Shown: piece after piece, positions 1 through 64,000 of the stretch
How the letters are laid out: every line of letters begins with the position of its first letter
Position numbering within the stretch: the first letter of the stretch is position 1
Source of the DNA: Saccharopolyspora gloriosae
GTDB taxonomy: Bacteria > Actinomycetota > Actinomycetes > Mycobacteriales > Pseudonocardiaceae
NCBI RefSeq assembly: GCF_022828475.1
Contig: NZ_CP059557.1
Location: forward strand, 2,170,001-2,234,000
DNA: 64,000 nucleotides
Reading direction: 5' to 3'
The notes under the pieces: model-generated
The model's input: the letters and a program-made list of their open reading frames with translations, nothing else
What the model was told of the DNA's origin: nothing
The model's database searches: none
Translations under genes and position numbers: made by a program

Positions 1-622
1 TCAGCTCGGCACGGGTCTTGGCGGCGTCGGTGTGCAGCACGCAGTGCAGGCCGAGGCGTTCGGCGGCCTCGATGTTCGGGGCGCCGTCGTCGACGAACAC
101 GGCCTCCGGCGGGCGCAGGCCGAGCCGTTCGAGGGTGAGCTCGTAGATCCGCGGGTCCGGTTTGCGCAGGCCCACCTCGCTGGAGATGACGGCCAGCTCG
201 AACATTCCGTCCAAGGTGTCCCACGGGTAGTTGTTGCCCCAGCTGTTCGACAGCAGCGCCGTGCGCAGGCCCGCGTCGCGCAGGTCCGCGACCAGCCGGT
301 GCATCGCCTCGTCGGGCCGCATGTAGGAGAACATCCGCGCCATCAGGCCGTCCGGGTCGACGGGCTCGTCGTCCTCGGTGCGCAGCCGCGCCGCGAGCAA
401 CCGGTCGAACTCGGCGCCGGAGATCTCGCCGGTCTCCAGCCGGTGGATCGGCGTGCCCGCCGGGGCGCTGCGGGACAGCCATTCCTTGAGCGCCGCCGAG
501 AACATCTCCGGCTTGATCCGTTCGGCGCGGGTCCACGCGTTGATCGCGACCCGGCCCTGCGTGGTCAGCACCCCGCCGTAGTCGAAGATCACCGCTTTGA
601 TCGAAGGGCCGCTGGACACCAT
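1..622 (-). CDS. HAD-family hydrolase (3' end cut by window edge)
   Basis: Haloacid dehalogenase-like phosphatase of the IA/epoxide-hydrolase-N type, expected to act on a small phosphorylated or halogenated cytosolic substrate. Read on the minus strand it begins MVSSGPSIKAVIFDYGGVLT, with the nucleophile Asp in the FDYGG motif I. Motif II is LSNSWG, motif III is RKPDPRIYE, and the Mg-binding motif IV is VFVDDGAPNIEAA. About 207 residues are visible and the frame runs off the left edge, so only a short C-terminal tail is missing. The ATG at 622 sits next to the motif I strand, which fits family starts. It is preceded by a repeat element (copy A), not by a gene in operon distance. Substrate cannot be told. 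Confidence 0.85.
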   Translation of the reverse strand, partial: MVSSGPSIKAVIFDYGGVLTTQGRVAINAWTRAERIKPEMFSAALKEWLSRSAPAGTPIHRLETGEISGAEFDRLLAARLRTEDDEPVDPDGLMARMFSYMRPDEAMHRLVADLRDAGLRTALLSNSWGNNYPWDTLDGMFELAVISSEVGLRKPDPRIYELTLERLGLRPPEAVFVDDGAPNIEAAERLGLHCVLHTDAAKTRAEL

Positions 623-702
623 GCCCCGGACCGTACCGACTAGCCGGTATGTCCGCTAGACCCCTGGAGCTGGGGTTCGGGGTCTTGTTGCTTGGGGGGT
701 CG

Positions 703-930
703 GGTGGCGGAACCTCAGTTGGTCTCTCGCTGCGGGATCTTTTTCCCTAGTGGCTCCGCCACGAGGGAAAAAGCTGTCCTCGCGAGAGACCAACTGAGAA
801 CCCGCCGGTGGTCGGCTTCTTGACGTGGGCTATGCGCTTCGCGCATACAGGCACGGCTGCGCCGCAAGGCACGGCTTGCTTCGCAGCCCTTCGCAGCTCT
901 TCGCGGGCTTTGTCGCTGTTCGCTGGGTTC
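703..930 (-). repeat. Nested-hairpin repeat element, copy A
   Basis: One of five related elements. Core 706-806: outer arms at 714-730 and 782-798 form a perfect 17-bp stem (minus-strand arm CTCAGTTGGTCTCTCGC). A nested inner stem at 740-772 pairs TTTTTCCCT with AGGGAAAAA and continues into a GTGGC/GCCAC stretch. Terminal GGCGG/CCGCC boxes flank a symmetrical GTT/GTT internal loop. Beyond 806 the extended module carries a small perfect hairpin, TATGCGC-TTC-GCGCATA (831-847), and GC-rich gaag-type repeats to about 930. It lies between the HAD gene and the LLM oxidoreductase, both on the minus strand. Short reading frames inside it are not genes. Nothing is seen in the 80 bp between 623 and 702. 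Confidence 0.85.
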
Positions 931-944
931 GTCTGCTGAGGGGG

Positions 945-1835
945 TCAGGCTGGGAAGGCGGTGCGGAAGCGGGCGGCGTTGTCGAGGAGTTCGGGGACCG
1001 TGGTGCAGGTGAACTGGAGGTCGATGAATGCTTCCTCGACTCCGAGTTCGGCTATCGCGTGCAGGTAGTCCGCGATTTGTTCCACGGAGCCTTGTGCGGG
1101 CCTGGAGCCGGGTTCGCCCAGTTCGGGGTTCACTCGCAGCACCGTCGTGACCGGGGCGAGACCGGGGTCGCGCGGGTGTTCGCGCAGCGAGCGGAGCATG
1201 CGGCCGAGCGCGTCCAGCGGCAGCGCGATCGCCAGCCAGCCGTCGGCGCGGCGTCCGATGCGCCGCAGCGCGGCCTCCGAGCCGCCGCCGAGGTAGACGG
1301 GGATCTTGCGCTGCGGTTTCGGCTGGAAATCGCCCGCGCTGATCGTCCAGAACCGGCCGTGGTGCTCCACCGGGTCGGGTCCCCACGCGGCGTTGAGCAC
1401 GTCGAGCGTCTCGTCGAGCCGCGCCCCGCGCTCGGACCAGGGCACTCCGGCGGCGTTGTACTCGTCGCGGGACCAGCTCAGCCCCAGCCCGGCGATGAGC
1501 CGGCCGGAGCTGAGCAGGTCGAGGCCGGTGAGGTTGCGGGCCAGCAGGATCGGCGAGTGCAGCGGAGCGCTGAGCGTGCTCGTGCCCAGCCGGGGCAGCG
1601 TGGTGGCGGTGGCCGCGATGGCCAGCGTCAGCAGCGGGTCGAGCCCGGCCCGCATCTGCGCGGGCATCGTCCCGTCACCGCCGGGGTAGGGCGTCAGCAG
1701 CCGGTGCGGGGCGTGGACCCGTTCACCCGCCCAGAGGCTGTCGAAGCCCATGGCTTCGGCTTCCACGGCGACGGTGCGCACGTGGTCCGGGTGGGCGTAC
1801 GTGCCGAACTGCGGAAGTCCCAACCCCAAGCGCAT
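945..1835 (-). CDS. LLM class F420-dependent oxidoreductase
   Basis: 296-residue luciferase-like monooxygenase-fold protein; actinobacterial members usually use reduced coenzyme F420 rather than FMN. The N-terminus MRLGLGLPQFGTYAHPDHV is the first beta strand of the TIM barrel. GFDSLWAGERVH, the LGTSTLSAPLHSPILLARNL segment and GLGLSWSRDEYNAAGVPWSERG are diagnostic of the family. Full length and intact. It is monocistronic, with repeat copy A directly downstream and a secreted nuclease gene upstream on the same strand. Substrate unknown; the family includes reductases and dehydrogenases of xenobiotics and secondary metabolites. Confidence 0.88.
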   Translation of the reverse strand: MRLGLGLPQFGTYAHPDHVRTVAVEAEAMGFDSLWAGERVHAPHRLLTPYPGGDGTMPAQMRAGLDPLLTLAIAATATTLPRLGTSTLSAPLHSPILLARNLTGLDLLSSGRLIAGLGLSWSRDEYNAAGVPWSERGARLDETLDVLNAAWGPDPVEHHGRFWTISAGDFQPKPQRKIPVYLGGGSEAALRRIGRRADGWLAIALPLDALGRMLRSLREHPRDPGLAPVTTVLRVNPELGEPGSRPAQGSVEQIADYLHAIAELGVEEAFIDLQFTCTTVPELLDNAARFRTAFPA

Positions 1836-1926
1836 CGCGGCGCTCCTCTCCCGAGCCGTTTGCGGAACGATTCGTTTCCGGCGACCCGCGGCTGAAGTTC
1901 CGCCAGCCGAACCACTAACGGACTGC

Positions 1927-2610
1927 TCAGCCGCAGGTTGCCAGCATCTCTTCTAACGCCGACTTCTCGGCGGTCGTGATGGACAGGCCGTAGGAGTGCT
2001 TCACGGTGACCCAGTCGGTGGAGTAGCCGCACCACGCGGACTCGATCGGCCGCCACTTCGACGGGTCCTTGTCGCCCTTGGAGCGGTTCGACTTCTTGTC
2101 GGCGGCGACGAGCTGCGGCAGGTTCATGTCGTTGGCGAACTGCTCGCGGCGTTCGTCGGTCCATTCGTCGGCGCCGCTTCGCCAGGCGTTCGCCAGCGGC
2201 ACCATGTGGTCGATGTCGACGTCGGAGTCGTCGGCGACGGTCTCGCCGCTGTAGGTGCTGACCCAGCTGCCCGACGTCGCTTGGCAGGAGTTGTTGATCT
2301 GCACGCTCTCCCCGTCGCGGCGCAGCACCGCTTCGCGGGTGTTGCAGTTCTTCCCGGCGTCCGGCGCGGGGATCCAGTGCTCGAAGCTGTCCCGCGAGTA
2401 GCCGTCCATCGAGCCCTCCGGCTCGACCTTGAGCGCCGCGAGCTGCTCGACGGCCTCACCGGCGGACGCGGTGCTGGGCGCGGAGTCGGTGGCGAGCACG
2501 CGGTCCAGCAGCCCGGACTCGAACACGAGCCACCCCAGCCCGATGATCAAGGCCGCCACGACGGTGATCCACACCGGCGTGCGTTGATTCTTCTGTTGTC
2601 CAGTCGACAT
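1927..2610 (-). CDS. Exported HNH endonuclease family protein (DUF1524/GmrSD-C-like)
   Basis: 227 residues from the ATG at 2610. The N-terminus MSTGQQKNQRTPVWITVVAALIIGLGWLVFESG is a signal anchor, so the protein is exported or tethered outside. The remainder is the small HNH fold common in actinobacteria. CNTREAVLRRDG and VDIDHMVPLANAWRSGADEWTDERREQFANDM hold the DHMVPL histidine and the following Asn. The C-terminal part WRPIESAWCGYSTDWVTVKHSYGLSITTAEKSAL is also typical. Three cysteines could form disulfides. A longer frame upstream is open, but its residues (MRSRCC...) do not match the family. A scavenging nuclease role is inferred from the family. Confidence 0.85.
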   Translation of the reverse strand: MSTGQQKNQRTPVWITVVAALIIGLGWLVFESGLLDRVLATDSAPSTASAGEAVEQLAALKVEPEGSMDGYSRDSFEHWIPAPDAGKNCNTREAVLRRDGESVQINNSCQATSGSWVSTYSGETVADDSDVDIDHMVPLANAWRSGADEWTDERREQFANDMNLPQLVAADKKSNRSKGDKDPSKWRPIESAWCGYSTDWVTVKHSYGLSITTAEKSALEEMLATCG

Positions 2611-2692
2611 GCTCGCTCCGGCTCCGCTGTTACTGTGCGCAGCCCATTCGATCACGGCTCGGTCGGCGAGCAGTACCACCGTGCGCGGGAGA

Positions 2693-3220
2693 TCACGTGG
2701 TGGCGAGGGAGAACCGGTACAGATCGCGCAGCAGCGCGACCTCACCGCCGTGATGGAACAGTTCCCGGTTCAGGTGCAGCACCAGCGTCAGGTAGGACCG
2801 GTCGGCATAGGGTCCCTCGGCCGCGCCGACGGGCTGCGACCAGCGTTCCGCGGGCATGTTCCCGATGCCGTCGCGCCACAGCCGGTGGTTGCGGTCCAGG
2901 TGCGCGAGGGCTTCGTCGGCGCTGCTCGGGTAGTGGTGGTGGTCGATCCGGTAGGAGCCGTCCCCGAAGTGGTTCGAGACCCGCATCGCGAGGATGTGAT
3001 CGGCGATGTGGCACAACCGCCACGCGATCGTCGTGAACGGCGCCGGATCCGGGGGAGGGAACGCGAAATCGAACTCCCACCCCCGTTCGGTATCCCGCAC
3101 CGACCAGCAGCCGTCGACGGGTTCCCAGAAGTACTCCGCGTCGCCGAGCCCGTCCAGCCGCGGCCGCCACTGTCCCCAGTAGAAGTCCAGCTGATCCAGC
3201 GCCTCATCCCGAAAGTCCAT
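2693..3220 (-). CDS. DinB-superfamily protein
   Basis: 175 residues from the ATG at 3220 (MDFRDEALDQLDFYW). Four-helix-bundle DinB/YfiT-like fold; relatives include mycothiol- and bacillithiol-dependent S-transferases, but many have no known reaction. Candidate metal ligands are the His of WRLCHIADHILAMRVSNHFGD and of HLNRELFHHGGEVALLRDLY. The early segment GDAEYFWEPVDGCWSVRDT is the usual substrate-side loop. The frame is open further upstream to 3271, but those residues are not family-like. It follows the LigM-like gene on the same strand after a 58-bp gap, so co-transcription is possible. Confidence 0.8.
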   Translation of the reverse strand: MDFRDEALDQLDFYWGQWRPRLDGLGDAEYFWEPVDGCWSVRDTERGWEFDFAFPPPDPAPFTTIAWRLCHIADHILAMRVSNHFGDGSYRIDHHHYPSSADEALAHLDRNHRLWRDGIGNMPAERWSQPVGAAEGPYADRSYLTLVLHLNRELFHHGGEVALLRDLYRFSLATT

Positions 3221-3278
3221 GCGCCGCAGCGTAATCGGCACCACCGACATTCCGCCGGACGTTCCGTCCACTCCGGTC

Positions 3279-4625
3279 TCAGGGGTTCAGCCGGTACCGG
3301 GTGCGGGCGTGGTCGCCGTAGGGCGCCGGGTGGACGGTCGCGCGGATGCGCGGGAAGCCCAGGTCGGCGTCGGGATCGGTTCCGGGGCCGGGGTGCTCTC
3401 CCCACACGACTCGCACTTCGGTGCCCGGGCGGGCGTGCCGCACGTCGAGCAGCGCCAGCGCCAGGACCGTTCCGGCCGGGTCGACGGAGTCGGTCTGGTG
3501 GGTCACGCCCGCCAGCGCGTCGCCCACCTCGATTCGGTTGCGCGCGTAGCTGTGCACGAAGCCCGCACCGAGCACCGCCCGCGTATCGGCGGGGTCGAAC
3601 ACGAGCGTGACCTTGGTGCGGCGGACGTCGTCCTTCGCTTTCAGCAGCGCGTCGCGGCCGATGAAGTCGTGCTCGAACGAGATCGCCTTGCCGTAGCCCA
3701 ACTCGTAGGGCGTGCAGTAGTGGTCCTCGACGTCGGGGGAGAAGAAGCTGCCGGTCAGCGGCCGTCCCCCTTCGTAGCTGCGCAGCGGCAGGTGTTCGCG
3801 GTACCCGGACAGTTCCGGGGCGGTGTAGATCGCGGGGGTGGGGCTCGGGATCCAGCCGCTGTCCATGCTGGCCGTCGGGTACGCGAGCCCGCCGACGCGG
3901 ACCAGCCCGAAGCGTTCACCGGCGGCCAGCAGCGCTTCTTCCATGGCCGCGCCGTGCCGCCACTCGCCGAGGAACTCGAAACCGGGTTGCCCGGCCATGC
4001 CGTGCCGCAGCGCGCGGAACCGCATCCCGCGCAGCTCCACCGGGGTCGTGTGGAAGAACTTGGTCGGCGGCAGCGGACCGCCGAAGACCGCTTCCACCAG
4101 CTCTCCCGCCAACGGCCCCTGGACCTGGTACCGGAACAGCTTCGGCGGCCCGCCGCCGCGGTGGTCGGATGCGGGGTCGGTGCTGAACTCGACGTCGTAT
4201 CCGCTGTTCGCGCCGTGGTACTTGACCCAGTTCTGCGCGGCGGGGACTCCGCTGAGCACGTAGCGGTGCTCGGCTTCGCGGAGCAGGATGCCGTCGGTGA
4301 TGATGTTGCCGTCGGGGGCCACCGGCACGAACTGCTTGGCCTGGCCGATCGCGAACCTGCCGTAGTCGTTCGCGCTGACCTCCGACAGCAGGCGGGTCGC
4401 ATCCGGCCCTTCGACGGTGGTGTCGGACATGTGGTGGGAGAGGTCCGACAGGGCGACGGTGGTGTGCCAGGAGTGCTGTTCCCGCCGCCAGCCCGCGTAC
4501 TCGGGTTCGACGATCGGCGGTGTCCACGGCGCGTCGTCCGGGCGCCACAGCAGTTCGACGGGTGATCCCGCCTCGTTGATGCCGTCTTGCAGGCTGGGTG
4601 TCGTCACACCCCGAGAATCGGCCAT
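3279..4625 (-). CDS. GcvT-like aminomethyltransferase, LigM-type O-demethylase
   Basis: About 448 residues. Resembles tetrahydrofolate-dependent O-demethylases of the LigM/DesA group (vanillate, syringate, 3-O-methylgallate) within the aminomethyltransferase/GcvT family. Family blocks seen: TPSLQDGINEAGSPVELLW, WHTTVALSDLSHHMSDTTVEGPDATRLLSEVSANDYGRFAIGQAKQFVP, the folate-domain strand GYDVEF, and the C-terminal barrel starting FIGRDALL and ending PYGDHARTRYRLNP. Start choice is open: ATG at 4625 or GTG at 4649, both before the conserved TPSLQDGI block. Downstream of the Lrp regulator on the same strand. The methyl donor substrate is not shown by sequence; demethylation of a lignin-type aromatic is inferred from the family. 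Confidence 0.78.
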   Translation of the reverse strand: MADSRGVTTPSLQDGINEAGSPVELLWRPDDAPWTPPIVEPEYAGWRREQHSWHTTVALSDLSHHMSDTTVEGPDATRLLSEVSANDYGRFAIGQAKQFVPVAPDGNIITDGILLREAEHRYVLSGVPAAQNWVKYHGANSGYDVEFSTDPASDHRGGGPPKLFRYQVQGPLAGELVEAVFGGPLPPTKFFHTTPVELRGMRFRALRHGMAGQPGFEFLGEWRHGAAMEEALLAAGERFGLVRVGGLAYPTASMDSGWIPSPTPAIYTAPELSGYREHLPLRSYEGGRPLTGSFFSPDVEDHYCTPYELGYGKAISFEHDFIGRDALLKAKDDVRRTKVTLVFDPADTRAVLGAGFVHSYARNRIEVGDALAGVTHQTDSVDPAGTVLALALLDVRHARPGTEVRVVWGEHPGPGTDPDADLGFPRIRATVHPAPYGDHARTRYRLNP

Positions 4626-4752
4626 GAGGTCCGGCGATCGCCACGGCACGACGTGGATCGGGCAGGAACCTCCACCTGTCGCGGAAAAAGCGGTGGGCTT
4701 CCAGTTCTCGGGCCGACCGTTCAGGTGGAATCCGCCAACCTAACAGCCGGGC

Positions 4753-5727
4753 TCACAACGGCATCAGGCGTCCGTGGGCGATCAAGGACCCGGCCTGCTT
4801 GACGCGGCGGCCTCGGATGCTCACCTGATGACCGCTGATGCCGGGGACGCTCCCGACCTGGGAGGTCAGGTACCGGTAGAGGTGCTCGGCGTCGCGGCAC
4901 ACGACGATCGCCACGAGGTTGTGCTCGCCGCTGGTGGCACCGACGTAGGCGGTCTCGGCGTGACGGGCGAGCCGCTCACCGGCTCGTTCGAGGTCCGCCG
5001 GGGCGGCTCGCAGCAGGAGCGTGGCGTGCAGGTGGAAGCCGAGCTCGTCGGGAAGCAGGTCGACGCCGTAGTGCAGTGCTCCGGTGGATTCCAGCGCCTC
5101 CATCCGGCGGGCCACCCGGTTCGGCGGCCAGCCGGTGATCTCCGCGAGTTCGGTGCGCGTGGCACGCCCGTCCTCGGCCAGCGCGGCGAGCAGCGGAGTG
5201 TCCTCATCGGACGGACCTGCGCCGGAGCTGGACGGCCTGTCCGCGACAAGCCGCCGGATCTGGTTCGGTTCGAGGTCCTCGGCGAACCCGGTCCACTCGG
5301 CCGTCCCGGGAGAACCGAACGGGTGGATCAGCAGGTCGAGGTTCAGGTCCAGAACGGAGGACGCCTTGGGCAGCCGCTGCAACAGCAGGTCGTCGCCCCC
5401 GGAATCGGTTGGGGAGCGGACGATGCAGACGATCTCGGCGCCCCCGGAGGCCAGCGCGACGTAGGCGACATCGGGTCGGCGGGCCAGCGACTCGGCGAGC
5501 GGCCCCACGCGGTCCGGTCGGCAGCGGATGCGGGCGAGCCACCGCGAATCCCCGTGCGCCGAGCCGGCCAAGCCCACGACGCGCACCACACCCGCGCGCC
5601 GCAGCGCCCGGTAGCGCCGCGCGGCCGTCTGCTCGGAAATCCCCGCCACCTCGGCGATCCGCCGAAACGACGCGCGCGGAGAGCACTGCAACGCGCGCAG
5701 GATTTTCCCGTCGACCGGATCAACCAT
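4753..5727 (-). CDS. Lrp/AsnC-family transcriptional regulator with two HTH domains
   Basis: 324 residues, about twice the usual Lrp length. Residues 1-60 are an AsnC-type HTH (VDPVDGKILRALQ, FRRIAEVAGISEQTAARRYRALRRAGVVR), followed by a divergent ligand-binding half. A second HTH at about 178-235 (LLAALAEDGRATRTELAEITGWPPNRVARRMEALESTGAL) precedes a second Lrp-type RAM domain with TAYVGATSGEHNLVAIVVCRDAEHLYRYL. Tandem Lrp proteins of this kind are common in actinobacteria. Same strand as, and 127 bp upstream of, the LigM-like gene, which it may control; no clear operator was seen. Effector unknown. Confidence 0.85.
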   Translation of the reverse strand: MVDPVDGKILRALQCSPRASFRRIAEVAGISEQTAARRYRALRRAGVVRVVGLAGSAHGDSRWLARIRCRPDRVGPLAESLARRPDVAYVALASGGAEIVCIVRSPTDSGGDDLLLQRLPKASSVLDLNLDLLIHPFGSPGTAEWTGFAEDLEPNQIRRLVADRPSSSGAGPSDEDTPLLAALAEDGRATRTELAEITGWPPNRVARRMEALESTGALHYGVDLLPDELGFHLHATLLLRAAPADLERAGERLARHAETAYVGATSGEHNLVAIVVCRDAEHLYRYLTSQVGSVPGISGHQVSIRGRRVKQAGSLIAHGRLMPL

Positions 5728-6169
5728 GCCGAAATCCTGCCACCGCCCTCACCCGCCGATCCGCACCGGAGCGACCGCGTCGACCCGCGCAGGACGAAAA
5801 CGCGGCCCGAACCCACGGTCCGCATCCCGCAACGACCGGCTCAGCCACCCGCCCCCAGCCCAGCCGTGGCGGAGCCCGTAACCGGCGACCACGTCGTGGA
5901 TCTCGAAGACCTGATCACCTTTCTCGCGAAATTCGGGGAGGGGTGGGTGAAGCCCATCCGGATGGTGGCGGAGCGGAGTCATTGAGGGGGACGTGTTTTG
6001 GCTTCGAGGAAGGGAAATCCGGGTGTGAGGCGGCGTGTTCGGTGGTGGGGCGGTGATCGTTGTCGAGGGGCATGTTGTGGGTGGTTCGGGTTCGGCTGAC
6101 CCGAACACCCACCTCGGGGTGGCGGGGGATGGTCGTCGGGCGGGGTGAGTTGGCGGGGCCGCGGTGGGG
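5728..6169. other. 442-bp gap with no convincing gene
   Basis: Lies between the start of the Lrp gene and the end of the GNAT gene. A minus-strand open frame covers much of it (including the peptide EFREKGDQVFEIHDVVAGYGLRHGW), but no family was recognised and there is no good start or Shine-Dalgarno sequence. The right part (6000-6169) is G-rich on the plus strand and contains one strong hairpin at 6077-6112. It may hold a decayed gene or a long leader. Confidence 0.4.
6077..6112. terminator. Hairpin downstream of the GNAT gene
   Basis: Inverted repeat GTGGGTG(G)TTCGGGT / ACCCGAACACCCAC with a 7-nt loop (TCGGCTG) and one bulged G. It sits 58 bp beyond the GNAT stop codon. There is no U tract, which is usual for actinobacterial terminators. 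Confidence 0.5.
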
Positions 6170-6721
6170 TCATGGTCGGAGGTCTTTGAGGAGGATGTCG
6201 ACCAGGGGGGAGCCGGGTTGCGGGTTGTGCCGCTGCGCCACTTTGCGCCAGCCCCATTTCGCGTAGGCGTGTTGAGCGGCGGTGGCGGTGGGGCGCGCGG
6301 TGAGGGTGGCGCGTTGTTCGGGCCGGTCGCGCAAGATCTGGTCGTGGAGGCCGGTGGCGACCCGCCGACCTCGCCACGGACGCCGGACGAGAAGTTCGGT
6401 CAGTACGAAGGTGCGTCCCGCCGGTTCCTCCGTGATGGACGGGTCGACGTCGACGAGCAAGTCGTCCCACCACGGCGTGTTCGCGGGCATGGTGAATCCG
6501 AAGCCGAATCCGGCGAGCTCGCCACCGTCGGCGCGGGCGGTCACGAGCGAGGCGCCCGCGCGCCGGTGCTGGACGGCGAAGCGCTTCAAGAACAGGTCCA
6601 CGAACTCGTCGCCGTAGTGGTACGGCGCTTCGGAGAAGGCATCGCGGTAGGCCCCGCCGAGCTCGCCCTGGAGAGTTCCCGCCCGCTCGGCGGGCACGTA
6701 CTCGATCGCGGGTTCGGGCAT
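6170..6721 (-). CDS. GNAT-family N-acetyltransferase
   Basis: 183 residues. The acetyl-CoA fold is visible in LVTARADGGELAGFGFGF (strand 4 region), FVLTELLVRRPWRGRRVATGLHDQIL (motif A with the R-x-x-G-x-G/A-like RRPWRGRRVATGL pyrophosphate loop) and the C-terminal AQHAYAKWGWRKVAQRH (motif B, Y-A-K-W-G-W). Full length. Same strand as the siderophore-interacting gene, whose stop lies 93 bp upstream of this start. Acceptor substrate unknown; small-molecule or antibiotic acetylation cannot be separated by sequence. Confidence 0.82.
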   Translation of the reverse strand: MPEPAIEYVPAERAGTLQGELGGAYRDAFSEAPYHYGDEFVDLFLKRFAVQHRRAGASLVTARADGGELAGFGFGFTMPANTPWWDDLLVDVDPSITEEPAGRTFVLTELLVRRPWRGRRVATGLHDQILRDRPEQRATLTARPTATAAQHAYAKWGWRKVAQRHNPQPGSPLVDILLKDLRP

Positions 6722-6814
6722 GGATGTCGGCCACCTTCGCGTCGGTCTGGTGCGGGTTCTCGTTCAAGCTAGCCGGAAACTCGGGCTCGGCGGGGCCGGT
6801 GCCGGTCCAGTGGG

Positions 6815-7618
6815 TCAGCCGGGGCTGGGCCTGCCGTGGCGCCAGTAGCCGAAGAACGCGATGTCCTGCTTCGGCACCCCGTGCTCCTGCACCAGGTGCC
6901 TGCGCAGCCCGGTGGCCAGCTTCGACTCGCCCGCCACCCACGTGTAGCTGCGGCCCGGACCCGGCGACCAGTCCTTCGCCGCCGCCAGCGCCGGCGCGCC
7001 GGGCACGTCCGCGGAGCCGTCCCGGGCCACCCAGCGCACGCGGACGCCGTCGGGCGCGGTGATGTCAGGGCGGATGTCGGCGGTCTCCGGCACTTCCAGC
7101 ACGACGTCCGCGCGCAGCGACTCCGGGGCGTGTTCCAGGATCGCCAGGATCGCGGGCACCGCGCTCTCGTCGCCGACGAGCAGCTGCCGCTCCGCGTCGT
7201 CCGGCGGCAGGTAGCTGACGCCGATGTCGAAGATCCCCGCCGGGTCGCCGGGGCGTGCCCGGCAAGCCCAATCGGCGGCGGGCGCGTCGCTGTGCAGGGC
7301 GAACTCGACGTCCACCTCGCCGCGTTCCGGGCGCCTGCGGCGGATCGTGTAGTTGCGCACCCACGGGCGGCGCGTCTTCGGCATCAGCAGCAGCTCGGCC
7401 ATCCACGCGTTGCCGGAGCTCGTCGGCATCCGCAGCCCGTCCTGGTCTTCGCGCGGGAAGAACAGCCGCACCGCCTGGTCGTGGCCCGCGTTCTCCAGGT
7501 GTTCCAGTTCGGGGCCGCCGAGGGTGATGGTGGTGAAGTTCGGGGAGGTGGCGGTGTTCGCCAACACCTCCAACGTGATCATTTTGCGCGTCTCGGGGGT
7601 GCGTAACTTGGGCAGCAC
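6815..7618 (-). CDS. Siderophore-interacting protein (FAD-dependent ferric-siderophore reductase)
   Basis: 267 residues of the ViuB/SIP family, which reduces ferric siderophores in the cytosol using NAD(P)H or ferredoxin. The FAD-binding barrel has the RPWVRNYTIRR motif (RxYTxR) at about 83-93. The SIP C-terminal domain carries LLVGDESAVPAILAILE and the family signature YTWVAGESKLATGLRRHLV, and ends with the conserved AFFGYWRHGR. GTG start at 7618 with GGAGGGA about 8 nt upstream. Only 16 bp separate it from the VanB-type reductase stop, so the two form an operon. Iron control is likely, but no IdeR/DmdR box was recognised. Confidence 0.9.
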   Translation of the reverse strand: MLPKLRTPETRKMITLEVLANTATSPNFTTITLGGPELEHLENAGHDQAVRLFFPREDQDGLRMPTSSGNAWMAELLLMPKTRRPWVRNYTIRRRRPERGEVDVEFALHSDAPAADWACRARPGDPAGIFDIGVSYLPPDDAERQLLVGDESAVPAILAILEHAPESLRADVVLEVPETADIRPDITAPDGVRVRWVARDGSADVPGAPALAAAKDWSPGPGRSYTWVAGESKLATGLRRHLVQEHGVPKQDIAFFGYWRHGRPSPG

Positions 7619-7634
7619 GAGATCGTCCCTCCGT

Positions 7635-8543
7635 TCAGAGATCCACGGCGAGGTGGTGGGACGACGCTCGGGACACGCACGGGTAGATCCGGCCGGGAGG
7701 GGCGCCGATGTCGTCGCGGTGTTCGGGTTCCCCGGTGAGGACCGCGAGTTCGCAGCTGCCGCAGACCCCTTCGCGGCAACCGCTCGGCACCCGATGCCCG
7801 GCGTGGTTCAACGCGTCCAGCATCGACTCGTCCGATGCGACCTGGACGCTGCGCCCGGATCGGACGCAATCTACCTGGAAGTCCGTGTTCGGTGGGAACT
7901 CCCTGGTGACGGGGCGGAATCGTTCGACGTGCAGCAGTTCGGCGGGGAACGCCGCCTCGGCCGCGTCGAGCATCGGTGCCGGGCCGCAGCAGTAGACCAG
8001 CGCGTCGGGGCTGAGTTCGGCGGCGAGCGCAGCGAAGTCCGGCCTGCCCTGCTCCGCGGTGTCGATCAGCCGCACCCGGTCGCCGTGGGCGGATCGGAGT
8101 TCGGCGGCGAACGGCATGGTCGCGGCGGACTTCCCCGAGTACACCAAGGTGAAGGCCGCTCTCGCCTCGGCGGCGGCGCGCAGCATCGCGGGCAGCGGCG
8201 TGATGCCGATGCCGCCCGCGATGAACAGGTACTCGGACGCGGGAACGAGCGGGAAGTTGTTGCGCGGCAACGAAACAGCGAGTTCCCGGCCTTCCCGCAG
8301 GAACAGGTGCACGTATTCGGAGCCGCCTCGGCTGAGCCGGTCCAGGCGCACCGCGACGCGGTAGCGCTCCCGATCGGCGGGGTCGCCGCACAACGAGTAC
8401 TGCCGGGTCAGCCAGTTCGGCAGCGACAGGTCGATGTGCGCGCCGGGAGTCCACGGCGCCAACCGGCCGTCCGCCCCGCGCAGTTCGAGGGAGACGACGT
8501 CGTCGGCGACCCGCTCCACGCGGTCGAGAATCGCTTGCTGCAT
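7635..8543 (-). CDS. PDR/VanB-family ferredoxin-reductase-type oxidoreductase
   Basis: 302 residues from the ATG at 8543 (MQQAILDRVERVADD), preceded by AAGGTGAT. Domain order is phthalate-dioxygenase-reductase: FMN/FAD barrel with RQYSLCGDP, NAD-binding half with FIAGGIGITPLPAML and YCCGPAPMLDA, then a plant-type [2Fe-2S] ferredoxin domain with cysteines in GCREGVCGSCELAVL and YPCVSRAS. It supplies electrons to a Rieske oxygenase, P450 or demethylase. No oxygenase gene is adjacent; its operon partner is a siderophore reductase, so its terminal acceptor is unclear. An AT-rich operator-like site lies 80 bp upstream. Confidence 0.88.
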   Translation of the reverse strand: MQQAILDRVERVADDVVSLELRGADGRLAPWTPGAHIDLSLPNWLTRQYSLCGDPADRERYRVAVRLDRLSRGGSEYVHLFLREGRELAVSLPRNNFPLVPASEYLFIAGGIGITPLPAMLRAAAEARAAFTLVYSGKSAATMPFAAELRSAHGDRVRLIDTAEQGRPDFAALAAELSPDALVYCCGPAPMLDAAEAAFPAELLHVERFRPVTREFPPNTDFQVDCVRSGRSVQVASDESMLDALNHAGHRVPSGCREGVCGSCELAVLTGEPEHRDDIGAPPGRIYPCVSRASSHHLAVDL

Positions 8544-8622
8544 GGATGAATCACCTTGGCCGAGTGCGGTTTCCGGCGCGTGGTCGAAACGCCGATGACC
8601 TTCGTACGTGCAGGTCATGGCT

Positions 8623-8641
8623 CAATTATGAGCAATTGTTC
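8623..8641. promoter_or_regulatory. AT-rich operator-like palindrome upstream of the VanB/SIP operon
   Basis: CAATT at 8623-8627 and AATTG at 8634-8638 form an inverted repeat, overlapping a second near-palindrome GAGCAATTGTTC (8630-8641). The base composition stands out in this GC-rich sequence. The shape is like MarR- or TetR-type operators; the protein that binds it is not known. Confidence 0.45.
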
Positions 8642-8791
8642 GCTTCGGGCGCTACTCGCTTTCCGGCCGCCGGGATCGGGATGCCCCGCTAGCGGGCGAG
8701 CGTCGTTCCAGGCCGCGCGAACAGCCGCGCGGCATCCCGTCCGAGCTCGCCCGGGCGCGGGATCACGCGACGGCTGCTCGCGTTTGGCCCT

Positions 8792-9484
8792 TCACCACGG
8801 GAGCGAGCCGTCCACGTCGAAGTACCCGCCGGTGGGGCCGTGCCGATCGATCCGCGCCATCCGGACGATGATCTCGGCGCCCTCCTCGACGCTCTGCGTG
8901 CCGCGGTGGTCGTTCAGGTCGGTCGCGGTGAAGCCCGGTTCGACGCTGTTGATCCGCATGTGCGGGAACGCTTTCGCGTACTGCACGGTGATCATGTTGA
9001 CCGCGGACTTCGACGCCGGGTAGGCGAGACCCGGGTATTGGTACGTCGGCGTCCCCGGGGAGCTGACGAGGGTCTTCGAGGCGAGCCCGCTGCTCACGTT
9101 CACCACGACCGGATTCGCGGACGCGTGCAACAGCGGCAGGAACGCGTGGCTGACGCGCACGGTGCCGAACACGTTCGTCTCGAACAGCCGCCGCATCAGG
9201 TCGGCCGTGACCTCGGCGGTGGGGGTCGGATCGTCTTCGATACCGGCGTTGTTGACGAGCACGTCGAGCCCGCCGTCGGCTCCCACGGTCTCCGCGGCGG
9301 CGGCGACGGACGCGTCGTCGGTGACGTCGAGCACGATGGGCCGTGCTCCGATCCGCTCCGCGGCCCGCCGCCCGCGTTCCGGATCGCGAGCGGCGGCGTA
9401 CACGATGTGGCCCGCCTCGACGAGCCTGCGTGCGGTCTCGTGGCCGAGGCCCTTGTTCGCCCCGGTGATGAGTGTCGTCGTCAT
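8792..9484 (-). CDS. SDR-family short-chain dehydrogenase/reductase
   Basis: 230 residues, classical SDR. NAD(P) motif TLITGANKGLGHETARRL (TGxxxGxG) at the N-terminus, DVLVNNAGIED (NNAG) near residue 80, the catalytic Ser in VNVSSGLASK, and the active-site Tyr/Lys in YPGLAYPASKSAVNMIT (YxxxK). The C-terminal part SVEPGFTATDLNDHRGTQSVEEGAEIIVRMA is typical of the actinobacterial subgroup that carries a longer Tyr-proximal loop. Start ATG at 9484. It is divergently transcribed from an XRE regulator across 102 bp that contain paired CCTGG dyads, so it is the likely direct target of that regulator. Confidence 0.9.
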   Translation of the reverse strand: MTTTLITGANKGLGHETARRLVEAGHIVYAAARDPERGRRAAERIGARPIVLDVTDDASVAAAAETVGADGGLDVLVNNAGIEDDPTPTAEVTADLMRRLFETNVFGTVRVSHAFLPLLHASANPVVVNVSSGLASKTLVSSPGTPTYQYPGLAYPASKSAVNMITVQYAKAFPHMRINSVEPGFTATDLNDHRGTQSVEEGAEIIVRMARIDRHGPTGGYFDVDGSLPW

Positions 9485-9511
9485 GCCTCCAGGTTCGGCC
9501 CGGCCGCCGGG

Positions 9512-9553
9512 TCCTGCCAGGAGTCCGGTCTTCCTGGGACCACCGGTGCCAGG
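9512..9553. promoter_or_regulatory. Candidate operator between SDR and XRE regulator genes
   Basis: Two dyads lie side by side: TCCTGCCAGGA (9512-9522) and CCTGG-11 nt-CCAGG (9533-9553), sharing the CCTGGGAC half-site. The same half-site occurs in the palindrome beside the second XRE gene of this window (14447-14472), which supports binding by this regulator family. Confidence 0.55.
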
Positions 9554-9586
9554 TGGCCCGAAGCGGATCGGCGCACAGTGGAGGGC

Positions 9587-10423
9587 ATGGCGACGGAGGA
9601 GTTCGGGCGGGCGGTGCGGCGCTGGCGGGATCGGGTGTCCCCGGAGTCGGCGGGCCTGCCCGCGGGTGGTCCGCGGCGAGCTGCGGGACTGCGCCGCGAA
9701 GAGCTGGCGCTGCTGGCCGGGATCTCGGTGGACTACGTGACCCGCCTCGAACAGGGCCGGGCGCGGAACCCGTCGGAGCAGGTCGTGGAGGCGCTGGGCC
9801 GGGCGCTGCGGCTGTCCGGGCAGGAACGGGAGCACCTGTTCCAGCTCGCCGGTCTCGTACCGCCGGGACGCGATGTGGTTCCCGCCCGGATCACGCCCGG
9901 CGTGCAGCGGATGCTCGACAGGCTGGCGGGTACTCCGGTCGCGGTGTTCGACGCCGCGTGGACGATGTTGCTGGCGAATCCGCTGTACGCGGCGTTGATG
10001 GGGGATCCGTCGGGTTGGCGCGGCAAGGAGCGCAACGCGGTGTGGCGCAACCTGGTTGGCCCCGGTGGCCGGGTCCGCCACACTCCACGGGCTCGCCGCG
10101 AGTTCGAGGCCGCGCTGGTCGCCGACCTGCGCGCGACGGCGGGCAGGTACCCGGCGGATCCGCGGTTGCGCGACCTGATCGCGCAGCTGCACCGGCGCAG
10201 CGACCGGTTCGCCGAGCTCTGGGGTTCCGGTGCGGTGGCCGATCACGACGCCTCCCGCAAGACCGTCGATCACCCGCGCGTCGGTCCGATCACGCTGGAC
10301 TGCGACGTGCTCAGCGTCGCGGGCGCCGACCTGCGCATCATGATCTACACGGCTGATCCCGGCACGGAGGACGCCGACCGGCTCGAATTGCTCGCGGTCC
10401 TCGGCACCCAGTCCGTGCCCTAG
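9587..10423 (+). CDS. XRE-family HTH regulator with MmyB-like ligand domain
   Basis: 278 residues. N-terminal HTH: RRAAGLRREELALLAGISVDYVTRLEQGRARNPSEQVVEALGRAL. The MmyB-type sensor domain follows (residues about 105-275: FDAAWTMLLANPLYAALMGD, ERNAVWRNLV, and the hallmark C-terminal KTVDHPRVGPITLDCDVLSVAGADLRIMIYTADPGTEDADRLELLAVLGTQ). These regulators usually repress a divergent oxidoreductase gene and may bind a fatty-acid-like ligand. ATG at 9587 with GGAGGG just upstream. Divergent from the SDR gene; a paralogue with the same domain order is at 13555-14415. Confidence 0.9.
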   Translation: MATEEFGRAVRRWRDRVSPESAGLPAGGPRRAAGLRREELALLAGISVDYVTRLEQGRARNPSEQVVEALGRALRLSGQEREHLFQLAGLVPPGRDVVPARITPGVQRMLDRLAGTPVAVFDAAWTMLLANPLYAALMGDPSGWRGKERNAVWRNLVGPGGRVRHTPRARREFEAALVADLRATAGRYPADPRLRDLIAQLHRRSDRFAELWGSGAVADHDASRKTVDHPRVGPITLDCDVLSVAGADLRIMIYTADPGTEDADRLELLAVLGTQSVP

Positions 10424-10475
10424 CGCCGCTGTGGCATCCTTGATCGAACAGTTGTGCGGTGATCTTGGGGGTGCG

Positions 10476-11213
10476 ATGTTCGTTCAGCGGGCGCGGGTCC
10501 GAGCGGCCCACCACCCCGAGTCGTGGCGGTCGTGGCCCTTCTCGGTCCCGTGCGTGCGGGAGGTCGCGGAGAACGGGGTCACGTTCACCAAACCCGTCAC
10601 GATGCTCGTCGGCGAGAACGGCTCGGGGAAGTCGACGCTGGTCGAGGCCATCGCCGAAGGCTTCGGCCTCGACTCGTACGGCGGCAAAGCGGGCCGCAAA
10701 TACGCGAGCAGCCGAAGCAGGACGCCGCTCGGCGAGGTGCTCGAATTGGAGACGACGTCCGCGGGCGCCAAGATGCGCGCCGGGCCGCGAACCGGGAAGC
10801 GGGGTTTCTTCCTGCGCGCGGAGACCGCGTTCGAGATGATCCGCAACCTCGCGGGTGCGCCCGGCTACTGGGACGCGGACACCGTCCGCATGAGTCACGG
10901 CGAAGGCTTCCTCGCCGTCTTCCACCAGATGCTGCGGGCGCGGGGCTTCTACGTGCTGGACGAGCCGGAAGCGGGCCTGTCGTTCACCGCGTGCCTGCGG
11001 CTCGTCGCGCTGCTGCACGAGATCGGGGAATCAGGCGCGCAGGTCATCTGCGCCACGCACTCGCCGATCCTCGCCGGAGTTCCCGGCGCGGACGTCCTAG
11101 AAGTCGGCGAACACGGGCTGCGCCGGACGAAGTGGGCGGACTTGGACCAGGTCGACCACTGGTCCCGCTACCTGGCGAACCCGGACGCCTACCTGCGGCA
11201 CCTCGTCGACTGA
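10476..11213 (+). CDS. AAA/ABC-type ATPase, predicted cytosolic
   Basis: 245 residues. ABC-ATPase motifs in order: Walker A GENGSGKS (46-53), a signature-like MSHGEGF, Walker B FYVLDEPEAGLS and H-loop CATHSPIL. There are no membrane segments, and the lid is that of the small stand-alone AAA family ATPases (RecF/OLD-like superfamily), not a transporter. ATG at 10476 is favoured over the upstream GTG at 10431 because GGGGGT lies 5 nt before it. Its role is unknown. It lies 52 bp after the XRE gene on the same strand. Confidence 0.8.
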   Translation: MFVQRARVRAAHHPESWRSWPFSVPCVREVAENGVTFTKPVTMLVGENGSGKSTLVEAIAEGFGLDSYGGKAGRKYASSRSRTPLGEVLELETTSAGAKMRAGPRTGKRGFFLRAETAFEMIRNLAGAPGYWDADTVRMSHGEGFLAVFHQMLRARGFYVLDEPEAGLSFTACLRLVALLHEIGESGAQVICATHSPILAGVPGADVLEVGEHGLRRTKWADLDQVDHWSRYLANPDAYLRHLVD

Positions 11214-11347
11214 TCAGTCCACTCAGGACGACCTGGGCGTGCGAACGGGTGGCGGAACCCCGGCTGGTCCGCCGCTGACAAGCTGATGATCGCAAGATCG
11301 TTCGCCACGGGATCATCGCGAATTCCCGGTCAGGGCAACGCGAAAGT

Positions 11348-12124
11348 TCAGCCGCGCAGCTGCTGGAACAAGGCTTGGTCGTGCGCGCAGATGATCCTCA
11401 GATCCGGTGCGGAACGCCCGTGCAGCTCGGCGAGGCGGGCGTGGTTGTCCCGCACCTTCGCCCGGTCGTGGGCGATGGCGAGCTCCTGCAGGCGCTGCGC
11501 GGTGGGCGCCGGGCGGCCGTCGAGCGTGTGGTGGTGGAAGAACGCGTCACCGGCGTGCAGCACCCAGTGCTCACCGGCGTCCACTGCGACGGCCGCGTGC
11601 CCACGGGTGTGGCCGGGTAGCGCGATGAGCACGACGCCGGGGGAGATGCCGGTGAGCTCCTTCGCCGCCGCGAAACCTCGCCACGCTTCGCCGTCCGTGC
11701 CGTGCTCGACGAAGTTCGGGCCGTGCGCCCATTGGCCGGGCCGGTATCGGGAGCGTTCCTGGCGGGTGGCCGGACGCAGTGCTCCGGCGGCCTCGTCGGC
11801 GGTGAGGTGCACCTGGGCGTCCGGGAAGTCGGACAGGCCGCCGACGTGGTCGGCATCAACGTGCGTGAGCACGATGTGGCGCACGTCGTCCCGGCTGAAT
11901 CCGAGCCGTTCGACCTGGTGAGCCGCCGTCTCCTCAGCTGCCAGGACCGGGCGGGTCAGGTGGCGCAGCACCCCGAGGCGTTGAGCCGGGGCCGCGATGT
12001 CGCGCAGGCCGAAACCGGTGTCGACGAGCACCAGGCCGCCTTCGGTCTCGATCAGCAGCACGTGGCAGATCAGCGGGGCGATCACCGAGTTCATGGTGCC
12101 GCAGTTGAGGTGGTGCACTTTCAC
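11348..12124 (-). CDS. Metallo-beta-lactamase-fold hydrolase, N-acyl-homoserine-lactonase-like
   Basis: 258 residues with the AHL-lactonase layout: N-terminal [36 protein letters not shown], metal motif [11 protein letters not shown], then [20 protein letters not shown] and the terminal ICAHD. The motif reads HVDADH, with Asp where HxHxDH families carry the second His, so zinc coordination may be altered. Convergent with the ATPase gene across 134 bp. Substrate (lactone, ester or other) cannot be assigned from sequence. Confidence 0.85.
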
Positions 12125-12257
12125 GGAGTCCTCGTTTCACACTGGATCGATGGTCGGAAACCGTTGCGCGGAAATAGGATTCTCTCCCGCGCGCGGTCGT
12201 TCGGGGAGTTGTCGAACGGGGGGGGCAATGGTGTGTGCCGGGCTCCGGCCTGGCATG

Positions 12258-12878
12258 TCACTGCCCCGTCAGCCGTGAAGTGAGCAGCTGCACGGCCTCT
12301 TCGCGGCAGGCCCTGAGGTCGACGGTGTCGTCGAGCATCGACTCCAGCGCGACACCGCGCAGCATGCCGATGAGCACTACCGCCAGCCCGCCCGGATCCA
12401 CCGAGGCCGGCACGTCGCCGGCGTTCTTCCCGCGCTCCAGCACCTTCGTGATCTCCGCGCGGAACACGCGATCCGCCGAGATCATCGCCGCGCGCACGTC
12501 GGGGGAGTCCGTGGCCACCGCGTCGGCCCACAGCACCAGTCGCGCCCGGTGCGTGGCGGGCGGATCGGTCACGACTTCGAAGTAGGTGTCGACCAGGCTC
12601 AGCGCCGCATCGAGGGTCCGGTCGGGAACCTCGTCGGAGCGCAGCACTTCCCGGAACCGGTCGGTCACCGAGTCGACGAGCCGCTGCATCAGCGCCGGTT
12701 TCGAACCGAAGTGGTGCGTCGCCAGGCCTCGGCTGTACCCGGCGCGTTCCCCGATGGCCGCCAGCGTCACCTTCGACGTGCCGACTTCGCCGATCAGCTC
12801 CGCCGCGGCGTCGAGCAGGCGGCGTTCGGCCTCGTCGCGCCGTTCCTCCTGGGAGCGGCGGGATTCGTGGCGGCTCAT
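12258..12878 (-). CDS. TetR/AcrR-family regulator
   Basis: 206 residues. HTH at about 20-65: RRLLDAAAELIGEVGTSKVTLAAIGERAGYSRGLATHHFGSKPALMQRLV. All-helical ligand domain with VDTYFEVVTDPPATHRARLVLWADAVATDSPDVRAAMISADRVF, resembling TetR_C_6/BetI-like actinobacterial members. It follows the SnoaL-like gene on the same strand with a 43-bp gap, so the two are probably co-transcribed. A perfect 18-bp palindrome upstream of that pair (13440-13457) is its likely operator, giving autoregulation. Confidence 0.9.
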   Translation of the reverse strand: MSRHESRRSQEERRDEAERRLLDAAAELIGEVGTSKVTLAAIGERAGYSRGLATHHFGSKPALMQRLVDSVTDRFREVLRSDEVPDRTLDAALSLVDTYFEVVTDPPATHRARLVLWADAVATDSPDVRAAMISADRVFRAEITKVLERGKNAGDVPASVDPGGLAVVLIGMLRGVALESMLDDTVDLRACREEAVQLLTSRLTGQ

Positions 12879-12921
12879 CGGGATTCCTCCTCGCGGTGGT
12901 TTCAGGGCGGCGGCCCCGCGA

Positions 12922-13374
12922 TCACAGGTCCTGGCCGGCCAGGGCCAGCAGTTCGCCGCGGCCGATCTGGTTCACCAGGCTCGCGCTGTCGAAGTAGACG
13001 CGTTCGTTGACGATCCGGTCCTGTTCGAAGAAGAACACGGCGATCACCGGGACGCGGAAGGACTTGCCGGTCGGCGGCATCCCGTAGAACTCGCCGAGGT
13101 TCGTGCCGAGCAGGTCGAACTCGACGACGATCGTCTCGTCGGAGACGTGGGTGCGGACGTTGTCGTGGCGCTGGTCGGGGAACGCCTCGCGGGTCGTGCG
13201 GTAGTAGCCCATGACCTCTTCGGCGCCGTCGAACACCTGGCCCGTGGGCATGATCTCGTAGTGCGGGTGCCCGTGGAAGGTTTCCAGGGTGAGGTCGAAT
13301 TCGTGGGTGACCTCGGTGTTCATGTGCTCGTCGATGATGGCGAGGCGGCGTTTGCGCAGGTCGTCGGAGATCAT
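12922..13374 (-). CDS. SnoaL-like / nuclear-transport-factor-2-fold protein
   Basis: 150 residues from the ATG at 13374, preceded by GAAGGAAG. The cone-shaped SnoaL/ester-cyclase fold is visible: DLTLETFHGHPHYEIMPTGQVFDGAEEVMGYYRTTREAFPD, VSDETIVVEFDLLGTNLGEFYGMPPTGKSFRVPVIAVFFFEQDRIVNERVYFDSASLVNQIG. Such proteins act as polyketide cyclases, isomerases or small hydrolases. It is first in a two-gene unit with the TetR repressor and downstream of a strong palindromic operator, so it is probably the induced enzyme. Confidence 0.82.
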   Translation of the reverse strand: MISDDLRKRRLAIIDEHMNTEVTHEFDLTLETFHGHPHYEIMPTGQVFDGAEEVMGYYRTTREAFPDQRHDNVRTHVSDETIVVEFDLLGTNLGEFYGMPPTGKSFRVPVIAVFFFEQDRIVNERVYFDSASLVNQIGRGELLALAGQDL

Positions 13375-13439
13375 GGCTTCCTTCGGGGGAGTTCGTGGCG
13401 GGGAGGTCACGGGTTCGCAGGGGTCCGGGAACGAAACTT

Positions 13440-13457
13440 ACTTGTTGATCAACAAGT
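13440..13457. promoter_or_regulatory. Perfect 18-bp palindrome, probable TetR operator
   Basis: ACTTGTTGATCAACAAGT, a perfect dyad, lies 66 bp upstream of the SnoaL-like start. Its size and symmetry match TetR-family operators, and the only TetR gene nearby is in the transcription unit it precedes. Confidence 0.75.
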
Positions 13458-13554
13458 TACTCAGGTCCGGGGGTTCCGTCAACGAAGATCGAACTCACTG
13501 GACGCGGCGGCCTTCGCCGCGAGGCCCCTTCGCGCGACCACGACGCTTCGCCGC

Positions 13555-14415
13555 CTAGCCGTCCGCCGCCGAACGAGCAGCCTCCACCCGCGCGGCGAGC
13601 AGGCGCAGGCCGTCGTGGTCGGGTGTGCCGGGCTCCGCGGTCAACGTGATCAGCTGCTGATCGGGATCATCGGCGCAGGTGAGCGTCGACCAGTCGAGCG
13701 TGACGTCTCCGATGATCGGGTGGTGCAGCGATTTGGCGCCGGTGCCCCGAACGGCGACTTCGTGGGCGCCCCACCACCGCCGGAAATCCGGGTCCAGCGC
13801 GGAGAGCTCACCGACCAGCTCGGCCAGCTCCGGATCGTCCGGGTCCAACGCCGCCTCCATGCGCAGCTGCGCCGCGCAGGCCTGCGCCGTGTACTCCCAA
13901 TCCGGGTACAGCGCCCGGAACGCCGGGTCGGTGAACACCAGCCGCACGAAATTGCGCTCCCGCAACGGAATCCGGGCGAAGTCGATGAACAGCGCGGCGG
14001 CCATCGGATTCCACGCGAGGACGTCCGTGCGGCGCCCCAGGACCACGGCCGGTGTGCCGGTGAGGTCGGCCAGCAGCCGCCGCAGCTGCGGCTGAGCCTC
14101 CTGCCCGGCCCGCCGCCGCGGTCGAACGGCGTCCTTGCCGGACACCTCGAACAGGTAGGCGCGTTCGTCGTCGCCGAGTCGAAGGACGCGGGCGAGGGCG
14201 TCCAGCACCGGTTCGGACGCCTGCCTGCGCCCTTGTTCCAAGCGGGTGTAGTAGTCGGTGCTGATCGAGGTCAGCGCGGCCACCTCCTCCCGGCGCAGGC
14301 CCTCGACCCGTCGCCTGCCGCCGGAACCGGGCAGCCCCACCGCGGCGGGACTGAGCTCCCTGCGCCGGGCGCGGAGGAAATCGCCCAGTTCGCTGCGGTG
14401 CACGGCCTCGTTCAT
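13555..14415 (-). CDS. XRE-family HTH regulator with MmyB-like ligand domain (second copy)
   Basis: 286 residues with the same domain order as the regulator at 9587. HTH: RRRVEGLRREEVAALTSISTDYYTRLEQGRRQASEPVLDALARVLRL. Then the MmyB domain: TDVLAWNPMAAALFIDFARIPLRERNFVRLVFTDPAFRALYPDWE, LDPDFRRWWGAHEVAVRGTGAKSLHHPIIGDVTLDWSTLTCADDPDQQLITLTAEPGTPDHDGLRLLA. Divergent from an alpha/beta hydrolase gene, with a 26-bp near-perfect palindrome between them, so repression of that hydrolase (and of itself) is inferred. Confidence 0.92.
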   Translation of the reverse strand: MNEAVHRSELGDFLRARRRELSPAAVGLPGSGGRRRVEGLRREEVAALTSISTDYYTRLEQGRRQASEPVLDALARVLRLGDDERAYLFEVSGKDAVRPRRRAGQEAQPQLRRLLADLTGTPAVVLGRRTDVLAWNPMAAALFIDFARIPLRERNFVRLVFTDPAFRALYPDWEYTAQACAAQLRMEAALDPDDPELAELVGELSALDPDFRRWWGAHEVAVRGTGAKSLHHPIIGDVTLDWSTLTCADDPDQQLITLTAEPGTPDHDGLRLLAARVEAARSAADG

Positions 14416-14446
14416 GCGGACCAGTGTTCCAGTGAGCGGCGGGCGG

Positions 14447-14472
14447 GTCCTGGGACAGCGCTGTCCTAGGAC
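14447..14472. promoter_or_regulatory. 26-bp near-perfect palindrome between XRE and hydrolase genes
   Basis: The half-site GTCCTGGGACAGC meets its reverse complement with one mismatched pair (G14452/T14467), so 12 of 13 pairs match. It is centred 44 bp upstream of the XRE start and about 110 bp upstream of the hydrolase start. The CCTGGGAC half-site is shared with the other XRE intergenic region. Confidence 0.75.
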
Positions 14473-14570
14473 ACGAGCGGCTCTTCTTCCGACGTCCGGT
14501 CCGGGCGAACCTCGATGTGGCGGACGGCGTCTCGGCCGCCGCCTCCGAACACCGGAACCGAAAGAAGCCC

Positions 14571-15479
14571 ATGAAGACGACGGTCACCTTCCCCAGCAAC
14601 GGTCTCGCCATCGCCGGGATCCTGTTCACCCCGGACGATCACACCGGTGATCGGCTCCCGGCAGTCGTCGTCGGCCATCCGGGCGGCGGCGTGAAGGAGC
14701 AGAGCCCGACCACCTACGGCGAACACCTGGCCCGCGCAGGGTTCGCCGTGCTGGTCTTCGACGCCGCCTACCAGGGCGAGAGCGAAGGCGAACCGCGCGG
14801 CACGGAGGACCCCTCCCAGCGCGCCGAGGACGTCCGCGCGGCGGTGAGCCACCTCGGCGCCCGCCCGGAGATCGATCCGGACCGGATCGGGGCGCTGGGC
14901 ATCTGCGCCTCCGGCGGCTACGTCCCCTACGCCGCGCAGACCGACCGGCGGATCAAGGCCGTGGCCACCGTCAGCGCAGGCGACTTCGGCAAAGTGGTCC
15001 GCGAGGGCATCGACGGCGAGCAGGACCCCGCGGTGCTCGACGCCGTGCTCGCCCAGTCCGGGGAGATGCGCACCGCTGAGGCGCGGGGCGAGCCGCCGCA
15101 CCGGGTGCCGTGGGTCCCGGACGAGATGCGGTATTCCGAATCGCGCCAGGACAGGGAGACCTGGGAGTTCTACCGCACCGCACGCGGCGCTCACCCGCGC
15201 GCCGGCGGTACCCGGTTGGTGCGCGACCTCGGAAGGGTCGCGCTGCACGACTCCTTCGCGATGATGCGGCTGCTCGCGCCCCGGCCGCTGCTGATGATCG
15301 CCGGCTCGGAGGCGGAGACCGCGCACCACAGCCGGGAGGCGGTCGCGGCGGCGACGGGACCGGCGGAGCTGTGCATCATCGAGGGCGCCACGCACGTGGA
15401 CCTCTACGACCGGGACGAGTACGTCACCCCGGCGGTGAGGAAGCTGATCGCCTTCTACGGCGAACACCTCGCGGTCTGA
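14571..15479 (+). CDS. Alpha/beta hydrolase, dienelactone-hydrolase/YcjY-like
   Basis: 302 residues. Strand and oxyanion segment LPAVVVGHPGGGVKEQSPTTYGEHLARAGFAVLVFDAAYQGESEG; nucleophile elbow LGICASGGYV, where Cys takes the nucleophile place as in dienelactone hydrolases; acid region LLMIAGSEAETAHHS; catalytic His in IEGATHVDLYDRDEYV. Cytosolic, no signal. ATG at 14571 (MKTTVTFPSNG) follows AAAGAAG. Divergent from the XRE/MmyB gene with a strong operator between. Convergent with, and overlapping by 25 bp, the TetR-like frame downstream. Substrate unknown. Confidence 0.87.
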   Translation: MKTTVTFPSNGLAIAGILFTPDDHTGDRLPAVVVGHPGGGVKEQSPTTYGEHLARAGFAVLVFDAAYQGESEGEPRGTEDPSQRAEDVRAAVSHLGARPEIDPDRIGALGICASGGYVPYAAQTDRRIKAVATVSAGDFGKVVREGIDGEQDPAVLDAVLAQSGEMRTAEARGEPPHRVPWVPDEMRYSESRQDRETWEFYRTARGAHPRAGGTRLVRDLGRVALHDSFAMMRLLAPRPLLMIAGSEAETAHHSREAVAAATGPAELCIIEGATHVDLYDRDEYVTPAVRKLIAFYGEHLAV

Positions 15480-16015
15480 CGGGCTCGGCGGCGCTCAGCG
15501 GGAGGGCCGTCGCCGATGGCTGCGGTGATCCACGGGCGGACGGTCTTCTCGATCTGCTCCTCGGAGATCTCGCCGAGCGCGTCGAGCTTGAGGAAGCGCC
15601 GCGCGATCGTGAGCCCGAGGATGCTGCTGGCGGTCGGCGCCGCTCGCAGACCGGCGTCTTCGCCGCCGCCGTGCGCGAGGTTCGCGGTCCGTTCGTTGAG
15701 GAAGTCGCCCAAGGCCGCCGTCGCCTCCGGCGCGGTGAGCATCGATCGCACGAGTGCGCGGGATTCGGCCGGGAGCTCGCCCAGGCGGACGTCGACGACG
15801 TCGAAGAGGTGCTCGGCGACGTCGTGCTCGGTGCTGTCGCCGGGGAGCCGGATCGCGATGGTGAAGAGGTCGTTCTTCGAGCCGTAGTGCCGGATGACCA
15901 GGGACGGGTCGATCCCGGCCCGTTGCGCGACCCCGCGGACGGTCGATCCTTCCAGTCCGTGCTCGCCGAACTCGATCTGGGCGGCTTCGAGGATCTGCTG
16001 TGCGGTAACCGCACT
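15455..16015 (-). pseudogene. TetR/AcrR-family regulator frame without a usable start codon
   Basis: The open frame encodes a nearly full TetR protein. HTH: SAVTAQQILEAAQIEFGEHGLEGSTVRGVAQRAGIDPSLVIRHYGSKNDLFTIAIRLP. The helical domain ends EEQIEKTVRPWITAAIGDG. Reading upstream in the same frame to the stop near 16186 shows no ATG, GTG, TTG or CTG codon, and the first in-frame ATG (15751) is well inside the ligand domain. Either the start was lost, a frameshift separates the real N-terminus, or a rare codon is used. It overlaps the hydrolase 3' end by 25 bp. Coordinates mark the homologous part only. Confidence 0.6.
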
Positions 16016-16226
16016 GGGCGGGCCGGACGCGCGGCTGACGATCGAGCAGAGCGTCCCGAACCTGGTGGACGTCCTGCTCGCGAAGCGGGACCGGCCCGGC
16101 CCGAATACCTCGACTACCTGGGGCGGACGGTTCCCTGGTGACCTCCCGCTCCACGAACTGACTCGGGCGTTGTGCGCGGCGGATCACGACCGCCACCGGA
16201 CGCGGACCCCGGCTCTGCGAACGCGA

Positions 16227-16263
16227 GACGGCCCCTCCGGAACGGGGGGCCGGAGGGGCCGTC
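16227..16263. terminator. Strong hairpin after the GMC oxidoreductase gene
   Basis: Perfect 14-bp stem GACGGCCCCTCCGG / CCGGAGGGGCCGTC with a 9-nt loop, starting 14 bp past the dehydrogenase stop. Ends the minus-strand APC-GMC transcription unit. Confidence 0.75.
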
Positions 16264-16277
16264 TTCAGCGCCGCGAA

Positions 16278-17831
16278 CTACGCGGCGTTGTCCTCCTTAA
16301 GCAGGTCGGAGCACTTCTCGCCGATGGCCATGGTGGTGATGTTCGGGTTCACCGCCACCAGGAACGGCATCGCCGAGGCGTCCGCCACGCGCAAGCCCTC
16401 AACGCCCTTCACGCGCAGCCGCGCGTCCAGCGGTGCGTTCGCGTCGTCGTCCGCGCCCATCGGCACCGAGGCCGCCGGGTGGTACACGGTGTTGTGCGTC
16501 TTGCGGATGTAGTCCGCGATCTCGTCCTCGGTCCGCACGTCCGGGCCGGGGTGCAGCTCGGCGCCCGCCCAGCCCTGCATCGCCTGCTGCGAGACGATCT
16601 TGCGGGCCAGCTTGATGCCCTCGGTCATCACCCGGATGTCGTGCGAGTCGGTGAAGTAGCGCGGATCCACCCGCGGCTTGTCCCGGAAGTCCCTGGTGCG
16701 CAACCGGACCGTGCCGATCGAGCGGCTGCGGGTGACGTTCGGGGTCAGGCAGAAGCCGTTCTCCGTCGTCGGGTAGCCCTGCCGCGCGGTGTGCATGTCG
16801 AACGGCACCGAACCGTAGTGGAACATCAGGTCCGGCCGGTTCAGGCCGGGCTCGGTGGTGGTGAAGATGCCGATCTCCCACCACTGCGTCGACTCGGTGG
16901 GCATCGGCTGCTTCGCGTCCCAGCCGATGACGCCCTCCGGGTGGTCCTGGAGGTTCGAGCCCACGCCGGGGGAGTCGACGAGCACGTCGACGCCGACCTC
17001 GCGCAGGTGCTCGGCAGGGCCGATGCCGGAGAGCATCAGCAGCTTCGGCGTGTCGATCGCGCCGGTCGACAGCACGACCTCGCGCCGCGCCTGGACCGTG
17101 CGGGTGTGGATGAGGTCCGGGTCGAGGTAGTTCACGCCGGTGGCGCGCTTGCCGTCGAAGGTGACCTTCTTGGCGCGCACGTCGGTGCGCACCTCCAGGT
17201 TCGGGCGCTTGCCGATGATCGGGTGCAGGTACGACACCGACGACGACGAGCGGGTGCCGTCCTCGCGGGCGTTGATCTGGAACCAGTTCGCGCCGTGGGT
17301 GACGGTCTTGCCCGAGTTGAACTCGGTGATCGGGATGCCCGCCTGCTCGCAGGCCTGCAGCAGCGCCACCCCGGACGGGTCCTTCGGCGGCACGCTGCGC
17401 AACGTCACCGGACCGCTGCGGCCGTGGTGCTCACCGGGTCCGTCGTTGGTCTCCAGCCGCTTGTACAGCGGGAAGATGTCCTTCGCGCCCCAGCCGGTGG
17501 CGCCCATCGACTCCCACTCGTCGAGGTCCTCGGCGGGCGCCCAGAACGCGATGCACGAATTGTGCGAGGAGCAGCCGCCGAGCACCCGGGCGCGGGCGTG
17601 GCGCATGTGCGAGTTGCCCTGTTCCTGCGGCTCCACCAGGTAGTCCCAGTCGTAGCCGGACTCCAGCAGCGCCATCCAGCGGTCCAGTTCCAGGATCGCC
17701 TTGTCGCCCACATCGGACGGTCCCGCTTCCAGCAGGCACACCGTGGTGGACGGGTCCTCGGACAGTCGCGCGGCCACCGCGGCACCCGCGCTGCCGCCGC
17801 CGACGACGACGTAGTCGAACTCCTCGGTCAT
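16278..17831 (-). CDS. GMC-family FAD oxidoreductase, choline-dehydrogenase-like
   Basis: 517 residues. Rossmann FAD motif DYVVVGGGSAGAAVAARLSED at the N-terminus, GMC signature 1 ARARVLGGCSSHNSCIAFWAP (about 80-100), signature 2 LSTGAIDTPKLLMLSGIG, and the C-terminal catalytic block YHPAASVPMG...DARLRVKGVEGLRVADASAMPFLVAVNPNITTMAIGEK with the His/Asn pair (the gap stands for a short stretch). Full length and like BetA: oxidises choline or a related amino alcohol to the aldehyde. 20 bp downstream of an APC permease gene, with a strong terminator after it. With the aldehyde dehydrogenase and TetR upstream it suggests a choline-to-betaine pathway; other primary alcohols remain possible. Confidence 0.85.
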   Translation of the reverse strand: MTEEFDYVVVGGGSAGAAVAARLSEDPSTTVCLLEAGPSDVGDKAILELDRWMALLESGYDWDYLVEPQEQGNSHMRHARARVLGGCSSHNSCIAFWAPAEDLDEWESMGATGWGAKDIFPLYKRLETNDGPGEHHGRSGPVTLRSVPPKDPSGVALLQACEQAGIPITEFNSGKTVTHGANWFQINAREDGTRSSSSVSYLHPIIGKRPNLEVRTDVRAKKVTFDGKRATGVNYLDPDLIHTRTVQARREVVLSTGAIDTPKLLMLSGIGPAEHLREVGVDVLVDSPGVGSNLQDHPEGVIGWDAKQPMPTESTQWWEIGIFTTTEPGLNRPDLMFHYGSVPFDMHTARQGYPTTENGFCLTPNVTRSRSIGTVRLRTRDFRDKPRVDPRYFTDSHDIRVMTEGIKLARKIVSQQAMQGWAGAELHPGPDVRTEDEIADYIRKTHNTVYHPAASVPMGADDDANAPLDARLRVKGVEGLRVADASAMPFLVAVNPNITTMAIGEKCSDLLKEDNAA

Positions 17832-17851
17832 GGTCACAGCTCCGTTTCCGC

Positions 17852-19390
17852 TCAGGACAGGGCAGGTTTCGGGTCTTCGGACTCGTCGGCGCCGACCGCG
17901 TGGTCGGCGAGCACACCGATGCGGTGCCGCTGCACGAACCAGTAGTAGGCGAAGCCGCCGCCCGCGGTGATGCCGACGAACAGCACCGAGATCCACTGCA
18001 GGTACCAGTGGAACGGCGGCTCGGCGTTGTAGACCTCGTTGCGCGGCCAGGCCAGGTTCACCGTCATGCCGATGCCCCACAGCACGGCCGCGATGTTCAC
18101 CGGCAGACCCCAGCGGCCCAGCGAGAAGCGGCCTTCCTGCTTCGCCGAGGACCACGTGCCGCGCAGCCGGGCCACCAGCATCGGGATCGTCACCAGCAGG
18201 TACGAGATGTAGATCAGGATGATCGCCAGGCTGGTCACGGCGGAGAAGATCTGCGGCTGGCCGATGTTGAACACCAGCAGCGCCACCGCCAGCACGCCGA
18301 TCACGACCGCGGGGATCACCGGCGTGTGGAACCGGGGACTCACCCGCGCCAGTTTCGAGCCGCCGGGCAGCGCGTTGTCGCGGGCCATCGCGAACGCGAT
18401 GCGGATCGCCGCGGTGTGCACCGCCAGCACGCACACCGTGATCGCCACGAACACCACCAGCAGGAACAACCTGCCCACCAGCGGACCGAGCGCGTCGGTG
18501 AGCACGAACTGCAGCCCGTCCTCGGTCAGCTGCGGCGCCGTCAGGTCGCGGGCCGCCATCAGCGCCAGCAGGATGATCAGCCCGCCGAGCACGAACGACG
18601 CGATCAGCGACCGCAGGATCGCCTTCGGCGCGTTGCGGTGCGGGTCGATCGACTCCTCGCCCAGCGAGGAAGCCGTGTCGAACCCGTACATCACGTACGA
18701 GGAGGCGATCGCCGCGACGAGGAAGGCGCCGAGGTAACCGCTGCCGCCGTAGGCCGATCCGGTGTTCTGCGTGTCCAGCACGACCTCCGGGCCGCGCGTC
18801 GCGAACACCGCCAGCACCAGGATCAGCAGCACCGCCGCGACCAGTTCGATCGCCACGCCCGCGCTGTTGATCCTGGCCATCAGCTTCACGCCGAACGCGT
18901 TGACCAGCGTGGTGAACACGATCAGCGCGCTCGCCAGCAGCACGCCGTTGGCGGCCTCGCTGGTTCCGGAGCCGTCGCCGATGATCTGGAAGGCGCCCCA
19001 GATCTGCGGCAGCGTGTGCTGGTACGCCAGCGCCGTCGCCGCGATCGACACGATCGAGGCCAGCAGCATCATCCAGCCGGCCAACCAGGCGACGTGCTTG
19101 CCGCCGAGCCGCTTCGACCAGTTGTAGATCGACCCGGCGATCGGGTAGTGCGAGGCCAGCTCCGCGAAGCTCAACGCCACCATCAGCTGGCCGAGGAACA
19201 CCATCGGCCAGCTCCACCAGTAGGCGGGGCCGCCGAAGGACAACCCGAAGTACGACAGCTGGAAGGTGCCGGTCAGCACCGAGATGTAGCTGATGCCCGC
19301 GGCGAACGTGTGGAACGACCCGAGGGTCCTCTTCAGTTTGTTGGTGTAGCCGAACTCGCCGAGTTCGGCGTCACCGGAGGGCGCGCTCAT
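17852..19390 (-). CDS. APC-superfamily permease (amino acid/amine/choline type)
   Basis: 512 residues with about 12 hydrophobic spans. The first is SFHTFAAGISYISVLTGTFQLSYFGLSFGGPAYWWSW, and the consensus loop FAELASHYPIAGSIYNWSKRLGG sits after the second; MYGFDTASSLGEESIDPHRNAPKAI is the AAT/ACT-type intracellular motif. Proton- or sodium-driven uptake across the cytoplasmic membrane. Resembles GABA/choline-type permeases (Hnm1/BAT1-like group) rather than the BCCT carriers that usually serve choline. The close 20-bp gap to the choline-dehydrogenase-like gene implies that it imports that enzyme's substrate. Confidence 0.87.
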   Translation of the reverse strand: MSAPSGDAELGEFGYTNKLKRTLGSFHTFAAGISYISVLTGTFQLSYFGLSFGGPAYWWSWPMVFLGQLMVALSFAELASHYPIAGSIYNWSKRLGGKHVAWLAGWMMLLASIVSIAATALAYQHTLPQIWGAFQIIGDGSGTSEAANGVLLASALIVFTTLVNAFGVKLMARINSAGVAIELVAAVLLILVLAVFATRGPEVVLDTQNTGSAYGGSGYLGAFLVAAIASSYVMYGFDTASSLGEESIDPHRNAPKAILRSLIASFVLGGLIILLALMAARDLTAPQLTEDGLQFVLTDALGPLVGRLFLLVVFVAITVCVLAVHTAAIRIAFAMARDNALPGGSKLARVSPRFHTPVIPAVVIGVLAVALLVFNIGQPQIFSAVTSLAIILIYISYLLVTIPMLVARLRGTWSSAKQEGRFSLGRWGLPVNIAAVLWGIGMTVNLAWPRNEVYNAEPPFHWYLQWISVLFVGITAGGGFAYYWFVQRHRIGVLADHAVGADESEDPKPALS

Positions 19391-19534
19391 GCCCTAACTC
19401 CTTTCCCGCGCTCACCTCGCGGGCTGCGAGGCCGAACGTCGGGTGGTTGTTGCGCAACGAAGTGAAACTGCTGGATGTCCTGCGACCGACGTCCGTGCGG
19501 AATGATCTCCCGTTCAGTGCCCCGGCCGGCGGCG

Positions 19535-19745
19535 AAGGGCAAGCGAAGCGAAGCCTGCCCAGCGGCCGAAGGCCGTGCCTCGCGGCGAAGCCGTGCCTGT
19601 ATGTGCGAAGCGCATAGCCCACGTGCAAAAGCCCTCACCGGCGGGTTCTCAGCCGTCTTCTCGCGAGGACAGCTTTTTCCCTCGTGGCGGAGCCACTTGG
19701 GAAAAAGATCCCGCAGCGAGAAGACAGCTGAGGTTCCGCTACCCG
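19535..19745 (+). repeat. Nested-hairpin repeat element, copy B
   Basis: Core 19640-19740. The outer arm is CTCAGCCGTCTTCTCGC against GCGAGAAGACAGCTGAG, a 17-bp stem with one C/A mismatch. Its middle differs from copies A and C on both arms together. The inner stem GCTTTTTCCC... is kept. The 5' module holds TATGTGC-GAA-GCGCATA (19600-19616) and gaag-type repeats. It lies between the permease start and the aldehyde dehydrogenase stop, both on the minus strand. Confidence 0.85.
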
Positions 19746-19773
19746 GACACCAAGGCCAAAAGAGCCGTGGTCG

Positions 19774-21264
<1,491 letters not shown>

Positions 21265-21417
21265 AGGTGTCCCTGCTGGTCCTTTGGTCCGTTCGGGTCT
21301 CAGTGCGGCGCGTGTTCGCGCGGGCGGCCGGCGCGGAGCGCTTCGGCCGGGGTGAATCGATCTCGGTCGATGCGCGGCGGGCCTGGCTGCGTTGCCGACG
21401 GACACTAACACCGGCTG

Positions 21418-21431
21418 TGTACATCTGTACA
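21418..21431. promoter_or_regulatory. TGTACA-TC-TGTACA motif, candidate TetR operator
   Basis: Two self-palindromic TGTACA boxes separated by 2 bp form a 14-bp dyad, AT-rich against its surroundings, in the 284-bp region between the divergent aldehyde dehydrogenase and TetR genes. Confidence 0.55.
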
Positions 21432-21548
21432 TCAACAGCGCGTTCGAGGCGTCCGGACTTGCTCGGTTCAAGCTCCTGAACAGCTCTGATGCTTTCAGGG
21501 TGACATGGCCCGCAACGCCCCGAAGCCCGCACGTGGCAGGCTGGGGGA

Positions 21549-22118
21549 ATGTCGACGACGGAGTCCGCGACCCGCCGCAAAGATCCGGCGAGGAAGGAGC
21601 GCATCGCCCGCGCGGCGATCGCCGTCGTCGGTGAGCGCGGTATCGAGAAGCTCACCCACCGTGCCGTCGCGGCCGCGGCCGACGTGCCGCTGGGCTCCAC
21701 GACGTACTACTTCCGCACCCTTGACGACCTGCTGGCCGAAGCCCTGCGGCACTCCGCGCAGGACGACGTCGCCGAGCTGCGCGCCTGGGCCGATGCGATC
21801 GACGGCGGCGCCGAGCTGGCCACGGCGCTCGGTGACCTGGTGCTGCGCTACCTCGGCCCGGAGCGCACCCGGACCGTCGTGCAGCACGAGCTCTACATCG
21901 CCGCGTTGCACCGTCCGGCCCTTGCGCATGTCAGCACCGAATGGGATGCGGCACTGGTCGAGCTGTTCACCTTCTATACCGATCCCGTTACCGGGAGGGC
22001 ACTTTCGGCGGTTTTCTGCGGCCTGCTGCTGCAGGGCATCGTCCGCGAGTCGGTGCCGAGTCGAGACGAAATCGAAACCACTTTTCGGCGAGTGCTGCTG
22101 CCGACCGAAAATCGCTGA
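21549..22118 (+). CDS. TetR/AcrR-family regulator, BetI-like
   Basis: 189 residues. HTH: KERIARAAIAVVGERGIEKLTHRAVAAAADVPLGSTTYYFRTLDDLLAEALRH, with the YYFRT/S ending typical of the BetI-like group. The helical domain contains LVLRYLGPERTRTVVQHELYIAALHRPAL. GGGGGA precedes the ATG closely. Divergent from the aldehyde dehydrogenase, so it probably represses the choline-type cluster through the TGTACA dyad. The effector (choline or the aldehyde) is inferred from the family and context only. Confidence 0.87.
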   Translation: MSTTESATRRKDPARKERIARAAIAVVGERGIEKLTHRAVAAAADVPLGSTTYYFRTLDDLLAEALRHSAQDDVAELRAWADAIDGGAELATALGDLVLRYLGPERTRTVVQHELYIAALHRPALAHVSTEWDAALVELFTFYTDPVTGRALSAVFCGLLLQGIVRESVPSRDEIETTFRRVLLPTENR

Positions 22119-22443
22119 TACGGCAACGTTTTTCGGCTCGCCGCCAGGACCGTCACCGGCGGATTTCCCATCGATTTCGGAAAACCGATCAGTTGATCTC
22201 ATGAGTGCTGCGGGTGAACAATGGTCCGTAGCGATCCGTTTCACCGTCGCCCACCGGGTGACCGGGCAGGCAATGTCGTCTCAGTAGTGTCGTCGAGCCA
22301 ATGTCCGGGCTTCGTCGGGTTCCTACCGGCGGAGTGCATCGCCCGGTGATTCGCCGGTGTACGACGGACATTGCCGCGTCGGGGCGTGGCTCGCTCCCAG
22401 CAGGACAAACTGATGATCAACACATTCTCAGTGGGGTGAGACC
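22119..22443. other. 325-bp intergenic region, no gene seen
   Basis: Between the TetR stop and the coiled-coil gene. Locally AT-richer (for example GAACAATGGTCC near 22214 and ATGATCAACACATTCTCAG near 22412), in keeping with a promoter and leader for the downstream gene. No clear hairpin or reading frame. Confidence 0.4.
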
Positions 22444-23418
22444 GTGGGCTATCACAACGAAGATCGTGAACTGGTGCCGTTGAAGTCCGATTTCGACACC
22501 GTCTGGTACGGCTACCGCCGCTCCCAGGTGCGTTTCTACATCCAGCAGACCGACGCCGAAGTGCGGATGCTGACCGAGGATCGGGACTCCGCGCTCAGCC
22601 AGGTCAGCGACCTCTCCGCGCAGCTCGATCAGGCGCGTTCGGAGATCGAGGCCCTGCGCGCCCAGTTCGACGAGGTGTGCCGCTCGCCCATCGAGGAGGC
22701 CGGTCTGTCCGATCGGCTGCGCCGGAGGGTGCGGCTGGCGCACGACGAGGCCGAGGAGGTCGTCTCCTCCGCGCAGGCCGCCGCCGAGCACGAATGGGCT
22801 CGTGCCGAGCAGTCCGCCGCCGAACTGCGCGCCCGCTACGAGAACCTCGTAGCGGAGGCCGACCAGTGGCGCAGGCAGTCCGAGACGCAGCGCAACGAGG
22901 CGCTCGCCGAGACGCGGCGCGACATCCAGCGCATGGCGCGGGAGGCCGAGGCGCACCGGCGCAAGCTCGACCACGACGCCGAAGCGCGCCGCACCCAGGT
23001 GGAGAGGGACTTCGAGATCTCCATGGCGGCCCGGCGCGACGAGGCCAATCGGGTGCAGGCGGAGCGCGAGCAGCGCAGCCGCGACGAGGCGCAGCGCCGC
23101 GTCCTGGAAGCGACCGCCGAGGCCGAGCGCCGCATCCGGCGTGCGAACGAGCACTCCGACGCGATGCTGCTGATGCGCCAGGACCTGGCGAAGCGGGTGC
23201 GCGCGGCGCAGCAGATCATGGGCGACGCGGAGCCGTTCCTCAGCGATGTCGAAGCCGGGACGATGAGCGATTCCTCCGATGCGTACGCGGCAGGCGTCGT
23301 GCACGGCGGCCTGCTCGACAACGACCCGGACGTCGAGGTCCCGCGCCAGCGCACCAAGCCGGCCGCGGCCGAAGCATCCGAGGCGGAAGAGGCGGTGGCC
23401 GAAGCCGTCACCGGCTGA
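22444..23418 (+). CDS. DivIVA-domain-like coiled-coil protein
   Basis: 324 residues from the GTG at 22444. N-terminus YHNEDRELVPLKSDFDTVWYGYRRSQVRFYIQQTDAEVRML is the DivIVA/Wag31-like membrane-curvature segment (usual form F...V.RGYDR.QVD.fl). Residues about 40-280 are almost continuous charged coiled coil (heptads of A/E/R/Q, e.g. AEAHRRKLDHDAEARRTQVERDFE). The acidic Ala-rich tail has no recognised domain. Such proteins organise polar growth or septation in actinomycetes, alongside the true DivIVA encoded in the dcw cluster. Monocistronic, with a long hairpin after it. Confidence 0.8.
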   Translation: MGYHNEDRELVPLKSDFDTVWYGYRRSQVRFYIQQTDAEVRMLTEDRDSALSQVSDLSAQLDQARSEIEALRAQFDEVCRSPIEEAGLSDRLRRRVRLAHDEAEEVVSSAQAAAEHEWARAEQSAAELRARYENLVAEADQWRRQSETQRNEALAETRRDIQRMAREAEAHRRKLDHDAEARRTQVERDFEISMAARRDEANRVQAEREQRSRDEAQRRVLEATAEAERRIRRANEHSDAMLLMRQDLAKRVRAAQQIMGDAEPFLSDVEAGTMSDSSDAYAAGVVHGGLLDNDPDVEVPRQRTKPAAAEASEAEEAVAEAVTG

Positions 23419-23435
23419 CCCGCCGTTCGGCGACG

Positions 23436-23473
23436 GGGTGAACGGGCCGTTCGGTCGAACGGTCCGTTCACCC
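23436..23473. terminator. Long hairpin after the coiled-coil gene
   Basis: Arms GGGTGAACGGGCCGTTCG and CGAACGGTCCGTTCACCC pair over 18 bp with one mismatch and a 2-nt GT centre, beginning 17 bp after the stop codon. Confidence 0.75.
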
Positions 23474-23548
23474 GGCCCGCACGGGCTACCGTCCCGGTCC
23501 GATCCGCATTAGGTTGGTCGCTGCCGGTGATCAGCGGGAGGGGCGCGG

Positions 23549-24931
23549 ATGCGGATTCGAGGTTGGCTGGCGGTTCTTGCGGCGGGCTGCATGCTGCTCG
23601 CGGGCGTGCCGGTCGCGGGCGCGCAGACCCCGCCGGACGAGGTGCGTTCCAGGCTGGACGCGGTCCCGGGGTTGACGGTGCTCGGTGAGCGCCCGACGGA
23701 GCCGGGCTTCCGGCTGTTCGATCTCACCTACGCTCAGCCCACCGATCACCGCGATCCGGGGGCGGGCGGGTTCCAGCAGCACCTCACGCTGCTGCACCGG
23801 AACTTCGATCGGCCCACGGTCGCCTACACCACCGGCTACAACCTGCCTTCGGTGGCCACCCGCACCGAGCCGACGCGGCTGCTCGACGGCAACCAGGTCG
23901 CCCTGGAACACCGTTTCTTCACCCCGTCGCGCCCCGACCAGCCGGACTGGACGGACCTGAACATCTGGCAGGCCGCCACCGACCAGCACCGCGTCATCGA
24001 GGCGCTGCGCGCGGTCTACGCCGACCGCTGGGTCACCACCGGTGCCAGCAAGGGCGGTATGACGGCCGTCTACCACCGCCGCTTCTACCCCCGCGACGTC
24101 GACGCGACCATCGCCTACGTCGCGCCGAACGACGTCGTCAACGAGCGGGACCGCTACGACGAATTCCTCAACACCGTCGGCGACGAGTCCTGCCGTGCGG
24201 CGCTGACCGCCGTGCAGCGGGACGCGCTGACCCGGCGCACCGAGCTGCGGGACCGGTACGCGGCCTACGCCGCCGCGGAAGGACTCACCTTCGACCGCAT
24301 CATCGGCGACGTGGACCGGGCGCTGGAGGCCGTGGTCGTGGACGCGCCGTTCGCGTTCTGGCAGTATCGCGGGCCGCAGGACTGCGCGAAGATCCCGGCA
24401 CCCGGCGCGAGCCTCGACGAGCTGTGGACGTTCTTCGAGGAGACCTCGCAGTTCGATTCGTACACGGATCAGGGGCTCGACTCGTACGTGCCGTACTACT
24501 ACCAGGCGGGCACGCAGCTGGGCTGGCCCGACGTGTCCGATGAGCCGTTGGCCGACCTGTTGCACCACCGCAAGATCGGGGAACCGCGCAACTTGGTGCC
24601 GCACGAGATCGACATGAGCTTCCGGCCGGGCGCGATGGCCGACGTGGCCGCGTGGATCGCTTCGCAGGGCTCGGAGCTGATGTTCGTCAACGGCGCCGCC
24701 GACCCGTGGAGCGCGGAACCGTTCCGTCTCGGTCCGGGCACCCGCGACTCCTACGACTACCTGGTGCCCGGCGGCAACCACGGTTCGAAGATCGAGGACC
24801 TCCCCGCGCCCGAACGAGCCGAAGCCGAGGCCACCGTGCGCCGCTGGGCAGGAGTCGACCAGACCCCCGCTCAGCTCCACGCCACGCTGGACCGCGACGA
24901 CCTCACCCGCACGCCACCCCGCCTGCCCTGA
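23549..24931 (+). CDS. Secreted S28-type serine peptidase (tripeptidyl-aminopeptidase-like)
   Basis: 460 residues. Signal peptide MRIRGWLAVLAAGCMLLAGVPVAGAQ, with cleavage expected after AGA. The actinobacterial PS-10/S28 family carries an alpha/beta-hydrolase domain with a helical lid. Nucleophile in WVTTGASKGGMTAVYHRRFYP (GxSxGG), acid in FVNGAADPWSAEPF, His in VPGGNHGSKIEDLP. Segments NLPSVATRTEPTRLLDGNQVALEHRFF and QAATDQHRVIEALR are family hallmarks. Removes N-terminal tripeptides outside the cell. Convergent with the acyltransferase gene, with repeat copy C between. Confidence 0.88.
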   Translation: MRIRGWLAVLAAGCMLLAGVPVAGAQTPPDEVRSRLDAVPGLTVLGERPTEPGFRLFDLTYAQPTDHRDPGAGGFQQHLTLLHRNFDRPTVAYTTGYNLPSVATRTEPTRLLDGNQVALEHRFFTPSRPDQPDWTDLNIWQAATDQHRVIEALRAVYADRWVTTGASKGGMTAVYHRRFYPRDVDATIAYVAPNDVVNERDRYDEFLNTVGDESCRAALTAVQRDALTRRTELRDRYAAYAAAEGLTFDRIIGDVDRALEAVVVDAPFAFWQYRGPQDCAKIPAPGASLDELWTFFEETSQFDSYTDQGLDSYVPYYYQAGTQLGWPDVSDEPLADLLHHRKIGEPRNLVPHEIDMSFRPGAMADVAAWIASQGSELMFVNGAADPWSAEPFRLGPGTRDSYDYLVPGGNHGSKIEDLPAPERAEAEATVRRWAGVDQTPAQLHATLDRDDLTRTPPRLP

Positions 24932-24984
24932 GCACCATCACCAGACCATGTGCGGTTCCGCGCAGATCAAGTCCGGCCCACCAG

Positions 24985-25229
24985 CGGCCGAGCCGCGAAG
25001 GTCCGCGAAGCAAGCCCACCCAGCGGCCGAAGGCAGCCCTTGCGGCGTAGCCGAATCCTTGCGGCCGAAGGCCGTGCCTGTATGTGCGAAGCGCATAGCC
25101 CACGTCAAGAAGCCGACCACCGGCGGGTTCTCAGTTGGTCTCTCGCGAGGACGGCTTTTTCCCTCGTGGCGGAGCCACTAGGGAAAAAGATCCCGCAGCG
25201 AGAGACCAACTGAGGTTCCGCCACCCGCC
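24985..25229 (+). repeat. Nested-hairpin repeat element, copy C
   Basis: Best-preserved copy. Core 25122-25222: outer arm CTCAGTTGGTCTCTCGC pairs perfectly with GCGAGAGACCAACTGAG. The inner stem GCTTTTTCCCTCGTGGC pairs with GCCACTAGGGAAAAA (one mismatch). Conserved internal-loop strands are GAGGACGGC and GATCCCGCAGC. Terminal GGCGG/CCGCC flank a GTT/GTT loop. The 5' module has TATGTGC-GAA-GCGCATA (25081-25097) and gaag/cggccgaag repeats back to about 24985. Nearly identical to the reverse complement of copy A. Fills the 318-bp gap between two convergent genes; nothing else is seen there. Confidence 0.88.
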
Positions 25230-25249
25230 CCCCAAGGACGAACGAGCCC

Positions 25250-26362
25250 TCAAGCAGCCCGACGTGCAGCGAAGCGGTCGTAGGTGGTCATGAGGAATCG
25301 GTGCGCAGGGCGTTCCACGAGCTTGGTGAGCGCCCAGCCGAGCAGCACGCCGTTGACCAGGAACGCCACGGTCTGCAACGTCGGTCCCACGCCGAGGTCC
25401 TGCAGCAGGCGGGAGACCACGTAGCCGAGGGTCTGGTGCATCAGGAACACGCCGTAGGAGATGCCCGCGAACCACTGGATCGGGCGCCGCGCCCACTGGG
25501 GGATGACCCGGTTCCAGTCCGGCCCGCGCGCGGTCAGCGCGACCACGAGCATGCCGACGCAGACCGCGACGGTCGAGCCCCAGTCGGCGACCAGGCCTTC
25601 CGGTGTCTCGGCGTAGTTGTGCAGCGCTTGGCCGAGCATGCAGGCCGCCAGCAGCAGGGCGAAGTGCGGCGTCTTGATGCGCTTGGTCGACCACAGCCAG
25701 ATCGCCACGCCCACCACGAACAGGTGCCAGCGGTGCATTCCGATGCCGTCGACCACGGTCCGGTACCACTCCGGCGGCTGGGTCACGCGCAGCGGCCATT
25801 GCGCGGCCGGGATCAGCACGGCGGTCCACAGCACCAGCAGGATGCGGCGGCCGTGCCCGTAGCGGCTCGCGTACAGCATCGCCGCGGCGCTGAATCCCAT
25901 CAGCTGCAGCGGCACCGTCCAGTGCGAGCCGTCGATGTAGAAGTACTCGGACGGCCGCCAGTTCCACAGCATGAGCAGGTTCGCGGCCAGGTCGGTTCCG
26001 GTCGGGTCGAACCAGCCCTCGATCGGCAGCAGGCTGATGCCCAGGTAGATCACCAGGACCGCGGCGAGGAACGGCGGTAGCAGTCGCGCGATCCGCCCCC
26101 ACCAGTACCGCAGCAGGGTGCCGCGGCCGATCGTCACGCACGCGAAGTACGCGGAGATCACCAGCAGCAGGCTCGCGCCGACCTGGTAGGGGAAGACGAT
26201 GTTGCGCGGGATCAGCTCGGGGTGCAGGTAGACGCTCAGGAACGTCGCGTGGTACAGCATCACGAGTCCCACGCAGCCGGCCCGTACGACGTCCCAGCTG
26301 ATCTTCCGATTGCTCCGCGTGCCCGAGTGAGCTCGTGCGGGCGCAGTGGTTCCTTCAGGCAC
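25250..26362 (-). CDS. Acyltransferase-3 (OafA/YrhL-like) membrane protein
   Basis: 370 residues with about ten membrane spans. N-terminal helix KISWDVVRAGCVGLVMLYHATFLSVYL carries the catalytic-type His (R-x10-H arrangement). GRIARLLPPFLAAVLVIYLG and the F/H-x-W region HWTVPLQLMGFSAAAMLYASRYGHGRR follow, and FAGISYGVFLMHQTLGYVVSRLL near the C-terminus is diagnostic of acyltransferase family 3. Transfers acetyl or similar groups to cell-surface glycans, lipids or antibiotics. Single gene with its own AT-richer upstream region. Acceptor not known. Confidence 0.85.
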   Translation of the reverse strand: MPEGTTAPARAHSGTRSNRKISWDVVRAGCVGLVMLYHATFLSVYLHPELIPRNIVFPYQVGASLLLVISAYFACVTIGRGTLLRYWWGRIARLLPPFLAAVLVIYLGISLLPIEGWFDPTGTDLAANLLMLWNWRPSEYFYIDGSHWTVPLQLMGFSAAAMLYASRYGHGRRILLVLWTAVLIPAAQWPLRVTQPPEWYRTVVDGIGMHRWHLFVVGVAIWLWSTKRIKTPHFALLLAACMLGQALHNYAETPEGLVADWGSTVAVCVGMLVVALTARGPDWNRVIPQWARRPIQWFAGISYGVFLMHQTLGYVVSRLLQDLGVGPTLQTVAFLVNGVLLGWALTKLVERPAHRFLMTTYDRFAARRAA

Positions 26363-26583
26363 GGTATTACGTTACCAATCGCCGTTTTCATCGTTGTGAC
26401 CCAACCGCAGGACAGCGGCCACCCGTCCGAGTGATCAAGGCCATGCTCGAGAGCTGTTGACCTCCACCGCACTGGAAGTCCGAGGCTGATGGGGTCATGG
26501 GCTCATCCCCTGGCCGGGTGAACCGTGGCAGACGGTGAACAGAGCATCAGGCGTGTGCCGAGCGCACGCCGGACGGGAGACCA

Positions 26584-27213
26584 ATGGCTCAGTACGTGCT
26601 GCCCGAGTTGGATTACGACTACGCGGCGCTGGAGCCCGCGATCTCGGGTGAGATCAACGAGCTGCACCACAGCAAGCACCACGCGACTTATGTGAAGGGC
26701 GCCAACGACACGATCGAGAAGATCGCGGAGGCGCGGGACAAGGGTGACTTCGGTTCGATCGTGGGGTTGGAGACGACCCTGGCGTTCAACTTGGCGGGGC
26801 ACTCGCTGCACTTGGTGTGGTGGAAGATCCTGTCGCCGAACGGGGGCGACAAGCCGACGGGTGAGCTGGCGGCGGCGATCGATCAGGACTTCGGGTCGTT
26901 CGACAAGTTCCGGGCTCAGCTGGAGGCGGTGTCCACCACGATCCAGGGCAACGGCTGGGGCGTGCTGGCGTGGGACCCGGTGGGTCAGCGGTTGATCACG
27001 CAGCAGTTGCGTGATCACCACTCGAACCTGTCGATCGCCACGACGCCGCTGCTGGTGTTCGACATCTGGGAGCACGCGTACTACCTGCAGTACAAGAACG
27101 TGAAGGCGGACTACGTCAAGCAGTTGTGGAACGTCGTGAACTGGGACGAGGTCGGCAAGCGCTTCGCCGACGCCCGCGCCGGCTACAACGGTCTGCGCCT
27201 GCCCACCGCCTGA
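26584..27213 (+). CDS. sodA: Superoxide dismutase, Fe/Mn type
   Basis: 209 residues, full length. N-terminal hairpin [40 protein letters not shown]-terminal alpha/beta domain with [15 protein letters not shown]. Metal ligands are expected at His28, His73 (in NLAGHSLH), Asp160 and His164. No signal peptide, so cytosolic. Converts superoxide to oxygen and peroxide. Mn versus Fe preference cannot be decided here with certainty. Monocistronic, with repeat copy D beginning 30 bp after the stop codon. Confidence 0.95.
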
Positions 27214-27242
27214 GGCGCTTCCCCGGCCTGCTCACGGGGTCG

Positions 27243-27355
27243 GGTGGCGGAACCTCAGGTGCTTCCTCGTTGCGGGATCTTTTTCCCGAGTGCTCCGCCA
27301 CGAGGGAGAAGCCGTCCTCGCGAGGAAGCACCTGAGAACCCGCCGGTGGTCGGCT
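27243..27355 (-). repeat. Nested-hairpin repeat element, copy D (short form)
   Basis: Core 27246-27344. The minus-strand outer arm CTCAGGTGCTTCCTCG pairs with CGAGGAAGCACCTGAG (16 bp, perfect); its middle differs from the other copies on both arms. The inner stem is weakened (TTTTTCCCGAG against CGAGGGAGAA). It has the GGCGG/CCGCC ends and the GATCCCGCA and GAGGAC internal-loop strands but lacks the 5' hairpin module of A-C. Between sodA and the convergent AraC-family gene. Confidence 0.85.
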
Positions 27356-27455
27356 CGCTCGGGTGGTCGCCGCTCATCGGCGTCGCCGCTGACAAGACCA
27401 GGATCAGAGCCGGGCTTTTGGACCCGCACCGCCGGGCGGCTCCCGGCTGCCTGGT

Positions 27456-28448
27456 TCAGGCGTTCGAGGCCACTCGGTGTTCGGGGGCGGGGGAGGTGGC
27501 CGCGCGTCGGAACTCGCTCGGGTTGGTGCCCCGGATTCGTTTGAAGGCCGCGCTGAATCCGAACGGGTCCGAGTAGCCCACGGTGCGGGCGACGTCCGCG
27601 ATCGTCACGGCCTCCTTCTCGGCCAGCAGGTCCGCCGCGAGCGTCATCCGCAAGCGGGTCAGGTAGGTCAGCGGTGGTTCGCCGACCAGGTCGGCGAACC
27701 GCTTGGCCAGTGTCGAACGGGACACGCCGGTGCGGTCGGCCAGGGCGCCGACCGTCCACGGTGCCGCCGGTTCGGCGTGCAGCAGGCGCAGCGCGTCGCC
27801 GACCACCGGGTCCCGCTGGGCGGCCCACCAAGCCGGAGGCTCCCCACCGGGCCGGTCGAACCATTCGCGCAGCGTGCACACCAACATCCAGTCCAGCAGC
27901 CGGTCGAGCACGACCTGCTGGCCGGGGGCGTCGACGGCGACCTCGGCGGCGAGGTGCTCCAGCACCGGATCGGCGGTGCCCCCGGCGTCGACGCGCAGCA
28001 CGACGGGCAGCGCGTCGAGCAGCCGGCGGCTCAGCTCGCCGCGCACCGGATAAGCCCCGACGATCAAGGTCGTCGACTCGGCGCCGGTGTCCTCGCCGGG
28101 GTCGTTCCACCCGAGCCGGTGCCGGGTCCCGCCTTGCTCCGGTGTCGCGCAGTCTTCGCCGCACTCGATCGGTTCAGCGGCGGTGCCGACCTCGTTGACG
28201 AAGGTGAAGGCGGTGGGGCCGCGCACGATGATCGTGTCTCCGCTGCGCAGCGGTTCGGGCGGGCGGCCGTCCGGCACGATCCAGCCCGACCCGGTGAGCG
28301 CGGTGCACAAGGTCAGCGGTGCACCATCCACGAAGCTCAGCGCCCACGGCGGAGTCAACGTGGTGCTGCCGAACAACGAGCCGTGAGCCCGCACCCCGCG
28401 GATCAGATCACTGAAGGCGTCCACCTCCGCGAGGTTAGACGAATGCAC
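27456..28448 (-). CDS. AraC-family regulator with N-terminal cupin domain
   Basis: About 330 residues from the GTG at 28448; a GTG at 28424 is an alternative. N-terminal AraC-binding cupin (VDAFSDLIRGVRAHGSLFGSTTLTPPWALSF, LRSGDTIIVRGPTAFTFVNEVG). Double HTH at the C-terminus: WTVGALADRTGVSRSTLAKRFADLVGEPPLTYLTRLRMTLAADLLAEKEAVTIADVARTVGYSDPFGFSAAFKRIRGTNPSEFRR. This cupin_6 type regulator commonly sits divergent to an NAD(P)-binding oxidoreductase, as here: 58 bp separate it from the NmrA-like gene at 28507, its probable target. Confidence 0.88.
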   Translation of the reverse strand: MHSSNLAEVDAFSDLIRGVRAHGSLFGSTTLTPPWALSFVDGAPLTLCTALTGSGWIVPDGRPPEPLRSGDTIIVRGPTAFTFVNEVGTAAEPIECGEDCATPEQGGTRHRLGWNDPGEDTGAESTTLIVGAYPVRGELSRRLLDALPVVLRVDAGGTADPVLEHLAAEVAVDAPGQQVVLDRLLDWMLVCTLREWFDRPGGEPPAWWAAQRDPVVGDALRLLHAEPAAPWTVGALADRTGVSRSTLAKRFADLVGEPPLTYLTRLRMTLAADLLAEKEAVTIADVARTVGYSDPFGFSAAFKRIRGTNPSEFRRAATSPAPEHRVASNA

Positions 28449-28506
28449 AGGCGATCCGGCTTCTCGCCTATGGGATTGTCCGATCCGCCGGTGTTGACTC
28501 GATGTC

Positions 28507-29343
28507 ATGAGCAACGACACCACTCTGGTCCTCGGCGCGACGGGGAAGACCGGCCGACGGGTCATCGCGCGGTTGCGGCTGCGCGGAACGCCGGTGCGCG
28601 CCGCGTCCCGCTCCAGCGAGACCCGGTTCGACTGGTCCGACCCCGGCACCTGGGACGCCGCGCTGCGGGGCGTCGCCGCCGTCTACGTGGTGGCGCCGGC
28701 CGTGCCCGGCCCGGTGCACGAGTTCACGGCGCGCGCCGAGGCCGCCGGGGTGCGGCGGCTGGTCCTGCTCTCCGGGCGCGGCGCCGACACCTGGGGCGAC
28801 TCCTCGTTCGGCCTCGACATGCGTTCCGCTGAGGACGCCGTGCGCGGTTCGGCGCTGGAGTGGACCGTGCTGCGGGCGTCGAACTTCGCGCAGAACTTCG
28901 ACGAGGAGGTCTTCCACGCCCCGCTGCTCGCGGGGGAGCTGGCGACGCCGGCCGGCGCGGTTCCCGAGCCGTTCATCGACATCGACGACGTCGCCGACGC
29001 GGCGGCCCTGGTGCTCAGCGAGCCGGGTCGGCACGCCGGGCGGATCTACGAACTGACCGGCCCGCGTCCGATCCTCTTCGAAGAGGCCGTCGAACTGATC
29101 GCCCGCGGGTCCGGGCGGCCGCTCACCTACCGGAAGATCTCCCCGGACGAATACGCCGCGACGTTGGTCCGGGACGGGTTGAGCGAGGACGACGCCCACC
29201 ACGTCGCCGAGATGTTCGTGCTGATGGAACGCGGCGTGCTCGCCACGACGACGGAGGACCTCGCCGCCTTGCTGGGGCGGGCGCCGCGGACTTTCGAGGA
29301 CTACGTCGTGCGAGCCGCGGCCGCGGGCGCCTGGCGGCGGTGA
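28507..29343 (+). CDS. NmrA-like NAD(P)-binding protein
   Basis: 278 residues. Dinucleotide motif TLVLGATGKTGRRVIARLRLRG (GxTGxxG) at the N-terminus; atypical SDR lacking the YxxxK active site. LVLLSGRGADTWG, EWTVLRASNFAQNFDEEVF and GAVPEPFIDIDDVADAAALVLSEPGRHAGRIYELTGPR are hallmarks of the NmrA/QOR2 group, which reduces quinones or senses NADP(H) redox state. Divergent from the AraC-type gene and followed by a pyridoxamine-oxidase-fold gene on the same strand. Confidence 0.87.
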   Translation: MSNDTTLVLGATGKTGRRVIARLRLRGTPVRAASRSSETRFDWSDPGTWDAALRGVAAVYVVAPAVPGPVHEFTARAEAAGVRRLVLLSGRGADTWGDSSFGLDMRSAEDAVRGSALEWTVLRASNFAQNFDEEVFHAPLLAGELATPAGAVPEPFIDIDDVADAAALVLSEPGRHAGRIYELTGPRPILFEEAVELIARGSGRPLTYRKISPDEYAATLVRDGLSEDDAHHVAEMFVLMERGVLATTTEDLAALLGRAPRTFEDYVVRAAAAGAWRR

Positions 29344-29440
29344 CCGCCCGGCGGAGCCGATCACCTCGACCGCCGTTCGCGGAACAGCAGCCGCGGAACG
29401 TGCAGCTACTCCGGAATTTCCCGCATCTGATCGAAAGGCC

Positions 29441-29878
29441 ATGATGACCACCGACAACAGTTCGCTGACCGCTCAGGACATCGAGTTCCTCCGGCGCCCC
29501 CTGCACGGCTTCCTGTCCGTGGCCGGTGGGCCGCTGCCGCCGCAGCCTCGGCCCGTGTGGTTCGAGGTCACCGACGAAGGCACGATCCAGCTGTTCAACG
29601 ATCCGAAGTCGCTCAAGGTGCGGCGCTTGCGCGAGGATCCGCGCGCGTCCCTCGTCGTCGCCGCCCCGACGGGCGAACGCGAGCACTGGGTGTCGGTCGC
29701 GGGCCGCGCCACGTTGGAATCCGACGGCGGCTACGACCTGTGCGCCCGACTCGGCGCTCGCTACTGGGATCTCGACGACCCGGTTCGCGCCAAGGAACTC
29801 GCCGGGATGCTCGCCGAGCACTGGGTCCGTGTCGTCATTCACCCGGAAAACGTGCGTCGCTTCCGCTTCGAGGGCTGA
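29441..29878 (+). CDS. Pyridoxamine 5'-phosphate oxidase-fold (F420/FMN split-barrel) protein
   Basis: 145 residues. Split-barrel signature: LTAQDIEFLRRPLHGFLSVAGG, PRPVWFEVTDEGTIQLFNDPKSLKVRRLREDPRASLVVAAPTGEREHWVSVAGRATLE. The sequence order resembles actinobacterial PPOX-class F420-dependent enzymes, which use the deazaflavin to reduce small molecules. Cytosolic. Lies between the NmrA-like gene and the LLM F420 oxidoreductase on the same strand with gaps of 97 and 65 bp; possibly a redox group. Confidence 0.8.
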   Translation: MMTTDNSSLTAQDIEFLRRPLHGFLSVAGGPLPPQPRPVWFEVTDEGTIQLFNDPKSLKVRRLREDPRASLVVAAPTGEREHWVSVAGRATLESDGGYDLCARLGARYWDLDDPVRAKELAGMLAEHWVRVVIHPENVRRFRFEG

Positions 29879-29943
29879 GGGGAACAGCGGAGCCGTGTCG
29901 CGGGTTGGGTGTGGTTGAGGGATCCACGATGTGAGGGAGCGGC

Positions 29944-30810
29944 ATGGCGATCGAGATCGGGCGGTTCGGGTTGTGGACCGGGGCGCCCAGCTGGGACGGC
30001 GACACCGTCGAGCACCGGGAAGCCGTGGCGGAGATCGACGAACTCGGGTACGGGGCGTTGTGGCTCGGACTGGCTCCGGGGGATCTGCGGACGGTTCAGG
30101 CGCTGCTGGCCGCGACGAAGAAGCTGGTCGTGGCCACCGGGATCATCAACATCTGGGAGTACCCGGCCGCCGAGGTCGCCGCCGCCTACCAGCGGGTGGA
30201 CCGGGTGCATCCGGGGCGCGCGCTGATCGGGATCGGCCCCAGCCACGCGCCGGTCGTGGAGAACAGCGGCCAGTCCTACGTCAAACCGTTCAGCAAACTG
30301 AAGTCCTATGTGGACGAACTTGACGCCGTCGAGGAGCCGCTGCCGTCGCAGGCGCGGGTGCTGGCCGCGCTCGGGCCGCGGGCGCTGGCGCTGGCGGGGG
30401 AGCGGGCGGCCGGTGCGCACCCGTATCTCACGACGCCCGAGCACACCGCGGTCGCGCGCGAAGTCCTCGGCGACGGCCCGCTGCTGGCGCCGGAGCAGAA
30501 GGTGGTGCTGGAGACCGACCCGGCCGAAGCCCGCGAGATCGCCCGCGACCGGACCGGGCCGTACCTGCAGCTGCCGAACTACCTGAACAACCTGCGACGC
30601 CTCGGCTACACCGACGAGGACTTCGCCGACGGCGGCAGCGACCGGCTCATCGACTCCCTGGTCGCGTGGGGCGACGCGGACACCATCGCCGACCGGGTGC
30701 GGGCGCACCGCGACGCAGGCGCCGACCACGTCACCGTCCAGGTGCTGAGCCGGGGAAGCGACCTGCCTCGGTGGCAGTGGCGCGAACTCGCGCCTGCGTT
30801 GAAGGGCTGA
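29944..30810 (+). CDS. LLM class F420-dependent oxidoreductase (TIGR03620-like)
   Basis: 288 residues, luciferase-like TIM barrel. N-terminus IEIGRFGLWTGAPSW, EIDELGYGALWLG, VVATGIINIWEYPAAEVAAAYQRVDRVHPGRALIGIGPSHAPVV and DTIADRVRAHRDAGADHVTVQVL match the short-form actinobacterial F420 family. Start ATG at 29944 after GGAGCGGC. Downstream is a hairpin at 30876. Second enzyme of this fold in the window (the other is at 945). Substrate unknown. Confidence 0.88.
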   Translation: MAIEIGRFGLWTGAPSWDGDTVEHREAVAEIDELGYGALWLGLAPGDLRTVQALLAATKKLVVATGIINIWEYPAAEVAAAYQRVDRVHPGRALIGIGPSHAPVVENSGQSYVKPFSKLKSYVDELDAVEEPLPSQARVLAALGPRALALAGERAAGAHPYLTTPEHTAVAREVLGDGPLLAPEQKVVLETDPAEAREIARDRTGPYLQLPNYLNNLRRLGYTDEDFADGGSDRLIDSLVAWGDADTIADRVRAHRDAGADHVTVQVLSRGSDLPRWQWRELAPALKG

Positions 30811-30875
30811 TCCCGCTCGGCGTCCCGTCGTCGTGGACGTGGCGGCGCGGTCTCAGCGCGGACGCGGCGGAGCCG

Positions 30876-30907
30876 GGGCCACCGGGTCACGTGACGTCCG
30901 GTGGCCC
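30876..30907. terminator. Hairpin between LLM and HypE-like genes
   Basis: GGGCCACCGG pairs with CCGGTGGCCC around a 12-nt loop that contains the palindrome TCACGTGA. It serves the convergent 3' ends of the LLM and HypE-like genes. Confidence 0.6.
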
Positions 30908-30935
30908 GAGACCCGGATGGGGCCGTGGCGCGGGA

Positions 30936-31862
30936 TCACGTGACGTCCGGTGCCGTGATCCGTCCGATGATCGCGGCCCGTTCGCCGAGCGGATGGGACC
31001 GCATCGCGGTGAGGGCGGCCTGCGCTTGTGCGCCATCGACCACGACGACCGCGCGGCCCGCGCAGGCCACGTGCAGCGGGTCGATGTTGAGGAGTTCCGA
31101 AGCCGTGCGCACCCGGGCGCGGACCGGAATCGCGTTCTCCTCCAGTGCCATCGAGGTTCCGGAGGAGCGCGTGATCTCGTCGAGCACCGCGGCGACCCCG
31201 CCGCGCGCGGGGCAGCGCAGCGCGCGAACCCCGGACGCCGCCGCCAGCACCGGCTCGGCGAGGCCGTGCAGCGCGGCGGTGTCCGAGACGACGTCCGCCG
31301 CGGTCGACTGATCGTCTTGGCCGAGCAGCACGGCGACTCCGTGATCCCCTACCGGCCCGGTCACCAGGACCGCATCGCCCGGCCGCGCCCGCGAAACGCC
31401 CAGCCGGTGCGTGCCGTTGAGCGTCCCGACGCCGGTGGTGTCGATGCGGCAGCCGGTGGCCTCGCCCTTCGCCACGACGTCCGCGCCTCCGCTGACCAGC
31501 CGCATTCCCGCGTCGCCCGCCGCGTTGCCGATCGAACGCGCCACCCGCCGCAGATCGTCGACGGGGAAACCGTCCTCGACGACGAGCCGCACCACCAGAT
31601 ACCGGGGCGTGGCACCGGAAACCGCGAGGTCGTTCACGGTGCCGTGGACGGCCAGGTCGCCGATGTTCCCGCCGGGGAAGAACAACGGCGCCATGGCGAA
31701 CGAGTCGGTGGTGACCGCGATCCGCCCGAGCGAGGCGTCCTCCGGTGGTTCCTCGCAGAACTCCACCAGCATCGATTCGATGAGGTCTCGTTGCGCCGCA
31801 TCGCGGGAGACCCGAGGTTCCTGCCATTCGATGCGGGCGGAAGGCTTGGTCCGCGGTGTCAT
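30936..31862 (-). CDS. AIR-synthase/HypE-like protein lacking the C-terminal Cys tail
   Basis: 308 residues from the ATG at 31862. The PurM-like fold matches HypE, the hydrogenase maturation carbamoyl dehydratase: AVTTDSFAMAPLFFPGGNIGDLAVHGTVNDLAVSGATPRYL, GVGTLNGTHRLGVSRARPGDAVLVTGPVGDHGVAVLL, CPARGGVAAVLDEI. True HypE ends in a Pro-Arg-Ile-Cys tail whose Cys accepts the carbamoyl group. This protein stops soon after AAIIGRITAPDVT and has no such tail, and the early HGxGG nucleotide loop is also missing. No other hyp or hydrogenase gene is nearby. A different substrate, or inactivity as HypE, is likely. Confidence 0.8.
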   Translation of the reverse strand: MTPRTKPSARIEWQEPRVSRDAAQRDLIESMLVEFCEEPPEDASLGRIAVTTDSFAMAPLFFPGGNIGDLAVHGTVNDLAVSGATPRYLVVRLVVEDGFPVDDLRRVARSIGNAAGDAGMRLVSGGADVVAKGEATGCRIDTTGVGTLNGTHRLGVSRARPGDAVLVTGPVGDHGVAVLLGQDDQSTAADVVSDTAALHGLAEPVLAAASGVRALRCPARGGVAAVLDEITRSSGTSMALEENAIPVRARVRTASELLNIDPLHVACAGRAVVVVDGAQAQAALTAMRSHPLGERAAIIGRITAPDVT

Positions 31863-32165
31863 TCGCGCGCCACCTCGATTCCGTCGATGATCAGGACGGT
31901 GTGCGCTGCCAGCCTCGGTCCCCGCCCCGCCGCCCACAAATCGAGCCGCCCTCGTCCGCCTGAACGAGGGACGGCCGGGCCACCTCTCCAGAGTTTCCGG
32001 ATCGCTATTTCCGCTTGCGCACCAACAAAACCGCGACCCGGGGAAATGTCCCCTCGGCCCGTTCCCGCCGGTCGAATGAGGAGTTCATCCGGTACCGCTT
32101 CTGGAGTCGAGGTCGCCTTTGACCGGTAGGGACATTCGCCTGAGGGGATTCGTCAGGTGATCAGG
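31863..32165. other. 303-bp gap between HypE-like and response-regulator genes
   Basis: No gene seen. A minus-strand hairpin at about 31948-31976 (CCCTCGT / ACGAGGG) and a second around 32039-32056 (CGGGGA / TCCCCTCG type) could terminate the response-regulator transcript. The left part should hold the promoter of the HypE-like gene. Confidence 0.4.
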
Positions 32166-32858
32166 TCAGGACGACCAGCGGTAGCGGCGTTCGGGGCGGC
32201 CCGTGCCGCCGTAGCGGAGGCGGACTTCGGCGCGGCCGGTGTCGACGAAGTGCTCCAGGTACTTGCGCGCCGACACCCGCGACAGTTCCGCGAGACCGGC
32301 GCACTCGGTGGCCGAGAGGTCATCGCCGCTCGCCGCGGCCTCGCGCAGCACTCGCTCCACCACGGTCGCCGTCTCGCTCGCCACGCCTTTCGGCGTCGTC
32401 GCGGGACGCGACGGCGTGCCGAAGAGCCGGTCGATGTCCTGCTGAGCGGCGGGGGAGTCGCCCGGGAGTTCGCTGAGCCGGTCGTGCAGCGCCCGAAAGT
32501 GCTCCAGCTGCTCGCGCAGCGCGTCGAAGCTGAACGGCTTGATCAGGTAGTGCAGCGCGCCGCCGCGCACCGCGCCGCGCACCGTGTCCAGGTCGTGAGC
32601 CGCGCTGATGACCAGCACGTCCGGTTCCGCCGACGGCCGCGCGCCGGCGCGCATCGAGCGCAGCACGGCGAGCCCGTCCATGTCCGGCAGGTAGATGTCC
32701 AGCAGCACCAGCTCCGGGCGCAGCTCCTCCACCGCCCGCAGCGCGTCGGTGCCGGAGTGCGCGACGCCCACGACCTCAAAACCGTTGACCCGGCCCACGT
32801 AACCACTGTGGATCTTGGCGACCATGAAGTCGTCGTCCACCACCAGGACCTTGATCAC
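32166..32858 (-). CDS. CitB/DcuR-family response regulator
   Basis: 230 residues. Receiver: VIKVLVVDDD, phospho-acceptor Asp54 in LVLLDIYLPDMDG, LVISAAHD and HYLIKPF. C-terminal HTH of the DcuR/CitB/DctR type: DLSATECAGLAELSRVSARKYLEHFVDTGRAEVRLRYGGTGRPERRYRW. GTG start at 32858 overlaps the kinase stop by 4 bp, so the pair is translationally coupled. It is expected to activate the divergent tctCBA operon when a C4-/C6-carboxylate is sensed. The repeat array upstream of the kinase gene is a candidate binding region. Confidence 0.9.
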   Translation of the reverse strand: MIKVLVVDDDFMVAKIHSGYVGRVNGFEVVGVAHSGTDALRAVEELRPELVLLDIYLPDMDGLAVLRSMRAGARPSAEPDVLVISAAHDLDTVRGAVRGGALHYLIKPFSFDALREQLEHFRALHDRLSELPGDSPAAQQDIDRLFGTPSRPATTPKGVASETATVVERVLREAAASGDDLSATECAGLAELSRVSARKYLEHFVDTGRAEVRLRYGGTGRPERRYRWSS

Positions 32859-34426
32859 GCGGGCACCTCCGTGTTCATCGGCAGCCGTGCGGTGAACACG
32901 GCGCCGCGTTCGTTGCGCACCTGCACGGAACCGCCCCGCCGGTGGCAGATCTGCCTGGTCAACGCCAAGCCCAGGCCGCGTTCCCCGTCCCTGGCCGCTT
33001 TGGTGCTGAACCCGTGCCGGAACACCTCCTCCACGATCTCCGGCGCCACGCCCGGGCCTGAGTCGCGCACCACCAGCGTCACCACGTCGCCCGCGTGCCG
33101 GATGTCCACTTCGATCAGGTTGGACGCGGCCGCCCCTTCGACCGCGTCCAAGGCGTTGTCCACCAGGTTCCCCAGCACCGTGGTCACGTCGGCCGACGAC
33201 TGCTCGTCGACCTCGCCGAGCGCGCTGCCGTCGCTGAGCCGCAGGCCCACGCCGCGTTCGGCCGCCAGGCTCGCCTTCGCGACCAGCAGTGCCGCCGTCG
33301 CCGGGTCGGCGATGCGCGCCGCGACCTCCGACTGCCACTGCCCGCGAGTGTGGCTGACCCGGTCGACGAACCGCGCCAGCTCGTCGAATTCGCCGAGTTC
33401 GATGAGACCGGAGATGGTGTGCAGCCGGTTGCTGAACTCGTGCGCCTGCGCCCGCAGCGTGTCCGTGGTGGCACGGTGCGCGGCCAATTCCTGTTGCAGG
33501 TCAACGAGTTCGGTGCGGTCCCGCATGGTGACGACCGCGCCGACCGTGGAGATCGGCATCCGGTTCAGCACCACCACGCGTCCTCGGCGCAGCACGATCT
33601 GGTCTACGCCGCCGGTGCGGCCGGTGAGCACGTCCCGAGCCCGATCGTTGAGGTCCAGCTCGTCGATGTCCCGGCCCACGCAGTCCGCGGGCAGCGAGAG
33701 CAGCTCCCGCGCCTGATCGTTGACCAGGGTGATGCGGTTCTGCTGGTCCACGCCGAGCACGCCCTCGCGGATGCCGTGCAGCATCGCCTCCCGGTGCTCC
33801 ACCAGGCGCGTGATCTCCTGCGGTTCCAGCCCGAGCGTCTGGTGCTTGACCCGCCGCGCCAGCAGGACCGACCCGGCCACGGCGAGGAACGTCGCGAACG
33901 ACAGCAGCATCAGCGGATTTCCGGGTGCTCGCCGGACCCCGGCGAAGAAGTCCGGCGTCTCCCGCCCGGCCGCGGCGACGCCGACGATGCGCGCCCCCGC
34001 ACCGATCACCGGCACGTGCGCCACCAGCGACTCCTTGCCATCGGCGCCGCGCACCTGGCCCACCCAGGCCCGGCCGTCGAGCACGGTGCTCGCACCGAGC
34101 GGCAGCAGCTGCCCGCGCTGACCGGGATCGGGCGAGGTCAACACCACGCCACGCGCATCGGTGATGATCACCTCGTCGGCGCCGGAGAGGCTGCGGGCGC
34201 TCTCGGCGAAGATCGGCAACCCGTCCCGGTCGAACGGGTCCTGCAGGTTCGACCGCACCCCTTCGGTCGCGGCGAGATCCTCGGCGACCGACAGCATCCG
34301 CCTGCCCTCGGTGGCTTGGAACGAGGAGTTGGACTGCGACACGGAGAACACCGCGATCGACGCCAGCAACACCAAGATGATCGCCAGCTGCCAACCGAGC
34401 AACTGCCGGGAAAGCGGTCCCCGCAT
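32855..34426 (-). CDS. CitA/DcuS-family sensor histidine kinase
   Basis: 523 residues. TM1 at about 10-30, periplasmic sCache-type domain (EGVRSNLQDPFDRDGLPIFAESARSLSGADEVIITDARGVVLTSPDPGQRG), TM2 at about 172-192, PAS domain at about 215-300, then the kinase core with QAHEFSNRLHTISGLIELG (His329 expected phospho-acceptor) and ATPase boxes NLVDNALDA, DSGPGV and GLGLALTRQ. The start at 34426 is chosen because GGGAGGTG lies just upstream; a longer frame begins at 34447. Senses extracellular carboxylates in the family. Paired with the regulator at 32166 and the tricarboxylate transporter across the divergent gap. Confidence 0.9.
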   Translation of the reverse strand: MRGPLSRQLLGWQLAIILVLLASIAVFSVSQSNSSFQATEGRRMLSVAEDLAATEGVRSNLQDPFDRDGLPIFAESARSLSGADEVIITDARGVVLTSPDPGQRGQLLPLGASTVLDGRAWVGQVRGADGKESLVAHVPVIGAGARIVGVAAAGRETPDFFAGVRRAPGNPLMLLSFATFLAVAGSVLLARRVKHQTLGLEPQEITRLVEHREAMLHGIREGVLGVDQQNRITLVNDQARELLSLPADCVGRDIDELDLNDRARDVLTGRTGGVDQIVLRRGRVVVLNRMPISTVGAVVTMRDRTELVDLQQELAAHRATTDTLRAQAHEFSNRLHTISGLIELGEFDELARFVDRVSHTRGQWQSEVAARIADPATAALLVAKASLAAERGVGLRLSDGSALGEVDEQSSADVTTVLGNLVDNALDAVEGAAASNLIEVDIRHAGDVVTLVVRDSGPGVAPEIVEEVFRHGFSTKAARDGERGLGLALTRQICHRRGGSVQVRNERGAVFTARLPMNTEVPA

Positions 34427-34576
34427 GCCCCACCTCCCTCGCCGCATCGCGTGTGCCCCGCCTGACGCTAACCCCCTGACCAGCACAACCGTAAGCAGTC
34501 CCCACAGGACAAGTCACGAAGCGGGCCAGGAATCAGAAACTCCACGCAGAAGGATCTTCTGCCCGTTGCCCCAGGG

Positions 34577-34725
34577 CGATCTCCGCGACGTGCGCAGCGC
34601 GCATCTTCGGGACGTGCGCAGGACGAGCTTCGGGACGTGTGCGCAGCGCGCATCTCCGCGACGCGCGCAGGACGGCCTTTGCGCCGTGCGCAGGTGAATC
34701 TTTGGGACGTACGAGACGATCTTTT
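34577..34725. repeat. Tandem array of about six 21-25-bp imperfect repeats
   Basis: Units start at 34577, 34600, 34624, 34649, 34673 and 34696, with a partial one at 34717. Consensus is roughly CGCATCTTCGGGACGTGCGCAG followed by GA or CG. Units adjoin with no spacers, so it is not a CRISPR. It lies in the gap between the kinase gene and tctC. Confidence 0.8.
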
Positions 34726-34735
34726 GATCAAGTGT

Positions 34736-34762
34736 CCGGTCAGCGGCGAAGCAGCTGACCGG
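34736..34762. promoter_or_regulatory. 9-bp hairpin in the kinase-tctC gap
   Basis: CCGGTCAGC (34736-34744) pairs perfectly with GCTGACCGG (34754-34762) around a 9-nt loop, immediately after the tandem array and before repeat copy E. It could be a terminator for transcription entering the array or a regulator site. Confidence 0.45.
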
Positions 34763-34771
34763 CGACCGGCC

Positions 34772-34888
34772 TGAGCAGGCCGACCACCGGCGGGTTCTCA
34801 GCGGCTTCCTCGCGAGGACAGCGATTTCGCTGTGTGCGGCATACATGAGAAATCGATCCCGCAGCGGCGAAGCCGCTGAGTTCCCCAC
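34772..34888 (+). repeat. Nested-hairpin repeat element, copy E (divergent short form)
   Basis: Core 34789-34887. Outer arm CTCAGCGGCTTC (34797-34808) pairs with GAAGCCGCTGAG (34869-34880). The inner stem is changed to CGATTTC (34822-34828) against GAAATCG (34849-34855). The conserved internal-loop strands GAGGACAGC and GATCCCGCAGC remain. Left GGCGG end present, right end decayed (TTCCCC). The 5' hairpin module is absent. Confidence 0.8.
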
Positions 34889-34899
34889 TACGCAGGCAG

Positions 34900-34920
34900 C
34901 ACTGGAGACCGGCTCCAGTG
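34900..34920. promoter_or_regulatory. Dyad CACTGGAG-5 nt-CTCCAGTG upstream of tctC
   Basis: Perfect 8-bp inverted repeat with a 5-nt centre, 108 bp before the tctC start. Candidate operator of the CitB-type response regulator or an RNA leader hairpin. Confidence 0.5.
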
Positions 34921-35027
34921 ACACAACGAACAAAAGCATCGTTACGTTCGCAAGGAGGACAACAAGAACTCCGTTGTGCAGCATGACTCGGGTCACGTTC
35001 CCACCACAACGGAGAGGCGGGATCCCC

Positions 35028-36014
35028 GTGCGCCTACGCAGCGCGCTGTCCGTGGTCGCGTCCCTGCTGCTCGTGCTGCTGGTGCCGCCACTGGTGAGCA
35101 CCGGCTCCGGCGGCGAGACCGACCAGCAGATCCGCGGCCTGCGGATGCTGGTGCCGAACTCGCCCGGCGGCGGCTACGACATCACCGCCCGCACCGCCGT
35201 GAAGGCGATGGAGGACGCGAAGCTCAACGGCAACGTCGAGGTGTTCAACCTGCCCGGCGCGGGCGGCACCGTCGGGCTCGGCCGGGTCGTCAACGAACGC
35301 GGCAACGGCAAACTCGCCATGTCCATGGGACTCGGTGTCGTCGGCAGCGTCTACACCAACCACTCGCCGGTGACCTTGCAGGACACCACGCCCGTCGCGA
35401 AGCTCGTCGAAGAGCCCAACGTGGTCGTCGTCGCGAAGGACTCCCCGTACCGGAACTTCGGTCAGCTCGTCGAGGACTGGAAGCGCGACCCCGGCCAGAC
35501 CCCGGTCGGCGGCGGCTCCTCGCCCGGCGGGCCGGACCACTTGGCGCCGATGCTGATGGCCAAGGCCATCGGGCTCAGCCCCAAGCAGGTCAACTACGTG
35601 CCGTTCGACGGCGGCGGGGAGCTGCTGGCCTCCGTGCTCGGCGGCAAGGTCGACTTCGGCGTCTCCGGCATCGGCGAGTACCGCGACCAGATCGAAGCAG
35701 GGGAACTGCGGGTCCTCGCCGTCACCGGGCCGGAACGACTGCCCAACGTGGACGCCCCGACGCTCACCGAGGCCGGATTGGACGTGAACTTCACCAACTG
35801 GCGCGGCATCGTCGCCCCACCCGGCATGTCCGACGCGGACCGGACCAAGCTCGTCGACCTGTTCACCCGCCTCAACGCCTCCCCGGAGTGGCAGGAGGCG
35901 ATGCGGCGCAACGGCTGGACCCCGGCGTTCCAGCCCGGCCCGGAATTCGGTGAGTTCCTGCAACAGGAGAGCGACCGGGTCGTCTCGGTGCTCGAGGAGT
36001 TGGGATTGGCATGA
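35028..36014 (+). CDS. tctC: Tripartite tricarboxylate transporter substrate-binding protein TctC
   Basis: 328 residues from the GTG at 35028, with GGAGAGG 10 nt upstream; an in-frame ATG at 34983 is less likely. Signal sequence RLRSALSVVASLLLVLLVPPLVSTGSG exports it. TctC/Bug-family features: LRMLVPNSPGGGYDITARTAVKAMEDAKLNGNVEVFNLPGAGGTVGL, VVVVAKDSPYRNFGQLVEDWK, GGPDHLAPMLMAKAIGL, VNYVPFDGGGELLASVLGGKVDFGVSG. Captures citrate-like carboxylates for TctAB. Its stop overlaps the tctB start (ATGA). Probably induced by the divergent CitA/CitB-type system. Confidence 0.92.
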   Translation: MRLRSALSVVASLLLVLLVPPLVSTGSGGETDQQIRGLRMLVPNSPGGGYDITARTAVKAMEDAKLNGNVEVFNLPGAGGTVGLGRVVNERGNGKLAMSMGLGVVGSVYTNHSPVTLQDTTPVAKLVEEPNVVVVAKDSPYRNFGQLVEDWKRDPGQTPVGGGSSPGGPDHLAPMLMAKAIGLSPKQVNYVPFDGGGELLASVLGGKVDFGVSGIGEYRDQIEAGELRVLAVTGPERLPNVDAPTLTEAGLDVNFTNWRGIVAPPGMSDADRTKLVDLFTRLNASPEWQEAMRRNGWTPAFQPGPEFGEFLQQESDRVVSVLEELGLA

Positions 36015-36526
36015 ACACCAACGGAGTTTCCCGGCGGCAATGGCTGCGGGAGCATTCCGAACTCGGCATCTGCGTGCTGCTGGCCGCGCTCGGAGTGGTC
36101 GTCCTCGTTGACACCGCCACCATCGCCACGGACTTCACCCAGCGCGGGCCGATCGGCCCGAAGACCGTGCCGACGATCGTCGGCGTGCTGCTGCTGATCG
36201 TGTCCGCACTGCTGGTCCGCGACGTGCTGCGCGGCGGTCGCGGTGCGGCCGAGGCCGGTGAGGACGTCGACCTGGACGCGCCCAGCGACTGGCGCACGGT
36301 GCTGCTGCTGACCGCGGCGTTCCTCGCGAACGCCGTCCTGATCAACGTCATCGGTTTCCCGCTGTCCGGGATGATCCTGTTCTGGGGCTCCGCCTACGCG
36401 CTGGGCAGCCGCAACCCCGTGCGCGACCCGCTGATCTCCGCGGTCCTGTCCGTCGGCACGTATGTCGTGTTCAACCACTTGCTCGGTGTGCCCCTGCCCG
36501 GCGGACCGCTGATGGGGGTGTTGTGA
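36011..36526 (+). CDS. tctB: Tripartite tricarboxylate transporter small membrane subunit TctB
   Basis: 171 residues with four hydrophobic helices: [104 protein letters not shown]. This is the standard TctB topology. Start ATG at 36011 overlaps the tctC stop by 4 bp, and tctA follows after 1 bp, so the three are translationally coupled. Sequence divergence is normal for this subunit. Confidence 0.9.
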
Positions 36527-36527
36527 C

Positions 36528-38060
36528 GTGGAATCCTCGTTCGACCTGTTGATGCAGGGGTTCGCCACCGCGCTGACCCCGATGAACCTGGTGTGGGCCG
36601 CGTTAGGCGTGCTGCTGGGCACCGCCATCGGCGTGCTGCCCGGCATCGGACCGGCGATGGCCGTGGCGCTGCTGCTGCCCGTCACCTACGCGCTGGAACC
36701 GACCGGGGCGTTCATCATGTTCGCCGGCATCTACTTCGGTGGGATGTTCGGCGGCTCCACCACCTCGATCCTGCTCAACACGCCAGGGGAGAGCGCCGCG
36801 GTCGTCGCGGCGATGGAAGGCAACCCGATGGCCCGCAAGGGCCGCGGGGCGCAGGCGCTGGCCGCCGCCGCCATCGGGCACTTCATCGGCGCCCTGATCG
36901 GCATCACGCTGCTCACGTTGCTGGCGCCGTCGGTCGCCTCGGTCGCGGTGAACATCGGTGCGCCGGACTACTTGGCGGTGATGGTGCTGGCGTTCATCGC
37001 CGTCACCTCGGTGCTGGGCAGTTCGCGGATCCGCGGGTTCGCCTCGCTGCTGATCGGCCTCACCATCGGGCTGATCGGACTGGACGAGATGACCGGGCAG
37101 CAGCGCCTCACCTTCGGGCTGCTCCCGCTGGCCGACGGCATCGACGTGGTGATCGTCGCCGTCGGGCTGTTCGCCATCGGAGAGTCGCTGTGGGTGGCCG
37201 CGCACCTGCGCCACACCTCCGGCAAGCCCATTCCGGTGGGAACGCCGTGGCTCGGCAAGGAAGATCTGCGCCGGTCCTGGAAGCCGTGGCTGCGCGGGCC
37301 GGTGATCGGGTTCCCGTTCGGCGCGATTCCCGCCGGTGGCGCGGAAATCCCCACGTTCCTGTCCTACGTCACCGAGAAGCGGTTGTCGCGCAACAAGGAC
37401 GAGTTCGGCAAGGGCGCCATCGAAGGCGTCGCCGGCCCGGAGGCCACGGCCAGCGCCTCGGCCGCCGGGACGATGGTGTCGATGCTGACGCTGGGACTGC
37501 CGACCACGGCGGTCGCGGCGGTCATGCTCGCTGCGTTCCAGCAGTACGGCATCCAGCCGGGGCCGCTGCTGTTCCAGCGGGAGTCGGACCTGGTGTGGGC
37601 GCTGATCGCGAGCATGTTCATCGGCTCGGTGCTGCTGCTGGTGCTGAACCTGCCGCTGGCGCCGGTCTGGGCGAAGCTGCTGCAGATCCCGCGGCCGTAC
37701 CTGTACGCGGGCATCCTGTTCTTCGCCAGCATCGGGGCCTACGCGGTCGGCGGGTCCTCTTTGGACTTGTTGGTGCTGTTCATCGTGGGCCTCATCGGTT
37801 TCGCCATGCGCCGCTACGGTCTTCCGGTGCTGCCCGCGATCATCGCCGTGATCCTGGGACCCACCGCGGAGCAGCAGATGCGCCGCGCATTGCAGATCAG
37901 TGACGGTCAGGTCACCGGTTTGGTCAACACGCCTTTCGCGATCACCGTCTACGCGGTGGTGCTGCTGATCCTGGCGTGGCCGCTGCTGGCCAGGCTGCTG
38001 CCCCGCCGCAAGTCCGCTGATCAGGAACGGGAGCGGGACGAGGACCGAGCGGAGGTCTGA
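36528..38060 (+). CDS. tctA: Tripartite tricarboxylate transporter large permease TctA
   Basis: 510 residues, about 12 membrane spans. The family motif [67 protein letters not shown] is complete. The second half has [28 protein letters not shown] and [39 protein letters not shown]. Secondary carrier coupled to an ion gradient. GTG start at 36528 directly after tctB. A hairpin at 38087-38126 ends the operon. Confidence 0.93.
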
Positions 38061-38086
38061 TCCCCCGGACGACCACCGCTCTCCGG

Positions 38087-38126
38087 CGGAGGTCCGCATC
38101 GCACCCCCCGGCCATGCGGACCTCCG
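38087..38126. terminator. Terminator of the tctCBA operon
   Basis: CGGAGGTCCGCAT pairs perfectly with ATGCGGACCTCCG (13 bp) around a C-rich 14-nt loop, 27 bp after the tctA stop codon. Confidence 0.7.
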
Positions 38127-38169
38127 TCACCCGCCCCACGTGATCACCGGAGGAACTAGACTCCGGCGG

Positions 38170-38913
38170 GTGGCCGAATACCGGATCGACGATCTAGCGC
38201 GCGCCGCGGGCACCACGGTGCGCAACGTGCGGGTTTACCAGGACCGGGAACTGCTTCCCGCCCCGCGCCGCGAGGGCAGGCTCGCGATCTACTCCGACGC
38301 CCACCTGGTGCGCCTTCGCATGATCATCAACATGCTGGAGCGCGGCTACGCCTTCGCGCAGATCAAGGAGATGCTCTCGGCCTGGGAGTCCGGGCGCAGC
38401 CTCGCCGAGGTGCTGGGCCTGGAAGAGGCCATGGGCGAGTCCTGGGCGGAGCAGGCGCCGCGGGTGTTCTCGCTGTCGCAACTGCGTGAGATGTTCCAGG
38501 GCCAGCTCAACCAAGCCAACATCCGCCGCGCTCTCGACCTGGGCCTGCTGGAACGCTGGGGCGCGCGGTTCGTCGCCCCCAGCCCGCAGCTGCTCGACGC
38601 GGGCAGCGAGCTCGTGCAGCTCGGGGTGCCGCTGGCGGACGTGCTGGACCTCGCCGAGCAGTTGCAGAGCGACGTGGACCACGTGTCCGAGACGCTGGTC
38701 TCCCTGGTCCGCACCCACGTCCTCGGAGATCCGTCCACAACGGTCTGGGACGAGTCCGAGGTGGAGCGCTACTCCGACGCGATCCAGCGGCTGCGGCCGC
38801 TGGCGATGTCGGCCCTCAACGCGGCGGCCGCCCGCTCCGCGGAACGAGTCATCCCGGAAATCCTCGGCGACAAGCTCGTCGGACTTCTCAAGATGAATCA
38901 GAACAACTCCTGA
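38170..38913 (+). CDS. MerR-family regulator
   Basis: 247 residues from the GTG at 38170 (VAEYRIDDLARAAGTTVRNVRVYQDRELLPAPRREGRLAIYSDAHLVRLRMIINMLERGYAFAQIKEML), a complete MerR winged-helix with the dimer helix after it. An upstream in-frame GTG at 38140 gives ten non-family residues. The effector domain (residues about 90-247) is the unassigned actinobacterial type, without the Cys pattern of metal sensors. Single gene, convergent with tex. Target unknown. Confidence 0.87.
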   Translation: MAEYRIDDLARAAGTTVRNVRVYQDRELLPAPRREGRLAIYSDAHLVRLRMIINMLERGYAFAQIKEMLSAWESGRSLAEVLGLEEAMGESWAEQAPRVFSLSQLREMFQGQLNQANIRRALDLGLLERWGARFVAPSPQLLDAGSELVQLGVPLADVLDLAEQLQSDVDHVSETLVSLVRTHVLGDPSTTVWDESEVERYSDAIQRLRPLAMSALNAAAARSAERVIPEILGDKLVGLLKMNQNNS

Positions 38914-38916
38914 AAA

Positions 38917-38958
38917 GCGACCGCGCGGCACTCGTGGAGCGAGTGCCGCGCGGGTCGC
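38917..38958. terminator. Bidirectional terminator between MerR and tex
   Basis: GCGACCGCGCGGCACTCG pairs with CGAGTGCCGCGCGGGTCGC (18 bp, one bulge) around TGGAG, between convergent stop codons at 38913 and 38985. Confidence 0.8.
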
Positions 38959-38984
38959 GCAGGGTTCGGTGCCCGCCCGATCGG

Positions 38985-41363
38985 TCAGCGGTTGTTGAAA
39001 CCGGCGCGGCGCAGCGCGTCGGCCATGGCTCCGCCCGCGGGAGCGGAGTCGCGGCCCTTGCGCTGACCGCCGCCCTTCTGGTTACCGGCCTGGCCGCCGT
39101 TGCCGCCCTTGCCGTTGCGGTCGGCGCCGGGCCGTCCGCCACCGCTGCGGCCACGGTTGCCCTCACCGCGTTCACCGCGCTCGGCACCGGCCTCGTCGTC
39201 CAGCCGCAGCGTCAGCGAGATCCGCTTCCGCGCGACGTCCACGTCGAGGACCTTCACCTTCACCACGTCACCCGACTTCACCACGTCGTGCGGATCGTTG
39301 ACGAAGTTCTTCGACATCGCCGAGACGTGCACCAGACCGTCCTGGTGCACGCCGACGTCGACGAACGCGCCGAACGCGGCCACGTTGGTGACGACACCTT
39401 CCAACCGCATGCCCGGCTTCAGGTCGCCGATCTTCTCGACACCGTCGGCGAACGTGGCCGTCTTGAACGTCGGACGCGGGTCGCGCCCGGGCTTCTCCAG
39501 CTCCGAGAGGATGTCGGTGACCGTGGGCAGGCCCACCGAGTCGTCGACGAAGTCGGCGGGCTTGATCTCGCGCAGCACCCGGGTGTTGCCGATCAGCGAG
39601 CTCAGCTCGGCCCCGGCCGACTCCAGGATCCGGCGCACCACGGGGTAGGACTCGGGGTGCACGCTGGAGGAGTCCAGCGGATCGTCACCGCCGGGGATGC
39701 GCAGGAAGCCCGCGCACTGCTCGAACGCCTTCGGGCCGAGCCGCGCCACGTCCTTGAGCCCCGCGCGGGAACGGAACGGACCGTTGCCGTCGCGGTGCGC
39801 GATGATGTTCTCCGCGAGTCCTTCACCGATGCCCGAGACCCTGGTCAGCAGCGGTGCCGAGGCGGTGTTGACGTCCACGCCGACCGCGTTCACGCAGTCC
39901 TCCACCACCGCGTCCAGCGAACGGGACAGCTTCGTCTCGGTGATGTCGTGCTGGTACTGGCCGACGCCGATGGACTTCGGGTCGATCTTGACGAGCTCGG
40001 CCAGCGGGTCCTGCAGCCGCCGCGCGATGGACACCGCGCCGCGCAACGACACGTCCAGCTCCGGCAGTTCCCTGGACGCGTAAGCGGAGGCCGAGTACAC
40101 CGAGGCGCCCGCCTCGGACACCGAGATCTTCGTCAGGCCGAGGTCCGCGTGCCGCTTGATGAGGTCGGCGGCGAGCCGGTCGGTCTCGCGGGACGCGGTA
40201 CCGTTGCCGATCGCGACCAGGTCCACGTTGTGCTCGCGGACGAGCTTCTCCAGCGAAACGATCGCCTGGTCCCAGCGCTGCTGCGGCTGGTGCGGGTAGA
40301 TCGTGTCGGTGGCCACCACCTTGCCGGTGCCGTCCACCACCGCGACCTTGACGCCGGTGCGGAAACCCGGGTCCAGGCCCATCGTGGCGCGCATCCCGGC
40401 TGGCGCGGCCAGCAGCAGGTCCCGCAGGTTCGCCGCGAACACCCGCGCCGCCTCGTCCTCGGCGGCCTGGCGCAGCCGCAGCCGCAGGTCGATGCCGAGG
40501 TGGGTCAGCACCCGGGTCCGCCACGCCCAGCGCACCACTTCGCCGAGCCAGCGGTCCGCGGGCCTGCCGAGGTCGGCGATCTCGAAGCGCCGCGCGATCT
40601 CCCGCTCGTACGGGGTCGGGCCGTCCTGCTCGGAACCATCGTCCGGTTCCATCGAGAGGTCCAGGACCTCTTCCTTCTCGCCCCGGAACAGCGCCAGGAT
40701 GCGGTGCGAGGGCAGCGCCGTGAACGGTTCGTCGAACTCGAAGTAGTCCGCGAACTTCGCGCCCTCGTCCTGCTTGCCCTCGCGGACGCGGGAGACGACC
40801 CGGCCGTTCGACCACATGCGTTCGCGCAGCTCACCCACCAGGTCGGCGTCTTCGGAGAAGCGCTCGACGAGGATCGACCGCGCCCCTTCCAGCGCCGCGG
40901 CCGCGTCGGCGACTCCCTTGTCCGCGTCGACGAACTCGGCCGCGCGGGCCTGGGGGTCCTGGCCAGGGTCGGTCAGCAGCAGATCCGCCAGCGGTTCGAG
41001 GCCCGCTTCGCGCGCGATCTGGCCCTTGGTGCGCCGCTTGGGCTTGTAGGGGAGGTAGATGTCCTCCAGCCGGGCCTTGGAATCGGCCGCGTTGATCCGG
41101 CCTTCGAGTTCGTCGTCGAGCTTGCCCTGGGAACGGATCGACTCCAGCACCGTGCTGCGTCGCTCCTCCAGTTCCCGCAGGTAGCGCAGCCGCTCCTCGA
41201 GGGTGCGCAGCTGCGCGTCGTCGAGCGCGCCGGTGACCTCCTTGCGGTACCGCGCGACGAACGGCACCGTGGCGCCGCCGTCGAGCAGGCCGACGGCAGC
41301 GTCGACCTGCCGCTCCCGCACGCCGAGCTCCTCGGCGATCCTCTGATGCACAGCCGTCGTCAC
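38985..41363 (-). CDS. tex: Tex-family RNA-binding transcription accessory protein
   Basis: 792 residues from the GTG at 41363. Tex N-terminal domain ([88 protein letters not shown]). YqgF/RNase-H-like core ([32 protein letters not shown]), tandem HhH motifs ([52 protein letters not shown]), then the S1 domain ([34 protein letters not shown]). A Gly/Arg-rich tail follows. Associates with RNA polymerase and rRNA. Divergent from the LuxR-type gene. Confidence 0.95.
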
Positions 41364-41539
41364 GATGTTCTGACACCTTTCCTGATCTCCGCAGAACCGT
41401 CCGTGCATTCTGCCCGACGTCCCGATCCGGTCGGTTCGGTACACGCGTCGGCGTGTCGGCGCCCTCGTGCGCTGGTACGGAGTACCGCTGAACGGGTATT
41501 GCCGGGCGCGGAGTCATACGCTCGCAGCGGAGGTGGACG

Positions 41540-43864
41540 GTGGGTGCGGCGAACATCATGCGGGGAGTGAGAGGACGGCTGCCCCCCGAGACGACCAGCT
41601 TCATCGGCAGGCGCCGTGAACTCGCCGACGCCCGCAGGCAGATGTACTCCGGCCGGCTGCTCACGCTGACCGGGCCGGCCGGGGTGGGCAAGAGCCGGCT
41701 GGCACTGCGCCTGGCGCGCAAGGTCCGCCGCGCGTTCCCCGGCGGAATCGTCCTTGTCAGCCTGGCCGACGTGCAGGACCCGGCGCTGCTGCCGCAGACG
41801 GTGAGCGCGGCCATCCACGGCCGTCCAGGGCCGGGCAGCCCGGTCGAGGACCCCGTCGGCCGCGTCCGCGAGGAGCGGCTGTTGCTCGTCCTCGATGACT
41901 GCGACCACGTGCTCAAGGCCGTGGCCGAGCTGGCGCGCAGGTGGCTGACCGAACACGTCGAAGTGCACATCCTCGCGACCAGCAGGCAGGTGCTGGGCGT
42001 CGCGGGCGAGCGGGTGCTGCCGGTCGCGCCGCTGTCGCTGCCTTCGCAGGCGGTTCCCGCCGACCGCGCCCACACCTACGTGTTCGCCGACGCGGTCAGC
42101 CTGTTCACCGATCGGGCGGCTTCGGTCGTGCCCGGTTTCGCCCTCGACGAGACCAACCGGGAGACGATCTGGCGGATCTGCCGCCGGGTCGACGGCATGC
42201 CGCTGGCCATCGAGCTCGCCGCCGCGCAACTGCGGGACTCCTCGCTCGACGACGTCCTCAATCGGCTCGACGAGCGGTTCGCGCTGATCACCAGCGGTGG
42301 CCGGTCGTCCCGCGCTGAGGCGATGGAGGAATCGATCGGCTGGAGCTTCGGGCTGTGCACCGCGCAGGAACGGCTGTTGTGGACGCGGCTGTCCTGCTTC
42401 GTCGGTGAATGGGACCTGGCCGCGGCCCAAGCGGTGTGCGCCGACGACTCGCTCACACCGGAGGAGATCGCCGAGTCCCTGGACGTGCTGGTGTCCAAGT
42501 CCGTGGCGGTGCGGGAGTACGACGAGAACGGCGGCACCGACTACTTCCGCATGTTCGACAGCATTCGCGAGTACGGCCTGACCCGGCTCCGCGCCGCCCA
42601 CCAGGAGACGGCGACGCGTGAGCGGCACGCCGCCTACTTCCACGAGCTCGCCGACCGCTACAGCCGCGAGGTGTTCGGGCCGAAGCAGCTGGAGTGGGTG
42701 CACCACATGATCCACCTGCATCCGAACCTCCGGCAGGTGCTGGAACGGGACCTGGAGGGGAGCGACCGGGCGGTGACGGCGCTGGCGACGGGGGCGAAGC
42801 TGTGGTCGCTCTGGTTCTCCGGCAACGCGTTGCGGGAGGGCTACGAGTGGTTGACGCGGTCGCTGGCGCAGGTTCCGCAGCAGATCCCGGAGCGCGCCGA
42901 CGGCCTGAGCGTGGCCGCGTTCCTGGCCCTGCACGTGGAAGGGGCCGAGTCCCCGCACCCCATGCTGCGCGAGGCGCGCGCGATCGCCGACCACTACGGC
43001 CGAATCGGGTTGAGCGCACGCGTGGACGGCACCTACGGCATGGTCGCGATGCTCGCCGGTCGGCTGGACGAGGCCTCCGAAGCGCTGGAACGCGCCGCGA
43101 CCGGGCACAAGGCGACCGGCGACCCGTACGGCTATGTGAACGCGACGATCCTGCTCGCGTGCTTGGGCTTCTACCGAGGAGATGGCAGCGGCACCGAGGC
43201 GGCGGCGGATTCCCTGCGGTTGTGCGAGACCTACGGGGCGACGTGGACCAAGTCCTACGCGCTGTGGGCCGTGGCGCTGCACCGCTGGCGCGGGGGGGAC
43301 CACCGCGAGGCCACTTTGTTGATCCAGCAGGCGATCCGGTTGCAGCAGCTCGCGCGGGACATGGCCGGGCTCGGGGTGTACCTGGAGGTGTTGTCGTGGT
43401 GCGCGACGACGATCGGCCAGCCGCAGCGCGCCGCGCGCCTGATGGGGGCCTCGAGCGCGCTGCGCAAGGCCAACGGCGGCGAGATGGGCGAATCGGTGTA
43501 CTTCGACGACTACGACTCGGTGGCGATGGGGTGGGCTCGGCGGGAGATCGGGGACGAGCGGTTCCAGGCCGCTTACGACGAGGGCGCCGGTTGGGAGCTG
43601 CCGGAGATGGTCGGCTACGCACTGGAGAAGGGGACCTCGCGCCCGGAGTCCGGTCCGGAAGTCGCCGCCAGGGGCGGCGGGTTCACCCCGCGCGAGATGG
43701 AGACGGCCGTGCTCCTGTCCGCGGGTGTGAGCGGCCCGGAGATCGCCGACCGGCTCGGCATCGCGCCGCACACGGCGGAGGTCGAGGCCGACCAGGTGCT
43801 GGAGCGCCTCGGTTTCCGCGACCGGGAGGGCATCGTCGGCTGGGTGCAGCGGCGTACTTCGTAG
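41540..43864 (+). CDS. LuxR-family regulator with NB-ARC/AAA ATPase and TPR-like repeats
   Basis: 774 residues from the GTG at 41540 (GGAGG upstream). N-terminal LPPETTSFIGRRRELADARR, Walker A GPAGVGKS (45-52), Walker B RLLLVLDDCDHVL, sensor ILATSRQVLGVAGE and DGMPLAIELAAAQLRD typical of STAND ATPases. A helical repeat middle follows, then a C-terminal GerE-like HTH: FTPREMETAVLLSAGVSGPEIADRLGIAPHTAEVEADQVLERLGFRDREGIV. The recognition helix reads HTAEVEADQVL instead of the usual HTVENHRRNIL, so DNA contacts may differ. Such regulators often act on secondary metabolism or stress; no target was identified. Confidence 0.88.
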   Translation: MGAANIMRGVRGRLPPETTSFIGRRRELADARRQMYSGRLLTLTGPAGVGKSRLALRLARKVRRAFPGGIVLVSLADVQDPALLPQTVSAAIHGRPGPGSPVEDPVGRVREERLLLVLDDCDHVLKAVAELARRWLTEHVEVHILATSRQVLGVAGERVLPVAPLSLPSQAVPADRAHTYVFADAVSLFTDRAASVVPGFALDETNRETIWRICRRVDGMPLAIELAAAQLRDSSLDDVLNRLDERFALITSGGRSSRAEAMEESIGWSFGLCTAQERLLWTRLSCFVGEWDLAAAQAVCADDSLTPEEIAESLDVLVSKSVAVREYDENGGTDYFRMFDSIREYGLTRLRAAHQETATRERHAAYFHELADRYSREVFGPKQLEWVHHMIHLHPNLRQVLERDLEGSDRAVTALATGAKLWSLWFSGNALREGYEWLTRSLAQVPQQIPERADGLSVAAFLALHVEGAESPHPMLREARAIADHYGRIGLSARVDGTYGMVAMLAGRLDEASEALERAATGHKATGDPYGYVNATILLACLGFYRGDGSGTEAAADSLRLCETYGATWTKSYALWAVALHRWRGGDHREATLLIQQAIRLQQLARDMAGLGVYLEVLSWCATTIGQPQRAARLMGASSALRKANGGEMGESVYFDDYDSVAMGWARREIGDERFQAAYDEGAGWELPEMVGYALEKGTSRPESGPEVAARGGGFTPREMETAVLLSAGVSGPEIADRLGIAPHTAEVEADQVLERLGFRDREGIVGWVQRRTS

Positions 43865-44077
43865 CCGGGACCGTGCGTTAGGGTGACCGCGATTCGGCGG
43901 TTTCCGGGTCCGTGCCGTTCACCGGATAGAAGTGAGCCACCTCTCCGGTTCAGCCGGAACATTCACAGCCCGTGACGATTCGGCCGGGCGACGGTGGCCT
44001 GAAATGGCGAAACCAGGTACCTCCGTACGTAGAAACCGCGATGCACGTACACGCTCCGTTCCGGAGTGTGGGGCCAC

Positions 44078-45301
44078 GTGACACCCCCCGATCGACACCA
44101 GAACCCCGAACGAGGCCACGAGCCTCAGTCCCCGACTACCGAGAACCGAACCTCCGAGACCCCGCAGACCGCTTCGGCGAACAGCAACGCTTGGCGGGAC
44201 ACGGCGCTGGGCGCGGACCACGCGGTGCGTTCCGGAGTGGACCGGGTGCGGCCCTACGCCCACCAGGTCTGGCAGCGGATCCTTCCGATCCTGCGCCGGT
44301 TGTGGCTGGCCGTGCTGCCGCTGTTGCAGCGCGTGCGCAACTCCACCGCCGGTCAGTGGGTCGAGCAGCGCGTGGGACCGGCGGCGAGCAGTGCCGCGGC
44401 CAAGGTCCAGGGCGCCACCGAATCGAACGGCGGCGGGCACCGCAGCCCCGCCAACCCCCGGCTGCGCGCGATGCAGGCCGGCGCCGGACTCGCCGTGCTC
44501 GGCGTGCTCGGTGTCGCCGTGCTCAGCGTGAGCGCCGGATCCGACAACGACGTCCGTGCCGCAGCGCAGGTCGACGACATCCCCGCGGCCGGTCAGGAAT
44601 CCGACCAGGGCTCCGGCGGCCTGTTCGGCTCCGATTCCGAGCCGAAGGATTCGGGTCCCGTGCCCGGGCCTCCCGCCAAGGGCATCGACGTCTCCAACCA
44701 CAACGGCTCGGTCGACTGGAAGCAGGTCGCGGCCTCCGGCCAGAACTTCGCGTTCGTGCTGGCCTCCGACGGCACCGACTTCACCAGCCCGAAGTACTCG
44801 GAGCAGTACCACGGTGCGAAGGACGCCGGCCTGATGGCGGCGCCGTACCACTTCGCCCGTCCCGACGAGTCCGCTGAGGCGCAGGCCGACAAGCTGCTGT
44901 CCGTCGCCGACTACAAGAAGGACGGCAAGAGCCTGCCCCCGGTGCTGGACCTCGAGGTCGACCCGTCCGGCGGTGGCTGCTACGGCCTGTCCGTGCCGGA
45001 GATGCACAAGTGGACCGACACCTTCAACAAGAAGGTGAAGGACTCGACCGGGGCCGACCCGATCATCTACGCGAACCCGTCGTTCTGGAACGAGTGCATG
45101 GGCGGCAGTGACGCCTACGCGGACCACCCGCTGTGGCTGGCGGCCTACGAGGTCGACGAGCCGACCGTGCCGAAGGGCTTCAAGGACTGGAACTTCTGGC
45201 AGTACACCGAAGAGGGCTCCGTGCCCGGCGTCAGCGGTGAGGTCGACCAGAACCACTTCCAGGGCAGCGTCGGCGACCTGGCGAAGCTGGGTCAGGACTG
45301 A
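44078..45301 (+). CDS. Membrane-anchored GH25 lysozyme (N-acetylmuramidase)
   Basis: 407 residues from the GTG at 44078; a GTG at 44066 adds four residues. A polar N-terminal cytosolic region of about 130 residues, one transmembrane span (about 133-153, AMQAGAGLAVLGVLGVAVLSVSA), a short linker, then the GH25 barrel: KGIDVSNHNGSVDWKQV (Asp204), FAFVLASDGTDFTSPKYSEQYHGAKDAGLMAAPYHFARP, LPPVLDLEVD (Asp291, Glu293 catalytic), PIIYANPSFWNECMG, NFWQYTEEGSVPGVSGEVDQNHFQG. Cleaves peptidoglycan from the outer face of the membrane. The long cytosolic N-terminus is unusual for the family and may bind a partner. Confidence 0.88.
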   Translation: MTPPDRHQNPERGHEPQSPTTENRTSETPQTASANSNAWRDTALGADHAVRSGVDRVRPYAHQVWQRILPILRRLWLAVLPLLQRVRNSTAGQWVEQRVGPAASSAAAKVQGATESNGGGHRSPANPRLRAMQAGAGLAVLGVLGVAVLSVSAGSDNDVRAAAQVDDIPAAGQESDQGSGGLFGSDSEPKDSGPVPGPPAKGIDVSNHNGSVDWKQVAASGQNFAFVLASDGTDFTSPKYSEQYHGAKDAGLMAAPYHFARPDESAEAQADKLLSVADYKKDGKSLPPVLDLEVDPSGGGCYGLSVPEMHKWTDTFNKKVKDSTGADPIIYANPSFWNECMGGSDAYADHPLWLAAYEVDEPTVPKGFKDWNFWQYTEEGSVPGVSGEVDQNHFQGSVGDLAKLGQD

Positions 45302-45457
45302 TCCGCTCGGGGCGGGTCGCTTCCCCGAGCGTCCCGTCCCGGCCGGGACGCAGTCGCCCCGAGGCTGTGAACCGGCCAGGATCCACATGAGCAGTCGCAC
45401 GGGCACGCCCGACGTCCCGTGTCCCCCGGACCCCGCCTGCACGAGCAGGCGGGGTCC
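45302..45457. terminator. Tandem hairpins after the lysozyme gene
   Basis: CTCGGGG/CCCCGAG (45306-45329), the perfect 16-bp palindrome CGTCCCGGCCGGGACG (45335-45350), and the strongest hairpin GGACCCCGCCTGC-ACGA-GCAGGCGGGGTCC (45428-45457, 13-bp stem, 4-nt loop). No gene was seen in the 322-bp gap to the lipid kinase; the remainder is GC-rich leader. Confidence 0.65.
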
Positions 45458-45623
45458 GCGCACGTCCGGGGCCGCCGCGGAGAATGGTCGCGCGAGCCGG
45501 TCCGCCCGGCGGGCTCATCCGGCCCGCCGTGAGCGTGCTCACCAGCGCGAACGATCAGTGCGCGGGTTCCTGCGGGTAACCTTCGTCGTGATTGAAGGAG
45601 GCGTCATCCGCTACGACGGCTAC

Positions 45624-46529
45624 GTGACGAAAGCAGCCCTGATCGTCAACGCGAATTCCCGGTCAGGTGCCCGAGCCTGTTCGGACGCGGAGGACCTGCT
45701 GCGGACACTGGACGTGCCGCTGCACGCCGTGCATCCGCTGCGCGATCCCTCCCGGTTGCTGGAGGTCGTGGAGGGCGCCGTGGACGCCGGGCACGACTTG
45801 ATCGTGCTCGGCGGTGGCGACGGGACGGTCAGTTCGGTCGTCGACGTGCTGGCGCACCGCGAGGTGCCGATGGGCTTGCTGCCCCTGGGCACCGCGAATG
45901 ACTTCGCCCGCACCATGGACATTCCGGCGGACCTGGACGGTGCCTGCCGGACCATTGCCCGAGGGCATGTCGTGGACGTGGATTTAGGTTTGTGCGGGCG
46001 GAATTACTACGTGAACCGCGCTTCGGCGGGCCTGGGCGCCGCGGTCGCCGAGCACATGTCGCCGACGTTGAAGCGGCGCATCGGCCCGCTCGCGTATCCG
46101 GTGGCGACGGCGCGGGCGTTGCGCAAGCACCGTCCGTTCACCGCGACTTTGGAATTCCCGGAAGGTGATCACGAGCCGTTGAAGTTCACCGACCTGTTGC
46201 AGATCTCGGTGGCCAACGGCCGCTATTTCGGCGGCGGCCAGCTCGCCGCGCGGGACGCCGGCATCGATGACGCGATGCTCGACGTGTCGGTGCTGCGCAA
46301 CGGGAGCCCGTTGCGGCTGCTGTCGATGGCCCGCGAGTTGCGCACCGGCAGCACTTCGGACAGTTCGCTGGTCACGCATCTGCGCACCGCGAAGGTCGAC
46401 GTGCGCACCGATGTGGAGTTGCCGATCAACATCGACGGCGAGCTGGTGGCGAACACGCCGCAGCAGTTCTCGGTGGCCCGCAACGCCCTGCACGTCATCG
46501 CCCCGCCAACGTGGACCGACGGCGGCTGA
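45624..46529 (+). CDS. YegS/DgkB-type diacylglycerol/lipid kinase
   Basis: 301 residues from the GTG at 45624 (VTKAALIVNANSRSGARACSDAEDLL); a GTG at 45588 is an alternative. Kinase motifs: LIVLGGGDGTVSSVVDVLAH (ATP loop) and MGLLPLGTANDFARTMDIP. The C-terminal beta domain contains VDVDLGLCGRNYYVNRASAGLGAAVAEHM and FTDLLQISVANGRYFGGGQLAARDAGIDDAMLDVSVL. Phosphorylates a lipid such as diacylglycerol at the membrane. Single gene. Confidence 0.9.
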   Translation: MTKAALIVNANSRSGARACSDAEDLLRTLDVPLHAVHPLRDPSRLLEVVEGAVDAGHDLIVLGGGDGTVSSVVDVLAHREVPMGLLPLGTANDFARTMDIPADLDGACRTIARGHVVDVDLGLCGRNYYVNRASAGLGAAVAEHMSPTLKRRIGPLAYPVATARALRKHRPFTATLEFPEGDHEPLKFTDLLQISVANGRYFGGGQLAARDAGIDDAMLDVSVLRNGSPLRLLSMARELRTGSTSDSSLVTHLRTAKVDVRTDVELPINIDGELVANTPQQFSVARNALHVIAPPTWTDGG

Positions 46530-46791
46530 GCCGGAGCTCTCGGCGGACTGCTTTTCGGTGAATCGATCCGTTCCCATTTGCCGATCACGTGCCATTGGTT
46601 CGTGCCTTGTGCCGAATGCGCGTGGACTTCGAATATCGGATCGTCGTTGGAATTCGCCGGTTTTCCCGTTCTCCCTGGTGTCGGGCGGGTTTTTCGTCAT
46701 CGTTAGGCCATCGCGCGGACATGTGATTGGTCTGAACGATTCACTCGTAAGTGGCTTTTCGCGTGCAAGACTTTCGCCTTGACCGTGTTTT
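46530..46791. other. Low-GC gap before the secreted endonuclease
   Basis: Part of a 324-bp gap. It is markedly lower in GC than its surroundings (for example TTCGAATATCGGATCGTCG near 46628 and GCGGGTTTTTCGTC near 46686). The run of T after GGGCGGG at about 46683-46695 is a possible terminator for the lipid kinase, and the right half should hold the endonuclease promoter. No reading frame with family features. Confidence 0.4.
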
Positions 46792-46806
46792 GTGACGCGA
46801 CGTCAC
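46792..46806. promoter_or_regulatory. Inverted repeat GTGACG-CGA-CGTCAC upstream of the endonuclease
   Basis: Perfect 6-bp dyad with a 3-nt centre, 48 bp before the start of the secreted endonuclease gene, in a low-GC promoter region. Operator candidate; the binding protein is not known. Confidence 0.5.
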
Positions 46807-46853
46807 TGTGAATCGCCAATGCGTAGGTGGCGTCAGCCTTTCGGGAGAGGATC

Positions 46854-47669
46854 ATGCCCGTGCTGAAGACCCGTTGGAAACGCCTGGCAGTGGTGGGCGC
46901 GTTGCCGCTGGCGCTCGCGGTGCCGATGCCCGCCGTCGCCGCTCCCGCAGAGACGGGCGTGGCCGACCGCGTGGCGGCCTACGACGACACGTACTACGAG
47001 CCGGCGCTCGGCAAGACCGGTGAGGAGCTGAAGGTCGCCCTCAACGACATCATCAGCACCAACGACCAGCTCACCTACGACGATGTCTGGGAGGCGCTGA
47101 AGGTCACCGACCAGGACCCGGCGAACCCCGACAACGTCGTCCTGCTCTACAGCGGCCGTTCGCAGGGCAAGGACACCAACGGCGGCGGAGCCGACCAGTG
47201 GAACCGGGAGCACACCTGGGCCAAGTCGCACGGCGACTTCGGCACCGCCGTGGGACCGGGCACCGACGTGCACCACTTGCGCCCGACCGACGTGACGGTG
47301 AACTCGGAGCGCGGCAACAAGGACTTCGACATGGGCGGCAGCCCGGTCGACGAGGCCGACGGCAACTTCACCGACGACGACTCGTTCGAGCCCCGCGACG
47401 AGGTCAAGGGCGATGTCGCCCGCATGATCATGTACATGGCGGTGCGCTACGAAGGCGAGGACGGCGCACCCGACCTGGAACTCAACGACAACGTCGACAA
47501 CGGCAGCGCCCCGCTGATGGGCCGCCAGTCGGTGCTGCTGGAGTGGAACGCCCAGGACCCGCCGGACGAGTTCGAGCAGAACCGCAACCAGGTCATCTAC
47601 GACCAGTTCCAGCACAACCGCAACCCCTTCGTCGACCACCCCGAGTGGGCCGCCGAGATCTGGAACTGA
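46854..47669 (+). CDS. Secreted endonuclease I family protein (EndA/NucM-like)
   Basis: 271 residues from the ATG at 46854, with GGGAGAGG upstream. Signal peptide MPVLKTRWKRLAVVGALPLALAVPMPAVAA. The endonuclease I fold is clear: LTYDDVWEALKVTDQDP, VVLLYSGRSQG, NREHTWAKSHGDFGTAVGPGTDVHHLRPTDVTVNSERGNKDFDMGG (catalytic His in REHTW, Asn and metal site after), VKGDVARMIMYMAVRYEG, LLEWNAQDPPDEFEQNRNQVIYDQFQHNRNPFVDHPEWAAEIW. Non-specific DNA/RNA degradation outside the cell, for nutrient use or defence against naked DNA. Confidence 0.92.
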   Translation: MPVLKTRWKRLAVVGALPLALAVPMPAVAAPAETGVADRVAAYDDTYYEPALGKTGEELKVALNDIISTNDQLTYDDVWEALKVTDQDPANPDNVVLLYSGRSQGKDTNGGGADQWNREHTWAKSHGDFGTAVGPGTDVHHLRPTDVTVNSERGNKDFDMGGSPVDEADGNFTDDDSFEPRDEVKGDVARMIMYMAVRYEGEDGAPDLELNDNVDNGSAPLMGRQSVLLEWNAQDPPDEFEQNRNQVIYDQFQHNRNPFVDHPEWAAEIWN

Positions 47670-47825
47670 GCTCGCAGCACACCGGGGGCGGCCCACTTCG
47701 GGTCGTCTCCGGTTCGTGCTTCCCGGTGCGAATTTCACGGGAACGAACCGACGCTTGAGACCGTCCCAGTACTATCGCGACACTGATCAGCGGTGACGCA
47801 ATGGTTCGATCCTGGGGGGACGAGC

Positions 47826-49514
47826 GTGGCACTGAACGTCGCACCGGAAGCCTTGACGGCGCACAGCCAGGGCTCCGATGGGGTTTCGCAGCACCTGGAC
47901 CAGCTCTCCTCGGTGCTGGAGCAGGCGCGGGTGAGCGACGACTGCTTCGGGCCGATCGGCGAGCTGCTGGCCTTCGCCTACTTCGACTCCTTGGAGGAGT
48001 GCCGCGATCTGGCCAAGCAGGCCGGTGGCTTCATGAGCCACATCTCGTCGGCGGTGCAGGACTGCGCCAAGGACTACGCCGAGATGGACCAGACGCAGGC
48101 CTCGGACCTCGGCAAGATCGACCTCAGCGGGATGCGGGTCTCCGGCGGCGGCCCCGCCTCGCTCGGCGCCGTCAACGGCGCGGGCGGTGAAGGCAAGAGC
48201 TACCTGGATCAGACCGCCGAATACGGCTCGTCCGCGGCCTCCACCAGCGGCGACCTCGCGCGGGCGGACAACCCGCCGGACATCGCGATCGCCACGGTCA
48301 ACGCCCGGATGGAACAACTCCAGATGGTGACCAGCCCGGGCCAGTCGTTCATGGACAACGGCCTCGGTTTCCTGGTGTCGCTGGTGATCAGCCCGCTGGT
48401 GGAGTTCGTGCTCGAACCCGCCATCGGTGACCCGGAGCAGATGCGCAGCACCGGCAAGGGCTGGGAGCAGGTCGCCGACTGGCTGGAGAAGCTCGGCGAG
48501 CAGGAGAAGCAGCGCGCCGAAGCCACCAAGCCGGTCTGGGAGGGCCAAGCGGGCGACGCGTTCCGCAAGCAGCTCGACGAGTTCTCCGGCGGCGCCGGTG
48601 CTTTCGCCTCCGAAGTGCGCGGCCTCACCCAGATCTTGAACATGGCGGCCGACCTCTTCGACATGTTCGTGGAGATGGCGATCGACATCATCCAGGAACT
48701 CGTGATCGGCCTCATCATCGAGTGGATCGCGGCACTGGCCGCGTCCTGGGTCACCGCCGGAGCCTCCGTCGCCGCCGCTTCCGGCCTGACCGCCTCGCAG
48801 GTCGCCATCACCGGAACCCGTCTGGGCGCGAAGGTCGCCAACCTCCTCCACAAGCTCAAGCCCCTGGTGACGAAGCTGGAGGAGCTGTTGAAACAACTCC
48901 GCAGCGGCCCACTGCGCAAGGTCGTGGACAAGATGAACGGGCTGCGCGAGGGCAACATGGCCCAGAAGTGGGTGGCACGCCAGATCGACGCGAACCCGAT
49001 CGCGAAGATTGCGACCCGTGGTGACACGAGCACGGATCGCGCGGCGGACGCGGTTCGACGTGCGGAGCGGGCCGTGGACGAAGGCAGGGACGGCGCGCAG
49101 GACCAGCTCGTGCGAGCACAGCGAGACCTCCAGCGCGCGCAGGACGCCCCGTCCATGGATACGACGACCGGCAACCGGTTCATGCGCGAGAACCGGACGG
49201 ATTCGGACGGGAACGTGATCGGGCAGACCGATCGCAACGGTGACGTCAGGACCAATTGGCGTGGGGAACTACGACCGGTCACCGACTCGATCACCGGTGA
49301 GCAGGCGCTGGCCGGGAACCTGGCACAGGCAGGGCTCGGCGCGATGGGGCTCAGTGGTGAACACCGCTGGCAAGATGCCGTCATCAACCAGGGCACCGAG
49401 GCCGTGGTGCACGAAGGCGTGGAGCAGGGTGTGAAGTACGGATACGACAAGGCTCAAGATCCGTCGAGTTCGGAAGACCGGCAAGCTGCGACGGAGCGCG
49501 GTTTCAACGTGTGA
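47826..49514 (+). CDS. WXG100-like domain protein, possible type VII-linked effector
   Basis: 562 residues from the GTG at 47826 (GGGGGGA 6 nt upstream). N-terminal helical ESX-like region (ALNVAPEALTAHSQGSDGVSQHLDQLSSVLEQARVSDDCFGPIGELLAFAYFDSLEECRDLAKQAGGFMSHI). A second helical hairpin has the W-E-G motif at 238-240 (KPVWEGQAGDAFRKQLDEFSGGAGAFASEVRGL). A hydrophobic stretch at about 280-322 is followed by a charged C-terminal region with NRTDSDGNVIGQTDRNGDVRTNWRGELRPV and a tip KYGYDKAQDPSSSEDRQAATERGFNV. No catalytic family was recognised. Followed by two A-B modules. Role as a secreted or membrane-inserting effector is inferred from architecture. Confidence 0.75.
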   Translation: MALNVAPEALTAHSQGSDGVSQHLDQLSSVLEQARVSDDCFGPIGELLAFAYFDSLEECRDLAKQAGGFMSHISSAVQDCAKDYAEMDQTQASDLGKIDLSGMRVSGGGPASLGAVNGAGGEGKSYLDQTAEYGSSAASTSGDLARADNPPDIAIATVNARMEQLQMVTSPGQSFMDNGLGFLVSLVISPLVEFVLEPAIGDPEQMRSTGKGWEQVADWLEKLGEQEKQRAEATKPVWEGQAGDAFRKQLDEFSGGAGAFASEVRGLTQILNMAADLFDMFVEMAIDIIQELVIGLIIEWIAALAASWVTAGASVAAASGLTASQVAITGTRLGAKVANLLHKLKPLVTKLEELLKQLRSGPLRKVVDKMNGLREGNMAQKWVARQIDANPIAKIATRGDTSTDRAADAVRRAERAVDEGRDGAQDQLVRAQRDLQRAQDAPSMDTTTGNRFMRENRTDSDGNVIGQTDRNGDVRTNWRGELRPVTDSITGEQALAGNLAQAGLGAMGLSGEHRWQDAVINQGTEAVVHEGVEQGVKYGYDKAQDPSSSEDRQAATERGFNV

Positions 49515-49528
49515 CGGAAGGATTTCGG

Positions 49529-50275
49529 ATGTCGGTGGCCGAGCGCCTGGGGGCTTCCCTAGTGGCGCGTTCCGAGTGGTGCGCGCCCGATGAACCGGTG
49601 TGGTGGGCGTCGTGGGTTGAAGGCGTGGCGTTCCAGGTCGACGGTTTGGACGCGGAGGGCAAACCGAGTCCAGGAGCCGGTAAGCGGCTCGCCGGTGTCG
49701 TTGGCAAAGCAGGCATGGGCGTGGCGGTCGGTGCGCTGACGGCGGCGTTCGGAGGTGGTGAGAATTACGAGTCGACAAGTGCGGCCCCCGAGCGAGGACT
49801 GCAGGTGTTCGCCTCCGGAGTGAACAGCGACGCGGTTCGGCTGATCCAGCGGGCCGCGCCCGCTTCAGCTGGCTCGATGCTGTGGGTGCTGACTCCACGT
49901 CGTCTCGGCGTATTACTGCCGCTGGTTGAGGAGACAGCCGAACGAGTGCAGCCGGAGCCCGGGGGGTGGCGGCAGTTAGCCCGTGGATTGGGCGAGGCCG
50001 GTCGGTCGCTCGTCAGTTCCAGAGCCGAATTCGGGGCGAACGAACCCGGAGCTCCGATGAAGTCGCCGTCCGTTGCTACCTGGTTTGAGCTCGGTCCGGG
50101 CGACATCGCGGACTGCCGGTTGATCGGCAGGGAGAACTGCCCGAGCCATTGCGGGATCGTCCTTCGCGATGGATCGGGTTTTGCCGTGCGGTCCCCGTTC
50201 CCGTGGGATGTCGAAGCCATGATGAGCGCGGTTCAGGCGTTCAACCGAGGCCAGCATTGGAGTGGTCGTGCCTGA
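49529..50275 (+). CDS. Module protein A1, unrecognised, downstream of the WXG100-like gene
   Basis: 248 residues; ATG at 49529 after GGAAGGAT. No family assigned. Order of features: WCAPDEPVWWASWVEGVAFQVDG, a Gly/Ala-rich segment GKAGMGVAVGALTAAFGGGEN (about 58-78), LWVLTPRRLGVLLP, GGWRQLARGLGEAGRSLV, and a C-terminal strand pair resembling a bacterial PH-like domain (WFELGPGDIADCRLIGRENCPSHCGIVLRDGSGFAV). Paralogue of A2 at 51226. It starts 14 bp after the WXG100-like stop and overlaps B1 by 8 bp, so the three are one transcription unit. A partner or immunity role is a hypothesis. Confidence 0.75.
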   Translation: MSVAERLGASLVARSEWCAPDEPVWWASWVEGVAFQVDGLDAEGKPSPGAGKRLAGVVGKAGMGVAVGALTAAFGGGENYESTSAAPERGLQVFASGVNSDAVRLIQRAAPASAGSMLWVLTPRRLGVLLPLVEETAERVQPEPGGWRQLARGLGEAGRSLVSSRAEFGANEPGAPMKSPSVATWFELGPGDIADCRLIGRENCPSHCGIVLRDGSGFAVRSPFPWDVEAMMSAVQAFNRGQHWSGRA

Positions 50276-50975
50276 TCTGAGCACGGTGGACGAGGAAAAG
50301 CTTCGGGCGGAGTGGGAGACGAGGCTCGGCGAGAAGTGGCTCGGCGTCAATGAGTCGCTGGTCTGGGTCTTGTTGCCGGAGCGGGGTTACGTCGGATCGG
50401 TTGTGGCGGGAAAGCTCTCGGTGCCGCACGAGCCCACGTCTGCGGTGCGTCCATGGGCGGGGCAGTTTCCGAAGTGGCCGTCGCCGAGCACGCAGGTGAC
50501 GTCCGGCCAGTACTTGAACGACGAATGGGCTGACGATCCATCGATCATGTGGTGGGTTACGGCTGACACCGTTGAGCACGACGCCGCACGGTTCGCCGAT
50601 CACCTCGCCCCGGCCAGGGGGCACGCTTTGCTGGCCCTTGGAACGACACGACTGGCCGTCGTCGTCGAACAAGGGATGCTCGCAGCGCAGGAGCAGGCCG
50701 AGGACGATGGCAAGGGGTGGTTCGGCCGTGCCCGCTCAGCGGCAGCGCAGGTGCAGAAGGCTGCGGAGGGCTTGACGTCGGGGACTGACGCGAAGGTGCC
50801 GGTTTCGTACTTCGAGGTTCCGCTGACCCGGATCGCGGACATGGACAGGTGCCGTCCGGGAAGGAGCGTCCCGACCTCGGACTTCCTTCGCGTGCGGTTC
50901 GTGGACGGTTCTGCGCTGCTGATCCGCACGATCGAGGCGGGAAGCTTCGCCGGCAAGTTCAACCATGCTCGTTGA
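50268..50975 (+). CDS. Module protein B1, unrecognised
   Basis: 235 residues from the GTG at 50268 (TTGGAG upstream), overlapping A1. Features: EEKLRAEWETRLGEKWLGVNESLVWVLLPERGYVGSVV, a conserved YLNDEWADDPSIMWWVTAD, LLALGTTRLAVVVEQ, the linker GWFGRARSAAAQVQKAAEGL, and a C-terminal PH-like strand block VSYFEVPLTRIADMDRCRPGRS...FLRVRFVDGSALLIRTIEAG (the gap is a short stretch). B2 at 51953 is also exactly 235 residues and shares the W-A-D-D-P and ARSAAAQVQKAAEG blocks. No membrane span. Function unknown. Confidence 0.75.
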   Translation: MPDLSTVDEEKLRAEWETRLGEKWLGVNESLVWVLLPERGYVGSVVAGKLSVPHEPTSAVRPWAGQFPKWPSPSTQVTSGQYLNDEWADDPSIMWWVTADTVEHDAARFADHLAPARGHALLALGTTRLAVVVEQGMLAAQEQAEDDGKGWFGRARSAAAQVQKAAEGLTSGTDAKVPVSYFEVPLTRIADMDRCRPGRSVPTSDFLRVRFVDGSALLIRTIEAGSFAGKFNHAR

Positions 50976-51029
50976 CCTGGTGCCATGAGCGCGAGGTGGT
51001 GAGCCGTCCGTGCTGTGGTGGTCGTTCGC

Positions 51030-51127
51030 GGGGGAACTCGAAGTGTGCGGCGGTGTCTCAAAAGGGCATCGAGCAAGACGTGACGTGCGGATACGACGCG
51101 GGACCTGGCGAGAGTTGTCGCCCCTGA
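51030..51127 (+). pseudogene. Decayed copy of the WXG100-like protein's C-terminal tip
   Basis: In the 250-bp space between B1 and A2, the plus-strand frame ending at 51127 reads AAVSQKGIEQDVTCGYDAGPGESC. It aligns with AVVHEGVEQGVKYGYDKAQDPSSS of the intact protein (49402-49474). At DNA level GGATACGAC and the GAGCA-GTGA framework match. No start or N-terminal part remains. It occupies the same position relative to A2 as the intact tip does to A1, so the duplicated unit was tip-A-B. Confidence 0.5.
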
Positions 51128-51225
51128 TGTATGTGACGCGGTCGGCTGAATCGAGCTCAACGACACGGCTGATGAGTGCGGTCACGAGAGTGGATTCAGG
51201 GCTAGAGGGGGAATAGGGGAATCAG

Positions 51226-51960
51226 ATGTCGGTGTCCAGGGCGCCGGGGGCGTCGCTGTCGGCTCGCCAGTGGTGGTGCGAGCCGGGGGAGCAGGTCGTG
51301 TGGGCGTTGTGGACGCACGGGACGACGTTTCGGGTCGACGGCTGCAACGAGAACGGCTTCCCGAAACCGGGGATGGGCAAGAGGTTCGGGAGTGCGGTCG
51401 GCAAAGCGGGCATCGCGGTGGCGGCGGGGGCGCTGACAGGTGTCTTCGGCGGCGGCGAGGACAGCGGGCGCGTCACTGCTCCGCCGGCGAAGGGGCTCAC
51501 GGTTTTCGGTCCAGGCCCTGAATGCCGGGCGCGTGGTTTGATCAGGTCGGACGTTCCGGAGGGGTATTCGGCCGGGGACGTCCTGTGGGTGCTCACTCCG
51601 AACCGATTAGGAGTCTTGCTATCGCAGCGGATCGAGCCCAAGGACACGGGTCCCGGCGGATGGCGTCAGCTGGGACACGGCTGGGGTGACGTCGGGCGGG
51701 TGCTCGTCGGTGCTTCGCCGGAGGAGTTCGGCAGGAACGTTCCCGGCGCTGCGTTGCGGTCCGATCCGGTAGCGCTCTGGTTCGTGCTCGGGTGCGAGGA
51801 GATCGTGGATTGCCAGGTTACCGGGCCGGAACACCGCCAGACGCAGTGCGCGGTCGTGCTTCGGGACGGTTCTGGTTTTGGGCTGGACGCCCACATGGCC
51901 GCCGACGCGGGCATGATGGCCGACGCGGTGCGGCGCTACTTGAGGGGTGCGCGTGGCTGA
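51226..51960 (+). CDS. Module protein A2, paralogue of A1
   Basis: 244 residues; ATG at 51226 after GGGGAATAGGGG. Aligns end to end with A1: MSVSRAPGASLSARQWWCEPGEQVVWALWTHGTTFRVDG, GKAGIAVAAGALTGVFGGGED, LWVLTPNRLGVLL, GGWRQLGHGWGDVGRVLVG and the C-terminal strands WFVLGCEEIVDCQVTGPEHRQTQCAVVLRDGSGF. Divergence from A1 is moderate, so the duplication is not recent. Overlaps B2 by 8 bp, as A1 does with B1. Function unknown. Confidence 0.75.
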   Translation: MSVSRAPGASLSARQWWCEPGEQVVWALWTHGTTFRVDGCNENGFPKPGMGKRFGSAVGKAGIAVAAGALTGVFGGGEDSGRVTAPPAKGLTVFGPGPECRARGLIRSDVPEGYSAGDVLWVLTPNRLGVLLSQRIEPKDTGPGGWRQLGHGWGDVGRVLVGASPEEFGRNVPGAALRSDPVALWFVLGCEEIVDCQVTGPEHRQTQCAVVLRDGSGFGLDAHMAADAGMMADAVRRYLRGARG

Positions 51961-52660
51961 CTTGTCGGCGTTGGATCAGCAGCTGCTTCGGGAGAAGTGG
52001 GAGGCGAATCTACCTGAGGAGTGGTTGGCCGAGGGTGAGTCGTTGAGCTGGGTTTTGTTGCCGGAGCAGGGTTATATCGGGTCGACGGTGGGTGGTGCGC
52101 ACTGTTTGCCGCACGAGCCGTTGTCCGGTGTTGCTTCGTCTACTGTGGATAGACCTGAGTGGCCGCTGCCGAGCGAGGTGGTCGGTTCCGGCGCGTTCCT
52201 CGACGACGAGTGGGCTGATGATCCCTCTGTGCTGCAGTGGGTGTTCGCCGGGAATGCGGAGCAGGACGCGGTCCGGTTCGGTGACCATGTGGCTGAGATG
52301 CCTGGTTCGGCGTTCGTGGTGTTGAGTTCGTCGAGGTTGGCCGTGGTGGTCGAGCAGGGCAAGATCGCGGAGCCTGCTGGGGCGGAGCCGGAGGGCAAGG
52401 GCTGGTTGGGCAAGGCGCGGTCGGCGGCCGCGCAGGTGCAGAAGGCGGCGGAGGGGATCACCGCTCGCAAGGACGCGAAGGCGGCGGTGTCGTACCACGA
52501 GGTTCCGTTGTCGCGGATCGCCTCGATGAGCTGGGCGCCGTTGGGGCGGAGCATCCCGCGTTCCCCGTTCTTGCGCGTCGATTTCGCCGACGGTTCCTGC
52601 CTGTTCATCCGCGATCGTGCCGCCGAGGCCAACGCGCACAAGTTCCCGGGCGGACGTTGA
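51953..52660 (+). CDS. Module protein B2, paralogue of B1
   Basis: 235 residues from the GTG at 51953 (GAGGGG 5 nt upstream). Aligned with B1 throughout: LLREKWEANLPEEWLAEGESLSWVLLPEQGYIGSTVGG, FLDDEWADDPSVLQWVFAGN, FVVLSSSRLAVVVEQGKI, GWLGKARSAAAQVQKAAEGITARKDAKAAVSYHEVPLSRIASM, FLRVDFADGSCLFIRDRA. The middle and C-terminal blocks are better conserved than the first third. Ends the WXG100-like locus; an inverted repeat follows at 52688-52798. Confidence 0.75.
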   Translation: MADLSALDQQLLREKWEANLPEEWLAEGESLSWVLLPEQGYIGSTVGGAHCLPHEPLSGVASSTVDRPEWPLPSEVVGSGAFLDDEWADDPSVLQWVFAGNAEQDAVRFGDHVAEMPGSAFVVLSSSRLAVVVEQGKIAEPAGAEPEGKGWLGKARSAAAQVQKAAEGITARKDAKAAVSYHEVPLSRIASMSWAPLGRSIPRSPFLRVDFADGSCLFIRDRAAEANAHKFPGGR

Positions 52661-52687
52661 GCAACGCGGCCGCAGCGGTGGAACTCA

Positions 52688-52798
52688 GGTGAATGCCTCC
52701 GTTGACCACTGGGATCGGTCAAAGGAGGGCCATCACCTTGCGGGGGCGTGCGAGTGAAACGACCCATTCGACCGATGTGGTCAAAAGAGGCATTCACC
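52688..52798. repeat. 20-nt inverted repeat pair after the A2-B2 module
   Basis: GGTGAATGCCTCCGTTGACC (52688-52707) faces GGTCAAAAGAGGCATTCACC (52779-52798), 18 of 20 positions complementary, 71 bp apart. An extra degenerate copy of the right arm (GGTCAAAGGAGGGCCATCACC-like) begins at about 52717. Together they can fold as alternative hairpins. Confidence 0.6.
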
Positions 52799-52913
52799 GC
52801 ACGGCGTCAGCTGAGGGAGCGTTCTCCGATTCCCGCTGGCCGGCACGCCATGAACTATCCATAGTGGACAAATTTTTCACCTGCCAGGCGGGGACCGAAT
52901 GGTTCCCGCCTGG

Positions 52914-54293
52914 TCAGGGCCTCGGAGTCTTGCCGTCCGGATTCCCGGATCCGGACGGTGCGCTCAACGGAACTCGCACCGTGAAGTGCGCGCCGCGCCC
53001 GGAGTCGTTGATGACCACCGTGCCGTGGTGCATGTCCGCGATCTCGCGGACCAGTGCCAGGCCGAGCCCGGAGCCGCCCTGTTCGCGAGTGCGGGCGGTG
53101 TCCAGGCGGGCGAACCGCTCGAAGACCTGATCGCGGAACTCGGCCGGGATGCCGGGTCCGTCGTCGACGACGTCGAGCCGTGCGCTCGCACCTTCGGCGC
53201 GCAGGCGGATCGCGACCCGGTGTTCGGCGTGCGTTTCGGCGTTGTCCAGCAGGTTCGTGATCAGCCGGGCGAGGTGCGTGCGGTGCCCCTCGATCACGAT
53301 GCCGGGTTCGACGTCGACGTCGCGGTGGAGTTCGGCAGGCGCGCGGCGGGTGATGGTGTCGGCCGCCAGCGAACTCAGGTCGAGCGTATCGCCCGTGGTG
53401 GGAGTGGTGCCGTCGATCCTGGCCAGTGCCAGCAGATCCGAGGTGAGCCGCTCCAACCGGTCGAGATCTTCGAGGGTTCCGGCGGCGATCGTCGGCCAGT
53501 GCGCGCGGTCCGGGTGCGCCTGCGCCACTTCCAGCGGCGTGCGCAGCGCGGCCAGCGGGCTGCGCAGCTCGTGCGAGGCGTCGGCGACGAACCGCCGCTG
53601 CCGCCGCACCGAATCGTCGAGCCGGTCCAAGGTGTCGTTGAGCGTCGTGGCGAGCCGCGCTATCTCGTCGCCGCTGGCCGGGACCGGCATGCGCCCGCGG
53701 AGGTCCTGGGCGGACAGCCGGGTGAACTCGTGGCGGATCGCTTCCACGGGACGAAGCGCGCGGCCGGTGCTGAACCAGGTCAGCGCCGCCACCAGGACCA
53801 GCAACACCGGTGCTCCGAGCAGCAGTCCCGTCGTCGCCGCGCTGGTGGCTTGTTCCACCGAGCGGGTGGAGGCGCTGGCGATGAGCGTGCGGTCGCCGAG
53901 GGGAGTCGACACCGTCGTCGTCGCGGTGAGGCGGGCGTCGGTGTTCAGCGGTACCACGGCCCGAGCGGGCGGCGTTCGGGCCGACTGCGACGGGATGGGG
54001 TTCGCGGGCACGGACGGCTCGGCGAGGTCTTCCTCCGATGCCGGCGGCGCGGGCATCATTCGCACCGACACCGAGCCCGCGGGAGCGGGCAACGCCGAAC
54101 CCACCTGCACCGCGCGGCCCGCTTCGGTGAGTTGGCCGCGCAGCGCGGCGTCGAGGTCCTCGGTGAGCCTGCCGTGCAGGTATCCCAGCAGGAACCAGCC
54201 GATGGCGACGGTGGCGACCGCGACGATTCCGGTGGCCGCGAGCGTGGTGCGGGCGCGGATCGACGCGCGGCGCCGCAGCGGCCGGTCACGCAT
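52914..54293 (-). CDS. Sensor histidine kinase (EnvZ/CusS-like, HAMP-HisKA-HATPase)
   Basis: 459 residues. TM1 at about 17-39, an extracytoplasmic domain rich in Pro/Ala (GSVSVRMMPAPPASEEDLAEPS), TM2 at about 153-175, HAMP (RALRPVEAIRHEFTRLSAQDLRGRMPVPASGDEIARL), H-box FVADASHELRSPLAALRTPLE, N-box LITNLLDNAETHA, G-boxes DDGPGIP and GSGLGLALVREIA. ATG at 54293 overlaps the regulator stop by 8 bp. Signal unknown; the divergent secreted protein at 55100 is a possible regulon member or sensed partner. Confidence 0.92.
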   Translation of the reverse strand: MRDRPLRRRASIRARTTLAATGIVAVATVAIGWFLLGYLHGRLTEDLDAALRGQLTEAGRAVQVGSALPAPAGSVSVRMMPAPPASEEDLAEPSVPANPIPSQSARTPPARAVVPLNTDARLTATTTVSTPLGDRTLIASASTRSVEQATSAATTGLLLGAPVLLVLVAALTWFSTGRALRPVEAIRHEFTRLSAQDLRGRMPVPASGDEIARLATTLNDTLDRLDDSVRRQRRFVADASHELRSPLAALRTPLEVAQAHPDRAHWPTIAAGTLEDLDRLERLTSDLLALARIDGTTPTTGDTLDLSSLAADTITRRAPAELHRDVDVEPGIVIEGHRTHLARLITNLLDNAETHAEHRVAIRLRAEGASARLDVVDDGPGIPAEFRDQVFERFARLDTARTREQGGSGLGLALVREIADMHHGTVVINDSGRGAHFTVRVPLSAPSGSGNPDGKTPRP

Positions 54294-54972
54294 CGCTGCC
54301 GCCGTCGGCGACGAGCTGGTAGCCGTGGCCGCGCACGGTGCGGATGCTGTGCCGCCCGAACGGGCTGTCGATCTTCCGGCGCAACGCGCTGATGTGCACC
54401 TCGATCAGGTTGACGTCGGGATCGGCGGCGAAGTCCCAGCCGCTCTCCAGCAACCGCCGCTTCGACACGACCTGGCCTTGGCCGCGGGCGAGCAGTTCGA
54501 GCACCGCGAACTCCTTGCTGGTCAACGAGATCTCCCGCTCGCCACGGGAACAGCTCCGCCGCGCCGGGTCCAGCACCAGGTCCCCGGCGCGCAGCAGCGG
54601 CGGGCGGGCCGTGGCGCGGCGCCGGATCACGTTGCGCAGCCGGGCGAGCAGCACCACGTACGAGAACGGTTTCGTCACGTAGTCGTCGGCACCCGCGTCC
54701 AGCGCTTCCGCCTCGTCGTACTCGCCGTCCTTCGCGGTGAGCATGATGATCGGCGTCCAGTTCTCCGCCGCGCGAAGCCGGGCGCACACCCGATATCCGT
54801 TCAGGCCGGGAAGCATGATGTCGAGCAGGATGGCCGCGTACTCGTGGTCCGCGGCGTGCCGCAGCGCTTCGTTGCCGTCGCCGGTGACGTCCACCGCCCA
54901 GCCTTCGGCTTCCAGCCCGGTGCGCAGAGCCTCCGCGACGCGACGTTCATCTTCCACGACGAGCACCCGCAT
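54286..54972 (-). CDS. OmpR-family response regulator
   Basis: 228 residues from the ATG at 54972 (MRVLVVEDERRVAEALRTGL). Phospho-acceptor Asp51 in ILLDIMLPGLNGY, switch Thr in IIMLTAKDG, Lys in DDYVTKPFSYVVLLARL. Winged-helix output: REISLTSKEFAVLELLARGQGQVVSKRRLLESGWDFAADPDVNLIEVHISALRRKIDSPFGRHSIRTVRGHGYQLV. Upstream of, and overlapping, its kinase gene. A dyad and TTCAG direct repeat 20-50 bp upstream of its start is the likely autoregulatory site. Confidence 0.93.
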   Translation of the reverse strand: MRVLVVEDERRVAEALRTGLEAEGWAVDVTGDGNEALRHAADHEYAAILLDIMLPGLNGYRVCARLRAAENWTPIIMLTAKDGEYDEAEALDAGADDYVTKPFSYVVLLARLRNVIRRRATARPPLLRAGDLVLDPARRSCSRGEREISLTSKEFAVLELLARGQGQVVSKRRLLESGWDFAADPDVNLIEVHISALRRKIDSPFGRHSIRTVRGHGYQLVADGGSDA

Positions 54973-54991
54973 GTGGATCAGCATGCCACCT

Positions 54992-55021
54992 GATCCTGAA
55001 GTGATCTTCAGGATCGTTCAG
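54992..55021. promoter_or_regulatory. Candidate OmpR-type operator in the divergent promoter
   Basis: Inverted repeat GATCCTGAAG-TGAT-CTTCAGGATC (54992-55015) overlaps a direct repeat TTCAG (55007-55011 and 55017-55021, 10 bp apart, one helical turn). It lies between the response regulator and the secreted protein gene. Confidence 0.65.
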
Positions 55022-55099
55022 CTCCACTACAGCGAACCTCGGCATCGTTGTCCTCGTCGCGGGAACACCGCGGCGCAGCCGACGCAGAGGAGTTCAGGA

Positions 55100-55537
55100 A
55101 TGCAGAACAAGCGAATCGCCATCGCAGTGGCGGCCGGCGCCGTCGTGCTCGGCCTCGCCGGAACGGGGACGGCCATCGCGACCTCCGGCGAGTCCGCTCA
55201 GGAGCCCAAGCCCACCGCTGCGGCGCCGTCGGACTCGACCCCTGCGGGCGAGCGCATGGCCTGCGCGATCACGGGCGTGGACACGGCGCCCGTGCGGCAG
55301 GGGCCGCGAGAGACCGTTCCGGTTCCGGAGGGTGCGCAGACGGTTCCCGCGCGGCAGGGCGAGCGGGGAGAGGCCGTTCCGGCCCCGCAGGGCTCGACGC
55401 CTCCGGCGGAGGGCGTGGAGTGCGTGCCCCTGCCCGAGGGCGCGAGGATCGTCCCGGGCAAGCAGGTCGAGACGCGGCCCGCGGCCGAGGCTCCGGAAGG
55501 CGCGGAATCCGTTCCCGCCCAGCAGGCGCGGCCCTGA
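55100..55537 (+). CDS. Small secreted Pro/Gln-rich repeat protein, unrecognised
   Basis: 145 residues from the ATG at 55100, after GAGGAG. Signal peptide MQNKRIAIAVAAGAVVLGLAGTGTAIA. The mature part is low in complexity, with imperfect repeats of the form V-P-x-P-E-G-A followed by V-P-x-x-Q (VPVPEGAQTVPARQ, AVPAPQGSTPPAEG, VPLPEGARIVPGKQ, PEGAESVPAQQ), and has two cysteines (54 and 108) that may form a disulfide. No family recognised. Divergent from the two-component system and close to its operator-like site, so probably regulated by it. A strong terminator follows at once. Confidence 0.75.
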   Translation: MQNKRIAIAVAAGAVVLGLAGTGTAIATSGESAQEPKPTAAAPSDSTPAGERMACAITGVDTAPVRQGPRETVPVPEGAQTVPARQGERGEAVPAPQGSTPPAEGVECVPLPEGARIVPGKQVETRPAAEAPEGAESVPAQQARP

Positions 55538-55543
55538 CCGGCC

Positions 55544-55573
55544 GGTGGCGGGGAGGGAACCCTCCCCGCCACC
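55544..55573. terminator. Bidirectional terminator
   Basis: GGTGGCGGGGAGGG pairs perfectly with CCCTCCCCGCCACC (14 bp, 2-nt centre) between the convergent stops at 55537 and 55581. Confidence 0.8.
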
Positions 55574-55580
55574 GCGCGGT

Positions 55581-56201
55581 TCACTCGAAGCGGCTGGTGT
55601 CGCCCGCGCCGCGGCGCACGATTTCGGCTTCACCACCGGAGAAATCGATGACCGTCGTCGGTTCGGTACCGCAGTCACCGGAATCCAGCACCGCGTCCAC
55701 CACGTGATCGAGCCGTTCTTTGATGTCCCAGCCCTGCGTCAGCGGTTCTTCCTCGTCGGGCAGCAGCAGCGTGCTCGACAGCAGCGGCTCACCCAGCTGC
55801 GCCAGCAGCGCCTGCGCGGTGACGTGCTCCGGAATGCGGATGCCCACCGTCTTCTTCTTCGGGTGCATCAACCGGCGCGGCACTTCCTTGGTGGCCGGGA
55901 GGATGAAGGTGTAGCTGCCCGGCGTGCTCGCCTTGATCGCGCGGAACACCGAGTTGTCGATGTGCACGAACTGGCCCAGCTGGGCGAAGTTCTCGCACAC
56001 CAGGGTGAAGTGGTGCCGGTCGTCGAGCTTGCGGATGGTCTTGATCCGCTCCACGCCGTCCTTGTTGTCCAGCCCGGTCCCCAAGGCGAAGCAGGAGTCC
56101 GTCGGATACACGATCACCCCGTCGGATCGGATGATGTCGACCGCCTGGCCGAGCGTGCGGCGCTGCGGATTGTCCGGGTGCACGTCGTAGTACCTCGCCA
56201 T
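55581..56201 (-). CDS. Sua5/YciO/YrdC-family protein (L-threonylcarbamoyladenylate synthase-like)
   Basis: 206 residues. The YrdC fold is visible: QAVDIIRSDGVIVYPTDSCFALGTGLDNKDGVERIKTIRKLDDRHHFTLVCENFAQLGQFVHIDNSVFRAIKASTPGSYTFILPATKEVPRRLMHPKKKTVGIRIPEHVTAQALLAQLGEPLLSSTLLLPDEEEPLTQ. Closest in layout to YciO (the DRHHFTLVC and KKKTVGIRIPEH forms) rather than the tRNA t6A enzyme TsaC/Sua5 normally found next to prmC. It is therefore possibly a paralogue that does not carry the essential t6A role. Double-stranded RNA binding is known for the fold. Confidence 0.87.
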   Translation of the reverse strand: MARYYDVHPDNPQRRTLGQAVDIIRSDGVIVYPTDSCFALGTGLDNKDGVERIKTIRKLDDRHHFTLVCENFAQLGQFVHIDNSVFRAIKASTPGSYTFILPATKEVPRRLMHPKKKTVGIRIPEHVTAQALLAQLGEPLLSSTLLLPDEEEPLTQGWDIKERLDHVVDAVLDSGDCGTEPTTVIDFSGGEAEIVRRGAGDTSRFE

Positions 56202-56469
56202 CCACCGAGCCTAGGATCACCCGGCGCTTTCCGACAGCCCGCCCCCGGGACGGCGCAAGCGTCGCGTCCGACGGGCCGCGTCCGAACGGCCTGTTCGTGA
56301 TGACCCGATAGCGCTGGATGTGCGAGATCCCAGTCCCATGGCGTCAGCGACGAACATCTCGACTGGTCTGATCGAGCGGCCACCAGAGCGGTGATCGTGG
56401 TAGGCGGATCTTGTTGGCCTTCTGCCTCGGCCGTACCGTCCGTTTCAATCACGGAGGGGGCACGGCATC

Positions 56470-57921
56470 GTGGATTTCAGTGAGGTGATGCGGGCGCTGA
56501 GCGCGCAGGGAAATCTGGAGTTGGTGTCTTCTCCGGACTTCGCCACCAAGGTGGATCGGGCCGCGTGGCGCTTGTCGCTGGAGAAACCGATTTACAAGGC
56601 CCGGAAGCGTCCTTGCTCGGTCCAGCTCCCGAACCCTCCTTTTCTTTCGACCGCCCCGATGCACGTGCTTCACGAAGTCGGGGTGGCGACCAGCTTCTTC
56701 GATGACCCTGTTTTCGCCGACGCGGCACGGCTCTGGGCGCAGCTGCGATACTGCGCCACGCTGATCCCGGAGAACGGCCGGATGGCGCTATCTGCGGAGG
56801 CCGCCGGCTCCGTCGTGCATCACCACAAAGTAGCCCAGTCGGAATATTTGGGAATCGGCTTGGCCCTCGTCGTGACGCGCCACCTGCTGGGCATGAAGTA
56901 TCCGGGTCTGGTGTTCCGGGTTGTGGACGCCGATGTCGCCCTGCGATCGGGCCTTCCCGGAGTGGGAGACGTGCGGTTGGTGGAAGGAATCCAGACGCGC
57001 CCGGACTACTTCATGGTCGGCTACCCGAGGAACGGCGGTCCGGTGAAGATCGTCGTTTTGGAGTGCAAGGGAAACCACGGAGTCGAGTCTCAGGCGGTCC
57101 GGCAGCTCGCCAAAGCGTGCGTCCAGGTGCGGTCGATCGAGATCGAAGGACAGCAGAATTTGACCTCGTACATGGTCGCTTCACGCTTGCAGCAGGCCGG
57201 GATCACCGTGTACGTGATCGACCCGCCCGGGGATGACGAGGTGTGGTCGGGGACCGCCGACGAGCTTGAACGGGAGCTGAACGAGGGCTTGGGCGAGTTG
57301 CCGGAACCCTTCACCTCACAACGTCGCGAGCCCGGCCGACCTGCCGAACAACCCAGCGAGGTGGACGACGAGGGGGAGCCGTCCCTCTTCGACGACTTGG
57401 TCGCAGCCGAGCCCGAGACGGAGGATCCGTTCGAGCCGCCGCTTCCGGAAGAGGCCAGGGTGATCAAGATCCCGCGAGCCAGCCGGAAGTGGTTCTCCCA
57501 GACCCTCGCCCGATGCGCTGCAGCCTCGGCGCTGCTGTTCGCCGGGGCCAGCCGAGCCGCGTCCGCCTACCGTCCGCCGCCATCGCGGACGGCTGAGCAG
57601 AGGCTTCCCGATATCGGTGAACAACAGCGGGACGAGGTACCGGACACGGCCGAGAGGTACGAGCTCGACGGCGGATTGCGCGTGACCGGCACCCGGTCCG
57701 AACTGCCACTGCCGAACGGCGGGCGTTTCGTGGTCTACCGGGGACTCGAATCTGGCTTGTACGCACAGCTCAGGGATCAACGGCTCGGTTCCTACCTCCG
57801 TTCGGCGCCCGAGGTCGGGGCGCGCTGGCGGAACGCCTTCCACGCTGAGGAAGACGCCCGCGACGCGATCTCCATTGGAGCCGACGGCACCGTCCTCGCG
57901 ATGTCCTTAGAACCGGGTTGA
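56470..57921 (+). CDS. Unrecognised protein with a PD-(D/E)XK nuclease-like core
   Basis: 483 residues from the GTG at 56470 (GGAGGGGG upstream). Residues 110-220 fit a PD-(D/E)XK fold: Glu125 in QSEYLGIGLALVVTRHLL, RPDYFMVG (Asp179), KIVVLECKGNHG (Glu198, Lys200) and SQAVRQLAKACVQV (Gln212). After a Glu/Pro-rich linker (about 270-330) comes a short hydrophobic helix (about 345-362) and a C-terminal domain with RFVVYRGLESGLYAQLRDQRLGSYLRSAPEVG. Codon use is less GC-extreme than in neighbouring genes. A stand-alone gene; DNA damage, defence or self-regulation roles are all open. Confidence 0.65.
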   Translation: MDFSEVMRALSAQGNLELVSSPDFATKVDRAAWRLSLEKPIYKARKRPCSVQLPNPPFLSTAPMHVLHEVGVATSFFDDPVFADAARLWAQLRYCATLIPENGRMALSAEAAGSVVHHHKVAQSEYLGIGLALVVTRHLLGMKYPGLVFRVVDADVALRSGLPGVGDVRLVEGIQTRPDYFMVGYPRNGGPVKIVVLECKGNHGVESQAVRQLAKACVQVRSIEIEGQQNLTSYMVASRLQQAGITVYVIDPPGDDEVWSGTADELERELNEGLGELPEPFTSQRREPGRPAEQPSEVDDEGEPSLFDDLVAAEPETEDPFEPPLPEEARVIKIPRASRKWFSQTLARCAAASALLFAGASRAASAYRPPPSRTAEQRLPDIGEQQRDEVPDTAERYELDGGLRVTGTRSELPLPNGGRFVVYRGLESGLYAQLRDQRLGSYLRSAPEVGARWRNAFHAEEDARDAISIGADGTVLAMSLEPG

Positions 57922-57952
57922 CGGCCGGCACCTCGAACCCCACCGCACATGA

Positions 57953-57986
57953 CGCCGGGCCGCCCGAACGATCGGGCGGCCCGGCG
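57953..57986. terminator. Bidirectional terminator
   Basis: CGCCGGGCCGCCCGA-ACGA-TCGGGCGGCCCGGCG, a perfect 15-bp stem with a 4-nt loop, between convergent stops at 57921 and 57999. Confidence 0.85.
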
Positions 57987-57998
57987 ATGCGTGGCGGT

Positions 57999-58676
57999 TC
58001 ACCAGCCGCGTTCGCGCCATTCCGCGAGGTGGGGGCGCTGTTCGCCGAGGGTCGAGTCGTCGCCGTGGCCCGGGTAGAACCAGGTGTCATCGGGGAGTTC
58101 GGCGAAGACCCGGTTCTCCACGTCGTCGACCAGGGAGTTGAACTCCTCCGGTGAGTTCGTCTTGCCGACTCCACCGGGGAACAGCGAGTCGCCGGTGAAC
58201 AGGTGCGGGTGCCCGGCCGGGTCGCGGTAGACGAGCGCGATGGAACCGGGGGTGTGGCCGCGCAGGTGGATGACCTGCAGCTCGGCGTCTCCGACCGGGA
58301 CCGTGTCGCCGTGGTTCACCAGGCGGTCCGGCGGCACCGGCAGAGCCTGGGCGTCCGCCGGGTGCGCCAGCGTGTAGCAGCCGGTCTGGCCCGCGACCGC
58401 GCCCAGCGCCTGCCAGTGATCACCGTGCTGGTGGGTGGTCACGATGGTGCGCAGCCGCGGCCGGTCGTCGTCGTGGCCCAGCAGGTCCGCGAGCCGTTCC
58501 GAGTCGTTCGCCGCGTCGATCAGCAGCGCGTCGCCGGTGCTGCGACAGGTCAGCAGGTACGCGTTGTTGTCCATCGGGCCGACGGACAACTTCGTGATCG
58601 TCAATGCGTCCAGCGCCCGTTTGGCGGGGGCGCCGCCGGGTTCGACATGGCCGGTGTACTGCTCGTATGCCTCCAC
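57999..58676 (-). CDS. Metallo-beta-lactamase-fold hydrolase, glyoxalase-II-like
   Basis: 225 residues. NNAYLLTCRSTGDALLIDAANDSERL, metal motif TTHQHGDHWQAL (HxHxDH), third ligand LRGHTPGSIALVY, bridging Asp in LFTGDSLFPGGVGKTN and terminal His in FYPGHGDDSTLGEQRPHLAEWRERGW. Close to actinobacterial glyoxalase-II-type proteins, which cleave thiol esters (mycothiol adducts are plausible here). The short C-terminus lacks the glutathione-binding helical domain, consistent with a non-glutathione host. Confidence 0.88.
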   Translation of the reverse strand: MEAYEQYTGHVEPGGAPAKRALDALTITKLSVGPMDNNAYLLTCRSTGDALLIDAANDSERLADLLGHDDDRPRLRTIVTTHQHGDHWQALGAVAGQTGCYTLAHPADAQALPVPPDRLVNHGDTVPVGDAELQVIHLRGHTPGSIALVYRDPAGHPHLFTGDSLFPGGVGKTNSPEEFNSLVDDVENRVFAELPDDTWFYPGHGDDSTLGEQRPHLAEWRERGW

Positions 58677-58708
58677 GCCGAAACCCTATCGCCTCCGCGA
58701 GGCATGGC

Positions 58709-59479
58709 TCACAACCACACCGGCAGCTCCGGCGCGTCCCCTTCCAAGGTCTGGTCGCCGGTCCGTCCGAGCAGCCAGCCGAGCATCGCTCCGGGTGCTC
58801 CGCGCACCTGAGTGGGCGGCTCGGTGGTGCCGCGCAGCTCCCACGTGCGCAGGTGCCCGTCGGGGAAGTCCACGACGACCGTCACGGCGGGCACGTCGGG
58901 TCTGCCTCCGAAGGTCTGGACGGCGTCCTCCAGCAGCTGTTCGACGTCCGGCTCGGGGATGTCGGCGAAGCCGAAACCGTGGTCGAGGTCGACCAGGTGC
59001 ACCCACAGCTCCAGCAGGCGTTTGCGCAGCACGTGGTGGGCGGGGATCGGTTCGCGGGCGAAGACCTCGGCGTTCCACGCCGATTCCGGCAGCGTGCGCA
59101 CCGCGTGCGCGAAGCGGCCGTGCGAGGCGACCAGGTCTTCCAGCAGCAGCCGGTGACCGCGCACCGAACCTTCCTCGATGTCGGCGTCCCGGTCCGCGGG
59201 GCTGGCGTACATCGGGTGCTCGGCGCCCGTCCTCGCCCAGATCAGCAGGTTCAGCAGGCCGTCGGCGTTGCGCGCCAGGTGGGTGAGCACGTGCGCCCGC
59301 GTCCATCCCGGTAGCAGGCTGGGCCGTCGCACGCTCGCGTCGTCGAACGCCTTGCCGACCGCAAGGAGGCGTTGCGTGCCTGCTTCGATCGCGGACAGGG
59401 CGGCGGTGACCTGTTCGGTCGAGTGCTGGGGTCCGGTGGGCACCTGCGTGCCGCCGGCGCCGAGAACGGTGTCAGCCAT
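58709..59479 (-). CDS. Mycothiol-dependent maleylpyruvate isomerase-like (MDMPI) protein
   Basis: 256 residues from the ATG at 59479 (AAGGAAT upstream). N-terminal DinB-like metal domain: RRPSLLPGWTRAHVLTHLARNADGLLNLLIWARTGAEHPMYASPADRDADIEEGSVRG and the later VLRKRLLELWVHLVDLDHGFGF (His and Glu ligands). C-terminal SCP2-like domain: VTVVVDFPDGHLRTWELRGTTEPPTQVRGAPGAMLGWLLGRT. Family enzymes use mycothiol for isomerisation or conjugation. Divergent from uvrA across a 438-bp gap. Substrate not determined. Confidence 0.88.
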   Translation of the reverse strand: MADTVLGAGGTQVPTGPQHSTEQVTAALSAIEAGTQRLLAVGKAFDDASVRRPSLLPGWTRAHVLTHLARNADGLLNLLIWARTGAEHPMYASPADRDADIEEGSVRGHRLLLEDLVASHGRFAHAVRTLPESAWNAEVFAREPIPAHHVLRKRLLELWVHLVDLDHGFGFADIPEPDVEQLLEDAVQTFGGRPDVPAVTVVVDFPDGHLRTWELRGTTEPPTQVRGAPGAMLGWLLGRTGDQTLEGDAPELPVWL

Positions 59480-59917
59480 CGGATTCCTTGAAGTGTGCAG
59501 GAAAATTCTCCGGACGTGGCAGGGGGTACCCGAGAGTAGGGGCACACGTGGGTCCCCGACAGTGCCCAATCCGGGGTAATTTGCGTATGGTCGCGCCAGG
59601 GGCGTGCTAGTGGCGGCCCGGAATAACGCGCCGATGTGCGCGTTGCAGCCTGGTACGGCCTGTGACGAGGGACGACGCGGAACTGTCGGGGGTCCGGCAT
59701 AGCATGGCCGCGCGACGTCCGAACACCGCCGAGCGCGGCAACGCCGACATCCTCGGCTGCCACGTCGGGTCGACCGACCAGGGGCTTTCGCCCCGCCAGG
59801 GCCGCCGTCACGGGGAGCCCGGCCGGGTCGACCACGGGCCTGCGGTGGGGGTGATGCCGTGGCCCGGTGCCGGCGGGCGCGTCCACCGAACCGGCGAGAA
59901 CTTCCGAAAGGATCACA
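59480..59917. other. 438-bp gap upstream of uvrA
   Basis: Region between divergent starts. A lower-GC stretch around 59570-59600 (GGGGTAATTTGCGTATGG) is the likeliest promoter area. No actinobacterial LexA box (CGAAC-4 nt-GTTCG) was found, so SOS control of uvrA cannot be claimed from sequence. No gene seen; the plus-strand frame here is only uvrA's 5' extension. Confidence 0.4.
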
Positions 59918-62779
59918 GTGGCCGACCGCCTCGTCGTCCGCGGCGCCCGCGAGCACAACCTGCGCGGGATCGACATCGACCTGCCGCGCGACAGCCTGAT
60001 CGTGTTCACCGGCCTGTCCGGCTCCGGCAAGTCCAGCTTGGCCTTCGACACCATCTTCGCCGAAGGCCAGCGGCGTTACGTGGAGTCGCTGTCGGCGTAC
60101 GCGCGGCAGTTCCTGGGGCAGATGGACAAGCCCGACGTGGACTTCATCGAGGGCCTGTCCCCGGCGGTGTCCATCGATCAGAAGTCCACCAGCCGCAACC
60201 CGCGTTCCACGGTGGGCACCATCACCGAGGTCCACGACTACCTGCGGCTGCTCTACGCCCGCGCGGGCAAGCCGCACTGCCCGGCCTGCGGTGAGCTGAT
60301 CAGCAAGCAGACCCCGCAGCAGATCGTCGACCAGGTGCTGGCGATGCCGGAGCGCACCAAGTTCCAGGTGCTGGCGCCGGTGATCCGCGGCCGCAAGGGC
60401 GAGTACGTCGACCTGTTCGAGCAGCTCCAGTCGCAGGGTTACGCGCGTGCCCGCGTGGACGGCGTGGTGCACCAGCTGGAGTCGCCTCCGACGCTGAAGA
60501 AGCAGGAGAAGCACGACATCGCCGTGGTCGTGGACCGGCTCACGGTGAAGGCGAACGCGAAGCAGCGGCTCACCGACTCGGTGGAGACCGCGCTGCGGCT
60601 CGCCGACGGGCTGGTGCTGCTGGAGTTCGTCGACGTCGACGAGAACTCCCCTGAGCGGGAGCGGAAGTTCTCCGAGCACCTGGCTTGCCCGAACGGGCAT
60701 CCGCTGGGCGTGGACGAACTGGAGCCGCGCTCGTTCTCCTTCAACTCCCCGTACGGCGCCTGCCCGGACTGCGCGGGCCTGGGCATCCGCAAGGAGGTCG
60801 ACCCGGAACTCGTCGTGCCCGACGAGGAACTCTCGCTGGGCGAGGGTGCCATCGCGCCGTGGGCGGGCGGGCACACCGCCGAGTACTTCACCCGGCTGCT
60901 GACCTCGTTGTCGGAGTCGGTCGGGTTCCGGATGGACGCGCCGTGGGCCAAGCTGCCGACGAAGGTGAAGAAGGCGGTGCTGCACGGCACCACCGACCAG
61001 GTGCACGTGCGGTACAAGAACCGCTACGGGCGGCAGCGTTCCTACTACGCGTCCTACGAGGGCGTCATCCCGTTCCTGGAGCGGCGCCTCGACCAGACCG
61101 AATCGGACTACGCCCGCGAGAAGTACGAGGGCTACATGCGGGACGTGCCGTGCCCGTCGTGCGACGGGACGCGGCTCAAGCCGGAGATCCTCGCGGTCAC
61201 GATGGAGAACGCCGAGCACGGCGAACTGTCCATCGCCGAGGTCAGCGCGTTGAGCGTGCGCGAGTGCGCGGCGTTCCTCAACGCACTGGTGCTGGGGCAC
61301 CGGGAGGAGATGATCGCGGGCCGGGTGCTCAAGGAAGTGCAGGCCCGGCTGGGATTCCTGCTCGACGTGGGCTTGGACTACCTGTCGCTGGATCGTGCGG
61401 CGGGCACGCTCTCCGGCGGTGAGGCGCAGCGCATCCGGCTGGCCACCCAGATCGGTTCCGGCCTGGTCGGCGTGCTGTACGTGCTGGACGAGCCGTCGAT
61501 CGGCCTGCACCAGCGGGACAACCACCGGCTGCTGGAGACGTTGAGCAGGCTGCGTGACCTGGGCAACACGCTCATCGTCGTCGAGCACGACGAGGACACC
61601 GTGCGCAGTGCCGACTGGGTCGTCGACATCGGCCCGGGCGCCGGTGAGCACGGCGGCAAGGTCGTGCACAGCGGCCCGTACAAGGAGCTGCTGGACAACG
61701 AGGATTCGCTGACGGGCGACTACTTGGCCCGCCGCAAGCGGATCCCGATCCCGGAGACCCGGCGCAAGCGCGACCCGAAGCGGCAGCTGACCGTGGTGGG
61801 CGCCAAGGAGCACAACCTCGGCAAGATCGACGTGTCGTTCCCGCTGGGCTGCATGGTCTCGGTCACCGGCGTGTCCGGTTCGGGGAAGTCCACGCTGGTC
61901 AACGACATCTTGGCGTCGGTGCTGGCGAACAAGCTCAACGGTGCACGTCAGGTCCCCGGCAGGCACACCCGGATCAAGGGCGTGGACCAGGTCGACAAGC
62001 TCGTGCAGGTGGACCAGTCGCCGATCGGCCGCACCCCGCGGTCGAACCCGGCGACCTACACCGGCGTGTTCGACCGGATCCGGAAGCTGTTCGCGGAGAC
62101 GACGGAGGCGAAGGTCCGCGGCTACCTGCCCGGCCGGTTCTCCTTCAACGTGAAGGGCGGCCGTTGCGAGGCGTGCGCGGGCGACGGCACCTTGAAGATC
62201 GAGATGAACTTCTTGCCGGACGTGTACGTGCCGTGCGAGGTGTGCAAGGGCGCCCGGTACAACCGCGAAACGCTGGAAGTGCACTACAAGGGCAAGACGA
62301 TCGCCGAGGTGCTGGACCTGCCGATCGAGGAGGCCGCGGAGTTCTTCGAGCCGATCAAGGCGATCCACCGCTACCTGAGCACCCTGGTGGACGTCGGTCT
62401 CGGTTACGTGCGGCTCGGCCAGCCCGCGCCGACGCTGTCCGGCGGTGAGGCACAGCGGGTGAAACTGGCCAGCGAGCTGCAGAAGCGCTCCACCGGCCAG
62501 ACCGTCTACATCCTCGACGAGCCGACGACGGGCCTGCACTTCGAGGACATCCGCAAGCTGCTCGGCGTGGTCAACGGCCTCGTGGACAAGGGCAACACGG
62601 TGGTCGTGATCGAGCACAACCTGGACGTCATCAAGACCTCCGACTGGCTGCTCGACCTCGGTCCGGAAGGCGGCTCGGGCGGCGGCGAACTCGTCGCCCA
62701 GGGCACCCCGGAACAGGTCGCCGAAGTCGAGGAGAGCTACACGGGCCGCTACCTGGCCCCGATCCTCGCCGAAGGCTGA
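59918..62779 (+). CDS. uvrA: Excinuclease ABC subunit A
   Basis: 953 residues, full length, from the GTG at 59918 (AAAGGA 7 nt upstream). Two ABC ATPase halves: Walker [11 protein letters not shown] (31-40) and [10 protein letters not shown]; signatures [20 protein letters not shown] and [19 protein letters not shown]; Walker [17 protein letters not shown] and [15 protein letters not shown]. Zinc modules are visible as [24 protein letters not shown] and CEVCKG. Damage recognition subunit of nucleotide excision repair with UvrB. Divergent from the MDMPI gene; a terminator follows. Confidence 0.97.
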
Positions 62780-62784
62780 GCCGA

Positions 62785-62821
62785 CCCGTGCCACCCGGCG
62801 AATCCGTCCGGGTGGCACGGG
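62785..62821. terminator. Bidirectional terminator after uvrA
   Basis: CCCGTGCCACCCGG pairs perfectly with CCGGGTGGCACGGG around a 9-nt loop, between stops at 62779 and 62830. Confidence 0.8.
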
Positions 62822-62829
62822 CTCAGACC

Positions 62830-64000
62830 TCAGTCACCGAGCCAAGTGCAGCCTTCGGGGCGTTGATCCTTGTTGGCCTGGTGGTCGCCGCACACCAGTA
62901 ATGTGCGGCTTTCCTGCGCGCCGCCTTCGATTCGTTCGATGGTGATCGCCTTGTGCACCGGTACCTGGTCGTTCATCAGGTCCTGGTCGCCGCGGTCGTA
63001 GACGATCGCGCCGGTGCTGCCGGTCAACATGCTCTTGGTGTGGGACAGCTCGTTCCACACGGTGAGCCCGTTCAGCGGCAACCCGTTGTACTTGAACTGG
63101 TCCACGGCCTGGCCGAGCAGTTTCATCGCGTCGCGGGCCAGCGCGGAACGTCCCTGGCTGGTGCTGCCGGAGTGCTGCAGCTTGTTGAACGACACGTAGT
63201 CCAGCCGGAGATCGGTGTGGTCCGGCATCTGATCGTTGAGCACGAACTTCGTGATGTCGTCACCTGCGATCAACTGCGGGCGTTCGCCGGGGTCGCAGGT
63301 CTGGTTGCTCAGGAACTCGTTGAGCCGTTCGGAACGTCCCGCGAAGAACAGCACCGTGTCCCGGCCGCACGACCGTGCGACCGACTCGTTGTCGTCGGTC
63401 ACGTTGATCTCGGCGATGCCGCGCCCGATGAGCTCGCGGCGCATGTCCGTCGCGAGGTTCTCGCTGTAGGCGTCGCCGATCTCCTGGTAGATGGTCACTT
63501 TCCGGATGGGGACGTTGAGGTGGTCCTGGATGTACCGGCCGACCACTGCCGCCTGGTCCCTGTTCGGCGGCGCTACCTGGAAGTACAGCTTGCTGGACTC
63601 CCACATCGAATCCGCCGAGGTGGTGATCCCGATTGTCGGCAGTCCGCCGTCGCCCAGGTCGGTGATGGCCTCCTTCGTGATCTGCCTGCTCCCGCCCAGG
63701 CCCACCACGCCGACCACCGGCGAAGTCGCTTCGCGCGGTGCGCCGGGCCGTTGGGTGTCACCGCGTGCCGACGCGTTGGTGCTGTCGGCTTCCCGCGCGA
63801 TCGCATTGATCCGCGCGGCCACTTCGGGGGCGTGCCGCATGCCTTCGCCGCCGTTGGCGATCAGCACCCGCAGCGGCAGCCGGGCCATGCGCGACTCCTC
63901 TTGCGCGTCGGCGACACCGCGCAACTCCTCCAGGGCCGCGGTGAGCGCGGTGGAATCGGAGTTGGTGGTGGTCAGGACGCTGAAGTAGACGATCGTGACG
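62830..64000 (-). CDS. Periplasmic-binding-protein-like (branched-chain amino acid ABC type), cut at its 5' end by the window edge
   Basis: 390 residues visible; the frame stays open to 64000 (minus-strand reading VTIVYFSVLTTTNSDSTALTAALEELRGVADAQEESRM). Type I periplasmic-binding fold: LPLRVLIANGGEGMRHAPEVAARINAIARE, SPVVGVVGLGGSRQITKEAITDLGDGGLPTIGITTSADSM, APPNRDQAAVVGRYIQDHL, ARDAMKLLGQAVDQFKYNG. The VYFSVLTTTNSDS and VIGLGGS-type blocks match a large actinobacterial group in which such domains occur as extracellular sensors or orphans without transporter genes. The signal or transmembrane part lies outside the window. Cys pairs near the end (VCGDHQANKDQRPEGCTW) may form a disulfide. Confidence 0.8.
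   Translation of the reverse strand, partial: VTIVYFSVLTTTNSDSTALTAALEELRGVADAQEESRMARLPLRVLIANGGEGMRHAPEVAARINAIAREADSTNASARGDTQRPGAPREATSPVVGVVGLGGSRQITKEAITDLGDGGLPTIGITTSADSMWESSKLYFQVAPPNRDQAAVVGRYIQDHLNVPIRKVTIYQEIGDAYSENLATDMRRELIGRGIAEINVTDDNESVARSCGRDTVLFFAGRSERLNEFLSNQTCDPGERPQLIAGDDITKFVLNDQMPDHTDLRLDYVSFNKLQHSGSTSQGRSALARDAMKLLGQAVDQFKYNGLPLNGLTVWNELSHTKSMLTGSTGAIVYDRGDQDLMNDQVPVHKAITIERIEGGAQESRTLLVCGDHQANKDQRPEGCTWLGD

Follow-up and report, generated by a model that had tools for sequence, protein, structure and literature searches.

A dispersed hairpin element with a covarying stem and a conserved internal loop, preferentially placed behind stop codons in Saccharopolyspora and its relatives

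Five copies of a nested hairpin

What kind of element is the hairpin lying at positions 24985 to 25229 of the window, the 64,000 nt stretch of the Saccharopolyspora gloriosae genome analysed here, and why do its copies differ in the sequence of their stems while keeping them paired? A sequence-only reading had listed five related elements in this window, A to E, and had taken their covarying stems as a sign of selection on structure. Reading of the sequence together with a search for the two loop strands (GAGGACRGC..GATCCCGCARC) recovered all five at the places given; the pattern matches every one of them, has exactly five matches in the window and none at all in 100 shuffles.

The main hairpin is about 100 nt long. 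In copy C it spans 25122..25222 on the plus strand and is built from a GGCGG/CCGCC foot, a GTT/GTT mismatch, a 17-bp outer stem, a 6x6 internal loop with GAGGAC as its 5′ strand (25147..25152, plus) and CCCGCA as its 3′ strand (25192..25197, plus), and an inner stem. The main hairpins of copies B (19640..19740) and E (34789..34887, with an imperfect 3′ foot) are likewise on the plus strand, those of copies A (706..806) and D (27246..27344) on the minus strand. The ranges originally given for A, B and C do contain these hairpins and also take in small palindromes lying upstream, which in copy C occupy 24985..25110 on the plus strand (GCCGAAGGC, TGTGCGAAGCGCATA and similar). Terminal GGCGG/CCGCC boxes had been ascribed to all five copies; copy E has no CCGCC, its 3′ foot being GAGTTCCCC, and copy B has CCGCT. 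The opposite arm had been said to match in every copy, and here again copy E departs, with one C-C and one T-G pair in its outer stem. The 9 and 11 nt described as loop strands may be better seen as a 6x6 loop, GAGGAC/CCCGCA, followed by three adjoining positions which can partly pair (R-T, G-A and C-G); in a variant copy in L051, GCC stands opposite GGC at these three positions.

Seen over many copies, the 5′ half of the element runs from small palindromes through a C-rich linker to the foot (GCGG), GTT, a 17-nt arm mostly starting with CTCAG, and GAGGAC; the 3′ half continues from the inner stem through CCCGCA, a 17-nt arm mostly ending with CTGAG, GTT and CCGC into a C-rich tail. The spacing is near-constant, the GGTTC boxes standing exactly 15 and 14 nt from the loop strands in 109 of 136 copies. 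Folded as RNA, copy C reaches −73 kcal/mol compared with −35.8 in shuffles (z −10.1). According to the flank consensus, a similar short box accompanies the hairpin on both sides in direct orientation, GGTGGTCGG in the genus of the window and GCGGTGCGG in Saccharopolyspora in the narrow sense. Left and right box types agree in 112 of the 124 copies that crude text rules classed on both sides, out of 209 examined, and common ancestry within genera contributes to this agreement. A second hairpin upstream of the main one is suggested by eye; we do not claim it as proven because the mean fold z-scores of this region are only −0.2 to −0.9 relative to mononucleotide shuffles. Small palindromes with GNA loops (GGCGAAGCC, GGCCGAAGGCC and similar) form runs upstream of elements at 810-900, 19535-19610 and 24985-25110 of the window, and they vary in number between copies as if expanding independently.

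Covariation of the stems and constancy of the loop

The case for a selected fold comes from comparing many copies. We drew 74 at random from the 104 that have distinct standard stems, excluded 14 by hand (several with short inner stems) and aligned the 60 diverse copies left (alignment A1). The 32-pair structure is 92.3% paired in A1 and 23 of its 32 base pairs have changed on both sides. Double changes fill 326 cells of the alignment versus 93 ± 10 after shuffling, a level attained in 0 of 500 shuffles, and 46-88 in controls in which the structure was slid; the covariation score is 0.461 versus 0.138 for the control. Uncompensated stem changes were specifically looked for, and non-standard pairs make up 61 of 1768 outer-stem cells (3.5%), as counted over 104 of 127 distinct arm pairs. 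The proposal of selection on structure is thus supported, with covariation far above both kinds of control and a loop that is kept across genera.

The constancy of the loop has to be read with the way in which the copies were collected, since those in A1 were all found by the loop pattern and their loops are invariant by construction. Among the 20 copies fetched as matches of a covariance model (R1), 19 retain GAGGAC and 19 retain CCC(G/A)(C/G)A by eye; this model itself favours GAGGAC/CCCGCA, having been trained on copies that possess them. A search that did not require the exact loops gave 191 matches, one of them false, and 167 have both exact loops. The loci were thus fetched either by loop pattern or by a loop-trained model, both of which lean towards those loops. 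Across genera the unpaired 6x6 loop is maintained and stays non-complementary.

Outer stems differ between genomes at a shared site. In ten out of ten same-site, same-orientation comparisons between genomes (which left out the pair L076/L227 and the pairs in opposite orientation) the outer stem differs, the ends of the anchor genes in these comparisons being about 82-96% identical; at site B, for instance, three genomes carry CCGTCTT, TTGGCCT and TGAGCCT. At the same time a given genome carries a small set of stems repeatedly at its different sites, as seen in the 108 copies of standard arm length out of 135 distinct ones, and we therefore infer that blocks have been replaced between copies. 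The stem differences in all ten same-site comparisons are what block replacement would give. Since stem variants recur within a genome, apparently moved as blocks, the five window copies alone do not prove compensation in place, although selection on structure, for which they had been put forward, is upheld by the wider comparison.

Copies with arms from two stem families also exist. Template switching inside hairpins is a known process, and it could in principle copy one arm onto the other while gene conversion spreads the result, so that the stems would match with no selection on structure at all. The block-like replacement of same-site stems and the copies of mixed arms would both agree with this. 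Such a process would, however, tend to make the 6x6 loop complementary, and the loop stays non-complementary across genera. It also accounts poorly for a site at which the element appears to be alone in its genome. In four genomes of genus g34 the element lies directly after a gene which, from its sequence, we take to be gatB, with one match in each genome (three found by the covariance model and the fourth by the pattern). The element averages 89.4% identity between these genomes, equal to the end of gatB, and the DNA beyond it averages only 38.8%. Pairing is complete in three of the four copies, which differ from one another by double changes at up to six stem positions; the remaining copy contains three mismatches. 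Here pairing has been kept by double changes at one orthologous site with no second copy detected, and copy-to-copy conversion has no known donor, which argues for selection on the fold itself. The template-switching explanation is thereby largely contradicted and we consider it very improbable. The element is clearly kept at the gatB site, and the results taken together suggest that the folded shape is needed by the cell or by the element.

Placement behind stop codons and the favoured strand

The relation of the element to neighbouring genes was determined for the 202 distinct copies whose flanks comprise 700 bases or more, 201 of which have a called gene on both sides; genes were called with a simple codon-usage caller trained on the genome of the window. 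A gene runs towards the 3′ side of the element in 169 of the 202 copies, there is no converging gene on that side in 33, and convergent gene pairs surround the element in 98. A distance of 45-75 nt between the loop core and a converging stop codon on the 3′ side, a range that was picked after the distances had been seen, was measured in 130 of the 201 copies; when position and orientation were randomised within each copy's own intergenic gap, 16.4 ± 3.8 copies were expected and the largest of 1000 simulations gave 30. The same distance on the other side of the element occurs in three copies, and 71 of the 201 fall outside the range. From stop codon to loop core the median is 61 nt (quartiles 57-67 nt), the foot of the hairpin being about 23 nt nearer. 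Anchor genes are diverse, with 22 clusters of two or three among the 169, and a converging gene on the 3′ side accompanies 16 of the 20 copies that the covariance model found in other genomes.

The window copies illustrate this arrangement. The stop codon of an acyltransferase gene (PF01757; 25250..26272, minus) is 51 nt from the loop core of copy C, on the 3′ side of the element. Copy B follows an aldehyde dehydrogenase gene (PF00171; 19774..21264, minus) at 57 nt and copy D an Fe/Mn superoxide dismutase gene (PF02777/PF00081; 26584..27213, plus) at 56 nt. The anchor gene of copy A (32..643, plus) encodes a protein of 203 residues that matches no Pfam family at E 1e-5, and it stops 86 nt from the loop core, and copy E lies in a divergent gap without an anchoring stop codon. 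This relation to stop codons is new here: the element prefers one orientation and a position shortly behind a stop codon.

In lying closely behind a stop codon, and often between two convergent genes, the hairpin resembles an intrinsic or bidirectional terminator. Unlike terminators, however, the element has no T-run in the window copies, the sequence of its internal loop is conserved across genera, and there are up to 304 copies per genome. A terminator scan of copy C found no GC hairpin directly followed by a T-run at the hairpin ends and gave two minus-strand matches inside the hairpin; in the five window copies no T-run follows the main hairpin on either strand. These observations bear on the possibility that the element is a sense 3′ untranslated structure in the mRNA of the anchor gene, which would end transcription or protect the message with no special role for the antisense strand. 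The preferred distance behind the stop codon would fit such a function, and in folding energy the sense strand of copy C comes close to the other (−71.1 versus −73 kcal/mol). The missing T-run counts against it, as do a conservation of the loop exceeding what such a role needs and a raw excess of G-T over A-C pairs on the opposite strand, and we think this explanation quite unlikely.

When the cores were folded as RNA, the strand antisense to the anchor gene was the more stable one in 165 of 191 and the other strand in 24, with a mean difference of 4.4 kcal/mol. On this antisense strand the raw counts are 80 G-T versus 29 A-C. After counting each genus group, position and type once, the numbers become 33 versus 22 (p 0.18), and for this reason the asymmetry is only a lean. 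The antisense strand is thus favoured, not established, and the folded form may be RNA or single-stranded DNA.

If RNA is the active form, the hairpin of the antisense strand and its C-rich flanks could act in cis to stop or trap antisense transcription before it enters the gene, the element having spread long ago and been kept for this purpose. Its position and orientation relative to the stop codon, the frequency of convergent pairs (98/202), the better RNA fold of the antisense strand and the strong constraint at the gatB site would all agree with such a role. In S. erythraea, for which a strand-specific RNA data set is described (GSE39722), antisense transcription is reportedly enriched at the 3′ ends of genes (PMC3610266). 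On the other hand, the gene after gatB runs the same way as gatB in the cases read, so no neighbouring gene transcribes the antisense strand there, which speaks against a simple version of an RNA limiting antisense transcription. A scan with the sigma-70 consensus revealed no promoter around copy C, the strand asymmetry is not significant after de-duplication, and a conserved internal loop is unneeded for a terminator. We regard this explanation, the main rival of the reading preferred below, as possible, if somewhat doubtful.

The direction of replication was compared as well. In G018, 60 of 74 copies are co-oriented with replication as opposed to 199 of 365 sampled genes (p 1.6e-6, with the contig start taken as the origin), a bias which would suit entry through single-stranded DNA. 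The genome of the window (G000) has no comparable bias among the places listed (100/190), the first half holding 51 on the minus and 37 on the plus strand and the second half 9 on the plus and 3 on the minus strand.

Distribution, comparison with known systems and a possible origin

In the genome of the window (6.88 Mb, one contig) the loop pattern has 192 matches with a gap of 20-50 (99 and 93 on the two strands) and 190 with a gap of 25-50 (97 and 93); the reversed pattern used as a control has 0. For the remaining five genomes of the genus the numbers of matches are 13, 13, 105, 106 and 304, and in Saccharopolyspora relatives there are from one to about three hundred copies per genome. A covariance-model survey, scoring at most 12 candidates per genome, matched 20 of 298 genomes of the order, all in the element's own family and belonging to 8 of 77 genera; this sample covered other families too, as that of the family itself comprised 46 genera. 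The exact loop pattern matches 47 of 297 genomes of the family, where some of the single matches within coding genes may be due to chance, and at least 120 stretches were fetched. Hosts among the matches listed include Saccharopolyspora, Actinopolyspora, Halopolyspora, Saccharomonospora, Prauserella and one 3,158-base Amycolatopsis contig. NCBI places Saccharopolyspora in the Pseudonocardiaceae and Actinopolyspora in a family of its own; family f1 of our survey contains both. A match in Streptomyces sp. GC420 (L149) is attributed to chance, being inside a called gene and having no covariance-model match. Of 57 copies, 46 could be classed and two of these lie inside a called gene. In genus g39 two elements 186 bases apart (L093, 11394 and 11580) stand in tandem behind a single gene, both pointing the same way.

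Relatives have versions of sites A, B, C and E that lack the element, such as site B in G004 and G002 and site C in G002, and copies have therefore been gained or lost. A copy number ranging from 13 to 304 within one genus, together with these element-free sites, indicates gain or loss, and spreading. No clear target duplication was visible by eye at sites A, B, C and E, where the flanks are too diverged. At site C (24931-25250) the same convergent gap contains, in G003 and G005, an element on the opposite strand with the other gene as its anchor, the result either of two independent insertions or of a swap. At site E (34426-35028) the main hairpin is absent from G005, where the upstream palindrome and a tail-like stretch remain, and this looks like a loss of the hairpin.

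Carriage by phages or plasmids was considered and rejected: copy C gave no blastn match to phage and plasmid records, and none of the pattern matches in viral contigs (12 and 8 in two scans) stood up to the covariance model, the best scoring 17.2 bits (E 0.48). Nor did we find an autonomous unit made of two elements enclosing a gene. At the four loci read (G160, G185, G173 and G207) the paired copies stand 1.3-1.8 kb apart and flank apparently ordinary host genes, as judged from the translations by eye.

Does the element belong to a known class? The sequence-only reading had named membership of a known Rfam or REP family as evidence against its proposal, and neither a family in Rfam, nor a REP tag, nor a REP transposase in the own genome came to light. 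No Rfam family exceeds its gathering cut-off in the whole window with its five copies, the best match below threshold for copy C being a microRNA model (23.4 of 268 bits). Among the papers listed in our literature searches none described such an element, in Saccharopolyspora or more broadly. MITEs, ERIC and BOX elements are short, non-coding, dispersed sequences of inverted-repeat structure, and the element resembles them in all four respects. In contrast to these, a target duplication or parent transposon was not seen for it (at the four paired loci and sites A, B, C and E), and it has a conserved unpaired loop, a covarying stem and a preferred distance from the stop codon. Integron attC sites fold as single strands with unpaired conserved bases and carry the core GTTRRRY/RYYYAAC at their ends. 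The element would likewise be a folded single-strand site with unpaired conserved bases, but by inspection its ends are without this core, GTT being followed by C and not by a purine on both sides in A1, and it is mostly dispersed singly.

The element also resembles the REP/REPIN/BIME elements mobilised by TnpAREP (RAYT), which are likewise high-copy intergenic palindromes mostly downstream of genes (PMC8266576, PMC3733652). REPs are described as palindromes of 20-50 nt with strand-specific hairpins and needed mismatches (PMC8266576); those of E. coli have a conserved mismatch within the stem and are recognised on one folded strand (PMC8266576, PMC3733652), and REPs lie downstream of genes, between unidirectional and convergent ones (PMC3733652). 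The main text of the 2013 REP survey (PMC3733652) contains no mention of Saccharopolyspora, Actinobacteria or Actinomyce-. An origin from a known mobile class, be it RAYT/REP with its Y1 transposase or one of the retroelements, for instance a group IIC intron or a retron, would be compatible with these descriptions. However, with about 100 nt the element is far longer than a REP, has a preferred orientation to the neighbouring stop codon and was seen in one family only among the genomes sampled. A GTAG or CGTC tag is absent next to the hairpin, both in the flank consensus and in A1. Y1 transposases (PF01797) number 0 in G000, G003, G004, G005 and G018, though 8 of 23 element-bearing genomes have one; an origin by RAYT/REP is thus not supported, since searches of G018 and of the copy-rich genomes in the genus of the window did not reveal the enzyme. 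Group IIC introns favour terminators, and reverse transcriptases (PF00078, RVT_1) occur in 131 of 297 genomes of the family. They number 0 in G000, G001-G004 and G018; G005, with one match, is alone among the copy-rich members of the genus, and an origin by reverse transcription is not supported either. An origin from one of these known classes seems to us scarcely credible.

The reading we prefer, at slightly below even odds (a probability of about 0.48), is that of a REP-like, non-autonomous repeat which is placed at the 3′ ends of genes and recognised in its folded, single-stranded form. Its observed parts are the covarying 17-bp stem, the non-complementary 6x6 loop, the mismatched GGTTC/GGTTC foot, the direct boxes, the placement behind stop codons and the spread. 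A dedicated protein would recognise the folded strand by its loop, foot and boxes, and through this protein copies would have reached the 3′ ends of genes. Gene conversion would overwrite copies with one another and so move whole stems between sites, and copies would persist because a folded element at a 3′ end is useful or harmless in its place. Several points weigh against this REP-like reading. Neither the mobilising enzyme nor a protein partner was found, the empty sites display no clean target duplication by eye, some copies are without a converging gene (copy E of the window), 71 of 201 lie outside the 45-75 nt range and the listed part of G000 has no replication bias comparable to that of G018. 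Furthermore, a purely selfish repeat would not need once-per-genome elements to be kept in place over several species.

A more novel reading is a gene-boundary element of a new class, which we propose tentatively and hold to be rather unlikely as things stand. Its folded strand, with a 6x6 recognition loop and direct-repeat boxes at its flanks, would be bound by a putative dedicated protein and placed closely behind stop codons in a preferred orientation; it would have been amplified to hundreds of copies in some genomes and be a kept host element at gatB and other genes. The outer stem of such an element would be under pressure for rapid change while staying paired.

The Saccharopolyspora group makes erythromycin and spinosyns. 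Dispersed bacterial palindromes are often explained by REP transposases. The strict architecture, the covariation and the relation to stop codons, along with the failure to find a REP transposase or reverse transcriptase in G003 and G000, the two most copy-rich hosts, therefore point to an unknown recognising protein, and the element family as a whole points to an unknown way of reaching the 3′ ends of genes.
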